Origin: Sipunculus nudus
Taxonomy: Eukaryota > Annelida > Sipuncula > Golfingiida > Sipunculidae
Reading direction: 5' to 3'
NCBI GenBank assembly: GCA_026874595.1
Contig: CM049322.1
Location: forward strand, 42,148,340-42,212,339
Length of the DNA stretch: 64,000 nt
Shown: positions 1 to 64,000 of the stretch, one piece after another
Layout: each line of letters starts with the position of its first letter
How positions within the stretch are numbered: position 1 is the stretch's first letter
Program-made: the position numbers and the translations under genes
Notes under the pieces: generated by a model
Told to the model about the DNA's origin: nothing
What the model saw: the letters and a program-made list of their open reading frames with translations, nothing else
Databases searched by the model: none

Positions 1-2283
1 GTTGGACTGCCCCCCTCTTTGTCTTCTGGTACATTCTATATGAAATTAAAATCTCCAATCAAAATTACGGAACACACTTCGTATTTTAACTTGTATTGAA
101 AGGGTAACGGTCGCAAACTGTATTGTAATTAGTGTTATTTGATATTTCTCTAATCTTATATATGTACCATATGAGATTAGAAAATCGAGAAACTTTTATT
201 AGAATTGTTGTGGAATTTCTAGAGACATTTTGTACGGAAAGAGTTTATCATTTTGCCAAGATATAAAGGTGGACAAAATCTAGTGGATGTTCGTTCAAAA
301 ATATTTGCACAGAGGGTGCTCTGGTTATCGAAGGTTATATATATATGGATCATAAATGTAAGCTTTGGCGCAGAGTATTTCTTCAGAAGTTATAAAGGTT
401 AAAAATTAGGGAGAGAGTTTTTATCTTGTGTTTGTGGTATTTATGCTAAAATTGTAAGGATCAACCTTATATCTACACGCAAATGTTATTAAAACTCAGG
501 GAAAAAATAACATACGCCACCGTATAGTTCCGTTTAATAAAACGGCTGTATTATATCAATTTTGATTTTTGAATTCAGAAAGTGTATATATATATATATA
601 TACAAGGGGAACCTATAGTATTGCATGATTTTGCGATTAAATGATGTAGGAAGATAAGAGATATATGGGACAGACGGGTGGGATTCTTTCGTAGATTTGA
701 AGAGATAACTCACATGGTAAGGGATTAGTAAAACCTCTCGGTTATAAAATAAGTATTGTGAATTGATAAAAGCAGTGCCAGAATCGTGGATTTCTATATT
801 ACGCATGGGAAGGGAGTCAGGGGTAAACATGAGTTTGGCTTTGCAAGGCATAATGACTTAATTAATATTAATTGCCTTACATGTAAAACGTATGATTTTT
901 TATTTATAAGTTACCTACCCAACATGTGCATGTCATTAAAATTATTTCATAGGCCCTGTAACATGACCAATCTGGAACAAATGAAAGCAAACTCGGACGA
1001 CATAAAATAATGCCATTTGTTCGTTATGAAATGTTAACATGTAGTTTTGTCAAGTTAAAATACAATTTGTACCTGAAAGAAAAATAGACGCTACTATGTA
1101 GATTAGAACCCATGCGTTAAACCATTGCCGTTATATAAACCCTGTACATATTCGCTATGCCATTTCTACTTCGCCCGACTTTATATATAGGCCTAGTTTC
1201 CTTAAATCTGCAAACCCTGGCCTGATCGAGCCACCAAAAAGTGACATCTGTATTTAAATAAATCTTACATGATTATGATTGTGACGTGTTATAAATCTCC
1301 ACGTATTAATTCCTCTACTTTATCAATGGTCCATTTGAGTTCCAATTAGGGATAATATAAAAAACGAACAATTAACAACCTTGGTCCCCCTGCTGTACGT
1401 TAATTTAGTACGTGACACATTTCAGGGAAACGGTACGTACACGTGGATTGACGTCATTGTTCTCTATGAGTCTAGACTTGCACCCCAAATATTGCCATAC
1501 GTCACCTACGAATACAAATATATCCTATGACCCCCCCCCCCCCCCACACCCAATAGAATACTAGAGCTCATTCCTGGGTTATTTACGCATGGATCGCCCA
1601 CCAAAGTTTAATCAATTGATCCTGTATCACTGCCGAGCTATACTGAAAATCTCATCAACCCCCGTTGAGTACTTTTTGAGTTATCGTGCTAGCAGACAAA
1701 CAGATAAACAGATATATATGAGAGAAAGAGAGCGAAAGAGAGAGAGAGAGACTCAGAGAGAAAGCTGAGAATGTATATAATGAATATAGCTTATAAACAG
1801 ACAGACAAACATACGCGCCAAAAAGAATAACCTCCGCCGCTATGCTTGTCGGAGGTAATAAAAAAAGCCTGGTTACTAAACATATATAATGCTTAATACT
1901 TATCAACATAGTTCTGCTTCAATGAACAAAATGTATATTTAATATATTATTATTTACCAATATCTTTCCACAATACCTTGCACCTATTCATATCAGTCTC
2001 CTCTTATACACTGCAATACAAAAAAAAAATTATTTAAATTAACTTGATGGCTGGTCTTATTTTCTAAATATGTATCCAATACTTAACATTGAGTCAGCAC
2101 TTCCTGCTTCCAATATATACTATGATCACTAAACAATTCCTAGTCCTAATCCTAGTTATTCAAATATTGTAAAATATATGCCTGTTAATATTTGTCCATT
2201 TTACCAAATATACCTATTCCAGTTTGATCTATAAAATGTCCCACTGACCTATTAATATAATTGTCTTTTTGTGACAAAAAAAA
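1..2283. other. non-coding AT-rich DNA, no gene recognised
   Basis: I see no conserved protein, splice-consistent exon or RNA gene here. Open frames are short and low-complexity. Visible landmarks are a short (AT)n run near 583-601, a poly-C run near 1531-1547 and a GA-rich tract near 1728-1760. Confidence 0.6.
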
Positions 2284-2957
2284 TTCAGAATTTATATACT
2301 GGTTTCAACTTAAAATTGATAATGAAATAATAAAATGAAAATCCCTGATTGACTGATTTAATGTTTATAATATTTAGTTATGACCTGTCGATATCAGTCA
2401 GGCCAAAGCGAACAGAAATGGACCTTTATTTTAAGTAAGATGACTGGTATCCTCTTCAGACATAATACCAACATTGTTCTTGTCAGTAAATACATCAAAA
2501 TGTCTATATTTCTAGCAATTTTCCTGAATGTATTTTAGAAATGTGAGATAATACCTTGGTTCAATGTTTTCACTATCTTTCTATGAAATGATTATACTGA
2601 AAGTCCTTTCAATATCAGAATTCAGAATTTATATACTGGTTTCAACTTAAAATTGATAATGAAATAATAAAATGAAAATCCCTGATTGACTGATTTAATG
2701 TTTATAATATTTAGTTATGACCTGTCGATATCAGTCAGGCCAAAGCGAACAGAAATGGACCTTTATTTTAAGTAAGATGACTGGTATCCTCTTCAGACAT
2801 AATACCAACATTGTTCTTGTCAGTAAATACATCAATATGTCTATATTTCTAGCAATTTTCCTGAATGTATTTTAGAAATGTGAGATAATACCTTGGTTCA
2901 ATGTTTTCACTATCTTTCTATGAAATGATTATACTGAAAGTCCTTTCAATATCACAG
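2284..2957. repeat. 337-bp direct tandem duplication (two copies)
   Basis: Copies span 2284-2620 and 2621-2957. Read side by side they are almost identical; the only difference I saw is AAA versus ATA in the stretch reading 'acatcaaaatg' or 'acatcaatatg'. The near identity points to a very recent duplication or an assembly duplication. The unit has no recognisable coding content. Confidence 0.9.
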
Positions 2958-4489
2958 TTGCTGGTTAGGGTTAAAGATAAGGAAGAAAAAACATGATATT
3001 CAGTATCATATATTACTAAAATTCTTGTTCCAACAAACTTGATGGACATACATATTCAATATTAATAAAGGGACTTACCTCATATTCAAGAAAGTGTCAG
3101 TATATTTAATATTTCCTTGATATAGCCTAGCAAATTTGAAAAGAAAAGAAGGAAGATACTATAATATCTCACTATATTCATTACTTAATAGCTCTGGATA
3201 TTTGCACATGAACGCATTCATTTATTCTTTTTATAAGATCACTGGTACCCTCTCCAGACGAAATACTGAAATCTAACCATTCATTTTTAATATCAATAAT
3301 TTGTCTCAACTCATATTCATATTTAATTAATTTTTAATATCAATCGACCTGTGGTAAATACACAAATGTACCCTTATATTACAGTTTTCCCAAACAAATA
3401 CCAGTGTCTTTCTATGATTTAAGCTCTATAATGACTATATATATGCTATCCCAAAATACCGACACGTAATAACTCCTTCCTTATCCTTTTCTACTGTTGC
3501 CTTAAATTCTTTTTTCTTTTTATACATTTCCCGTTTTCTGTAGACTGTACCAAACCCAGCCTCTGTATGTTAATACTCATGGCCTAGAAATGTTTCTTTG
3601 TTTTAAACAGGGTTGGCAATTTCTTCCGAGAGACGGTTTCTTCCCCGAAAACTTCCGGACACTTCCGGCTCGGAAAAATAGTCTCCTCCATTTCTTCCGG
3701 AAGAAACTTTCAAATTTCATGTGAGAATATATTTAACTAATAAAATTTCAGCTTTATTTCTGCTAAAACCTAACCCTGTTCCATCTTATAAAGGCTTATA
3801 TTAATATATAGTGTTATCTTATTATATATGACTATTAGTTTAATTTAGTTAGACAAATATGCCTCATGTAGGTTTTCAGTTAGTGAGTTCAGGTGACATA
3901 ATTTAACACAGATTTCAGTCCAGTGAATAGTGCAATGATTATCAGGGGGTTACCTAAAATGTGCAGCTTTACTCCAGTTACCCCTGACTGCACAGGGAGG
4001 CAGGGTATGGGGAAGCCATGACATAATTAACAGGTTCATTCATTATACTATTCAAACGGTCAAACTGCTCCTTGTTATATAACAGATTATTTCACAGCAG
4101 ATACTCATGAACAGAGATAGGGTTTCTCATATTTTCTAGGTATTATCTAGTTTTGGCATAATTCCCAACAAGCTCAGGTATAGACTTCGTGTTTGCAGGG
4201 TTGCAAAATTGGTGTTTTGCTATTGCATACTTCGTGGCAACTTAGTGGTAGATTACTGACAATGGTTTTTGTTTATTGAATTTCCTCCGTGTCATCTGTC
4301 GCTTCTTATCCGTCATGACCTTGTTTTATTTCGATATTTTTATCATTATTTCGGTAACTGGCTGGTCTTTGGTGCTTTTCGTCCTTCCTTTAGGAGGCAT
4401 TTTCTTGAAATTCTATTTTTTTAGGTTATATTTTCTGATTTCTACCGCGGGCGCCGTTTATAGCGTCCTCACTAGCTCTCCATGACACG
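2958..4489. other. non-coding DNA with a TTCCGG-rich patch
   Basis: No gene recognised. Around 3620-3706 there are several CTTCCGG/CCGAAA motifs, including a perfect 16-bp palindrome at 3691-3706 (TTTCTTCCGGAAGAAA). Short frames at 4276-4485 are hydrophobic low-complexity translations with no family resemblance. Confidence 0.5.
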
Positions 4490-6005
4490 AGAAGTCCAAA
4501 TTAAACTCACATACATTGATTTCCTTATCAAGAGCAAATAGCAGTATTTTCAATATCAGGTTATAAGAAAATACATGTTAGTTATAAGGCAAAGAGTAGA
4601 ATGTTTAATTTACTTCTTTAAACAAAACCATCATATCTCCAGAAGCCCAAGGACTAGGATTCGGCAAAACATACATCTGATAGCCCGCCAGCTGCGAATT
4701 ACGATTCATGTGCTACATAATTTTGACACAAAGATGGAGTTTTTTGCCTTGGCACTCGCTGCCAACTTATTCCACAGTACCACAAGTATATGAATCAAAG
4801 GAACGGAATGAATTTGCTCAAGCTCCATATTTGTCAATCCTACCGTTAAAGGTGTTATTTATGACAAAACTTGGTAACGTGGCAAATCACACCACACAGT
4901 AAATGCATCAACCGAGTACAAAAACTCTGGAAATAGAATCCTGCAAAGCTGGTCCTTGGGCCAAAGCTAAGCTTTTTCGTGTAAGAACGTATGTCATGAA
5001 ACGGCTGAATGGTTGACGGGAGATACCGGACATTACCTCTCCTAATGGACAAGATACAGATACCTCATATTTCATGTACATATTACGATGAAAACAGCAC
5101 ACAATCCTTTGATGTATATACAATAATGCTCAGAATTAGTTCTTCCCCTGGAGTCAACAATATAGCATCCAGCCTTGTATATATGTTAGGCTGTGTTTGT
5201 CCCTTACCGTGGAAACTAGTCTATAATGGCCTTATTAGGAAATACCGCATCCGTCTTGGACTTCTAAATGAATTATACTCAAGTCTTCACGCCACAAGTC
5301 ACACCCATGGTTCAGAAAAAAAAAATGTTGTTCAGATGCATTTGGGTGGATTTAATTGATTCCATGCAAACAACATAAAATGTATGATTAAAAATTCTAA
5401 TTATAAAAAAAATTGTATTGAATTTATGAGCATACATGGTGGGTACCATCACACATTTGCATCGCAAATTCTATTTCCCTTCCTATGGGGGATGGGTAAA
5501 TTTTTATATTGTTGGGGAAAGCCCCTTCCACCCCCCATATCCTCCTCACCCCACTCCCACCCTCGAGGCCCCCTCCTTTTCACAGAAGCCTTTGCAACAA
5601 GGTTGACAATATTTAAGTACTCTTTACTTTCTTATTAAAAGAACATTATCATAACCCAGTTCTAAGCGGTATTTCCAAGGAAGAGCGATATTGGAGAATT
5701 GGTAAAGGCCTGGGAGGTTGGGAGTAGAAAGGGTGTTCCCCTCTAGCGGTGTATAAAGGGTTCGACGATTTTCATTTTAAAAATTAATCAATATAGGCTC
5801 AAAGTATTAGGGAGAAACATGATCTACAATTAGAAGAATAGCTGCTAATAGTACTAAACAGTGTTTTTATAAGGATAGGTATATATTAATCAGGTGTATG
5901 ACTACGTTGTTACGATTTGAACTCAAAATGTGACAAATCATCTCCCAACGTCTTCTTCTTCTATAAATGATTCTTCGTAGGCCACCTACTTATATACGGA
6001 CTCAT
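4490..6005. repeat. downstream flank of MDR gene A, duplicated at 30620-31969
   Basis: From about 4490 this sequence aligns with DNA starting near 30620 (shared landmarks: TACATTGAT, ATACATGTTAGTTATAAGG versus ATACATGTTGGTTGTAAGG, CCGTCCGTCCC). The match runs into the terminal exons of both MDR genes, so it is the 3' part of the segmental duplication. The 4926-5036 part is noticeably better conserved than its surroundings. It may include 3' UTR or downstream non-coding DNA; no polyadenylation site was fixed. Confidence 0.65.
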
Positions 6006-6110
6006 TTAAAATTTAATGACCGTCCGTCCCGGACGTTTGCCTTCCGCTAGGTCACTCAGTACACCAGGAGCCTTCGTTAAGGTCACGTGGGTGATAGGTG
6101 GCGCCCTCAA
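6006..6110 (-). CDS. MDR gene A exon 10 (terminal)
   Basis: Follows a CTAG acceptor in phase 0. Encodes 34 residues and a TAA stop: LRAPPITHVTLTKAPGVLSD then LAEGKRPGRTVIKF. This is the usual MDR C-terminal substrate-domain tail, with a small-residue/Gly-Arg ending. The gene B equivalent is 31970-32074 and has the same length. Confidence 0.9.
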   Translation of the reverse strand: MRAPPITHVTLTKAPGVLSDLAEGKRPGRTVIKF

Positions 6111-8885
6111 CTAGAACGAATAAAAATTAAATTGTGAACCAGGGGATAATTAACATGCTTGCAGAGTATATTGATGCAATTTGGTCATAGTATGCGGATA
6201 TTGGATGATACATAATATAATAAAATATATGATGTAAAACTAAAAAATGATATAATATAATAATAAAGTATGATTAAGTAGCATGTTTGTTGTATAATAT
6301 AATATAGTATGACATAATTTAATTTAATATGTCATATAACATATTTGACTTTTAAATAAAGATCTAAGTCTAAAATGAAGAGCACGTAACAACTTTTATA
6401 ATTACATTAACTAAACATAGCAAATAATATGTAATATTATTTAAAATAAAATTTAAAAAAAATATTGTATCATATTAAAAGGTATAGTACGATAAACCGT
6501 AGTGTTTTATAAAAAAATATATTGCAGTGTTATAATGTTGATATTGTTAATGGTATTGGTCAAAAGATAAATGATACAAAAAATTGAATCTGCAAAAAAA
6601 AAAACCAATACAGCATACACTTGAAATGTTGGTTAAAAATGGCGTATAACAAAATAAGCACATCAAATATGCCGCAAGCTGGCATTTAACAACAGAGTGT
6701 TTTAACATAAGAAATTACGGTAATATAATAAATCACCTTGCCCTCAGCAACGAGTCTCGTTACTTCTCTCAAATCGTCTCGGGTGCCCATTTTAGACCCC
6801 TCGATAGTGATACATCCTAGAGTGAGGAGTGGACACTCCGCGACCAGCTGACCTCCGTATAGTCCCACGGGGACCATCTTTGAACCCTAGAAATATATAC
6901 GGTGGCCCGTACGGGACATACAGAAATTTATTTTTATCTCGTTGGAACGAGATAATTATAGATAGACAACACAATAAGACCTATATCTGTAATTCTGAAG
7001 GCATGTTTCTCTGCATGTTGGGTTAAGATTATGGTCAATAATTTGCATGCATATCGAGCAGGCTTAATATGATATGGCCTGAAATGGTGCAACATACAGC
7101 ACTCAGGGCCATGTTTGTTCAGAGAATGTGTGAGAGGGGAAGGGGGGGGGGGGGGGGCTGGGCAGTTCTTAAACAAACTGAATTTTTATGGAAATATTTG
7201 AGCAATTTCACGTAAAAAAGGACAAAATGTGGCCCACTACCTCTGTTTAAAAAGTGATGAGTACATGTCCCCCTCCTCCTCCGCCTATAATGAAGTATCA
7301 AGGCTGAAATCTAATGTTATTAGTTTTTCCCTTGAGACACAACACATACTTACATGTCGTTTTACCTGTTCGATAAACCCAAGATAATATAACTCGAACC
7401 CTGAACCATAACTCTAAAAAAATTAGATTTTCCTGGAAGATGAAATATAAACCAGTGTTTCAGTTTATTTCATCTGTTTAATACACAAGGGTTTATTTCA
7501 TCCGGTCCTTCACCTTAAAATCTGTAACCCTAAGCAAACTCAAGAACCAAAGCAAATAAATCTAGAACCAACGCAAGGAAAGCCGCTGTAAAATCAACCT
7601 TAAGGCTTTCGGCGTAAACGCACATACAACAAAATACATACAAACAATTTAGGTTGCATTTACGCTCTGACATACAACGGACAGTAGACCATGGGTATTC
7701 CTGTCAAAATAAGGGCTTTATCTAGCATGGCATACTAACGCGTGCCCACGCAATAATCATCTCGTGGAAACGAGATAATTATCTCGTCTTCTCGAGATAC
7801 TATCAGGTGGTAACGGGATAGTTATCGCTTGGCCACGCGATACTATCGCGTGAGAACGAGATAAAAAAAATTGGGAGTCCTTTACAGCCACAGTACATAT
7901 ACATATCACAGTGTGAGAAATTTTATTGCCTGTGTGATTCATTTCATATATATTTCAATTAAGTGTAAAGTTAAAAAAATAAAGTTATATGCGTCAGTTT
8001 ATGTTAACTCTAAATCAGGTTTAGATATATAATATTCCACATTAAACATAGAAAGGGAACTAAGTCTCTCATTCTAATTATTAACATATTATTAAATTCC
8101 ATTATTTAAATATTATTCTCTTAATATCAGAGGCGGGGGTGATTACAGGGACGTTCCGCTCTTGCTAAGAAGTGAGGGTATATACCCCACCCTTTGTAAT
8201 GACGCCCCTGGTTAATGGGCTCTTCCACCGCTTGAACTGATAAGCATGGAACGGAGCTGGTCCCAAAGTGGAGATAGTAAAGCAAAGGTGAAGCTAGTAT
8301 TCAGCAACCCTCCGTCTCTCTCCAAAGACGCTACCCTTAGACTGGCAGTATACCGACATTCGGCATAGTAAACCACCAATTCATAAACTGAACAAACCTT
8401 TCGGCCATTTTGGTGGACTTAAACATTTAAATATCGAGTCTTTTTATTTTATTCGTGGTTAAGTCTTACAACAGTCCTTCAAAAGGTTGATTTTATTGCT
8501 TTCGTCAGTATAATATGCGTTCATCCCAGTTCATGTGTGTGTTTGTTCACAACATAACTCAATTTATCTTCAACGGAATGTCTTTATATGTTTTCAGAGC
8601 ATTTTTGGGAAGGGCCAATAAGGAATCGATTACATTTAAGTGTGGTCCCGGAACATGATTCGGATTCAGGAACATCATAAATATTCACAAATGCAAAGTC
8701 ACTAGTGCACAAATGAACCTTGGAATATGGGGCTGCTTGTGTTGAAATGGCTTACCAGTGCGAGCGACCCAAATAATGTTCTGCTGGTACTGGTGCTGTT
8801 TACAAAGTCTACAGCAGCGTGAATCAGCCCCACCTGGTCCTTGGTGGTAGCCACGTTCTCCTCAATGCTCGCTTGATAAACAAAT

Positions 8886-8937
<52 letters not shown>

Positions 8938-9971
8938 TTAATAATAACAATGATGCCCCGTATTAATAACGTTATTGAAGTTTGGAGGTTATCTGGGTTA
9001 CAATTATGACATTACAATTTAGAAGATTGTTTCCCATTTTTACGGCTATTTCTTTATAAGAGAAGCTATTGATCAATATCAGCGGGTAGCTTTCTTCTGA
9101 AGCTGACCTGGGATTGGGTTTTTGAACATAGCAAATTTTATCCTGGCCACTGGCGCGTCTTTGATGTCTCCGACAACATCTTGTTGCATCCCCAAGTGGA
9201 TGTGCTTTCATTCCCATTCGTGCGTGTGTTCACAACCTAACACACGCGACAACGAATCGATTAGATGTTTGATTTAAAATTTCTCAAATGTACAGTTATT
9301 TATGCCCGAATGAATGCATCAGACTGCAGATTTCTAGCTCTTTTAAATTTAATAATGACAATAACACGGACAATAAGGGTTAAAAGTCAGACTAACAGAC
9401 TTTTACAAAGATACATCCTTTGTTTTTGTTTATCCACGTGTACCACGTTTACTAACATTGTTTGAGATAAACAAGCACATACATACATAAGAGTGGCGTT
9501 ATGATAACGTTTCCTACCATAAATTACCTAGAGTTCAATCATATGTTTCCAAAGCAAGATAGAAATCACAAATTTTATAAAGGAATCATGTGAGTAGGTG
9601 GCTTTAAGAATTAGAATTGGGGGGGGGGGGGTTAGGTTATCATGCTGTTAATTGCTTCGGGTTTTTTTTATAAGTATGCTAATTGTTTTTTTTTTTTTTT
9701 TTGTTGAGTAGTTGCAATGCCTTAGGAGAAAACTAATGTTGTTATTCTTCATTTTGTTCTAATATTAAATAATTGCATATCATATTACTTGACATTTTAC
9801 ATCTATGCATTAAAAGCCAAGGGGTATATTTACTATCTGACCATAAACTCTATTATTATGTACACTCTAGCTCTTTGCATGAACAATAACATTAAAGACA
9901 TTTCTGGTCTATTTTGTCTCTGACAGGAGGGTCTACGTTCATTCCCGTTCGCACGTATGTTTAAGTTTAGG

Positions 9972-10013
<42 letters not shown>

Positions 10014-10484
10014 TTCACCACAAGATTCACGTAATTATAAACGCCATTTCATGTAATTTTCAGCGCATATGGGGAATGAGCCAAGGACGAATTGAGTAGA
10101 TTTTGGTGTGTATCTGGCATATGATCCGAATACAGGAACGTCATCAAGGAAAATTCACTAATGTACAGCCACTTATACACAAGTAAACCTGGGAATATGG
10201 GCCGAATAAGTGAATGTGTCCATTTGAATATAAGATTTTAGTTTTCATGAAGTTACCTTTTGGATCCCAGAGCAACGTGACGTCAGCACCGGCTTCCCGT
10301 GCTGCGGCGAACTTGGATTCCTTCATTAAGAATTTACACACAAATTACAAACGTAAATTAAATAGCATCATGTACGTATCTACGACTTTAGCAGCTACTC
10401 GTGTTAAGACTCATGGTTATCAAACATAAGCAATACTTTAACTTTATTGAACTATATAAATGCATACAAATATATACAAATTTA

Positions 10485-10525
<41 letters not shown>

Positions 10526-12938
10526 TCAAATATTTACTTTTTACATAACCTTTTTGTATTGCTAGATAAAAAAAAATCTCTAAAGATTTCATGATATCAA
10601 ACACTTATTAACATATATATTTACCAATTATTTCTCAAATTAAGTTTCTCTTATACCTCAAAATGATATATTTGGAGGACGGAAATACTTGTAGCGCCAC
10701 CTGTCGGCGGTTTACTCACGGAAGCCTCGGCCACAATTATCCTTGTTTCTTTCGGAAACAGAGACTTTGCCATCTGTATCCCCCATAAACCGAGCCCTCC
10801 AGCTCCAACTATTAACAGGTTTCCGTAACCTGATAACAATTTACAAAAAAAACATTAAAATGATATAATCATGGTCGCTATAGGGACAGGATTTTTTACA
10901 TGGCATGCAGCATAAATATGCCAGATTGCATATATGGACATGCTAGGTGTATTTGACGATCCGTAGCTTCTTGTACACTAATTAAGATTTTGGATGCTTG
11001 TTATATAATTGATATTTAAACAGTTATTAACATTAAGTCACTGTTTGGTGAATCACGAAAATTAAATCCTTGCGAAAATGAAGCCCTGTTTAATATGAAG
11101 CGCGTATGAGTATACGCCGTTGACCTTGTTTTGCGCCAGGGGAGATTAATTTACCGTAATAATACCGTTTTGTTTCTTCTTTTTTTTCATCGAATTTAAT
11201 TGTTATATTTTCAGAATACTAGAAAACACACAAACAATATATTGATACACATTTGACATACCGTAACAGCTTATGAAATCCTCTATTACAGGTTTCGTCA
11301 GCATGATAGCGTGGTATGACGTGATGCCGCTGCATGGCAGCAAAGCAGCAACATCTAGCGGTATATTTTGGGGAACCTTCTGCAGACAGTTGGCGCGATC
11401 AACAGTTACGTACTCCTGATACCTTGTGGCATAAAATTAATAATATATAATATATAATATGTAATATAAAGATAGTTATATATTATATTAGTAGTAAAAG
11501 TGCAATATAAGTGATTTACACGAAAGCTAGTTGCTTGGCAGCGGGCGGCCCTTAATTTTGGCCCTGCGGAGGGAAGCCGGGCCCTTTCGCGGCAATCGGT
11601 GACCGGAAGGACGGACGCCTCGGGGTAAGGGGTGGGGCGCGGGGGGGGGGGGGGGTGAAAAAGAATAAGAAGACCAACTAAAACCGACTTTTCACCAGTC
11701 CGAAGTTGTTGACGTCAGCCATAAACAATGAGTGATGACGGTCCCGATTGGCCAGAGGCCACATTCCGAGGGGACCTCCCGTTGTAACGCATAGCGCGAA
11801 ATTTTATTTAGCTGTTCACTATATACTTTTTGATATTTCAGATCTTATCTTCGATTCTTTTTAACGGTTAATTGTTACCTAATTACTTGCATGGTAACTT
11901 AAAAACACCTGTTTCTTTATTCAAACAAGGTTCCCAGTAAATGCAACGTTTTATACTATTTCATATGTTCACAATATGCGTGATTCTATTATCATTATAC
12001 GTCTGACAAATTAATATGTGTATATGATCATATTAACTTTATATTAATGTGTTTTGTATGTAAAATTTTTACAGGACCAAGTTGAAAAACAGAATGACTT
12101 CTCAACAAGTTGACCTGTATAAATATATTGTCATAATAAATAAAATAAATAATAACTACTAAATTGTGAGGTAATTGCATTACTGACGCCATGCAGTCAG
12201 ATAAAAGGCGACTACATTGAACACAGAAAACTGGCCTGTCCCAACCGGAAAACGCCGCTCTGCCAATTGGTCTACCAGAGGGGACATTTCAGAGCCATGT
12301 AGACACGGTGTCGGGGAAACGCATTTGCGAGGGACTGGGAAAGGGCACCCTCTCGCCAGAGGACGTTACTACTCAAAACGGGCACTTTAGTTCAAAATCA
12401 AAATTTGAGACATTTCGAGAAAACAACTTCTGTTTGTATTTCATATGCGCGTGCTCACACAATATTACTCATTCCGTAAAGTCCTAGCTTACCCACATAT
12501 ACACCCGTGTTTGTGTAATTTGCCTTGAAATAATTCTTTAACGGACTAAAATGTCCTCTTCACTACCGGTACATTTATACCTACGCCGCGGGTGTATTTA
12601 GAAGCCTCGGTGCACTGTGGGAGCAACAATCTCCAAACAGCAGTATCGTGCTCGTGTGAGTCTGACTCTGCGCAGTATGTGGAATGGTGCAGCGCCAGCG
12701 GCTTGTTTTCGGATAACTTGAAACACGCAGGGCAAGTTTATAATCGACAACCTGTCATACACATTATAAAAATACCAACAAAAATCCGGAGAACAATCAC
12801 AGACGGAATTGGCTCATTACAACCTTTACCACGAAAAGAATCCCGGACCCACAAGACATTTTGTGTAGGTCACTTATATTGCACTACTACTATAATAGGC
12901 TAATAAAAATAATAATAATATTAATGATTAAAATTATG

Positions 12939-12986
<48 letters not shown>

Positions 12987-14693
12987 TATCTTTCAAATAC
13001 TAGAAAAAAAAAACAACTAATCATTTTTTCAGATGAAAGCAAATACATTACAAGTATTATAAGCCTGAAATTATTATCAATATTCATAATTGTTTCTAGT
13101 ACCAGCTCCTGAAAGTTCTGGGTTATAATCATTTAATTTATGCAAAGTTATATATGTGTGTGTGTGTGTGTGTCTGTGTGTTTGTGTATGTTTGTGTGTG
13201 TGGGGGGGGGGGGGGGGGTTGTCAAATATTGGTTAAATATCTTAAAAACATTTTTTCAGCCTCAAGTTGGCGGTCTTTATGTGTCTTTGTCTTTCTGTAT
13301 GTATGTCTCTCTATCTTTCTCTCTCTCGCTTTCTCTCTCCTCTCCCCTCCTCTACTCCCCCCCCCCCCTTTTTTTTTCTCTCTCTCTCTCTCAGTGGTCG
13401 TATGGTTGCTCACCCTCCGTCCAGAAAACAACCTATTTGATAAACGGAAGCTGTAGGACAAAGAACGTCATTTCCGGCTGCGCAGCGCCCACATTTTCCA
13501 CATCCGGGCCATGGATACACCATCACCTTGTCACCGCGTGACACCCCATGTCGCCCTGGCAACACATCAGGTTATACACACAAAATATCATGTCAGCACT
13601 AAATCTTTAGTGTGCACCTCTATAACTTGGACATTTCTATAAAGTGGGCACTTTGGCAGTCTCGATTTTTCTTCATTCTTATTTTATGTTACGACCATGG
13701 GCTCAGGATGGTCGTAACATAAAAAAATGGGCAGTTTGGCTCAGTCCCAAGGATGGACACATTATAAAGGTTTCACTGTAAATATATAGAATTTAAGCCA
13801 TAAATTTCACTTTTTATGAGATCTCAAATTTGTCTTTTACTTGTCTTTATTTTTATTATCGAAGGTTCATCAACAGAGATAAAAAAAATTAATTACGCAG
13901 GTCAGTACCGGCTTTAAGTTCAACATGCTTATTTTCTTTATTTTTCAAAGGTTTTATAAGGTAAGATTCGTGGTGGGATTACATCTACACTGGCATAGAG
14001 CAAAGACTCGGACCAACGAGAGCTGGTGTCACGGCTTTAAAACTGGTTGAATAATCAACATAGCGCTTTTTTTTATCTATTTACAATCCAATGTGGTGGA
14101 ACCCGGAAAACCTTACGATACGAAGCAGCGGTTAAACGACGCAGACTTAGAAACTACAGCAGATTATAACCGCTGCGAATAAAAAGCGTATAATGGTTAG
14201 TCTGTTGCGGAAAAAAATGCATTGAATATCCTCATGATGTCCTGAACCATACAAGTGAGCTGACAACAAGCTAAGTGAGTTTATTGACTTATTTTTTCGT
14301 ATAAACGGATGTAGTATATACATGTATTTAGATATATTTGTCATTTTTATTCGGATAAAACAGAATTACGGACGAACGATATCCAGGTAAACCAGGCCCC
14401 AATGTTGAATATCTTCCTACCTGAATCAACCTTTGACCCCAGGCTGTACACTTCTCCCACTATCTCATGCCCTGTTAACGGAGGAAAGTAAATATAGTAT
14501 TGAGATGCATACAGATGATATAAAATTAAGGGAATGGTTGTCTAATGCATGTACGTCTGAAGCGATCAGTTACGTTCATACAAGGAATCAAAGGTTAGAT
14601 GGCAACGGAAAATTATTATTATTATTATTAGTAGTAGTAGTAGTAGTAGTACCATCATTATTATAATATTATAATTATAATAAACAATTTTAC

Positions 14694-14733
<40 letters not shown>

Positions 14734-14857
14734 TTATTATTATTATAATTATTATTATTATTATTATTATTTTTTGTATTATTTGTATTATTATTTGTAT
14801 TATTTGTATTATTGTTATTATTATAGTTATTATTATATTTATTATTATTATTATTAT

Positions 14858-14899
<42 letters not shown>

Positions 14900-16212
14900 C
14901 AGTAGTATTTGTATAATTACTAACATTATTGTTATTATTATTATTATTTAACAAAATTATCGAACACTACTGGAACCCATCGTGTTTAACTTACTTTCCT
15001 CAAATGATTTTGTTCAAAGGAATTGTGAAAATGTTATGTAAATTAAAAAATGTAAAAAAAAAAAATGAAAAAATAACGATTTATGTAGAGCATTGTGATG
15101 GAATTAATGTATTCACCTAACACCAGGGGGAGCTCGAAATCAACCTTCCTGACCTTTCCATTTCCCAGGTCAAATCCACCATTGTGAAGATGGACGTCAG
15201 AGTGACAGATACCGGTATATAAGACCTAGGAAAAGAACAGAGTTACAGTTCAGTCACACTTAAAGCGCAAGCCACTCGACTCGGAACAGGGGGCCTGGAG
15301 TCTGGACTGTCGAGGGCTAAAACGCTCGGTGCTCTCCACTGGCGACCTGGGTTCGATCCCGGCGTGGCCATGAGAGTGGGTTGTAGTTGCCCGTACAAAA
15401 ACGCCGCCACCTGATCCATAGAGAGTGCCTCGATTCGTTATCAAAATTATTTGTATAATGCATGTAAAATAATTATGTTTATACATGCACTCTGTACTTT
15501 CCGAGGGTCTTTCCGAGTGTTCAAGCCAAAATTTAAATACCATTATGAACCTTGTTTTTCCATATTGTTGTATATGAATGGGGGAAGTTAATAAACGCCC
15601 ATTGTATAATCCATACAGGATTCATGGTTTACATTTTGTTCCAAGTATTATTACCAATTCAATAAGGGAGGCAGAATTGTTATTCCTAGAATAACACGGG
15701 TATTCCAATTTCATTAATCCGGCCTACCAAATTTCTTAACGTTGGCTGGATCGAATTATTTTTCTTATAGAAGTAAAAGTATTTCTTCATAATAAATATG
15801 TTATTATATCAACATAATTTACTCTAAGACCTCTGCCAACCTACTGAGTAACCAGATCTGGAATATTACCAGATAAGTGATCCACCTCCGGTATGTTTTA
15901 TAGCACATTAATTCCCCTTTCTCAATTGAGCATGTGAAAATCCGTAATAGAATAAAGACAGCTACATGGGTTAGTAGAACCCGTCAAAGGTTCGAAACCA
16001 AAGAAATTTCAAGCCCACCATATACAATATTACTTTTCGAACTGACCCTTGATAATCTATAACGGAACACTGATCGATGAATGATCCGTCCAATAACTGA
16101 CCCTTGGTCTTACCTTGACGATGGCTCCACCTGGCGGTGGGAAGGGTATGGGTCTCTTGACGAGCACAAGAGGTTTGGAAAAAGCCTGAATCTCAAGTCG
16201 CGTGTTTATCAT
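6006..16212 (-). CDS. MDR gene A: zinc-dependent alcohol-dehydrogenase-like protein, 10 exons, intact
   Basis: Coding exons in transcript order are 16212-16114, 15225-15117, 14471-14421, 13555-13414, 11422-11262, 10829-10720, 10320-10257, 8871-8756, 6886-6737 and 6110-6006. All introns are GT-AG and all phases match, giving 1107 nt and 368 residues, normal for the MDR superfamily. Features in order: GICHSDVH (catalytic zinc Cys), LGHEIVGEV (His-Glu), a C-x2-C-x2-C-x7-C structural-zinc lobe, DGGYQEYV, LPCSGITSY (third zinc ligand candidate), the Rossmann motif VGAGGLG, and a C-terminal segment ending GRTVIKF. An acidic residue near the end of the second Rossmann strand (VAEAS) suggests NAD(H) rather than NADP(H), by inference. 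Such enzymes interconvert alcohols and carbonyls; the substrate is unknown. It is the downstream member of a tandem pair and has an extra first exon at 21576-21671. Confidence 0.9.
6737..6886 (-). CDS. MDR gene A exon 9
   Basis: 150 bp, phase 0 at both ends, bounded by a TCTAG acceptor and a GTGATT donor. Encodes GSKMVPVGLYGGQL through VTRLVAEGK. It carries the MDR 'VGL-GG' turn after the fifth Rossmann strand and the start of the return to the catalytic domain. Confidence 0.9.
6936..6957. repeat. isolated ATCTCGT palindrome, related to the 7759 array
   Basis: An imperfect palindrome of the ATCTCGTTGGAACGAGAT type lies about 50 bp from exon 9. The same kind of sequence sits at the matching place in gene B (about 32900 and its 173-bp duplicate), so it predates the gene duplication. 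Confidence 0.6.
7142..7158. repeat. poly-G run in gene A intron 8
   Basis: An uninterrupted G run in the intron between exons 8 and 9. No function is inferred. Confidence 0.8.
7759..7862. repeat. array of five spaced 18-bp palindromes (gene A intron 8)
   Basis: Five imperfect 18-bp palindromes of the form ATCTCGTGGAAACGAGAT are separated by 3-4 bp spacers (AATT, ACT, AGTT, ACT). A degenerate further unit precedes them near 7737-7756. The same five-unit, 104-bp array lies in the homologous gene B intron at 41259-41362. The regular spacing resembles a short satellite or a transposon end. Confidence 0.8.
8756..8871 (-). CDS. MDR gene A exon 8
   Basis: 116 bp, phase 1 to 0, acceptor ATCAAG and donor GTAAGC. 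Encodes ASIEENVATTKDQVGLIHAA followed by VDFVNSTSTSRTLFGSLAL, the Rossmann beta4-beta5 region of MDR proteins (VDFV, then a Thr/Ser-rich turn). Confidence 0.9.
8889..8935. repeat. (AT)n microsatellite
   Basis: Perfect AT dinucleotide run just upstream of exon 8. The gene B counterpart at 41734-41782 occupies the same place, so the microsatellite predates the duplication. Confidence 0.95.
9976..10012. repeat. (TG)n microsatellite
   Basis: TG dinucleotide run in gene A intron 7 (between exons 7 and 8). It produces a spurious Thr-His frame on the minus strand. Confidence 0.9.
10257..10320 (-). CDS. MDR gene A exon 7
   Basis: 64 bp, phase 0 to 1, donor GTAACT. Encodes ESKFAAAREAGADVTLLWDPK, the MDR helix following the second Rossmann strand (typically xxKLxxAxxxGAD). 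It joins exon 6 in phase with no gap. Confidence 0.9.
10488..10522. repeat. (AT)n microsatellite
   Basis: Uninterrupted AT run in gene A intron 6. Confidence 0.95.
10720..10829 (-). CDS. MDR gene A exon 6 (Rossmann nucleotide-binding motif)
   Basis: 110 bp, phase 1 to 0, acceptor TATCAG and donor GTGAGT. Encodes YGNLLIVGAGGLGLWGIQMA and then KSLFPKETRIIVAEAS. The GAGGLG turn binds the dinucleotide. The GTGAGT donor is intact here, unlike the gene B copy. Confidence 0.92.
11262..11422 (-). CDS. MDR gene A exon 5 (catalytic-domain to Rossmann link)
   Basis: 161 bp, phase 2 to 1, donor GTATGT. Encodes YQEYVTVDRANC, KVPQNIPLDVAALLPCSGIT and a tail ending in SCYG. The Cys in LLPCSG sits where many MDR alcohol dehydrogenases place their third catalytic zinc ligand. 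Confidence 0.92.
11641..11656. repeat. poly-G run in gene A intron 4
   Basis: G homopolymer within the 11423-13413 intron. The rest of this intron has no recognised gene. Two GC-richer patches (11520-11640 and 12230-12380) show no coding match. Confidence 0.7.
12905..12986. repeat. (TAA)n microsatellite
   Basis: Trinucleotide run with minor interruptions in gene A intron 4. It explains the poly-Ile and poly-Asn frames nearby. Confidence 0.9.
13153..13400. repeat. compound (TG)n, poly-G and pyrimidine-rich tract
   Basis: (TG)n at about 13153-13200, poly-G at 13201-13218, then a CT/TC-rich tract up to about 13392, ending just outside the exon 4 donor. The open frames here are low-complexity and not genes. 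Confidence 0.85.
13414..13555 (-). CDS. MDR gene A exon 4 (structural zinc lobe)
   Basis: 142 bp, phase 1 to 2, acceptor TTGCCAG and donor GTGAGC. Encodes GRHGVSRGDKVMVYPWPGC then GKCGRCAAGNDVLC and on to CFLDGG. The four cysteines (C-x2-C-x2-C-x7-C) are the MDR structural-zinc ligands, and GDKV is the usual lead-in. Confidence 0.93.
13610..13778. mobile_element. pogo-like MITE, 169 bp, TA-flanked
   Basis: Flanked by TA on both sides. The right end, read inward, is CAGTGAAACCTTTATAATG and the left end is a diverged match with the TTGGACA/TGTCCA element. Such CAGTGAAACC ends are typical of pogo/Tigger-type Tc1-mariner relatives. An internal hairpin has perfect 16-bp arms at 13683-13698 and 13708-13723 around the loop GGGCTCAGG. 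The homologous gene B intron lacks the insertion. Confidence 0.7.
14421..14471 (-). CDS. MDR gene A exon 3 (GHE motif)
   Basis: 51 bp, phase 1 to 1, acceptor TTAACAG and donor GTAGGA. Encodes GHEIVGEVYSLGSKVDS. The GHE His-Glu pair is the conserved catalytic-site motif of zinc MDR enzymes. Confidence 0.92.
14608..14952. repeat. (TTA)n / (GTA)n compound trinucleotide repeat
   Basis: Long imperfect TTA/ATT repeat with GTA sub-blocks near 14630-14650 and 14859-14899, in gene A intron 2. A homologous compound repeat lies in gene B at 51988-52240. Confidence 0.95.
15117..15225 (-). CDS. MDR gene A exon 2 (catalytic zinc cysteine)
   Basis: 109 bp, phase 0 to 1, acceptor CCTAG and donor GTGAAT. 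Encodes VLYTGICHSDVHLHNGGFDL, then GNGKVRKVDFELPLVLG. GICHSDVH carries the first catalytic zinc ligand, and the end joins exon 3 to make LPLVLGHE. Confidence 0.93.
15268..15450 (+). mobile_element. tRNA-derived SINE-like element
   Basis: The sequence GCTAAAACGCTCGGTGCTCT followed by ACCTGGGTTCGATCCCGGC resembles a pol III A-box region and B-box (GGTTCGATCCC) at tRNA spacing. A unique tail follows, so this is a SINE head and not a working tRNA. The same place in gene B intron 1 (about 52545-52710) holds diverged related DNA. Confidence 0.5.
16114..16212 (-). CDS. MDR gene A exon 1 (proximal first exon, copy a)
   Basis: Starts at ATG and ends at a GTAAGA donor in phase 0, 33 codons. Encodes MINTRLEIQAFSKPLVLVKR followed by PIPFPPPGGAIVK. 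Compared with the other copies it has Ser for Ala at residue 12 and Phe for Ser at residue 24. The PPPGGAIVKV join to exon 2 is the standard N-terminal MDR strand. Confidence 0.9.
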
Positions 16213-16502
16213 GAAAATATGTTGCTCCAACGGGAGATCATTGACAGAGCAGACTCAGTTGATTGATTTTAACCTAATTAAATTATCTGACTTGCTTATG
16301 AATATTTATATACACATTCGATCTGGTGATTTTATTGATAGACGATACAAAGGACAATTATAATAAAACTTACCTCTGATCACGTGTGTGGTCATTTGTA
16401 TAGTGTTTTACAGGTCACGTAAACAAATATACTAAATTCTCAGGGGCGAACCCAGGATTGAGGGAGGGCGGGTGGCCGAAATATTTGGCAAAGGCAATTG
16501 AA

Positions 16503-16507
<5 letters not shown>

Positions 16508-16553
<46 letters not shown>
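16508..16553. repeat. (AT)n microsatellite at the LINE 3' edge
   Basis: AT run that directly abuts the 3' end of the LINE at 16554. A second AT run at 19961-19980 abuts its other end, so the LINE appears inserted into an (AT)n tract. Confidence 0.9.
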
Positions 16554-16557
<4 letters not shown>

Positions 16558-16733
16558 GATAATAATAATAATTTATTTTTTTTTATAATAATAATTTATT
16601 TTATATAGCGTAAAATCCACAGAGTGCTCTAAAACGCTGTACAAATGATATGAATAAACATAATAAAAATATACATGTGTATGCTTATCAATCAAAGTAA
16701 AAAGGTATTTATCCAAGCACACAATAAGAGTCT

Positions 16734-17115
16734 TTATGTACTAAAATGATTTATGAATAAGAATGTTTTCAACTGACTCTTAAACTGAGAATAACTGGAC
16801 ATGGATCTCAACTTCGCTGGGAGATCATTCCACATTTTAGGCCCTGCGACACTGAAGGCACTATTTTGTACTCGTGTTGATTTTGTGAATGGGACATGCA
16901 GTAAATATTGGTCGGCAGAACGCAGTGCTCTGCATGGATTGTATAGTTGCAACAATTCCTGAAGATACTGGGGTGCAAGCCCATAAACACACTGATATAC
17001 CAAAGTCAGAACTTTAAATTTCACTCTCTGTTCAACTGGCAACCAGTGAAGAGCATACAAAACTGGTGTGATGTGTTCCGAATTTGATTTCCCAGTGAGA
17101 ATTCTAGCTGCAACA
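16734..17115 (-). pseudogene. LINE C-terminal region (CR1/L2 type)
   Basis: Encodes LHWLPVEQRVKFKVLTLVYQ and later FSVAGPKMWNDLPAKLR, the typical tail after reverse transcriptase in CR1/L2-like LINEs. An in-frame stop near 17118 separates it from the preceding LNRLQRI segment; it is the same broken ORF. Confidence 0.85.
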
Positions 17116-17117
17116 TT

Positions 17118-18575
17118 TTAAATACGTTGCAGGCGATTCAATTGAGCAGATGTAGCACCGCATAAGAGTGAATAGCAGTAATCCAGCTTGGTCGTTATAA
17201 ATGAATGAATGACCGTTTCAAGAGAATCACTATCCAAATATTTCTTTAGTTTGCCTATATTTTGGATGTGCATATAAGCGGACTTGCACACCGATGAGAT
17301 ATGGGCATCCATCGATGCGTTTGAGTTCATGATGATGCCAATATTCCTGGCAGAATGCGAGGGTAAAATATTACAGTTTCCAATGTGAAGTGTGGGTGAT
17401 GTGAGCTTGTTTCGCATTGACTGTGATGAAATTACTAAGAATTCGGTCTGGTCACTGATCAATTAAAGGGTATGTCGACTCATCCAGTTTTGTACTGATG
17501 TTATACAGGTTTCAAGCTGACTAATGGCTCCATCAATGTCGGTGGGTTTGCATGTAATATAAATCTGAGTGTCGTCGGCATATAGATGGTAATTTATGCT
17601 CATTTTACGAAATAGATATCCTAATGATGTTGTGTAGATGGTGAAAAGGGTAGGCCCCAATACTGACCCTTGAGGAACACCACAATTCAACGACTTTGTT
17701 CCAGATTTCACTCCTTTCATGTGGACACTCTGAGAACGAACCTTTAGGTAAGATGTAAACCATTTTAACACAGTGCCTCCGATTCCCAAATTTTGTAATG
17801 CTCTCAGAAGACAGTGGTGATCCACTGTGTCAAATGCAGCTGAAAGGTCTAGTAATACAAGCAGCACAATTTTGCATTCACCAACTGCACGGACGATATT
17901 GTTCTGGACGCGAACAAGAGCTGTCTCGGTGCTGTGCCCTTTCCTGTAGGCAGATTGAAAAGGCTCTTGAAGACCATTACTGTTCAAATAATCCCTGATT
18001 TGTTGATCTACCACTTTTTCAAGCACTTTTGAAATAAACGAAAGATTGGAGACTGGTCGATAGTTTTTCGGAAAATTGGGATCTAAAGTTTGTTTTTTGA
18101 GCAGAGGGGTCACAAGAGCAGACTTGAAAGCCTCCGGGAAATATCCCTCTGTCAATGATTTATTGACAATTGCAGCGACAACCGTTCCAATTTCATTAAG
18201 AACTCTTTTCAGCAACTGTGTCGGGATTTGGTCCATGGTACAACTCTTATTTGGCATCGATGCTACGATCTTGTTCATCTCGACTGTTGATAAGATGCTG
18301 AAGTTGTTGAAGTAACTGTCCGATATTGAAAGGCTGGCTTCCTCTTTGTAAACCTCCTGATTAATGGAACTTTTAATCTTTGTAATTTTGTCATGAAAGT
18401 AGTCCCCAAACATGGTAACCAGCTCAGCTGTTGTTTTGTTTGTGGGCAGTTGGGTACTGAGTTTTTTACCCAACAGTCTGTTTACCATCTGGAATAGATG
18501 TCTGGTATCACCTTTATTTTCCATAATGGCTGACTTGAAATAATCTGCTTTTGTCTGACTGATTAGACTATTGAC
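17118..18575 (-). pseudogene. LINE reverse transcriptase domain
   Basis: Contains NYRPVSNLSFISKVLEKVV, QSAYRKGHSTETAL, LLDLSAAFDTVDH, GVPQGSVLGPTLF and LYADDTQIY, the ordered motifs of a non-LTR reverse transcriptase with the YADD catalytic centre intact. A stop at 17460-17462 interrupts the region after the palm. The frame continues from the endonuclease ORF through another stop at 18576-18578. Confidence 0.9.
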
Positions 18576-19910
18576 CTAAGTCCTTCTGTAAATGAACATC
18601 TCACGATGAACAGTGAGCTGCGTTTTGCGCCAGAGTCTTTCTGCTTGTCTCCGTGTTTGTTTGGCCTCACGTATATTGTCTGTGTACCATTCAGCTTCTG
18701 AACGAACTGTGATTTTTCGGGTTTTTAAAGGAGCTAATTCATCCACAATGGAAGACAATGTATTATTGTAAGTGTTGACTAACTCATCCAGGGAACAATC
18801 TGAGGTCACCGCATCAGGCAGTGCAGACTCTTTGATAGCATATGTCAGAGAATCTTCATTGATTGAATGCAGCTTTCTATATGTTACTTCCATCACGGGT
18901 AGAGGTGGTTTGGCTACAGAGAGGTGAGCAAAAACGGGATAATGATCTGGAAAACCGTGATCAACGGAACCTGTAGAAGAAACTAAGGAGTCCTGTGTCC
19001 TGGTTATAATGAGGTCTAAAATATGACCATTTCGATGTGTGGAACTTGTCACATGCTGTGTGAGACCAAAGGAATCAATTAGACTAAGAAACTTGGTGCT
19101 GTCGTTAGCCTTTTTATCATCCACATGAAAATTAAAATCACCGACTAGCATTAGCAGGCCTTGCACTGTAGAAAGGGTGTCCAAGTAATCTGTGAAATCA
19201 CTGAAAAATTGGCTGACTGACAGGCCATTTTTCTTAGATGGAGGAGGTCTGTAGATGACTGACAAGCGAATGGTTTGCTCAATGGTGACGAGGCATTCTA
19301 ATACTTCGAATGAATCATACACCATCGATGGACTGATGCTTGAGCACTGTAGGCTTCTTCTATGTATAATTGCTGTCCCTCCTCCCCTGGTTGTTCTTGG
19401 ATAATGTTTTATATCATAACCCGGGGGAAGCAGTTCACTGATGATAATTTTATCACTATCTGTGTCAGTGAGCCAGGTTTCTGTTAATGCCAACAAATCC
19501 AGATGCTGGTCAACAATAAAATCTTGCAGGCTAGTGGCTTTGTTACAGACAGACCATGGATTAAGTAGGGCAAATGAAAGTCCAGGGCTGGATGTTGTTG
19601 ATGCAGAGTTAATCTGAACTTCTTGTCTTTTTGTAATATCCATATTCATATAAATTAGATTACTGTGGTTAACATAATGTTTGTTTTGTAAACAAGTCTT
19701 AAAGTGCACTGACCTCTGTGGCACACTGACCTTTACAGGAATCCGTCTCTTTGCAATACCTTTGGATCCCCTTTTTGTTGGGTGTATTGTCCTTTGATCT
19801 ATTCCAAGTGATTTTAGAGTGTCATAAGCACTTGGTGACACTCTGTTCACTGGTCCACGTACAGCTGACCACAGGCCCAGGAGGAAACCCCTGGTGTAAT
19901 GAGCCATTGT
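18576..19910 (-). pseudogene. LINE endonuclease region
   Basis: Exonuclease-endonuclease-phosphatase domain with LLALTETWLTD, VGDFNFHVDD and HILDLIITR near residues 165-350 of the frame, and the SVDHGFPDHYPVFAHL region with the late Asp-His. This is the target-nicking domain of CR1/L2-type LINEs. The start is uncertain; the Met near 19907 (MAHYTRG) is more plausible than the microsatellite-coded one further out. Confidence 0.85.
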
Positions 19911-19960
19911 ATAGTTCACTGGCCTGTGACTGATCCAAATACGCTGACTCAAGGGGATCA

Positions 19961-20230
19961 ATATATATATATATATATATTTCCACACAACATACTAATG
20001 TTTTAATTAATACTCACATGTTTTAATTCCATCTAAAATATCAGTTGTTCAAGGTGGAAAAATATCATATGTGCCGGATCAAACCTTTTGACGTGTAGAA
20101 TTATCAGTATATAATACAATTAAAAAATCATGTGTAGTGCTTCATATTGAAATAAGTTCTAAATCGGCGAATACTAGTGACAGGAATTTTATGACTGTGC
20201 TTAAGAAAATTTAATCATTATTAGACTAAG
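19961..20230. other. unassigned flank after LINE
   Basis: (AT)n at 19961-19980, then about 250 bp with no recognised feature and no clear counterpart in the other first-exon modules. Confidence 0.5.
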
Positions 20231-20279
20231 TGAAATTTCGGGAGAACGAGGAGTGCTGGATACGGGTGGGTGCCCCTGT

Positions 20280-20503
20280 TATTGTAGCCCGGTTATTTAG
20301 TTGTTGGAATTCAATTCAATGTATTATTTCAATCTTGATATTCATTCTAGTTTTCCCATATATCAACAAGTCAAATTGTTCAATAACGTTATTGAAACAA
20401 AGTGAGTTTGACACCAAAGGGGTGTATATAACCTTGCATAAATTCAAAAAGATAAATTAAAAATGGCAGAGATAGAGAAATTTAAATGTATAAAGATAAT
20501 GCA

Positions 20504-20538
<35 letters not shown>

Positions 20539-20996
20539 TCAATATATTATATTTCACTTTGTATATCGACCCATGGTAATTATATTGATCAATCTAGAAT
20601 GGTCTAATTTAAACATCCGATGCGTTAAAATGCTTATGACTATTAATTAAATCTGACTTTAAGACCCTAAGTTTCTTTTTCCTTAATTTTCACGTGAGGG
20701 GGCATAATAATATGTTCACACTACAATTTTAACAGACAGCTCTTTTATTATGAAAACATGGCATTTAAAATAATATGGTGAAAACAATGTAGCTCATATA
20801 AAATATAAAGAACAATTTTATATACCATTGTTACAATATCCCGTATTTATAATCATTGTATTTTCAGACTATATTGAGACGAAACACGTTTTTATTCATT
20901 ATTGTTTATGATGATATTTATTTTTTTTTTTCATATATAAAATTTAAAAAAAAAGTAAGAAAAAAATTAAAACTTCTGAATCATCAAAAGAAAGTT

Positions 20997-21039
<43 letters not shown>

Positions 21040-21575
21040 ATGCTAAACGTTCTCCTCTCGTTTTGGCGTGTTGTGTTCATTGCCTGTTTCCGGTTTTTTT
21101 CTCATACCCACGGATAGATGGCGCTAGGTATATCATGTGCACCCTGCCCCCTAAATGACATGCATCGTTTTTTAACTGCGGGTCTGAAGAAATAAACACA
21201 CGAACAGACCACACTACCAAAGAGGAGAGCTAGGGTGAAAGTGCTTTTCTTCTATCACAATTATATCCTTGCGAGGGTGCCATTTTTTTAACTTTGCCCA
21301 GACTGGCCCAGCCTCCAGTGCAGGGTTGAGGGATATAGTGCATAGGCATAAACCCTGCTGTCAGGGACGGATTTAAGCATGTTCAGCCTGACACTTGACC
21401 CAGCCACTGACCTTCACGAATGAACAGTAAAGGAAATGTGAGCGACATGTGACTCGCGAAATCTACAATATTACTTTCAGCACACTGACCCTGAAATAAT
21501 ATATAACAGAAAACTAATCGCTGATTCACGAACCGTGCAAATCGTCGTTTTCCCGTCAACAATAATGGGGCTTAC
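20280..21575. repeat. first-exon module, gene A distal copy (flank)
   Basis: Aligns with the 2.7-kb units at 56.6-64 kb. Landmarks include TGAAACAAAG, the (AT)n blocks at 20503-20537 and 21002-21036, GGCGTGTTGTGTTCATT, GATGGCGCTAGGTATA and the ACCCTGCTGTCAG block. It shows that gene A also has a second upstream copy of the exon-1 region. Confidence 0.75.
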
Positions 21576-21671
21576 CTTGACGATGGCTCCACCTGGCGGT
21601 GGGGAAGGTATGGGTCTCTTGACAAGGACGAGAGGTTTAGCAAAAGCCTGAATCTCAAGTCGTGTGTTCAT
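21576..21671 (-). CDS. MDR exon 1, distal copy b (alternative first exon for gene A)
   Basis: Encodes MNTRLEIQAFAKPLVLVKRP followed by IPSPPPGGAIVK, ending at a GTAAGC donor in phase 0, so it can splice to gene A exon 2 just as copy a does. It is closer in sequence to copies d and e than to copy a. Use as an alternative start, or as a spare duplicate, cannot be decided from sequence. Confidence 0.8.
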
Positions 21672-21889
21672 CTTGATAATGTGTAGCTCCAACCTGAGAT
21701 CATTGAAAGAATAGTCTCAATTGATTGATTTTTACCTAGTTAAATCAACTCGTTTGCTTAGGAATATTTATATACACGTCGGTTTCAGTTATATATGATG
21801 ATTTTATGGATAGACGATCCAGAGGCAAATCTGATAAAAAGAACCTTTGGTCATATCGTGTAGGGCATCTGTATTGTATTATTAGCCAC

Positions 21890-21890
<1 letters not shown>

Positions 21891-21953
<63 letters not shown>
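21891..21953. repeat. (AT)n microsatellite
   Basis: Long perfect TA run upstream of first exon copy b. Confidence 0.95.
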
Positions 21954-21956
<3 letters not shown>

Positions 21957-22289
21957 TTCAAGTGGTAGAATGTATTCTAATATATTTATTTGTAATACAA
22001 TTTTATTATGTACATAGTGAACTTATTTACCGCATATACGTGACCAAGCATCTCTGAATCGGCAACCGGCTTCAATGATCCTGGAATGGGGCACATGCAG
22101 GGTTTAAACCCGGAAAATCGTGAGATGAAATACGAGATACGAGCAGAGGAGGTGAGATTTTTCACTGCACCCCCCTAAGGTTGAGCAATTTGCAGGCTTA
22201 ATGAGAACCTATAATATAATATAACATACATGTAATATATAATATTAGAGTATAATTTAATTTAATACTATATAATACTATATATCCTT

Positions 22290-22600
22290 TTGCTTGTGGG
22301 TCACATGGTAATACTATTGATCACATAAGTGTGACCGACTTCAAACACCCGACGCGTTAACATGTGCGTGACTGTTAATGTAATCAGACATTACCACCCT
22401 AAGTTTCATTAATTTTTTTGTAATTTCCACATGAGAAGGCATAGGAATATATACATACTTCCGCATCGATAGACACATGTTTTATATTTAAAACATCATA
22501 TTGAAGATAATACAGTGAAAGAAATGTAACCATGTGCGTTTCCTGTGTGAACTTTCGATGATCTTGATGAAAAACGGTAAAAAAATTAGGCAACAGCCCT
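22290..22600. repeat. partial first-exon module flank
   Basis: Contains ACATGGTAATACTATTGATC and the ACTTCAAACACCCGACGCG block, matching 20560-20640 and 56810-56880. This is another diverged piece of the amplified upstream region. Confidence 0.55.
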
Positions 22601-23900
22601 AGGGGACAGCCATATTAGCTGGATCAAGATAACAAATATTCTATGAAAGGATTTTTTTTGCTAATGCTGACTTTGTCGGAGGAAGATTAAACCATGGTTA
22701 TTAGGTTAGAGCGAAAGGTTTATAACCTTAATTGCATCTATTAGAAAGGTATGAATGATTCTACCGCTTCAGTTTTACACAATTTATTTTACCCAATATA
22801 ACCTTTTAATATTGGCGGAGGTGTGCGGTCTCCTTGTGGTTTCTAGTGATTTGCATGATTTGAACAAGCAAGAAATCTAGGGATTGGCAGTTAGCATTTA
22901 TATTCATTAGTTTCTTAGGCATAGTTTCCACGGGTTTTATCATAAGGAGAACATCTTTTTCATGTTTCTATGAAATTATTTTAAATACTAAAATTGATTG
23001 TGTATCCCCCTCCAATCCGACTTTAAGCCTATAAACATCCTATGAAGAAACATGTTTTATGAAATTATTTGGTTATCAAAACCGTTTGTCTATACCCTTC
23101 ATATCCTACAGTATGCCGGTAATCATCCTTGGAAAAAATAACATTTAAATCAACAGGTGCACGTTATAGACATTTAAAGTCTATATATAGACGTTAAAGA
23201 TAACGCTAATTTTGCTTTTATTCTTAGTTTTAAGTTGTTTTCTTGGTTATTTTCCATTGTTTCGTGACTTTTAAAGTGACTCCAGTCATAAAAAAATAAG
23301 TTCATCTTTTATCATCAGCCTAAAAAAAAAGAATAGACGAATTTTTATTGTAGAATGGATGTGAATTAGACGAGTGGGAGTGGTAAGCGAAACACTTTAT
23401 GGCGAATGGGTCTGTAGCAAAATGTATATACCATTTTATTCAAATTTTCTGAAAGCCCTTGAAATGTACTCCAATTAAATCAGAATTCATTTGGTATATT
23501 TTAAATGGACACGAAACCCCCCTACCACAAAGAGCCTGAACTATAGATATCTTTTTAATATTTCCATATTAACATATACTGTTCAAATTCTCTTTTACAC
23601 ATTAACTGAAACCGCTTGAATTTAGTTGGAAACAATGGTTTGGCCTCTTGTCACGGGATTTTATCATTATGACTTGATGTGATCGAAAAGAAATCTTTGC
23701 CTGATACGTATACTTTTTACCCCTATTAGATATTTAAACACAAAATAAGTTGTGGACTAAGTTTTCAAAGTTAATTAAAATCAAGTAAAAGACGCAAAAG
23801 AGATTTGAAAACTCAATATAATGTATCATTACAGGGTGTATATGAATGTGGAGCGTACTGTCAAGCTGATAAAGACAACCGTATATATAAATATAAATGG
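22600..23900. other. no gene recognised
   Basis: AT-rich, with no exon, repeat family or RNA gene that I can support. Confidence 0.5.
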
Positions 23901-23914
23901 GAAAGGAAATCTGG

Positions 23915-23985
23915 CGTAGCCAAGTGGTTGAGGCCGCCGACCGGAAATCGGAAGATCGATTCCCACCGTCAGTTAACTGACTATT
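23915..23985 (+). mobile_element. tRNA-like SINE head
   Basis: GGCGTAGCCAAGTGGTTGAG and then GATCGATTCCC, at tRNA-like A-box to B-box distance, with a possible stem CCGAC/ATCGG between. There is no convincing acceptor stem or variable arm, so a SINE or tRNA pseudogene is more likely than a functional tRNA. It is followed by (CT)n and (AT)n runs at 24000-24069. Confidence 0.5.
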
Positions 23986-23996
23986 CTCTATATACC

Positions 23997-23999
<3 letters not shown>

Positions 24000-24069
<70 letters not shown>
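24000..24069. repeat. (CT)n then (AT)n microsatellites
   Basis: Adjacent CT and AT dinucleotide runs at the tail of the tRNA-like element. The AT run abuts the end of the LTR-like element at 24076. Confidence 0.9.
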
Positions 24070-24072
<3 letters not shown>

Positions 24073-24075
24073 GTA

Positions 24076-24650
24076 AAAAGTAAAATAAAAGTAAAATAAA
24101 CAAAGTGCACAGAACCTGGATACCACCACTGTCATAGCGACAACAAGTCCTTTATAACTTACAACCCGGGTGAACATTTCACATAAATCTTCTCAAAGAA
24201 GTCCAGTTTATTCACAAAATCAATCCTCTGAAATCCGAAGTGAAGTTCTTGTTATAATCCCGAAGGCAAACTGAAGACTATTTAAGATCCGTCACAAATT
24301 TAAAAGAAAAGCTATAACTGCCGCAATTATAGGAAAAGGTCTACTGTTCTGTGCCCGCTGGAATATTCTCTCACCTCTCTCTCTTCTCTAAACACAGCCA
24401 CCATTTATAACCTTTACCTCAAGCCGAGAAACTTTCCATTTTTTGAACACTCCAAAGAACCTGACATGATACACAGTACACACGCGTTACAGGAAACATC
24501 TAGAACAATCTCGCTGTTTTTGTACATGTCAGGGTTCACACGTAGTCCGATCCGGCTCGGCCAGGCTATGCTGTCATGGCAAAGAGCTATGCGTGCTACA
24601 GGAACCAAATGTCAACAACACATGAAACATCCCTGCATATAGACATCTGT

Positions 24651-24654
<4 letters not shown>
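24076..24654 (-). mobile_element. solo-LTR-like element, copy 1
   Basis: On the minus strand it starts TGTTACAGATG and includes a TATA-like GTTATAAATGGTGGCTGTG. It aligns along most of its length with the plus-strand element at 46454-47271 (shared GGCTGTGTTTAGAG, CAGCGGG, TTGCCTT(C/T)GGGAT, GAACTTCACTTC, GGTATCCAG). Both copies lack internal gag/pol sequence and lie against (AT)n runs. A Gypsy-like solo LTR is my best guess. Confidence 0.55.

Positions 24655-24720
<66 letters not shown>
24654..24720. repeat. (AT)n microsatellite
   Basis: Long AT run abutting the LTR-like element. Confidence 0.95.
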
Positions 24721-24723
<3 letters not shown>

Positions 24724-24814
24724 TCCCTATAGAAGTAAATATGCAAGAGGCGTTGGTTTTATTGGCAATTGGTTAACTATTTAATAAGCATGTGGCACGT
24801 GTTCGTCCTGTTTA

Positions 24815-26075
24815 ATGATAGGAAGTAAAATGGATGTCCCTCTAAGTTTTATCTTACAGCAGGAAGATTCTTGCCTAATTCTTGCGCGGAAGGTGATACA
24901 GTCTAAAGCTGTACACATGCTCCAGAAAGCTGGAGCAAATCTGAATGTAATGACCAGCTGGAATCAGGCAGGCCGTTCCGAAAGCATGTCGATCCTCCAT
25001 ACAGCATGCATTATTAGTTTTGTGCTTTCTTTCCTTTTTCTGTTACGTGAAAGAATAATTCTGAACAACATCACCGCGAGTGGAGAAACAGTCTTCCATT
25101 AAACTGTTTAGCGTTACCCGGAAAGCCTGGTACCACTGATTCTAATCTGCAATGGGTTTGAAGTCAACATTTTGACAGTACCAGGGTCAAGCTTATTAGA
25201 AACCTCGAGGAAACATGCGCTTTTCTCAAACTTATGGATACTTTTGGAGGCAGCTTGGTATGATACAAGAGGAATCAAGCAAGCATTATTGATTACAACA
25301 GTCGCACAGTGTCGACTGAAGAAATTATAGCAACTGAAAACCATCAAATCGATAGCAGCTTGAATAGGAACACATCTGAGGAGAACTCATCGGATATAGC
25401 CATTGAACTTGAGGGAATGCTTAAAACCTATTGTGTGAAAGTATTTCAGATTAAAGACGATAACAGTCAAATACGATTCCGAATACAAACCACCGTCGAT
25501 TTTCACCTTGAAACTATTTTTCGAAAGCAGTAATTCGGATACCTCAGATTATGAGTGGTGTCATGAGGAAGAGAGTGATTCAACGGATGAGGACGAGTTT
25601 CGACTCACTGAATACGAAGATGCACCACTTTCTGCAGAAGAGAATGAAATACCGGATATTGTTCAGAATAAGAACAAATTTTACAAAATGCATGTAATAG
25701 ATAGTCCAGGCGAGGATGGAGATGATGAATCAAATCGTCCAGAAGCAGAGCTCCGAAATGAAGAAGAGGAAAAACAAGCTCTTCTGCAGAAAAATGAAGT
25801 CATCAAAACCAAATTTCAAATAAAAGCAGATTACCTTCGCGGATACAAATATTTGCGTGAACAACTATATGAAGTCCGCACTTTGGAGGGTCTGTTCCGA
25901 AGGTCAGTCAGGAAAGACTTCACCAACAGCATCTGACGGATTAAGCATTGTGGAACCTTTGAAGAAACTTAAACTGCCAAGGAGATTTGATGATTTTATT
26001 TTATTCAGATACATGCTTTTTATGACAGATCTGCATATCAAATACAAGGGACAAAAGCTGATCTTAATTGACTAG
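24815..26075 (+). pseudogene. decayed coding remnant with ankyrin-like and acidic regions
   Basis: Several plus-strand frames joined by shifts or stops. The first (24815-25102) has AVHMLQKAGANLN and SILHTACI and ends in GETVFH, and the next frame continues LVPLILICNGFEVNIL; together these look like degraded ankyrin repeats. A later frame (25508-25936) is very acidic, with SDTSDYEW and EEESDSTDEDEF, then a basic/coiled segment KADYLRGYKYLREQLYEV. I do not recognise the parent protein. It could be a decayed retrocopy or fragments of an exon-rich gene. Confidence 0.4.
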
Positions 26076-26539
26076 AACTAAATCTTCTAGACTGGTAATG
26101 CATGAAGGTTCTTCCTCACTTTATAAATATAATAAATGTTCTAAAAGAACATGAACAGAATACAGCATTCTCCTTCTTATATGGAATTTTGGATGTCCGC
26201 GTTGAATATATCGGTATAGAAAGCAACATTTCACACTTGGTCATAAGTACGGGCTTTCTCGTTCAAACCTTAAGAAGAAAGTAATATATCTCATATGGAG
26301 GATACATATATGTAAGACTCATGGTCAGGAATAGTTTGATTAAAGAGATAAGGCAATAAAATGAAGTGCTCAGTCATCCCTGGACTTCATAAGAAGACGC
26401 CAGAGTGTGACCAAGGCAAACATCAAGTGCACATGAACGTATTTAATATACAGTTAAACCTCGCCTAACGACCAGCTCGGTAAAGCTACCACCTGAAAAA
26501 TAAGAAACACTTTTTTTACCGTCTCAGTCTTTTTTGTCC

Positions 26540-27080
26540 CCTGCTTTGCGTCAGGTTTGGGATTGGTTTTGTAGTGTCTGGTTGGAATTGGTTTTGGAGT
26601 GTCTGGCTTCTGTTTGTCTGACTGTCCGTCTGTCAGGTTGTTTTTGTTTCCTTGCGATAACTTTCTAAATATTATCCTATTTCGTTCAAATTTTGGTCAC
26701 TGATTGCTCTCATGGTTACCTTGCTTGGGATTGGTTTTGGAGTGTCTGGCTTCTGTTTGTCTGTCTGTCACTCTGTCTTTCCGTCCGTCAGGTTTTTGTT
26801 TCCGTGCGATAACTTTCCTAAATATTATCCTATTTCATTCAAATTTTGATCAGTAATTGCTCTCATGCTTATCTTGGTTGAGATTGGTTTATGGAGTGTC
26901 TTGCTTCTGTCTGTCTGTCTGTCTGTCCGTCAGGTTTTTGTTTTCAGGTGATAACTTTCCTAAAAATCATCCGATTTTATTCATATTTTGGCCAGTGATT
27001 GCTATCATGCATACCTTGGTTGGGATTGGTTTTGGCTGGCTTTTGTCTGTCTGTCTCTCTGTCTCTGTCTGTCCGTCCGT
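26540..27080. repeat. minisatellite of about 140-150 bp units (about 4 copies)
   Basis: Recurring blocks GGGATTGGTTTTGGAGTGTC, CTGTCTGTCCGTC-rich runs, GATAACTTTC and TTCAAATTTTGGTCA(C/G)TGATT recur at about 26654, 26805 and 26947 with spacing 151 and 142 bp. Units have diverged. Inner CTGT runs make Cys/Leu/Ser-rich spurious frames. Confidence 0.85.
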
Positions 27081-27179
27081 TTTCAAGCATAAAAACATCC
27101 CAAAGCGGGCGACATTAATACCACGAATTTGCTTGTTTTTTTTTTTTTGCTTTTTAATACTTATTTTAGACGACTAAAT

Positions 27180-27918
27180 CGTAAATACGACCACTTCATC
27201 GAGGTCCCGTTGTCGGATGTACTCGAGATTTCTTTGCATACGTATAAATGGAAATGTATGGCGAATAGTAATCTTGGACAGCAGTAACGATTCCAAAATG
27301 GTACTGGTTCCCGGGATTAATTATAATTAGATCTTGACTGAAAGTATCCGAGACTTGTTAATATATGTTTCATAATTTGACGAAGCTTATGTATCAGGTG
27401 CACATATTATACATATATGCGCATAATATTAATATTAATATTATGTTAATATATCTATGGACAAAGATGCTTATGGTTATTTAGATATACTTGGGTTTAT
27501 ATCTGAATCATATGTTCCTAATGTTCCCATACAATGAAATGTTTACAATTCGTAAAATTAAGATTTCTTTTTAAAGATGAACATTTAAAAGCACATATTT
27601 CCAATTATGTTAATTTTGCTATGACATTTTTGCTATGACATAGATATTTTCAAAATATATCTGCTCTTTTCAATGTGAAAATCTAAATACAATAAGATTA
27701 TTCATGAATTGCAAAACGAATTTGAGCTAGTACACTGTTTGTTCAGCAGATGTGTTTTAAGGAAATGCACGGCGGCACATGGTGATGGCGTTAATATATA
27801 ATTATCCAATGTATGTGTCCGGCAGGTATACATGCGGGTGCATATAACCTCTGTTGCCTCATATTCACATCCCTCTCTCTGTTATATGGTCATAAAAAAA
27901 ACAAACAGAGTCAAAGTA

Positions 27919-27964
<46 letters not shown>

Positions 27965-29170
27965 TTCAACCATAAAACCAAAGCTTAGGTTACATTTCTT
28001 ATGTATTTTTTAGCTAACTGTGAACTTTTTCTGTATAAACTTGTTTGCAATTTGATATTTTGGGATTTTTTAATTAGTAGACTTCCATTACGAATGTATA
28101 GTGATAGAGCTTTATCCGGGTAACTTCATCCAAAATTTGGAAAAGAAAATATCATGCAAAGCACCGACTTAAGGGTTATCAAGACCAAATTCCTTTTGAC
28201 TGAATGTTTGCCACCTTAAAAAGGGTTTCATGGTGCAGGTCAAACTTACGATTGAGTATATTGATAAGTGGTTATCATAGTTATTCCATTCGTCGCCATT
28301 CTTAAGTATATTAGTCGGGTCTTTGTGATGTAAATTATCTTTTGTTATAGATTTTACATTTCGGTTACCTTTGAATAATAAGTGTGGTTCCAAATAGTAT
28401 TTACTGTTAAAATTTATAATGTTAATGTCTTTACCTAATCCTTCAATCAACCGTTTTGCTATCACTGTTTAGCATGACAAAGTCTCTGCAAAAACAACAT
28501 TTTCTGCAGTATGTACAAGTCATTCATCTTTTATCTACCACGGTCATACTATTGTTACATTATTTGTTTCTTAATTCTTGCTATACTATTTACCATTATC
28601 CCAGATGTCCCAACTTATTCAAAATTGTTCTTATCTTGTGTATAAAATCGCCTTGGGCAATGAGTGTTAAAATAAAGTGTTTAAAATTGAAATCATGAGG
28701 CCTTTACAACGTTAATTTTAATGACGACACCTAAATTCAGTCTACTTAATGATGCGATTAGGTTCAATATTCCAGTTTTGTCCAGTATAGGTGTATTCTA
28801 AAAGCTTATATGTAACCCCTTCGTGAATCACCCCTAATATCTTAATTTTAAAACTAAGGGAAATCCTGCAATTATTATGATCAGTATTATTTTCATTAAT
28901 ACACGTGGTATTTATATGAATCCTGAATTACTTCAATAGCGTTTTATTCTCTGACTGTTCATTTAAAAAAAGCAGCAATAACATCTGCCTATTCACTTAG
29001 TTGTACCTAATAGGTAGTTATAAACAATGACATTTTGTTATTCTCTCTTATTTAACATGAAGCATCCTTGACGAACAACCACTCTTTTCAGAGGGATCAT
29101 GACCTTAATTTACCAAAGTTCGACAAACAGCGTTCAGTGTCTTGCAATATATGAAATCTGACCTAAAATT
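27180..29170. other. no gene recognised, one (AT)n at 27921-27957
   Basis: AT-rich. A 98-residue minus frame at 28169-28465 and an 80-residue plus frame at 28456-28698 have no recognisable motif. I could not confirm a LINE origin for them. Confidence 0.45.
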
Positions 29171-29290
29171 ATTTTTTAAACGACTAATGCTTTAGAAAAG
29201 TAAAAAGTCCGTGGAATATTCTAGCGAAATTCGAACTCCTCTGATGTTAGTACATTTGGTGTACCGAGTTACTTCCTCAGTCATACGTAT
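29170..29290 (-). mobile_element. tRNA-like SINE candidate
   Basis: On the minus strand, TGACTGAGGAAGTAACTCGG is followed about 30 bp later by GAGTTCGAATTTC, resembling A and B boxes. Weak evidence. Confidence 0.35.
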
Positions 29291-30179
29291 ATCTTGGAAC
29301 CCCTTCCGCCTTTTTTGAGGTGTGAACTTAATATCTCGCTTTTTGTTTCAGCTGGATCTCCTTTACTACTGCATGCTTTATTTTTTAAATGTTAAGAGTT
29401 GTTTTCAGTTGTCGTGTCTTAATTTTTTTTATTTACTTTGATTTGCCTGATTTTTTGTTAGCTTCCTGTTTATTTCCCCTGTTCATTGGAGTGTCTATCA
29501 GCCACGTTTGTAAATTGCGTGTCACTCTTCTTTGTGCCGGAATGTGAGAGAGATGTCAACTGGCTCCCGCATTTGATGCACAGGCGTTTGTCCGCGCTGG
29601 CCGGTATTTCCCCATTTCTTCTTCAGGATGGTTTGGGGCGGCAGTTTGGAAATTGATGTTCAATTTAAAGCGGCCTAATCACCTATCTGACCTTTTTAAA
29701 TTAAAGGGGAATCCGTTGGAGCTTTTATAAAATATAACGTGGATATCACTGCATACAGGCTGCTTGTTTTGTTTGTATCAATGTGCTTATAATATGTGGG
29801 GGCCGCCGAAATAAAACATATTCAACTAAGGTAGCTAGTGGCAAGTCGGATAAGCCAGAGCTTTGCAAATGGCGTTTTGCAATAAGTGACCTTTTTATCT
29901 CCACATATATGCAACCTACCACCTTAGCTTACACGTTTTTCCCCTTTTGTGAATATCGGTGTCTTTACAAACATGTTGTTGAAAAATAAGTTCATACATC
30001 TTTCACGGTAGCGTTATAAGAATTTTTTAATAAACAGAATTACCGCAAGGTCATTAATATAAATATATATATATACACAGGCAAAGCTAGAAACCACGTG
30101 AATTCTTTTTCAAAAGGCAGTTGAATGGGCTGCTATATACACCCTATTTCATCGATTGCCTTCTTATTTTTTTTTCAGA

Positions 30180-30475
30180 TTTATTGGTGGAGGTTACCGC
30201 CTTTACTGTTTAATGCCTGCTTAACTAAGTAGTATGTAATTCGCAGAATTTCATTCGATTCCGGCATCAGGGGCTTACACGAGGTCATCTTGGCGTCAAT
30301 CAGACTCGGTATACCACTCTTGCTGGTCCGGGGTATGTGTCTGAGAAACCCCCGAAGGTTGCACTCGTTTGAGGATAAAACATGACTGTCGGGCTCCGTC
30401 TCCACAATGCCTTTAAGAACCTTGAGAATCGAACTCCCGGTTTTGAGTCCTGCGCTTTACCCCTGGTGCACGGAA
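30180..30475 (-). mobile_element. SINE with tRNA-like head, copy 1
   Basis: The minus strand begins with a tRNA-like head (CACCAGGGGTAAAGCGCAGG, then GGGAGTTCGATTCTC) followed by a body containing CAAACGAGTGCAACC and AGCAAGAGTGGTATACCGAG. The body aligns with the element at 49300-49545 (CAAACGACTGCCCC, GCAACAGTGGTACATCGAGA). Two members with the same head-body order support a SINE family. Confidence 0.6.
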
Positions 30476-30619
30476 TTGTCTTCCTCTGATCCTTTTTGGT
30501 TGGATATTATATATCAATCTTTATTTCATTCTATATTGTTAATTTGATATAGCCCTTTTTCCATATAGCCCTAGAATTTATTTTCCTGTTGGAAAGTGCG
30601 TCATCCATCTTTCTTTTTT

Positions 30620-31969
30620 TTCAATTTAAACTCCTATACATTGATATACTTATTACGAGCAAATAACAGTGTTTCAATGTCAGGTTATGGAAATACATGT
30701 TGGTTGTAAGGTAAAGATTAGTATGTTTTAATTTCAATATACTTCTTGAAAAAAAAACCCATCATATCTGTAGAAGCCCAAAGACTATGAGAGATATACA
30801 TCGGATTGCCCGCTAAATGCTATATACGATTCATGTGTTACCTCATTTTGGCCCATAGATGGACATAGAATCCTGCAACTCTGGTCCTTGGGCCAAACCC
30901 AAAGCTATTCGCGTAAGCACGTCTGTCATGCAACGGCTGAATGGTTGACGGGAGATACCGGACTTGAAGTTACCAATACTTCATAATTCATGTAACATAT
31001 TTAAAAAAAAAAACAGCAAACAACCCCTTAATGTATTAAAGATAATGCTCAGAAGCAGTTCTTCCCTGGGCGTCAACATCATTGCATCTAGCATTGTATA
31101 TAAGTTAGGTTGGGTTTGTCCCTTATCGCGGAAATTGAAAACTAGTCTATTATGGCCTAAATAAGAAATACCGTATCCGTCTTCTGTTGGACTTGTAAAT
31201 TAATTATACTCAAGGCTTGACGCCATAAGTCACACCCGTCGATCAGAAAAAAAAATTGTTGTTTAGATGCATACGGATGGATTTAAATGATTCCATGCAA
31301 ACAATATAAAATGGATGATTTTATATTATAATTTTTATTAAATTTTATTGCATTATTTAGCGTACATAGTGGTTATCCTCGCACATTCGCATCGCATATC
31401 ATTTGACCCTACCCAAGGGGGAAGGGGCTAATTTCATATTGTGGGGGAAAACCACTTCCATCCCCATATCCCCCACACCCTACTCCCCTCTCTTGTACAC
31501 AGAATCCTTTGCAGCAAGGTTTTATTTAAGAACCCTCTACTTTTTTGTTAGAGTAACATTGTCAGCGGTGTTATCAGAAAAGAGTCCTAACCGGGGGAGG
31601 GGTGGTGGGGTTAGGGACAAGTATTTTCAAGGAAGAGATATTGGCGGATAGCCAAAGGCCGAGGGGGTAGGGAGTGGACAGGGTTTTCCCCTCAGGCGGT
31701 GTGTAATGGTTTCGACGGTTTTCATTTAAAAAAAATGAAACAATTTTGGCACAAAATATCAGGGAGATATCATCAGAAACAAGAATTACAATTAGTAGAA
31801 AAGCTGCTGGTATTGCTAACAGTGTATTCATAAGAACAGGTATATATTAATCATGCGTATGATTAAGTTGTTAAGAAATAAACTCAAAAAGTGATAAATT
31901 TCCTCCAAACTTTAACAAATGTTTCTCCGAAGGTCATATGTCCTTCTTTAATGAAATATGTGAACTCAT
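30620..31969. repeat. downstream flank of MDR gene B, duplicated from 4490-6005
   Basis: Aligns with the gene A 3' flank through several hundred bases, up to the terminal exon. The start near 30620 marks one edge of the segmental duplication. Confidence 0.65.
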
Positions 31970-32074
31970 TTAAAATTTAATGACCGTCCGTCCCAGTCGT
32001 TTGCCTCCCGCGAGGTCACTCAGTACTGCGGGAACCTCCGTTAAGGTCACGTGGGTGATAGGTGGGGCCCTCAA
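31970..32074 (-). CDS. MDR gene B exon 10 (terminal)
   Basis: 105 bp including TAA. Encodes LRAPPITHVTLTEVPAVLSD then LAGGKRLGRTVIKF. Open and aligned with gene A exon 10 without gaps. Confidence 0.9.
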   Translation of the reverse strand: MRAPPITHVTLTEVPAVLSDLAGGKRLGRTVIKF

Positions 32075-35000
32075 CTAGAATGAATGCAAATTAAATTGTG
32101 AACCAGAGTATAATTTACATGCTTAAAGAGTATAATGAAGCAAATTTATCATAGCATGCGGATATTATATATATTTAATATAATATATGATATAATTTAA
32201 AAATAATATACAATGTATAATAAAGTATGATAATGTAGGATTAATGTTGTATTATATAGTATAACGTTACAAAATTTAGTTAATATATTGTATATCATTT
32301 TGAATTTTGTTTTGATTGGACGCTAAAGATCTGAGTGTTAACTTAATTGAGCGAGTAACAACTATTATAATTGTATAAAAACTACACAAACAAATATAGT
32401 GTAATATTATTTTAAAACAAATTTATAAAAAATTTAAAAAATATAAAATAAATTAAAATATATGGTACGATACACTCTAGATGTTTATAAATAATATATT
32501 GCAATGTTGATACTGTAAAAAGTATTCGTCAAAAGATAAAGAATACAAACCATTGAATCTGCAAAAAAATACCAATATAGCGTACACTTGAATGTTGGTA
32601 AAGAATTAGCGTTTAACAAATTATGCACATCGAATATGCCTCAAACTGGCTTTTAGCAATATAAGTTTTCACATTAGAAATTAAGGTAATATAATAAACC
32701 ACCTTGCCCTCAGCGACGAGTCTCGTTACTTCTCTCAAATCGTCTCGGTTACCCGCTAGAGACCCCTCGATAGTGATACATCTGAGAGTGAGGTATGGAC
32801 ACTCCGCGACCAGCTGACCTCCGTGACCCCCCACTGGGACCATCTTAGCACCCTAATAATATATAAGGTGACTCGTACAGGACATACAGAAATTTATTTT
32901 TATCTCGTTCCCACGCGATAGTATCAAACTAGATATAAAATATAGATAGACAATACAGTAAGACCTATATTTTTTAATCCTTAAGGTATGTTTCTGTACA
33001 CTGGATTAAGATTATGGTCAATTGTTTGCATGCATATCGAGCGACTCGTACAGGACATACAGAAATTTATTTTTATCTCGTTCCCACGCGATAGTATCAA
33101 ACTAGATATAAAATATAGATAGACAATACAGTAAGACCTATATTTTTAATCCTTAAGGTATGTTTCTGTACACTGGATTAAGATTATGGTCAATTGTTTG
33201 CATGCATATCGAGCGGGCTTAATACGCTGACCAGAAATGGTGCAACAGCGACTCATACAGTACTCATGGGCCATTTTTTTTTCAGAGAATGTGTGAGAGG
33301 CTAAGGGGGGTAGTTCAGATAAAATGAAATATTATTGTGGAAACACCTGAGGGGAAAATTGATCAGTTTTCTCGTAAAAAGGTTTATTCCCTGAAAGAGG
33401 GTAAAAAGTTGGCACACTACATCTCCTAAAAAAGTGACACGCCCACGCCTATAATGAAGTGTCATGGCTGACACCTTTTGGTGTAAGCTTCTCCCTTGAG
33501 AGACAACATAAACCGACATATTGTTTACTCTGTTCAGTATACCCTAGACTATATAACCCGAACCTTTAACCCTGACCCTAAAAAATTAAAATATTTCAAT
33601 TGAAGATAAAATACAAACCAGTGTATAAGTTTATCTTATATGTTTAATACACAAGGGTTTATTTCACCTGTAGCCTAATAATGGGGACCGTACATGATAA
33701 AACAAATTTATTTTTATTTCATATTGATGCCAAAGTTTGCTTTTATTGTATCAAATTGAAGCTTGGGACCTTGTCTACAAGTTCAGTCCAAGTGGACAAT
33801 GATCTGCCCGCTAGGGGGCGCTTGGGGCCATCATAAAGCTGAACCTTCGTTGATGATCAGCATGGCAATGTTAATCGGAATAGGGGCATACATGACATAC
33901 ATGGTGCACCGAATTAACATGATATACATTGATATATGTCATATACTTATTAAAATAAGATATAATGTATAATATAATGAAGTTTATATAAAAAATATCT
34001 AAGGAAATTAAAATAAATCTTATAAAATCAAGTATAATATGATATAATAAAATATACTGAATATGATATTATATATGAATCAATATCTCCGAGAACGATT
34101 TGCTTTTGACTAGAAAATCACGCGAAATCACCTAAATATAATTTAGTAACATGATTTAATTAAATAAATGAGCTCAGCAGAACAAGAACTTCATAAAAAT
34201 TGTGACGTGCATCCATTTTCTTTAACTGACAGTCGACAATCGACCAAACAATTGAATCTGTTCTTTAAATACACTGTTTATTTATATGAATAATGAAAGA
34301 ACATGCAGTAAAACATAATAGACCCAGCTGATTTGTTGAAAATATTTACTAAGTCTGCTCAGCTCCGAGAGTTCTCTGGATTTTAATGAACAACTCGCTC
34401 ATACCAGAAATGAATGAGAGTCTTTGCAAACAATAGGTCTGTCCGGTTCTATCGACTTGGGATTAAATAAAACCATATCTTTGATGATCAGCTTGTAGAA
34501 AGTTATCAAAAACAGCAAGTGATTGTGAATTTGGATTCACATCATATGGAAAACTTCAGTTCACTGTGCGGCCTTGGCAAAAAGCGACTACAACTTTGAC
34601 CGGCCTGACTGTGGCGCTGCAACCCTGAACGCTGGAGAAATTATCAGGTCATCAACAAAAGGTAGATCATTTTTAGAAGAGCATAATGAACCATATGCCC
34701 CATGTTACTTCGAAATTTAGATTCTTTGGTAAAAGTACAGTCGTGCTTCATTATCATCATAATGGTCAGTAGAACAAGGTGTAATTTTCATACAAGGATC
34801 TAGCCGAAATTTCAAGTAGTTCATAAAGCTTGAGTTTGTAAAATAAAGTACAAATCCACTAAATAATGAAACGTATACTGTATGTTACCTTCCACGTTAT
34901 ATATTTTGCGTCCCTTTAAAAGTTTAGGATATATGATGTGTTACATTAAACGGTCTGCCGGGAAATACAACACCAAAGTTAAAATCTTTAAACTGACAAA

Positions 35001-38000
35001 GCCACATATTATTCTTTTGAGAATTAACTTATTTTAATTGGATGTAATTTGTTATTTATACTGAACGCCTAAATATACTGTTTATATAAGCTAGAAGTAA
35101 CTGCTTTCATTTGCTGTATTTTTACTATTAATTATTTATTTCTTTTCAGACTGAGATGGCTAAGAAAAAAACCTGCGTGTTATGCCAAAAAGAAACTAAT
35201 GGGGAACTCGTATGTCAACTTGACAACCCGGTTGCTGCAAGGAGAGAAGAACCATATCGGTACATTATAACCCTTCATAATCAGTTCAAAGAATTCGAAG
35301 AGGCCCCCCCCCCCCATCCTAACTTAGAACTTCAGATGAAGAATCCGTGCGAAAAAGCCGCGCACCCTGGCATTAAAGATGTCGCCAGCTTTACAAGGCA
35401 TCATCACTTGAACTAGCCCTGCCTTGTCTTTAGTGTATTGATGTTTACTGCTAAAATGTTTCACTTGAAACGTGATTCCTTGTATCGTGATAGACGCGAC
35501 GTAACTCAGTTCTAGCTCTTATCACTAAAGCCCTGTAAAGTCCGTATGGCGAATCCCTGATATTTGCATATTAGGGCGTCACAAGGCTCCTGCCGATTCC
35601 CTTGCATTTGCATATCAGGCCGCCCGGCCTCCTGTGAATGGCATCGTTGCTATGAAGAGGCTAACAGCATCCCATAGGCAATAGACAGCTCAACCCGCTT
35701 GGTAATATTCGCACTGAAATCATGCATGTTTTTAGAAAGTCCATACATGGACCTTCGTGTCCTATGATATATCTCTGCTGTTCGAACATACGGTCCATGG
35801 GCAAATGTAAGTGTATTGTAGACAAATTCGCATCGATTTTGTACGGTGTATTTGTTAGTGTTCAAGTTACACATGAAAGTTTTGCCACTGTTGAGTTGCC
35901 AACTCGCTGAAAGTCGTGATCGTTTCAGTCAGCCGGTACATGAATAAGAGTTTGACTGCGTTCATCGCGTGTGGACCTGAATATCTCACGCTGATTGGCT
36001 GAGCTGGAGACACATTTTAAACCGGCCTGCTGCGATAAGCAATGGTCTGATAAACGGTGACATACTGACTCACTGAGGCTGAGAGTTTTATATAGTATTA
36101 AAAATCTTGCCGTACTCAAATAGCCGAGGACCTAAACATATTAAGACTGATAAAAATGGAAATATATATATATATATATATATAGAAAGCCCGAAGCCTA
36201 CAATAGGCGGTTACTGAATTAACCATGTTGGTATTGAAATAAGATTCTGGGAAAGACCACTATAATTACTCCTTACGTCACTGGGAATGACCTTAGTTCA
36301 GCGAGGCGGTGATGTGTGGCGCTGACTGTCCGGTACGGCCCAAGTTTACCAGTCGATGAAATAAGAGGGTCAGAGAATGGTACGTAGTTATGTAAGTTGC
36401 CGCGTGATATCAGTACCGACACTAAGTGCGACACAGTGAGAGCCGTTTGATATCTCTGTCAGAGCCATTTCATTGACTGGGCCAGTCTACACTTGAACGA
36501 ACGAAAAGACGTTCTTTGCAAGGGCAACCTCCTCAAAGAAAAATACCAAGGCGGTGCAGTTCAGTTATTAATCGGCTCTTGTGCCTCTTTTGCGGTAAAG
36601 AAACAAGTGAGACAGATCATTCTTTCCAGAAACTTAACCTTACCAAAGATATTCATGACAAAGCAGTAGTACTAGCAGAAGATAATATTGTTGTTCGCCT
36701 TGCTGAAGGGGACCTGGTTGCAATTGAGGCCAAATATTAACGGACTTGCTACACTGGATTCAATCGAGGGTTCAGATAATTAATCCGAAGGCAGGACCAA
36801 AGAACAACAAGCGTATATACTGAAGTAGTTATAGAAAAAGAGCTATTACAGTTCATCGAAGAAGAAGTTGCTGCAGGGTGTAAAATGTTTGCACTGCAAG
36901 ATTTGACAAATATGATGACAGAAAGATTGCATGAACATGGCATCCAGAAGTCCGTGAACAGAACTCGTCTGAAATAAATGGTACTTGGACGCTTCACTGA
37001 TTTACGAGAAGAGAAAGGAGTTCGTGATAGGGTGTTTCTTATATGCTCGGAGGCAGCTAGAAAGATTATATCAGATGCCAGTCAGACACCAGAGGAAGAG
37101 TCACGCACATTATTATTAGCCGCTTCAATTCTACGTAAAGCCGTCCTAGAGCATGATAATTACACATTCAAGGGTTCGTTTTCAAGTGGTTGTGAAAACT
37201 CGGCTGTTCCTGGCAAAATGAAGTACTTCTTCCGACAGCTACTTGCAGGACCAAACTCTTCGCCAGCTGAAGAAAAGTCAAGGAAGGTCCTCTTTGTGGG
37301 TCAAACAACTATGCTGAATATGACTTCATTTTCTGCAAACTTGAAGTGCGAACCACCCCTTACTCTGTTCTTGGAACTGAATGTGCATTTTCAAACAAGA
37401 AGAAGGAGGTTGGTCCAACTCTTACATGAAAACTGTCTGAGTGTGTCCTATAAAAGGATAATTTCTATTTGTGCTGCCCAGGCTATTGCTGAACAAACTA
37501 AGCGTAACTCTGATACCGTTTTTCCTAATTTTCTTCGTAATCACATTTTTACAGTTGCAGCTCTTGACAACTTGGATCACAATCCTTCATCCCGGACAGC
37601 CACCTCTTCATTTCATGGAACTGGAATTTCAATTTTTCAGTTTCCATCCCTAGGTAAACTTGGTGTGGACCAAGAACCGACAGAATTCGACTTCCGAGTA
37701 CGACATTCAGGCACAAGTGGATCCATTCTGCCATCAGCATACACGTTTGATCCACCTGTTTGCAGAAACCTGATACACCAACCTCCAGAAAGACATGTAG
37801 AGCCAATCGTTTTAGAATCATTTGAGAAAGAAAGAAATCATGAAAAATCGTGGATGACAGCAGTGCATTCCATGCTGCATGAAGATTCTGACTCACAACG
37901 GAGGCAATCATGTGGTCAGCATACCATGCTTCCAGATTGGATGCTACTGGAGCAGCTTCAAATTGAATTGAGGGCCTGTTGCCTGGCAGCCTCGCCAGGA

Positions 38001-41000
38001 ATGATTCGACATGGTATGGAACTTGTGAAAAAAAAAAAAATAACTGAATACCTTAATCCACAGCAAATACCTGTCTTGGTGGTAGGTCAACCGCTTTATA
38101 CAATAGAAAAGACAGTCAAGTGGACCTTCCCCGAGATGTATGGATAAGATATGTTTTTTGTTATGCTAGGAGGGCTTCACATTGGAATGGCTCTCTGGGC
38201 TACTATGGGGGATCTCTTACGCGGGTCTGGGTGGCCTGAAACCCTCACAGAAGCAGGGATCACTAAAACGGAGGTGGCAGCCACATCTTTTTTGAGAGCA
38301 TCGGATCCAATGAGAACCCGTTACGCGCACCAAATCACTGCTGTGGTTCTAGACATTCTCCTGAAGCAGGCTTACAAACATTCTGGACAAGAGGTTGAAT
38401 TTGATGAGTGGCTGGTAACAGGGTGTAAAGAGAAACGAACAATACAAGTCCGGCTGTTCATTTACCAACAGCTTATACTGATGTTCATACGGTCACACCG
38501 GGAACGTAAGTCCAAACGTATGACAGCCTGTTTGAAGCTCTTGGTACCTCTGTTTTTTCCCTAGATCACCCGAACTTCGCTCGGTGGGTTCCTGTCTTCA
38601 TCAGAGACTTGGAGTCTCTTCCATCTGCCATTCTGGAAGAGTTTGAAATAGGACACTGGGTTATTTCAAGAAGCAACCATCGCTTTCCATCCATCCGGAT
38701 TGATCATGCCCATGAGCAGGCTAATAAAAGGGTTAAAGGACTAGGTGGGGTGATCGTTATCACTGAAAATCCTGCTATATTAGAGCGCTGGGTTCTCACT
38801 GGTCCTGAAAGAAGTCGTATTGTGGAGCAATTCACAGAAAGTAGTGCCGGGGTTGACATTGAGGAGCTTCCTCATCATGAGGAAGGAAGAGCATCCCAGC
38901 ATCGTTTTTAACGTCATGTTACAGATCTACTGGATGCTATTTTGACCAAAGGAAATCCTTTTGAGGAAACTAGTACAGACCTGGTTACACTAGACAATAA
39001 AGTCTGTGTTGATGAATCCGCTGCAGTGTCTGTTTGTATTTTAGAATCCAGGGGCCAAGAACAATATGAATCTTTCTAGAAAGACGTCCTTGAAAAAAAT
39101 GACGTCCCTTTCAAATCACCAAACAAGAAAAACAACCTGTTGCTTTTCCATGATAAGAAACATCAAAGGAAGACATTACCTCAGAAAAAAAGTGCAACAC
39201 TACAAGCGACATGCAGACTGGTACGGACAGTTATTGTTCGCACTCGATGGCCGTGGTGGAAATCTAAAGGAATTTTTCCGTCATGAATCTTGTTCATACC
39301 CACTAACCCTTTCCTTTGAGGGAGCTCTCAACTCCTGTACGAAATCGGACTTGTTGGCATACGTTTTAGAAACTAATGCAGCCAAGAAACTAGCTGGAGA
39401 TGAGGAGTTAGTGACACCAGATACGTATGTGTTCATTATTATTGATGGTTATGCGCTGATTCACACTCTACCTAGGAAACCAGTACAAGGAAAATCATTC
39501 GATGAATATTTCATGAAAGTTTTCTACCCAAGGATTCGGCATGATATGAAAAGGACAGCAAGAGTTGATGTTATCTGGGACCAGTACCATACATTTACAA
39601 TCAAAGGAAGGTGAACGAGAGAAACTGGTACACGGCAGCCCATGTCTGGCAGTGCAAAGGTCCCACGAAACTGGCAAATTTTCTTAACAAATGCAGACAA
39701 CAAGAAGGAATTCTACAAAACAGATCGGAATGCAGTTTCAAGATGATAAGTCAGTCCATATAACTTCGGCTGATCATGTACTCCATGCAGGTAATGGCAC
39801 TCCTATGGGAAGTGCAATCATGAGGAGGCAGATACACGTGTCCTGGTACATCTTCTCCATGTCCTCCAATACTCATCACTATGGATGGTACATACCGGAG
39901 ACACAGATGTTGTAGTAATACTTCTCAGTAATTACCACCACATCATAACGGGAAACCTTAAAGCAGAAATCTGGATTTCTTTCAGAAGTGGAAAAGACAC
40001 CAAAATGATCTCTTAACTGCATAGCTATAAGCTTAGGTGAGAAAATGTACAAGGGAATGGCTCTATTACATGCTCTCACAGGTTCAGACAGCACATCAGC
40101 CTTTAAGTTTAAGGGAAAGAGGTCCTGTTTCAAGACCGAGAACAAAGTTTCCACACCTTATGGGAGAGTTGCATCTGTTGCCAGCATTCCATATCAGATA
40201 ACATCACAACTGAAAGAGGTTGTGACTCATTTTGTCTGCAGACTGTACACCAGTGAACGTTGCCTTGATTATGCCAATGTTGATCTGCTCAAAATGAAAA
40301 TGTTCTGTCACAAGACCAGGGATGTGGAGAGAATACCCCCAACCAGCGATGCTCTGGAGCAGCATCTCAAAAGAAACGACTTTAAGTAAGTATTTTGATT
40401 ACAGCTCATGAGCCGATGATGTCCGTGCAAGATCCCTGCGATCATGGATGGAATGAGACAAACAATAAACTGGTTCTGGTTTGGACGACACTACCTGGGA
40501 TGTCTTCGATCTTGATGTAAAGTGCTCCTGCACAAAAACATGTTCATGGTGCAAGTGCAGAAAAACAAATTTCAGATGTAGACGTTTGTGCAAATGCACA
40601 TGTCTTAATGACTTATGAACGCTTTGAAGTCAGTTAATACTGGTAAATGTTTCTATGCTCATGACACATTAAAACTATTTATGAACTTGTTTTCTTAGGT
40701 ATTTGTTTATAAATTACATATAAAAATTAGATACGTACGTGTTGCGTCTCTTGCAGCATTTTATTGCAGAGTAAATGACTTAAAATATATTCTAACTGGA
40801 AGAATAAATCAAATGCTAAAGCCATTTTTATATGATCATTTTTCTGAAGACCCGTATTCAGAGAACTCAAGGCACCAAGCGCCCCCTAGTGGCCGGATCA
40901 TTGTCCACTTAGTCCAAAGTTGTAGTTTAGGTCACCACCTTTAATTTGATACCAAAAAGTAAACTTTTGCATCAATCTCCAATGACTGGCTCCCGGGGTC

Positions 41001-41694
41001 CCCCACTATAACCTTAAAATCTGTAACCCTAAACAAAATCAAGCTGAACCAACACAATGAATTATTGAAACAACGCAATGAAAGCCGCTGTAAAATTAAC
41101 CTCAACGCATTCGGCGTAAACGCACATACAACAAAATACATACACAATTTAGGTTGCATTTACGCTCCGACATACAACGGACAGTAGACTACAAACATTC
41201 TTGTCCAAATGAGGGCTTTAGCTAACATGGCTTACTAACGCGTGGCCACCCGAAAACCATCTCGTGGAAACGAGACATCATCGCGTTCGAACGAGATAAT
41301 TCTCGCGTGGCCACGAGATGCTATCGCGTGGGAACGAGACAGTTATCGCGTGGCCACGCGATACAAACAAAAATACAGATACTGCCTACTCTTAGTGTAG
41401 GGTGATAACGAAAAAGACTAACGGGAAAGTTATAGTCAGCAGTGTGATGTTAAGGCAAATGACTTTTTGAATAATAGTACATACCCCCCCCCTCCCCAAC
41501 CCCTTTCCGGGTTTTTCACAATCAGTCACTAGACGGTTCCACAGCCGGTCAAAAATGACTTACCAGCGCGAGCGTCCCAAATAATGTTCTGCTGGTACTG
41601 GTGCTGTTCACGAAGTCTACAGCAGCGTGAATCAACCCCGCCTGGTCCTTGGTTGTAGCCACGTTCTCTTCAATGCTCGCTGAATAAACACACA

Positions 41695-41784
<90 letters not shown>

Positions 41785-44700
41785 AATTACTTAAAAACAA
41801 TGAGGCCCCGTATAATTGGCTCCAGATTATAATTATTATACCACCGCCAGGTGGCGAGAGGTGTGATGCTTTATCCTTGATTTGTCTGTCAATTAAATCT
41901 TTGCAAAAATTTATGGCCAAGTTTCGTTGATTTTTTATAGACATCGGAAAATCCTAAGGAACGTTGTAGATTTAAGATAATCTAGGTTACCGTAAGCAAA
42001 TTTTACGAAAGTACCTGGGAATATGGGCCAAAAAGGTGAATGCAAACTCGGCGGATACTTGCATTCATTTTCAATTGAGCACCAAGTTACCTTTTGGGTC
42101 CCAGAGAATCGTGACGTCAGCACCTGCCTCCCGAGCAACCGCGAACTTTGATTCCTTTATTGAGAATTAGCAAATAAAATCTTAATTATATATTATTATT
42201 TAGATACGCCAATTGCGTTTATGAATATATGTCCAATATAAGTATTTATTACCATTTGCAGTTAGGCATGCTTTACCGTATCATGCTAAAAAAGCCATAC
42301 ATTAACTCTATAGATTATACTAAACACATAGCTAGTTGACTTTATTCTAAGATTTATTTTTTCCATGGACCTTTTATATTGAAAAAAAATGAAAAATTAC
42401 TTTTAAGATATTATATTATCCCAACATCATAAATGTATATATTTACCATATATTTCTCCAGTTTAGTTTCTCCTGTTACTAAAATTAAATGTTTGCGGAC
42501 GGAAATACTTGTTGCGCGTTACTCAGGGATGCCTCGGCCACAATGATCCGTGTTTCTTTGGGAAACAGAGACTTTGCCATCTGTATCCCCCACAAACCTA
42601 GTCCTCCGGCTCCCACAATCAAGAGATTTCCATAACCTGATAATAATTTACAAATTTTTAATAAGATATAGTATTTGCCGCTTTAGGGAGAGACATTTTC
42701 GCATAGCTTGAAGCACGAGTTTGCGAGATTGTAGAATTGGACATTCCATATGTATGTGAGATGCCTTCGTGACATCTACTCTAATTTCGCAATAGTTACT
42801 GTGGTTATCCTTTCGTTTGCGGAAGTTCCAAATTCACGATCTTCGAGACGCGGAATAATCGCGAAAATAAAACCATCATGTATCAGACTCCATGTGCACA
42901 TTGAAGACAGATATTCTGTAACCTCAATGTAGTCACACGTATACTGTGCCTGTAGCATCAATATTAGAATGGACACTTTTTATGTTAACTTTGATTCAAA
43001 AATTGGTGATTTAAATAGATTCAATTCTTTTGAATATATCTACTTCACCTTCTCGACGTTCCCTCAGCTCCTTGTACAGTAATACAAGTTATATTCAGGA
43101 AAGCATTGCATTGATTCTTTCATCACGGTGCATTTATATCGTGGTAAACGACCCATAATCTTAACATAAGGCTATGATGGATTAACACAAAAGAAAACAT
43201 TTGAACTCATTTGAGTATATTAATAATTTGATATATTACATTATAGTATAATTTATATATAACGTATAATATTATATTAATAATAATTTAATTTACGTGC
43301 AAAGGCAGCGATTCATCAGCCCTCTCAACAATATTTAACAGTTCATCACTGTAACAGTAAGTGTCTGTTAAAATCACAAATGTAATTTGGTCAAGGAATA
43401 ATAATTTCATTAATCGATGGTACTTTATTAATATTTATAACATTATAAATTAAAATCAACATGTCTTTAGGCATCATTTTGTGTGTGGTATCACAGAATT
43501 AACATTTTTTTTTATCAAAGCTGGTGGGCAAAAAACATTGTAACCGCAATCCCTAATGTAATAATTATAACAATAGTGCACGTTATTAAAATAGGGGTTA
43601 TGAGAACCAGCTCATTTGTAACCCCTAATGTAATAATTATTACAATAGGGAACGTAACACTGCGGGCAGTGACCCGTGCGAGCCATGCCTGTTTCCATGC
43701 AGTCAGAAATTCAAAAAACATGCGGAGGAAGCTACCAATATGCTGAGATAAAACGGAACTCTCCTCCCTCGTGTTAGGTTTTGATGTTTAGTATTTAAAA
43801 AAGGGTCAAGATTGGTCTAGTTTATGTTACGTGACAGCGTTCCTGAAGACCATGAGACGTTGTCAGAAAAAAAATACATCCTCAGAGAGCCTTATTGTGC
43901 GTTCCTCGCTGAAGGATGTAACGGTACACTGACAGGCAATACGCTGGTCGTAATGGCCGAAATGGCGCTAAGTTACTGTACGTTAAACGCGAAAATGAAA
44001 CCCTCGCCAATATGAAGTCAACCACAGTTTGCGCCGTGGGCTATGTTTTTTGTTTGTTGGGGGGGGGGGGGGGGGGAGGGGGGCATGGCAGTTATCCTTC
44101 GGACTGTGCCTCTCACATTTTCTCTAAAAAAACGGCCCAATCTATACCCGGTATTCTTCATTTGTTTAGTCATCTCTAGCTATGGTACGCTAAGCTGGGT
44201 TTTGCTACGAGTCAGTGGGCACAGTACCAAGACCATTCATAACACGGCATCAGGGGAGTTAAGGCTCGACGGACAATGCCAAACGTCGATCTCATCGGTC
44301 TGTACATTTGCCAACAGCGTGGTGGTGAAACCCGGCAAACCACACAATTGCAAGCAATGGTAGAAGAAGTCATAGAAAGATTGCAGAGTATAATCACTGG
44401 AGTCTGCGTGATCTTTTTTTATGTTTAATACTGTAGCAGTAAAATACTAACGGTTTTTACTTTAATGAGATATTTCAACCTCGTGATGCCTTATTCTCGA
44501 AAAACGATTACAATAGGATTAAAATGCACTTCTATGCATAAGATATCGTCATATTTGAAAATAAATCACCGGTAATCTTTAAAACAGGATTTGTCAAGGT
44601 AATATTTAACACAGTAGCAGGGTTATTAAAGACATGCATATCGCATTCCGCTGCTCGGATATGTTAATTCAAACACGAAATCACACAAAAATACCTTTCC

Positions 44701-46381
44701 AGATTTCCATTAGGTTCTGTTATGGCGTGATCTTTTTTTATGTTTAATACTGTAGCAGTAAAATACTAACGGTTTTTACTTTAATGAGATATTTCAACCT
44801 CGTGATGCCTTATTCTCGAAAAACTATTACAATAGGATAAAAATGCACTTCTATGCATAAGATATCGTCATATTTGAAAATAAATCACCGGTAATCTTTA
44901 AAACAGGATTTGTCAAGGTAATATTTAACACAGTAGCAGGGTTATTAAAGACATGCATATCGCATTCTGCTGCTCGGATATGTTAATTCAAACACGAAAT
45001 CACACAAAAATACCTTTCCAGATTTCCATTAGGTTCTGTTATGGTATGTTGCTTGTCTGTGGCCTTAGGCAATAAATTTTTACCGAATTTTAAGAGTTAT
45101 CTTCTCACATTGACACCAAAAAAAGGATAATGTTCTCTTCCTGAATTCACTTGTAGCATATGTTCAAGTTTGGTTTCCGTCATCAGATTAATTTACCGAA
45201 AAAAATCGTTTTGTTTCCTTTTTTTCACTTTCATCTAATTTAATTTTGTATTTTAAAAATACTCGCATACACACATACAATAGAATGATCCACATTTGAC
45301 ATACCGTAACAACTTATGAAATCCTCTATTACAGGTTTCGTCAGCATGATGGCCCTATATGACGTGATGCCGCTGCATGGCAGTAGAGCGGCGACATCTA
45401 GCGGTATATTTTGGGGAACCTTCAGCAAGCAATCGGCGCGATCGACTACGACGTACTCCTGAAACCTTGTGGCATAAAATAAATAAATACAAAATATCAG
45501 ACCGCTTATCCTGAGACCTCTCCGAATTAAATAAATTAAATTATTATTTAAATTAATTGCTTGTGCTATAAATGATTTTGTTTTATTTGACAAGTTACAA
45601 CTGATAACATAACCCTTATTTTGGACAATGTGTTTGAATTTTGAAGTTTTTTTTTTCTCAAAGGAAGACTGCTTTAACACAATAAATTAACTAAAACAAC
45701 GGGCAGAAATACAGTTTCAACCTGTTTCAATTTTTCAGATTTTCAATCTGTTTGGACTCCAATCCTACGTCCAGTAAAATTTTAAAATGAGGACAATACT
45801 ATAAAAATGTAATATATTCTATATAGTGTTTATAGGTATTAATCAGGAATGACACAGAATTCCTGACAGTAAAGCGGACAGTATATATGCGTGAGACTGT
45901 ACATAGTCTTGAATGCATTTATTTTTGCATAATTGAAACAAACGAAAAAAAAAACTTATTTAACATTGGCAGTCCTGATTTCATAGTATGCATATCATAA
46001 TTTGCAAATTATTAACTGAAACAAGTAGAACTTAATTAAAAATGGGTGTTATTCTTCGGATTCTTGTATTATTATTACATGCATTAAATAGATGAACCGG
46101 TTGGACAAGTTCATCCATAGTAAAGGACCACACATAGTTGGCCCAGACCAGCACCGGACCACCAGAGGGTGGTCCTGTCCGGTCATTTAATGTCAGTAGG
46201 TTTTAAACTCGAAATAAGAGTATGTTTAAATCGTTTATTTTGTGTAAAATGATATAAATATATACACACATATATATATATATATCTATATATGTGTGTG
46301 TGTGTGTGAGAGAGAGGGTCAGGGATGATAATGAAGACATATTGTTTATAAGAGATTCACAGAAAAAACATCCCTTATATA

Positions 46382-46451
<70 letters not shown>

Positions 46452-47272
46452 TATTTGTTTATTTTGTGCAGGATTTTACACAGCTTAACACGTACTTGAC
46501 ATTCTGATTCGTGTTAGGCGCAAGCCCTGTGTGTTGCTATGGGAACCACACTGGTTGAACTCTGGCTTGCTTGCAGTGTGTAAAAACACTCGTTGAGTTC
46601 TAAAAGCATCGAGTCTGTTCTTTGGTAATTTCCATGCCTAGAAGTTTCTAGACTTCGGGTGAAAAAGCTATAAATAGGGGCTGTGTTTAGAGCCGGGAGA
46701 AAGGAAAATACAGCGGGAACTAAAGGGTGCGACTTTCTCGTCAGTCTTGGGACCTGCTCCGATAATTGCATAATTACAGATATTCTAAGGACTTAAAACA
46801 GACTTTATACAGATTTTATACAGATTGTCTACATTTTGCCTTTGGGATTTGCCTGAACTTCACTTCTGGATTACAAAGAATTTCTTCGAGATTTAATTGG
46901 ACTATTCATCGGGAAGATTAACTCGAACTGTTCACGTGGATTATTTGTGCTAAAAGACTCTTGTTGGACTGTGACAGTTGTGGTATCCAGAAATCACAGC
47001 CTAGGATCCGGACTCTGGTAATGTACCTTTTTTATTATTGTTATGTGTTAAATACTGTGTAATTGTATTGATTTAGTGTTTTGTAATATAAGGATTGTTC
47101 TAAGAATAAATTATAATTATTTGTTAACAAAAAAAAAAACATTGTTTTCTTTATTCATTCCCCTAGACATTTCACGGTGCCTTGTGCTGCCGAATATAAT
47201 TTTTTTTATCTCCGTAACAAAAGTTTAAGCTCGTCACGATTACGTGATCTGTTATTATTAGGTTCCGTAACA

Positions 47273-47314
<42 letters not shown>

Positions 47315-50300
47315 TCCTAGCCTCACATTGGCGCCCTGTGTCTGTGTGTGTGTCTGTCTATGAGAACTCTTCAGCCTGGCTGTCCTGTCGGAAAGGTTGA
47401 AGTGAATCTTACCTGTCCGAATGAAAAGCTGACCTGTCCGACTTAAAACTAAAGCTATATTGCGCTACTCGATAAATGTTAAGATATATAAATACATTTA
47501 TATAAATATATAAAGTGACCTGGTCCATACTGAGGAATCAGAACAATTTTGATTTATTTAGAAATATATATGGCCAGCCATTATCGGTTAAGTATTGATT
47601 ATTTTATGAAAACTTATGCAAATTTTATTTAAAGATGTTATTGTTGAAAATCTCACAAAATATCACACTCAATTTTAAAGCCTTTACAAACAGAGTTAAT
47701 ACATATATCTACATTTTTTTCAATTAAAATAATTTTCAACAATATTCTTAAATTATTATTTTAAAACTAAATATAAATAAAAATGTTTGAGTTTATATTG
47801 AAAATCAACACTTTAATCAATATAATCAATGATCATTCACATTTTACAGGGATTCATATTTTTTTCTTAAATGTTCCTGCATTGCAATATATTAAAGAAT
47901 ATTGTGATTTATGATAAACAAAAAAATCCGCTTCATGAAAATGTTTCTTTAATGTTACAGGTTGAAAAATCATCATATTAAAGTTAATTTAAATGTCATG
48001 ATATGTTATGTCAATAGGATTGGCCTTCAAGATTTTGCAAGACCATCCTGTGAACATTACTGTCAGTTGGTCGGCAGGGAAGCAATTAAAACCTCTATTA
48101 TCGCTCATGGGGCGATCAAGAAAACAATCGAAATCTTTTCATTTAAAAGTTATTAATTGAAATAGTTTTGCATGTTTTATTCCTTAGATCATAAACATAT
48201 GTCAAAATATTTATTTTTGAGGAATTACCTATTTTATAGGAGTTACAGGTTTTAATGTACAAAATGTCAAAATCCCAGGTAGGGGAACGGGGATCAATGA
48301 GGTCACAGAGCTGTCTGGTTTGAATATATTAATAAGGGAATTCCTATTCAAATGATATCATGTGACAAATGTTCCCAATAGTGACAAAGGAAATTCTGGA
48401 AATAAACATTGAATATGAATTCATACATAATTAGATAGGTAACAGGAGTGATGCCGATCTTTTTGAAGGATGTTTAAGTCGGTAAAGTCTGACCGCACAA
48501 CGGTACCTGCAGGTTCCGTCTACACGGTCACTCGGTCATATAATGTAAATAATGACACATTTGACCTTTGCCACGGTATCATGAGACTGATTTGTGTTTA
48601 TAATAAAGGCTGATGGGGATACATTAAAGAGTGGCGGTAAGAAATTAAATCATAGCCGTTCGCGGGTCCCAGCCGCGTGCCGCACTCCACTAACTATAAC
48701 GGAACACACGGCTGACGAACCAAGAACAATTAACCAGGTACACAGGAAACTTGAAAACCAAGACATTTGTTCTTTTCATGCAAATATAACATAAAGGTGC
48801 CCACAAATTAACCATTGGTTACCATATATAATACGAAGTGTTTGTCAGTCACCCCAGCATGAACCGGGGCTGCCCGACCGACAGGTCAGGTCGGCTCCAG
48901 GCTGTCCGACTTGTGAAATTGCCTGTCTTAGGCGGTCGGACAGCCGTTAATATCGGGCGCTGCTCTCTTTCTCAGTGTTGTGTGATTGTTTACCCTCCAT
49001 CCAGAAATATCCCTAGTTGATAGTCGAAAGCTGTAGGACAGAGAACATCATTTCCGGCTGCGCAGCGCTCACATTTTCCACATCCGGGGCATGAAAACAC
49101 CATCACCTTGTCGCCGCGTGACACTCCATGTCGCCCTGGCAACAAATCAGTATATTCACGGATAAAATCACATCAACACTGAATATATAGAGTGAGAACA
49201 TTTTCCATTTATATTTATAGACTTTTAAACATAAATTTAACATTTTATGAGATCTCAAGTTAGTCTTTTTGAAATGTGCACGTGCTTTAAGTTCAGAATG
49301 TCAACCAGTCTCGATGTACCACTGTTGCGGGTCCTTGGTGTGTATCATCCCCATTGCTGGGTTATAAGGGGCAGTCGTTTGTGAGTGAAACACGACTGTT
49401 TGGCACAGTCTTCCTATTAAGCCTGTAGAGCGCTAACCCGGGGTGGGGGCCGACCGTAAAAAATCTCACTACCTCAGCTGTGATTCGGACTTACGACCTC
49501 CCGGCTTTCAGCCCCGTGATCTGCCCCTAAACCACGGTTACCGGTGAAACAAAATACAGTGAAACGCCTACTTGCGGACAACTCAGTAAGGCGGACAACT
49601 CACTAATGTGGACGCCAAATCTCAGTATCTTCAAATTTGTCTCCATATTATGTTTAACGTAAACTCAGTTAAGCGGACAACTCAATATCCCGGACAACGG
49701 ACAAAATTTCCCGCCCGCATATCCAGTACATATTTCGACCATCTAAAGCGGACACACATGGCGGGCTCTATTTTTGTTCATATATCTGCCGGGAGTTGGC
49801 GCTCCGAGGTCGTGACCTCGCATGACCCGTTTGGCCAAAGCGACAGCCCGAGGAAAAGCGTAATTTGGTGAACCATCGTGATGTTACATGTGAATATTAA
49901 GTCTAAATTGTTGTTCATTTCTATAAATGTGTAGATATCACAATCATCACTTTATTAAGATTGACTGGTCAATCAGAAAAAAAAAAACTGAGCTTTCAAC
50001 AGCTTTTCATTTGACAAGACCACCATCCAAGATTAAAAGTTCGAGCATTGCAATCGGCGTCCGGCCAGGGGAGCCTTCACTGGTAAAGCCTTGCTCCCAA
50101 CCCGCCGTACTTGCAAGTGCGTGCCGTCTACTTGCAAAAACGTGAGCAAAAGTTGGGGATCCATACGTGGGGAGTACCGCCTCAGTACGGATATGGGAGC
50201 ACGCAGACACGCCGTAGCACTTTTAGTGCACCAGGAACTTTCGCTGCGTTCGGGCTGCGGTCGGGCTACGGATTCAGCCCCGGTACGCGTGCCCTCTACA

Positions 50301-52050
50301 GCCAATGAGCGCACTTACAATATGCGAGTGAGTAAGGACCCCGTACGTGAGCAGCACGTGTAAGTACGGCTTCCGTACGATAACGTGACAATCGCACGGA
50401 GATCTACGCTCACGAGGCAGCGGAAATCTTGCGCTTCTAAAGAAGCTACAGATTTTCGCACTGCCTGCTTTGACCGTTTATGATACATTTGAACACCAGG
50501 TGGTGCTGGATGGCCTGTCTGCTGAAAAAAAAAAACTGCTGATGTCACAAGCAGCCATCCAAATGCAGTTCAACAAACACTCGACAGGCATCAGGCTCCG
50601 CCAAGAAACCACGTGTCGGGCAATACTCTCTGAGCCCGTGGCCTGTTCAAACGGCCGCCGGGGCGATGAGCTGTCACTCAAAACGAAATGAACATCATGG
50701 GCCCCGTGTATTCCTCGCTTGGCTAGTAAATCGTGTTGTCTTCAGCACAGGGTCTCATCTGATTGGACCAAAATACAGCGCTCCCCTCTGGTGTAGAGAT
50801 TCAGGATACAAGGTCATAACAAACAGCGGTCAAGACATAGGTAGTTGGCCTATGGGTAAAGCGCTGTGTAAAGAGCGTAACGGAGATCGTACGTTACGAG
50901 CACGTTGTAAGCAAGTACAACTCACCTACCACGTGCGCAACGTACGTTGCACGCAACCCCTCACTGGCGACGTAGGCCTACTTACACCTTGCACAACCGT
51001 GCGAGTGACTTCCGCTGACGTACTCGCTGCTCTTGCAACTCCCTCCCCACGTTTTCAGAAAAACGTAGCGGTCGTTGCATCTCCTTAAAACGTAAGGACT
51101 AAAAACACGCACGGTGGGTTGTGACCGGGGCTTTAGCGACAGTTTGCACTTTGTTATTGTGAATGCGTGTGAAGACAAATAATCATGCCGTCCGGATGCT
51201 GTCAATAATCAATCTTCAATATACCTAGTGCAACCATCCATGAACCATGCTTACTTAGAAGATGAAGCACGGTACATCGAAGTGAAACTGCCTAGATTAG
51301 TGTGTGAGGCCTAGCTGATAAAGTTGAAAGAGCGAAAGAAAGTGTTTGTCTTTTCCTTTTTTTAATAATAATATTTTATTAATTACAAATGCATATTTAA
51401 CCTATTTGGAAAATTATTTAAATAAAGTTTACGTATTTCAAATTAAGAGTAAACATTATCAAAACATTGGATATCAGTATCATTTAATGAAGAATTGACG
51501 CAATATTACAAACTCCTCTAAACAGGACAACTCACTAATACGGACAAAATTGTCCAGTCCCTTGGGTGTCCGGCTTAGAGGAGCTTCACTCTATTCTTAT
51601 AACATCCTCATGATGTCCTAAACCAAAATGTTTATAGGATAAGCGGGTTCTATAACTAATCATTCGTATAAACGGAAGTAGGATATACTTAAACATAATG
51701 TGTCACCTAAATCCGAAAATCTGGACGACAAATCTCCGGATAACCGAGAAATGTCTTCCTACCTGAATCAACCTCTGAGCCCAGGCTGTAAACTTCTCCC
51801 ACTATCTCATGTCCTGTTAATGGGAGAAAATAAATATAGTACTGAGATGCATATAGATGATATGATATTAAAGGATAGTTATCTAACGCATATACGTCTG
51901 AAGCGATCAGTCACGTTTAGTTAAAAAAAAATCTGACGCCAGATGGTAACAGTTATGTCAACAAAAACATGTTGTTATAATATCATGTATTATTATTATT
52001 ATTATTATTAGTAGTAGTAGTAGTAGTAGTAGTAGTATAAGTATTGCTCT

Positions 52051-52092
<42 letters not shown>

Positions 52093-55000
52093 TATTATTA
52101 TTATTATTATTATTATCATTATTATTATTATAATTGTAATTATAATTATTATTATAATTATTATTATTATTATCAGTATTAATACTATTATTAGTATTAG
52201 AAGTGTTATTAGTATTAGTAGTAGTAGTATTAAACAATAGTAAGGAACACTTTTAAACAGAGTCGTGTTCAATATATCCCTCGAATGATTTTGTTCAAAA
52301 CAAACGTAAAAATATAATGTTAATTACAAATTTTTAAACAAATTGAAAAAAAAAATGTGTGATGGCATTAATGTATTCACCTAACACCAGGGGGAGCTCG
52401 AATAAGGGATTATCGTCAATTCTCATGACCTTTCCATTTCCCAGGTCAAATCCACCATTTTGAAAACAGACGTCAGAGTGACAGATCCCGGAAAATAAGA
52501 CCTAGGAAAAGAACGGAGTTACAGTTCATCGACACTTAATGCGCAAGCCACTCGACCACGTGACCGGATCCGGGCCTGGACACTCAGAAGGTACAAAGCT
52601 CGGCTTCCTCCGCAGGCGACCCGCCCGTTCGGCCGGTCATTTTCTTTGGGTTTTCCGGTTTCCTTCACCTCCAGACTCCAGCGAACGCCACCACCAACCT
52701 AGCTGAGCCATGGAAAGTGCTTCCGTTTTTTTATAATAATTATTTTAATAATCCATGTAAAACAAATATGTTTATAACACGCAAACTGCACTTTCAGAGA
52801 GTCTTTATTAGTCAAGCCAAAATTTAAATTGCATTATGAACCTTATTTTACTGTATTGTTGTATATGAAAGGAGAAAGTTTTTTTTTTCAATATTTGTTT
52901 AATGAAAAATTATACAATACACATTTCACACATAATTGTACACAAACACATCAAAAACAATGTATACAAAGCATATTTCCAGGATATTATTCCAACTGTA
53001 CTTCAAATTTCAATCCTTGTAATTTGTACATGCAGTATATAATATATTCTAGTGGTCTTTGCAGGATATATTTCCCCCTTGCTTTTTCTTTAATACTAAA
53101 ACTACAATGCTACTGAATGTTATAAATGTTTCCTTATTTTTCCATTTTTTTTCTAAATGTGCAGTTATCATATATTTCTGTTTTGCTATTATATGTTCAA
53201 TTTTCTCTATATATTTCAATCTCCTTAAAAAAATCTGACATTAAATTGTTTGTTTTCTGATTGTATTCCTTTCTACTTTGATATACACACATTTATTAGA
53301 AGGTTGTTCTTAACTGGAAACATTCCATACAATACTGTGTTCAAGGTTAATGGTGGCATGATCACTCAATTTGATTTCATCCAATCCACAATTTTAAAAT
53401 ACAACTTTTTGTTACAAAACATTCATAACAAATGTGTTCCTTGGTCTCTAATTCTATGAAGCAATAAAGAATCGGTAACTATAAACTAACTTCCATTTGT
53501 ATAGTAAACTATTGGTTGGTAAATAGTTATGGAGTATTTTAAATAAGAATTCCCTTGAGTACATATCAAATGAGATTTTCTTGATGGCTCCAAAGCAACT
53601 CTCCCAGCTGATATTATCATCCTGTATTGTATGTCTTAACTTGACCAATGATGAGGGTGTGGTTGATTTTTTTCCCACCAATATATCATAAACACTTTTA
53701 GAAGACAAATATTGTATATTTGTAATACCCTTAGTTGTAATTATGATATGCTCCTCTGTTATACCTTCATCAGATTCAATTTCTTTGTCTCGTAATGATT
53801 TAAGCCAGTTACATGGTATTGCGGCTAATATGGATCACCATATGAGATAGACTCCTGTTCTAATATCTGGATATTTTTTTAATCAGTTCATACCATTTAA
53901 GTATTTTTTCCTTCATTTGATATAAAGTCTTTTACAAACCTTATTCCACATAAATCCAAATGTTTGCAATACACTGTCTTTTCTTCCACTCTAATCCACT
54001 TTTACCACATTTTTACCACATTAATTATGGTTGGTTCTTTTGAGACAAATTGTGACCAATCTTCCAAACATTGTTTATAAAAGCTTGGTATCTTAGATGG
54101 TATTCTATGGTATTCAAAGTTTGAAGACACATTGGTAACTCCACCATTTTCTCAAGATAAAACATCGGTACTGCTTTCCATGCATAAGCATTATTACATT
54201 GAATCGACCTTTTAATCCAAATTATTCTTTGAGTTTTCAGTCTGCTGGCTAAGTCTACAAAGTTTATACCACCTTTATGGTATGGTCCTATCAGTGTACT
54301 ATATCTGACCTTGAGTTTTTTTTCCTCTCCATACGAAATCTTTCATCATTGACATAACAATATCTATGACTGACTGAGGTGGTACATGCATTTTGCATAC
54401 ATATATTACTTTGGATAAAGCTAATGTTCTACAAATTTCTGCCCTCCCAAACAATGTTAAATTTCTACTTGACCACACATTAAAGATTTTTCTTCTCTTT
54501 TTCTCTCACATTATCAAAATTAAGTTTCCTACTTATATCTATATTATACGAGTGCCAGATGCCAAGAACTTTAATTGCTCCTTTTGTCCGGTTAACCTGC
54601 AACTGGTTCTAGTGTACTATGTTTACTTGCACCTATCCAGGCTGCCTCAGATTTATTATAATTGACATGCAGGGAATAAAATTGTGAAAACCAATTTATA
54701 GTGCTAATGAATTGTTCAAATGAAGCTGTGTTCCTGATGAAAAAAAGTTATGTCATCTGCAAAATGTGTCATTTTTAGTTTATATGCACCAACTTGGACT
54801 CCTTGGATATTTTTATTTATACGAACTTGATGTGTTAACACTTCCAAAACCAATATAAACAAATATGAGGATACTGGGTCTCCTTGTTTAGTACCCCTAG
54901 ATAACAAAAGGTATGGTGTTGTAAAATCATTGTTAATAACACAACTTTTCATGTTATTACGCAAAGTTTTTATCCAGTTAATGAACATTGGGCCAATGTC

Positions 55001-57093
55001 AAGTTTTATTAGAACACTTAAAATGAAGACCTGATCTAATGAGTCAAAAGCTGCTGTAAAGTCAGCTCCAAAGAAAATTGCTTCTTCCTGTTCTGTATCA
55101 CAATATTCCATCATATCACTGATTAAGCGAAACGAATTTCCAATATAGCGGCCTTGAATAAAAGAATTTTGATCTGAGTGGACCAATTTTTGAAAAAAAA
55201 AACCTTTCGCAATCGTGAAACTAGAATTTTATTTAACACCTAACAGTCAACATTTATTAAGCTTATTGGTCTCCAGGATTCTATATATCTTTTGTCCTTA
55301 CCCGGTTTTTTTTCTGAAAGCTTGATAACTATTTGTTTTTGGCTCTCTGATAACTCTCCTTAGTGAAACCCTTCATTTGAACAAGCAGTCATTTCCAAAC
55401 CTACTTCATTAAATATACTCATGTACAATTCTTTTGTTATTCCATCATTCCCTGGTGTTTTATTATTTGGCATACTTTTTAAAGATTCAAGTACCTCTGT
55501 GACAGTTATGTTACCTTCACGCGTCAATGCCTCATCCTCAGTTATTTCTGGTAACCCATAAATACCTTCCAAAAACTTATCATAATCCTCAGAGGTGACA
55601 TATGAAGATCTTGAAAACCTTTGCATATAGTATTTATGAATATGTGACATTATTTTGTTGTGATCCATTGTTTCTACAGACCCTACTATTAATTGTTTTA
55701 TAACTGTCAATTCATGATTTCTCTTTCAAGATTTAGGAAATATTTTGAACTGCGTTCACCCTGCTCATACCACTGAGCTCTGGATCTAACAATTATGTCC
55801 TCCTCTGTTATCTGATCATAACATTCTTCAAGTTTCTGCTTTAAATCTTTGTATTTTTCAATAATACTAATATCATTACACTCTCCAATATTGATCTCTA
55901 GCTGCTCCACTTCTTTTTCTAAACTTATCCGCTTTATTCTATTAGCTCTGCTTTTTCCTTTTGAGTATGCTATTGCAAATTTTCTTATATGATATTTTAA
56001 ATATTCCATTTTAAATGGTTTTATTATTCACATTTGTCTGAAAAGCTTCATGTTTCACTAATTGTATATAGTCTTTTAAATTGGTTATTAATAGGTTGTC
56101 TTCAGCTTATGAATTATTTAATTTCCAGTATGATGGCCCATTTTTTGGCATTTCAAAAGAACAGAGCCTAAGTAGTACTGCTGAATGGTCTGTTTCGACA
56201 CAAGGTATAATCTCACAGTTTGTAACATAGGGTTGCAAAGTTGCCGATATAAGAAAATAATCTAATCTACGTTGCGGTTAAGCAAAACCCTGAATCTCAA
56301 GTTGTGTGTTCTTCATGACCATATATGCATTTCCAACTTTGGAAACTTGGGACTACTGACAGAAGGTTTTCATCTGATTACTTTTAACCTAATTAAAATA
56401 ACTGATTAGCACATAAATATTAATAAAAACATTCGGTCAAGTTACAAATGCTAATTTTAAGCTTAGACAATACAGAGGGCAAAAAGGACAAAACGAACCT
56501 TTGATCACAACGTGTGCGGTAATTTGGATAGTGTTTTACAGGCCACGTAAACATCCATAATAAATTTATTGTATTGAGTTCAATTCAAATTATTGTTTCA
56601 ATTTGAATATCCATTCACACTTGTATTTAAATAACAATCGAAATTATACAATAATAATATTGAAACAAAGAATGTTTAACATCCCAGGGGTAATTATGTC
56701 TATGCATAAATTTAAACAGGTAAGTTACAATTGACAGACTCAAAAGAGAGATAAAGAATTTAAAATGTATAACGATAGTATAATATATTATATTTCACTT
56801 TCTAAATCGGCCCCATTGTAACTATATTGATCGCTCCAATGTGGCCTGCTTCAAACATCAAATGCGTGTGCCCAGTAATGTACTCTGACTTTACTAACCG
56901 AAGGTATTTTTGTTACTCCAACGTGATAAGGACATTAACATACTACCATATCAGGGGACAGGTATTTTCTTATGAAAAAATATATGACATTCAAGATATC
57001 ATTTTTAAAGCAATGCAACTCCTATTTGCCCTTTCTTTTCAATGGCCATCTGTTTTGAGCAACAATTGAAAAAAAAGGTATCGATTTATTTTA

Positions 57094-57170
<77 letters not shown>

Positions 57171-59026
57171 ATATGGGGTGTTTAGCTCACTCTGTTAGCT
57201 CATTTCAGCTTGGTACAAACATTTTCTTAGCGAAACTTTCCAACATACGACCTAACTTACTATCGCCGTTTATTATGGTTGTGTATGTGAACAATCTCTC
57301 CAGATGTGAATGTTTGAAATAAGAAACTCCGTAGTAAGAGGTCTGAACTTTTTCATACGCGACAACATCGAACAAGGATAAGTAATATGTGAGAATAATA
57401 AATAAATAAACAAAAACAGAAGAAACGCCCATTTGAAAGTTGAGGATTCTTGATTTGTGATGTTTCGCGGGAGGGGGGGGGGGGGGTAAACCAACGAAGA
57501 ACAGGGTTGAAATCAAACTTAAGATTAACATTCATTTTTCATAATTATTATTGAATCGTTATTCATTTGTCGCATGCGCCATTGTACATGGATATACGTG
57601 AGTATATCGAACACTTATTTAAGTATTGTAGTAATTCTGTTTAAATCTTAATTCAGAATAACAAAAATTTTCCCAAGGAGAACAATGTGGTAGCCTAGGA
57701 AATTTAACCTTTGGGGCCATTCAGAGAAAAAAAATCGGCAATAAAATTCTGAAAATGGGACTTTTTAAAACCTCCCGTAATTAACCATAGTACTTTAAGA
57801 CCATATTGAAACGAACCACCTTTTTTTTCATAATTGTTTATGATGATATTTACTTCTTTTAAATCAGTTTAAAGCAGAGTAAAAAAACTTAAAATTGATT
57901 ACATGTTTATCATCAATAGAAATTTGTGATAGTATTTTCTAAAAGGTTTAACATTCTATTTTCCCCTCTTTTTGGCGTGTTGTGTTCATTTCCTGTTGCA
58001 GGTTTATTCCCTATACCCACCGAAAGATGGCGCTAGGTATACCATGTGTACTCTTCACCCTAAATCACATGGATCGGGTTTGGAACTGCGGTTCTAAAGA
58101 AATAAACAAACAGACCACACTGCCAATGAGGAGAGCGACCGGGAATTGCTTTACCTTTGTCCCAGTTGGAAATATAAATATATGTCATCTTAAACCGATT
58201 ATTGTGAGCAGGCATTAACATAAAGCAACGCGGCTCTTGCAAGGGTGCCACATTTTAACTGGTCCCATCTCTAGTGCAGGGTTAAGGTATATTGTGCATA
58301 TGAATAAACCCTGCTGTCAGTGACGGTTTAAGCATGTTCATCCTGACACTTGACCGAACCACTGACCTACTTGAATGGTCATTAAAGGAAATGTGAACAC
58401 TATATGACTCTCGATCCTTTTGCTCTTGTTTCTTCTGTCAACATGCAACAATGGATTAATCACCAATTCATGCAGATGTAATTTACCCTTCTCAAGCGAA
58501 ATAGCTCGATTTCGACATGACATCGTGCTGTGTAAATGAATGTGGGCACGAAGTATCTCCCTTACATTGATAAATATAGACTTTCCGTGTGGACAATGTG
58601 AATGCCTTTAACTGACCGTTTATTGTGACGTCACGGCCGGGTACAGATTCGGTCCCTTACTGTTACTTCTGCACTGGTTGAGCCTATAACTTTGTGGATT
58701 TATTTAGTGTTATATTACTTTGTACTTTTTCCGTTGCTACTAATGACACATACATGGTCTTCCAGTATCATTTTATAAGCCGACAAGGGTCCGAAACAAG
58801 TTTTAAATCCCAACACCTAAAACATTATTTTTCGCACTGACGCTGTAATAATTTATAACAAAAAACCTATCGCACAATCAGTATCCATCACAATCATCGT
58901 GTTCCTGTCAGCCACACAAGGGCTTACCTTGATGATGGCTCCTCCTGGCGGTGGAGAAGGTATGGGCCTCTTGACAAGGACGAGAGGTTTAGCAAACGCC
59001 TGAATCTCAAGTCTTGTGTTCATCAT
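31970..59026 (-). CDS. MDR gene B: alcohol-dehydrogenase-like paralogue, probably disabled or mis-spliced
   Basis: Exons 2-10 in transcript order are 52501-52381, 51813-51763, 49135-48994, 45465-45305, 42636-42527, 42154-42091, 41679-41564, 32852-32703 and 32074-31970. With first exon d (59026-58928) the frame would be 372 residues. All phases match gene A, and the zinc ligands and GAGGLG turn are kept. Problems: the exon 6 donor reads CT instead of GT, and the nearest first exon (56281-56316) is truncated. Differences from A include four extra codons in exon 2 and Cys for Trp in the structural-zinc lobe. Introns are swollen by transposons; intron 8 alone is about 8.7 kb. Expression and protein output are doubtful, but most exons remain clean. 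Confidence 0.75.
32703..32852 (-). CDS. MDR gene B exon 9
   Basis: 150 bp, phase 0 at both ends, donor GTGGTT, acceptor ATTAG. Encodes GAKMVPVGGHGGQLVAECPY through VTRLVAEGK. Substitutions relative to A are mostly conservative. Confidence 0.9.
32870..33215. repeat. 173-bp tandem duplication in gene B intron 8
   Basis: Copies at 32870-33042 and 33043-33215 begin GACTCGTACAGGACATACAG. They are nearly identical and include the ATCTCGTTCCCACGCGAT palindrome. Gene A has a single copy at about 6905-7070. Confidence 0.85.
33679..33829 (+). repeat. left terminal inverted repeat of the 7.3-kb element
   Basis: Aligns with the reverse complement of 40871-41008. Its inner half is well conserved and its outer half poorly, apart from TAATGGGGACC at the tip. 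It contains the CTCF-like core CCGCTAGGGGGCGCT at 33808-33822. Confidence 0.75.
33808..33822 (+). promoter_or_regulatory. CTCF-like core motif in left TIR
   Basis: CCGCTAGGGGGCGCT closely fits the published animal CTCF core (CCASYAGRKGGCRS, recalled), with G in place of A at the third position. It points into the element. Binding is inferred only from the match. Confidence 0.45.
33830..35155. other. 5' non-coding part of the 7.3-kb element
   Basis: AT-rich, no gene recognised. A pyrimidine-rich stretch ending in TTTCAG at about 35150, just before the first ATG frame, resembles a splice acceptor and suggests a spliced transcript. Confidence 0.45.
35156..35416 (+). pseudogene. N-terminal zinc-finger-like frame in the element
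   Basis: 86-residue frame starting MAKKKTCVLCQKETNGELVC, with a CxxC-type metal-binding look, preceded by an acceptor-like TTTCAG. It ends with a stop after DVASFTRHHHLN. It resembles a second N-terminal variant of the CLFCGKE domain found at 36570-36740. Whether it is an alternative first coding exon or a decayed duplicate is unclear. Confidence 0.4.
35417..36515. other. non-coding stretch inside the element
   Basis: No recognised coding sequence. Contains a short (AT)n at about 36161-36183. It may be an intron between the two N-terminal frames. Confidence 0.4.
36978..38147 (+). pseudogene. longest open segment of the element ORF (389 codons)
   Basis: Begins MVLGRFTDLREEKGVRDRVF after an in-frame TAA and ends at another TAA. 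The same frame continues on both sides, so this is a fragment of the larger ORF and not a separate gene. It contains the HNPSSRTA and GTGISIFQFPS motifs. Confidence 0.65.
39066..39614 (+). pseudogene. PIN/FEN1-like core segment of the element ORF
   Basis: Covers GRGGNLKEFFRHESCSYP, TKSDLLAYVLE, FIIIDGYALIHTLPRKPVQG and RVDVIWDQYHTFTIKGR. The first acidic residue of the presumed nuclease site is in IIIDGYAL. A TGA follows; the same frame continues TRETGTRQPMSGSAKVPRNW QIFLTNADNKKEF beyond it. Confidence 0.55.
40515..40617 (+). pseudogene. tesmin/TSO1-like CXC domain end of the element ORF
   Basis: Frame reads DVKCSCTKTCSWCKCRKTNF then RCRRLCKCTCLNDL and stops. The CSC-x3-C-x2-CKC-x6-C-x3-CKC spacing matches a CXC (tesmin/TSO1) DNA-binding motif. 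A frameshift just upstream separates it from the preceding VWTTLPGM segment. Confidence 0.6.
40871..41008 (-). repeat. right terminal inverted repeat of the 7.3-kb element
   Basis: Reverse complement aligns to 33679-33829. The tip reads TAGTGGGGGACC on the minus strand. Carries CTCF-like CCACTAGGGGGCGCT at 40878-40892. Confidence 0.75.
40878..40892 (-). promoter_or_regulatory. CTCF-like core motif in right TIR
   Basis: On the minus strand CCACTAGGGGGCGCT is a full match to the recalled CTCF core CCASYAGRKGGCRS. It faces the left-TIR motif (convergent). Confidence 0.5.
41259..41362. repeat. array of five spaced 18-bp palindromes (gene B intron 8)
   Basis: Units of the ATCGCGTGGCCACGCGAT / ATCTCGTGGAAACGAGAC type with 3-4 bp spacers (ATC, AATT, GCT, AGTT). 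Same number of units and same total length as the gene A array at 7759-7862; a degenerate unit precedes it near 41237. Confidence 0.8.
41564..41679 (-). CDS. MDR gene B exon 8
   Basis: 116 bp, acceptor ATTCAG, donor GTAAGT. Encodes ASIEENVATTKDQAGLIHAA then VDFVNSTSTSRTLFGTLAL. Open and colinear with gene A exon 8. Confidence 0.9.
41687..41782. repeat. (CA)n followed by (TA)n microsatellite
   Basis: CA run to 41733, then TA run to 41782, next to exon 8 at the same place as 8889-8935 in gene A. Confidence 0.95.
42091..42154 (-). CDS. MDR gene B exon 7
   Basis: 64 bp, donor GTAACT. Encodes ESKFAVAREAGADVTILWDP K. Colinear with gene A exon 7. Confidence 0.9.
42527..42636 (-). CDS. MDR gene B exon 6 with lost splice donor
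   Basis: 110 bp, acceptor TATCAG. Encodes YGNLLIVGAGGLGLWGIQMA and KSLFPKETRIIVAEAS. The donor is CTGAGT where gene A has GTGAGT (plus-strand base 42526 is G, not C). The next GT, four bases further on, would shift the frame and reach a stop in exon 7. Confidence 0.85.
42700..45300. other. gene B intron 5, repeats only
   Basis: Holds the 319-bp tandem duplication, a poly-G run at 44058-44083, and a pair of related blocks at about 43545-43650 built on AATGTAATAATTAT. No further exon recognised. Confidence 0.6.
44407..45044. repeat. 319-bp direct tandem duplication (two copies)
   Basis: Copies at 44407-44725 and 44726-45044 begin CGTGATCTTTTTTTATG and differ at only a few bases (for example AACGATT versus AACTATT). 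Recent duplication inside gene B intron 5. Confidence 0.9.
45305..45465 (-). CDS. MDR gene B exon 5
   Basis: 161 bp, donor GTATGT, acceptor CACAAG. Encodes FQEYVVVDRADCLLKVPQNI, PLDVAALLPCSGITSYRAIM and a tail ending SCYG. Zinc ligand Cys kept. Confidence 0.9.
46120..46195. repeat. hairpin-forming GGACC inverted repeat
   Basis: ACCGGACCACCAGAGGGTGG and the following TCCTGTCCGGT form an imperfect stem. No known element assigned. Confidence 0.4.
46374..46449. repeat. (AT)n microsatellite
   Basis: Long AT run abutting the second LTR-like copy. Confidence 0.95.
46454..47271 (+). mobile_element. solo-LTR-like element, copy 2
   Basis: Plus-strand partner of 24076-24654. Has a TATA-box-like GCTATAAATAGGGGCTGTG at about 46668-46686, an AATAAATTATAATT stretch near 47107 as a possible polyadenylation signal, and ends CCGTAACA next to (AT)n. 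The ends TGTTAC...GTAACA resemble LTR termini. No gag/pol nearby. Confidence 0.55.
47290..48990. other. gene B intron 4, no further exon recognised
   Basis: AT-rich. A GGCTGTCCGAC / GTCGGACAGCC inverted repeat lies at about 48899-48952, just outside the exon 4 donor. Short frames have no family resemblance. Confidence 0.5.
48994..49135 (-). CDS. MDR gene B exon 4 (structural zinc lobe)
   Basis: 142 bp, acceptor TTGCCAG, donor GTAAAC. Encodes GRHGVSRGDKVMVFSCPGC then GKCERCAAGNDVLC and IFLDGG. All four structural-zinc cysteines are present; YPW of gene A is FSC here, which adds a fifth cysteine next to the cluster. Confidence 0.9.
49300..49545 (-). mobile_element. SINE with tRNA-like head, copy 2
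   Basis: On the minus strand the head reads CCGTGGTTTAGGGGCAGATC, then GTCGTAAGTCCGAATC, followed by the same body as the element at 30180-30475 (CAAACGACTGCCCC, AACAGTGGTACATCGAGA). The tRNA-like head differs more between copies than the body. Confidence 0.6.
49557..51591. mobile_element. pogo-like DNA transposon, TA-flanked, about 2.0 kb
   Basis: Left end CAGTGAAACGCCTACTTGCG and right end (reverse complement) GAGTGAAGCTCCTCTAAGCC, both followed by GGACA and flanked by TA. Internal repeats GGACAACTCA(C/G)TAA occur at both ends. No transposase frame is recognisable, so it is non-autonomous or gutted. It hosts another element at about 50083-51136. Confidence 0.6.
50083..51136. mobile_element. 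CpG/GTACG-rich non-autonomous DNA element, nested
   Basis: Ends are imperfect inverted repeats: left GTAAAGCCTTGCTCCCAACC, right (reverse complement) CTAAAGCCCCGGTCACAACC, with 22 of 30 bases matching over the region I aligned. The interior is dense in GTACG, CGTACG and CGTAAG words near both ends and is much richer in CpG than its surroundings. No target duplication found. ORFs inside are short and unassigned. Confidence 0.5.
51763..51813 (-). CDS. MDR gene B exon 3 (GHE motif)
   Basis: 51 bp, acceptor TTAACAG, donor GTAGGA. Encodes GHEIVGEVYSLGSEVDS, one substitution from gene A. Confidence 0.9.
51988..52240. repeat. (TTA)n / (GTA)n / (TAA)n compound repeat
   Basis: Gene B counterpart of 14608-14952, in the same intron. 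Confidence 0.95.
52381..52501 (-). CDS. MDR gene B exon 2 (catalytic zinc cysteine)
   Basis: 121 bp, acceptor CCTAG, donor GTGAAT. Encodes VLFSGICHSDVCFQNGGFDL then GNGKVMRIDDNPLFELPLVL G. It is 12 bp longer than the gene A exon, adding four codons in-frame before FELPLVLG, and has CF for HL after SDV. Confidence 0.9.
54716..55186 (-). pseudogene. reverse transcriptase core of the L1/Tx1-like LINE
   Basis: 156-codon open segment from DQNSFIQGRYIGNSFRL to FADDITFFHQEHS. It contains the Asp of FGADFTAAFDSL and the FADD box, two of the catalytic aspartate sites. Confidence 0.85.
55360..56009 (-). pseudogene. N-terminal reverse-transcriptase lead region of the same LINE
   Basis: Two overlapping frames, 55707-56009 and 55360-55710, carry SRAQWYEQGERSSKYFLNLE and LTREGNITVTEVLESLKSMP NNKTPGNDGITKELY, normally one continuous ORF upstream of the RT palm. 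The frame break near 55708 and later stops confirm decay. Confidence 0.8.
56281..56316 (-). pseudogene. truncated MDR exon 1, copy c
   Basis: Encodes only MKNTQLEIQGFA and then runs into LINE sequence and a stop. The 3' half of the exon, its donor and about 0.6 kb of intron 1 (relative to gene A 15.56-16.15 kb) are missing, so this copy cannot serve as a normal first exon. Confidence 0.85.
57097..57167. repeat. (AT)n microsatellite in unit 1
   Basis: TA run at the same place as 59817-59879 in unit 2. Confidence 0.95.
58928..59026 (-). CDS. MDR exon 1, copy d (likely usable first exon for gene B)
   Basis: Encodes MMNTRLEIQAFAKPLVLVKR followed by PIPSPPPGGAIIK and ends at a GTAAGC donor in phase 0, compatible with gene B exon 2 at 52501. 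It is the nearest intact first exon to gene B, about 6.4 kb upstream across the LINE. Confidence 0.82.
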
Positions 59027-59812
59027 GACCATATATGTATTTCCAACTTCGGAAACTTGGGATTACTGACAGAAGGTTTTCATCTGATTAGTTTTAACCA
59101 AATTAAAATAACTGATTAGCACATGACTATTAATAAAAACATTCGATCTAGTTATAAATGCTGATTTTAAGCTTAGACAAAACAGAGGGCAAAAAGGACA
59201 AAACGAACCTTTGATCACAATGTAACGTGTGCGGTAATTTGGATAGTGCTTTACAGGCCACGTAAACATCCATAATAAATTTATTGTATGGAGTTCAATT
59301 AAATTTAATGTTTCAATTTGAATATCCATTCACAATTGTATTTAGATAATAAGTGAAATTATACAATAATAATATTGAAACAAAGAATGTGTGACACCCC
59401 AGGGGTATAAATGTCTATGCACAAATTTCAACAGGTAAGCTACAATTGACAGACTCAAAAGAGAGATACTGAATTTAAAATATATAACGATAGTATAATA
59501 TATTATATTTCACTTTCAAAATCGGACCAATTGTAACTATATTGATCGCTCCAATGTGGCCTGCTTCAAACATCAAATGCGTGTGCCCTGTAATGTACTC
59601 TGACTTTACTAACCGAAGGTATTTTTGTTACTCCAACGTGATATAGCATAAGGACATGAACATACTACCATATCAAGGGTCAGGTATTTTCTTATGAAAA
59701 TATATATGACATTCAGGATAATATGGGTAAAGCAATGCAGCTCCTATATGCCCTTCTATTTCAATTGCCATCTGTGTTTCAGCAAGAATTTAAAAAAAAG
59801 TCTCGATTTATT

Positions 59813-59816
<4 letters not shown>

Positions 59817-59879
<63 letters not shown>
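59817..59879. repeat. (AT)n microsatellite in unit 2
   Basis: Perfect AT run, counterpart of 57097-57167. Confidence 0.95.
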
Positions 59880-59882
<3 letters not shown>

Positions 59883-61650
59883 CAATAAGGGGTGTTTAGC
59901 TCACTCTGTTAGCTCATTTCAGCTTGGTACAAACATTTTCTTAGCGAAACTTTCCAACATACGACCTAACTTACTATCGCCGTTTATTATGGTTGTGTGT
60001 GTGAGCAAGCACTCCCGATGTGAATGTTTGAAATAAGAAACTCCGTAGTAAGAGGTCTGAACTTTTTCATACGCGACAACATCAGACAAGGAGAAGTAAT
60101 ATGTTAGAATAATAAATAAATACAGAAAAAAAAACAGAAGAAACACCCATTTGAAACTTGATTTGTGAATTTGAAACTTGAAGATTCTTGATTTGTGAAG
60201 TTTCGCAAGGGGTAAACCAATGAAAACAGGGATGAAATGAAACTTAAGATTAACATTCATTTTTCATAAATATTATTGAATCGTTATTTATATGTCGCGT
60301 GAGCCATTGTGCATGGATATACGTTAGTATATCGAACACTTATTTAAGTATTGTAGTAATTCTGTTTAACTCTTAATTCAGAATAACAAAAATTTTCCCA
60401 AGGAGAACAATGTGGTAGCCTAGGAAATTTAACATTTCGAGCCATTCAGAGAATAAATTCGGCAATAAGTTCTGCACATTGGACTTTGTGAAACCTCCCG
60501 TAATTAACCATTGTACGTTCAGACCATATTGAAACGAACCACATTTATTTTCATAATTGTTTATGATGATATTTACTTCTTTTAAATAAAATTAAAACAA
60601 AGTAAAAAATCTTAAAATTGATTGTGTTTATTATCAATAGAAATTTGTGATAATATTTTCTAAAAGGTTTAACGTTCTATTTTCCCCTCTTGTTGGCGTG
60701 TTGTGTTCATTTCCTCTTGCAGGTTTATTTCCTATACCCACCGATAGATGGCGCTAGGTATACCATGTGCACTCTGCACCCTAAATCACATGGATCGGGT
60801 TTGGAACTGCGGTTCTAAAGAAATAAACAAACAGACCACACTGCCAATGAGGAGAGCGACCGGGAATTGCTTTACCTTTGTCCCAGTTGGAAATATAAAT
60901 ATATGTCATCTTAAACCGATTATTGTGAGCAGGCATTAACAAAGCGGTTCTTGCAAGGGTGCCACATTTTAACTTTGCCCCGACTGGTCCCACCTCTAGT
61001 GCAGGGTTAAGGTATATTGTGCATATGAATAAACCCTGCTGTCAGTAACGGATTTAAGCATGTTCATCCTGACACTTGACCGAACCACTGACCCACTTGA
61101 ATGGTCAATAAAGGAAATGTGAACACCTTATGACTTTCGATCCCTTGGCTCTCGTTTCTTCTGTCAACATGCAACAATGGATTAACCAGCAATTCATCCA
61201 GATGTAATTTACACTTCTCAAGCGAAATAGCTCGATTTCGACATGAAATCGTGCTCTGTAAATGAATGTGGTCAGGGAGTTTCCCTAACAATCATAAATA
61301 TAGACTTTCCGTGTGGAGAATGTGAATGACTTTAAATGGCCCCTTTATTATGACGTCACATCCGGGTACAGATTCGGTCCCTCACTGTTACTTCTGCACT
61401 GGTTAAGCCTATAACTTTGTGGCTTTTATTTAGTTTTATATTACGTTGTACTTCCGTTGCTACTAATGACACATACATGTCCTCCAGTATTATTTTATAA
61501 CCCGAGAAGGGTCCGAAACCAGTTCTCAAGCCCAACATCTGAAACTTTATTTTATTACACCGAAGCTGTAATAATTTATAACAAAATACCGATCTCAGAA
61601 CCAGGATCCATCACAATCATCGTGTTCCCGCCAGACAAACTAGGGCTTAC

Positions 61651-61746
61651 CTTGACGATGGCTCCTCCTGGCGGTGGAGAAGGTATGGGTCTCTTGACAA
61701 GGACGAGAGGTTTAGCAAAAGCCTGAATCTCAAGTCTTGTGTTCAT
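61651..61746 (-). CDS. MDR exon 1, copy e
   Basis: Encodes MNTRLEIQAFAKPLVLVKRP followed by IPSPPPGGAIVK with a GTAAGC donor, protein-identical to copy b. Could be an alternative first exon of gene B or belong to a further upstream paralogue. Confidence 0.8.
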
Positions 61747-61749
61747 CTT

Positions 61750-64000
61750 TACCATTTATGTATTTACAACTTGGTAAACTTGGGATTACTGACAGAAGGT
61801 TCTCATCTAATTAGTTTTAACCTAATTAAAATAACTGATTTGCACATTATTATTTATAAAAAGATTCGATCTGGTTATATATGCTGATGTTATGCTTAGA
61901 CAATACAGACGGCAAAAAATAACAAAACGAACCTTTGATAACAACGTTTGCGGTAATATGGATAGTAATGTACAGGCTTCGTGAAAATCCATAATAGATG
62001 TATTGTTTCAATTTGAATATTCATTCAAAAATGTATTAAAATAACAAGTGAAATTATACAATAATAATACTGAAACAATGAAAGTTTGACATCCCATTGG
62101 TGTATATGGCTATGCATAAATTTTAACAGGTAAGTTACAATTGATAGATTTAAAAGAGAGACAAAGAATTTAAAATGTATAGCGATAGCAGAATATATTA
62201 TATTTCACTTTCAACATCGGCCCCATTGCAACTATATTGATCGCTCCGGTTTGGCCTACTTCATACATCAAATGTGTTAACATGCGTGTGCCCGGTAATG
62301 TAGTCTGACTTTTCGAACCGAATGTCTTTTTTTTGTAACTCTAACGTGATAAGGCATAAGAATATTTACATACTACCATATTAAGGAGAGATAATTTATT
62401 ATGAAAATATATATGTCATTAAAGATAATATGGTAAAAGTAATGCAAATCCTATGTGTTCTTTCATTTCAATGGCCATCTGTTTTTCAGTAAGAATATTG
62501 AAAAGATGTAAAGTTTTGAATGCCGTGCTAGTCTGTTACTTACAAAAGTAATGTAAATGGTTGACATCTTTTGAAAAAGACTAGCTGTGTGTAGGTTCTT
62601 ATACACAAGCTTTCGGGTGCTCGGCCCTCTTCTGAGAAGGGGGCCGAGCACCCGAAAGCTTGTGTACAAGAACATACACACAGCTAGTCTTTTCAAAAGG
62701 TGTCAACCATTTACATTACTTTTGTAATATTGAAAAGAGGTCTCGATTTATATAAAGATTTTCTGAGCGGAAACGTCCTATATACGGACTTACCTTTGCC
62801 GATAATCGTGGTTCTGTGTGTGAGCAACCAGTCCAAATGTGACTGATTGAAATAAGAAGGCTGGGTGGTAAGATGTCTGATCTTTCGCATACGCGACATC
62901 ATCGAACAAGCAGAAGTAACATGTGAGAAAAAAAAGCGGAAGAAACGCCCGTTTAAAACTTGAGGAATCTTGATTTGTGAAGTTTCGCGGTGCGTCAACC
63001 AACAAAAAACAGGGTTAAAATTACAACTTAATATTAACATTCATTTTTCAGAATTAATATTGAATCGTTATTCATATGTCGCATGCGCCATTGTGCATGG
63101 ATATACGTGAGTATAACGAACCCTTTTATTTAAGTATTGTAGTAATTCTGTTAAAATCTTAATTCAGAATAAACAAAATTTGCCAAAGGAGAACAATGTG
63201 GTAGCCTTGGAAATTTCATTATTGTTTGGATGATATTTACTTTTTTAAATCAAATTAAAAACAAAGTAAAAAAGTTAAATGGATTACGTGTTTATTATCA
63301 ATAGAAAGCTGTGGTCATATTTTCTAAAAGGTTTAACATTCTATTTTCCCCTCTTTTTGGCATGTTTTGTTCATTTCCTGTTGCAGGTTTTTATTTCTCA
63401 TACCCAAGGATAGATGGCGCTAGGTATATCATGTGCACCCTGCAGCCTAAAAGACGTGCCTGGGTTTTGAAACTGAGGGGCTGAAGAAATAAACACACAA
63501 ACAGACAACACTGCCAAAGAGGAGAGGGACCGGGAATTGCTTTACTCTTATCCCATTTGGAAATGTAAATATATGTCATCTTTAACCGATTATTGTGAGC
63601 AGGCCTTAACATTGAGCAAAGCCGCTCTTGCGAGCGTGCCATATTTTTCACTTTGCCCCGACTGATTTCGACGTAAAGGCTTGCGGCGTGAATGAATGTG
63701 GACAGGCGGTCTCTCCTTGGCATTCATAGACAGACCTTCTGTGTGGAGAATGTAACCGGCCATGACTGGTTCCTTTACTGTGAGGTCAAGTACGTGTATA
63801 AATTCGATCCCTTATTGGCACTTTCTACACTGCTTTAGCTTGTGATTTTTTTAAATTATTTTTTGCTAATTTGATGATATTTTGCTTATTAGTGATATAT
63901 GTACTTTTTTTATGATGTTGTTAATAATATATATATGGTCTTCCGGTATTATATTATAATCAACAAAGGTCCGAAAAAAATGTTCAAGCCCAACATCTTC
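61750..64000. repeat. first-exon module unit 3 (incomplete, runs off the window)
   Basis: Aligns with units 1 and 2 up to the window end: the last bases (CAAGCCCAACATCT) match 61527-61540, which lie about 110 bp before first exon e. Another first exon should therefore begin about 100-150 bp past the window. This unit lacks the (AT)n tract and carries a foldback insertion instead. Confidence 0.8.
62507..62725. mobile_element. foldback insertion with near-perfect 188-bp palindrome
   Basis: Palindrome arms are about 62540-62633 and 62634-62727, including CACAAGCTTTCGGGTGCTCG and its complement. The insertion is flanked by the 13-bp direct repeat AATATTGAAAAGA (62494-62506 and 62726-62738). Units 1 and 2 lack it at the matching position, so it is a discrete mobile insertion of unknown family. 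Confidence 0.7.

Follow-up and report, generated by a model that had tools for sequence, protein, structure and literature searches.

A broken TIR DNA transposon of Sipunculus nudus, most likely a new family of the Academ superfamily

In transposons of the AcademX lineage, a nuclease of the XPG type and the DDE core reside in a shared protein. KDZ and CMC elements encode large cysteine-rich DDE proteins, EnSpm/CACTA (CMC) elements carry CACTA at their 5' tip and produce short duplications, and Kolobok targets TTAA. Published descriptions assign a nuclease and target duplications of 3–4 bp to AcademX, but a helicase and duplications of 9–10 bp to AcademH (Kojima 2023, PMC10045372). Other publications report a RecQ helicase in Academ (PMC3627910), a mean length of 5565 bp for Academ consensus elements of bivalves (PMC10294476), duplications of 7–8 bp for the KDZ (Kyakuja-Dileera-Zisupton) lineages and, for EnSpm/CACTA (CMC), a C(2)C as well as an H(3-4)H motif (both PMC12730594). 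Here, we analyzed a stretch of 64,000 nucleotides from contig CM049322.1 (the window, with positions counted from its first letter) and confirmed that the segment 33679–41008 represents a genuine, though no longer intact, cut-and-paste DNA transposon with terminal inverted repeats (TIRs). Since its protein layout and its 3-base target duplications point to Academ, the most likely reading is a new family within an already named superfamily, not a superfamily of its own.

Element ends, empty site and genomic copies

The following features define the borders of the element:

33676..33678, no strand: left target-site duplication TAA, flush with the element
33679..33829, + strand: left TIR, tip TAATGGGGACC, well-paired part 33723–33829
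40871..41008, − strand: right TIR, tip (read inwards) TAGTGGGGGACC
41009..41011, no strand: right target-site duplication TAA, flush with the element
7500..7512, no strand: empty site of the paralogue, where TCA occurs once

Local alignment of 33723–33829 with the reverse strand of 40871–40976 yielded 81% identity over 107 bp and a score of 112, and the best of 200 shuffles reached a score of 28. The element tips pair as well (from 33679 and inwards from 41008), and the likeness between the tips and position 33723 is poor. Thus, the paired ends reported in the first-pass annotation are real, but their proposed length of 140–150 bp holds only when this ill-paired gap is counted. The TAA direct repeat described outside the TIRs was found flush on both sides, and the paralogous site near 7500–7525, which that annotation placed in an intron and called uninterrupted, is indeed empty. 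Here, the paralogue aligns with the left flank up to 7500 and with the right flank from 7512, and it contains TCA once where the window has TAA-element-TAA, so that the triplet shows one mismatch. Without a later nested insertion (see below) the element measures about 6.2 kb, against the mean of 5565 bp given for bivalve Academ consensus elements.

When the same 1.43-Gb genome was searched for copies, 40 of 59 candidates were scored. The left end gave 41 matches genome-wide, and an exact flush 3-bp target duplication was present in 10 of 11 two-ended copies. In the window's family the duplications read TAA, TCT, TGA, TAC, ATA, CTA, TTC and ATA, and those of L029 and L030, the proteins of which are 34–35% identical to a 389-aa piece of the window, read GAG and TAA. 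TAA (or TA/TTAA) duplications had been expected; the flush duplication of 3 bp held up, but its triplet varies in sequence among the copies. Among 20 fetched loci the same ORF was found in six, and in L010, L011 and L012 it lies between the same two ends (87.5–89.7% DNA identity), which ties the ORF to the TIR element as had been supposed. Five two-ended copies lacked the ORF; such copies had been counted in advance against this connection, yet they are ordinary for non-autonomous elements. That a chance inverted repeat surrounds an old host gene, with no transposon involved, would agree with the decay of the ORF and with nothing else, and the shuffle control, the empty site and the dispersed copies with exact 3-bp duplications leave this reading a negligible probability.

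Coding parts, D-D-E core and nuclease

The single large decayed ORF noticed earlier between the TIRs was recovered as broken reading frames of the element protein running from 35150 to 40603:

35150..35413, + strand: N-terminal coding piece with the first cysteine cluster (35171–35215), like the N-terminus of L029 by eye
35414..36489, no strand: later nested insertion of 1076 bp with the 9-bp duplication CACTTGAAC at 35405–35413 and 36490–36498
36490..36738, + strand: coding piece in more than one frame with the second cysteine cluster (36576–36620)
36978..38144, + strand: DDE part 1 with the first Asp motif DNLDHN (37566–37583)
38148..38908, + strand: DDE part 2 in two frames with the GGLH motif (38160–38189) and the Glu motif IDHAHEQANKRVKG (38699–38740)
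39045..40386, + strand: FEN1-like nuclease part in broken frames with the motifs IIDG (39429–39458), WDQY (39564–39587), EEAD (39816–39839), DTDV (39891–39920) and HALTGSD (40069–40089)
40517..40603, + strand: C-terminal CXC-type cysteine cluster; similar clusters end L029, L030, L033 and L034

The relatives encode one large protein, in which cysteine clusters are combined with a D-D-E core, acid motifs like those of FEN1 and an end of the CXC type. DNxD is present in six of six rows of alignment A4, the second catalytic Asp is kept in all nine other copies displayed, and the catalytic Glu was found in seven of seven rows of alignment A8; one decayed copy (L040) carries Val at the Glu position. 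In the window the second catalytic Asp position, inside 38073–38099 (VLVVGQPLY), reads Gly. Together with this exchange, stops, frameshifts and the 1.08-kb nested insertion, which is missing in all five copies compared (L009, L010, L011, L012, L019), make up the decay of the window copy.

None of the seven coding pieces of the window matched Pfam, and none of the five compared with NCBIfam matched there. AlphaFold2 models of two window pieces, read through stops as single sequences, reached mean pLDDT values of 34.1 and 33.7. DDE part 2 corresponds to the region of sister copies that matches Pfam DUF6589, and a 90%-identical sister copy matched this family with 31.6 bits (cut-off 27). The loci above the cut-off were L010 and L034, whose matches extend over roughly 90 positions in the former and 160 in the latter, out of 410; L030 and L038 remained below it (15.2 and 15.0 bits), and neither L029 nor the Glu piece of the window matched DUF6589. 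In hhalign the element core aligned with the strong DUF6589 proteins at P 2.9e-4 and a probability of 41%, with its catalytic Glu placed on a Glu. The strongest DUF6589 gene of the genome (L043, 136 bits) has a Helicase_C (SF2 helicase) ORF (8e-13) at a distance of 1.8 kb on the opposite strand; L044 contains RecQ-like text but no Pfam match. From the one clear helicase neighbour, that of L043, we infer that DUF6589 corresponds to the Academ core. No mention of DUF6589 was found in our literature search.

The designation PIN-like/CXC agrees with the FEN1-like acid motifs and the CXC-type end, the likeness to FEN1 being one at motif level. Eight acids are invariant in six of six rows of the nuclease part and follow the FEN1 order. 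Five of the seven FEN1 catalytic acids were aligned at gap costs of 1–2 and none at 3; five aligned acids were reached by 0 of 200 column shuffles but by 13 of 100 rotations. The alignment score itself was equalled by 18 of 100 shuffles, and hhalign gave a non-significant 0.3% for the nuclease against FEN1, with a higher value (0.8%) for the control pair of FEN1 and the DDE core. Pfam yielded no FEN1-type nuclease match for the window pieces and the relatives, and PDB sequence searches with L030, L029 and the nuclease profile returned chance-level or no matches.

Relationship to Academ and other superfamilies

The window copy is probably a dead copy of a once-autonomous Academ transposon of the AcademX lineage, to which it was likened by described features and DUF6589. 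The likeness to AcademX comprises the TIRs and the 3-bp duplications, and a putative nuclease beside a DDE core of possible Academ type would add to it. The AcademH candidates of the same genome (L043, L044) share the DUF6589-type core with the element at a low level, but AcademH is described with a helicase where the element has an apparent nuclease and with duplications of 9–10 bp instead of 3 bp. No helicase was present among the Pfam matches of the seven window pieces or of the L029 and L030 frames.

The first-pass annotation had proposed an unclassified TIR superfamily, which would be a distant Academ relative of the same mechanics outside every named superfamily. The window pieces without Pfam or NCBIfam match would fit this proposal, as would the partial DUF6589 spans in L010 and L034. 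However, DUF6589 was above the cut-off in these two copies, and the 3-bp duplications and the apparent nuclease are as published for AcademX. Thus, the proposal appears rather unlikely, and the ORF likely matches a classified superfamily, if by an indirect route through its relatives. The available portions of the AcademX descriptions contain no mention of a CXC-type end or of the TAGT tips of our element. We doubt strongly that the element forms a separate deep Academ-like lineage of its own rank, in which one protein of about 1400–1500 aa would unite DDE core, FEN1-like nuclease and CXC DNA-binding end and the flap nuclease would be essential to transposition. Viral contigs searched with L030 and alignment A4 contained no relative.

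Membership in another named DDE superfamily (KDZ, EnSpm/CMC, Kolobok) is highly improbable. The proteins of KDZ and CMC are likewise large and cysteine-rich, the element tips contain TAGTG/CACTA and short duplications are shared with EnSpm/CACTA, but the CACTA tips of the latter have the opposite orientation, and the TTAA target of Kolobok contrasts with the varying 3-bp duplications. KDZ duplications measure 7–8 bp and not 3 bp, and EnSpm, Transib and Plavaka carry a C(2)C between the second Asp and the Glu (PMC12730594), whereas alignment A8 shows no conserved C(2)C at this place.

Proposed transposition and implications

For the AcademX-like element, the cysteine clusters at both protein ends may bind the element ends, and an RNase-H-type D-D-E site would excise the element and, using a 3-bp stagger, join it to target DNA. 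The FEN1-like nuclease might trim an intermediate, and copies with ends but without ORF would have moved in trans. The window copy presumably inserted after the duplication that gave the two paralogous stretches. It was then disabled by the nested insertion, by frameshifts and stops, and by the loss of its second catalytic Asp.

With this assignment, a candidate for a new superfamily is taken off the list. In its place, the locus yields a clean family of AcademX type. It comes with an empty site and 3-bp duplications, and it includes non-autonomous derivatives as well as relatives whose reading frames are long and open. The data also suggest that the final portion of a DDE transposase core lies within Pfam DUF6589.

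Element ends and target-site duplications

The element covers 7330 bp of the window, and the features of this copy are as follows.

Features of the window copy (window coordinates)
33679-41008: element, flanked on both sides by flush TAA
33723-33829 with 40871-40976: inverted pair of TIRs, 81% identity over 107 bp
35414-36489: a 1076-bp nested insertion flanked by a 9-bp duplication, CACTTGAAC; its tips, read inwards, are TAGCCCTGCC / TAGACTGGCC
38145-38147: stop in the ORF

The pairing score of the TIRs was 112, compared with a maximum of 28 among 200 shuffles, and the element tips also pair (TAATGGGGACC with TAGTGGGGGACC, read inwards). In the paralogous stretch, the left-flank alignment ends at 7500, the right-flank alignment starts at 7512, and a single TCA stands against TAA-element-TAA in the window. 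Thus, this is an empty site, the triplet of which carries one mismatch. The inverted ends, the TAA direct repeat and the uninterrupted paralogous site described in the first-pass annotation were all recovered. The empty and the filled sites each have short palindromic repeats of the CTCGTGGAAACGAGA / CACGCGATA type next to them (7720-7870 and 41236-41371).

Target duplications were examined in the 11 copies whose two ends could be located: the window copy, eight regions fetched by left-end matches (L010, L011, L012, L014, L015, L017, L018, L022) and two distant relatives (L029, L030). The annotation had named target duplications in full-length copies as a check of its proposal, and we found exact 3-bp duplications of varying sequence, flush with the tips, in 10 of the 11 (TAA, TCT, TGA, TAC, ATA, CTA, TTC, ATA, GAG, TAA). 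None of these ten had a 4-bp duplication. The eleventh copy, L022, has runs of G at its ends. The tips read TAGT or TAAT, but L011 has CAGT on the right and L015 has TAGC on the left. For each copy, the best-fitting tip and duplication were chosen within 6 bases, a procedure that favours success; a matching triplet occurred in 65 of 1690 offset pairs tried across the ten copies (3.8%).

Copies in the genome

Searching the 1.43-Gb assembly, in which the window lies on contig 17, yielded at least 41 matches to the left end (40 of 59 candidates scored). Twenty regions (L009-L028) were fetched for comparison, and six of them contained pieces of the window ORF. The five copies with both ends and without an ORF match look non-autonomous.

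Fetched regions; identities to the window copy were computed over aligned pieces of at least 60 bp, including cross-matches between the two ends
ORF and both ends: L010 (89.7%), L011 (87.7%), L012 (87.5%)
ORF and one end in the fetched stretch: L009 and L019 (87.7% each), L013 (82.9%)
Both ends, without ORF match: L014, L015, L017, L018, L022
One end, without ORF within the fetched stretch: the remaining nine, L016 having an additional 38 bp resembling the second end

L018 has two right-hand TIR-family ends in the same orientation, 218 bp apart (4858 and 5076).

The encoded protein and its decay in the window

A translated 389-aa piece of the window ORF had at least 107 genome matches (106 of 172 candidates scored), many of which are divergent copies with long open frames. 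Two such frames lie between the TIRs in L029 (600 and 957 aa) and in L030 (450 and 974 aa). The alignments gave the order cysteine clusters, DNxD, second Asp, GGLH, Glu, eight acids and a terminal cysteine cluster, which was assigned as CXC-type by eye without family-match support. DNxD is present in six of six rows, GGLH in most aligned copies, and the Glu in all seven rows of the alignment of this region; the decayed copy L040, outside that alignment, has Val there. The second Asp, mostly within DQPLY, is kept in nine of nine other copies compared and is Gly in the window copy. The eight acids are invariant in six of six rows (IxDG, (W/F)DxY, EEAD, DTDV, HAxxGxD).

Six putative nuclease regions of the L030 subfamily are stop-free (C11:72061221, C13:15238296, C13:15835769, C15:58897939, C16:18128739, C9:43438435), namely that of L030 itself and five with 96-97% identity to it, which suggests recent amplification.

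The ORF between the paired ends of the window copy is decayed, as first reported, with its stop and several frameshifts, and the nested insertion is absent in five of five copies compared. These lesions, together with Gly in place of the second Asp, are expected to leave the window copy inert. The family probably moves by D-D-E cut-and-paste transposition with a 3-bp stagger, in which the cysteine clusters may bind the element ends and the FEN1-like part would trim an intermediate.

For this FEN1-like part, the Pfam search gave no significant match, nor did comparison of its profile with the PDB. Aligning this part of the family with 16 archaeal FEN1 rows by hhalign gave 0.3% (not significant), and one of six control pairs, FEN1 versus the DDE core, scored above it (0.8%). 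The score of a semi-global profile alignment to FEN1 was within the shuffle range (reached by 18 of 100 shuffles). In this alignment, five of the seven FEN1 catalytic acids fell on invariant acids of the family at gap costs of 1, 1.5 and 2, and none at 3; five aligned acids were reached by 0 of 200 column shuffles and by 13 of 100 rotations, a control that largely preserves the order.

Probable relation to Academ transposons

The Academ superfamily includes a nuclease lineage (AcademX) and a helicase lineage (AcademH), and the AcademX nuclease is of the XPG type. A Pfam search with the window's pieces gave no match. Above the DUF6589 cut-off of 27 bits were L010 (31.6 bits, E 9.1e-8) and L034, a further relative (27.6 bits); L030 (15.2 bits) and L038, another relative (15.0 bits), were below it, and neither L029 nor the window's own piece matched. 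The genome-wide search yielded 26 DUF6589 matches, including L010 and L034, and none of 14 control genomes had a match. The best match, L043, may represent an AcademH element of this genome.

Features of L043 (inverted ends not found within the 9.5 kb examined)
3671-5332, + strand: DUF6589 protein, 136 bits
7139-7948, - strand: SF2 helicase ORF (Helicase_C 8e-13), 1.8 kb from the DUF6589 protein

The corresponding region of L044, a second DUF6589 locus, has RecQ-like text without a Pfam match. Profile comparison of the family core with the L043 and L044 proteins placed Glu on Glu (P 2.9e-4, probability 41%).

According to excerpts of the literature, a RecQ helicase is mentioned in Academ (PMC3627910), Academ is expanded in bivalves with a mean length of 5565 bp (PMC10294476), and duplications are 9-10 bp in AcademH and 3-4 bp in AcademX, a difference apparently due to the helicase encoded by the former and the nuclease encoded by the latter (PMC10045372). 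The family described here has 3 bp, compared with 3-4 bp in AcademX. AcademX is the best-supported name, for which we infer both the link between DUF6589 and Academ and the nuclease fold. Confidence in this name is slightly reduced by the control pair that scored above the FEN1 comparison. The first-pass annotation had correctly seen a real element; its reading as an unclassified superfamily is probably wrong, and the 3-bp duplications and DUF6589 in L010 and L034 indicate that the element is most probably a new AcademX family, ordinary in kind.
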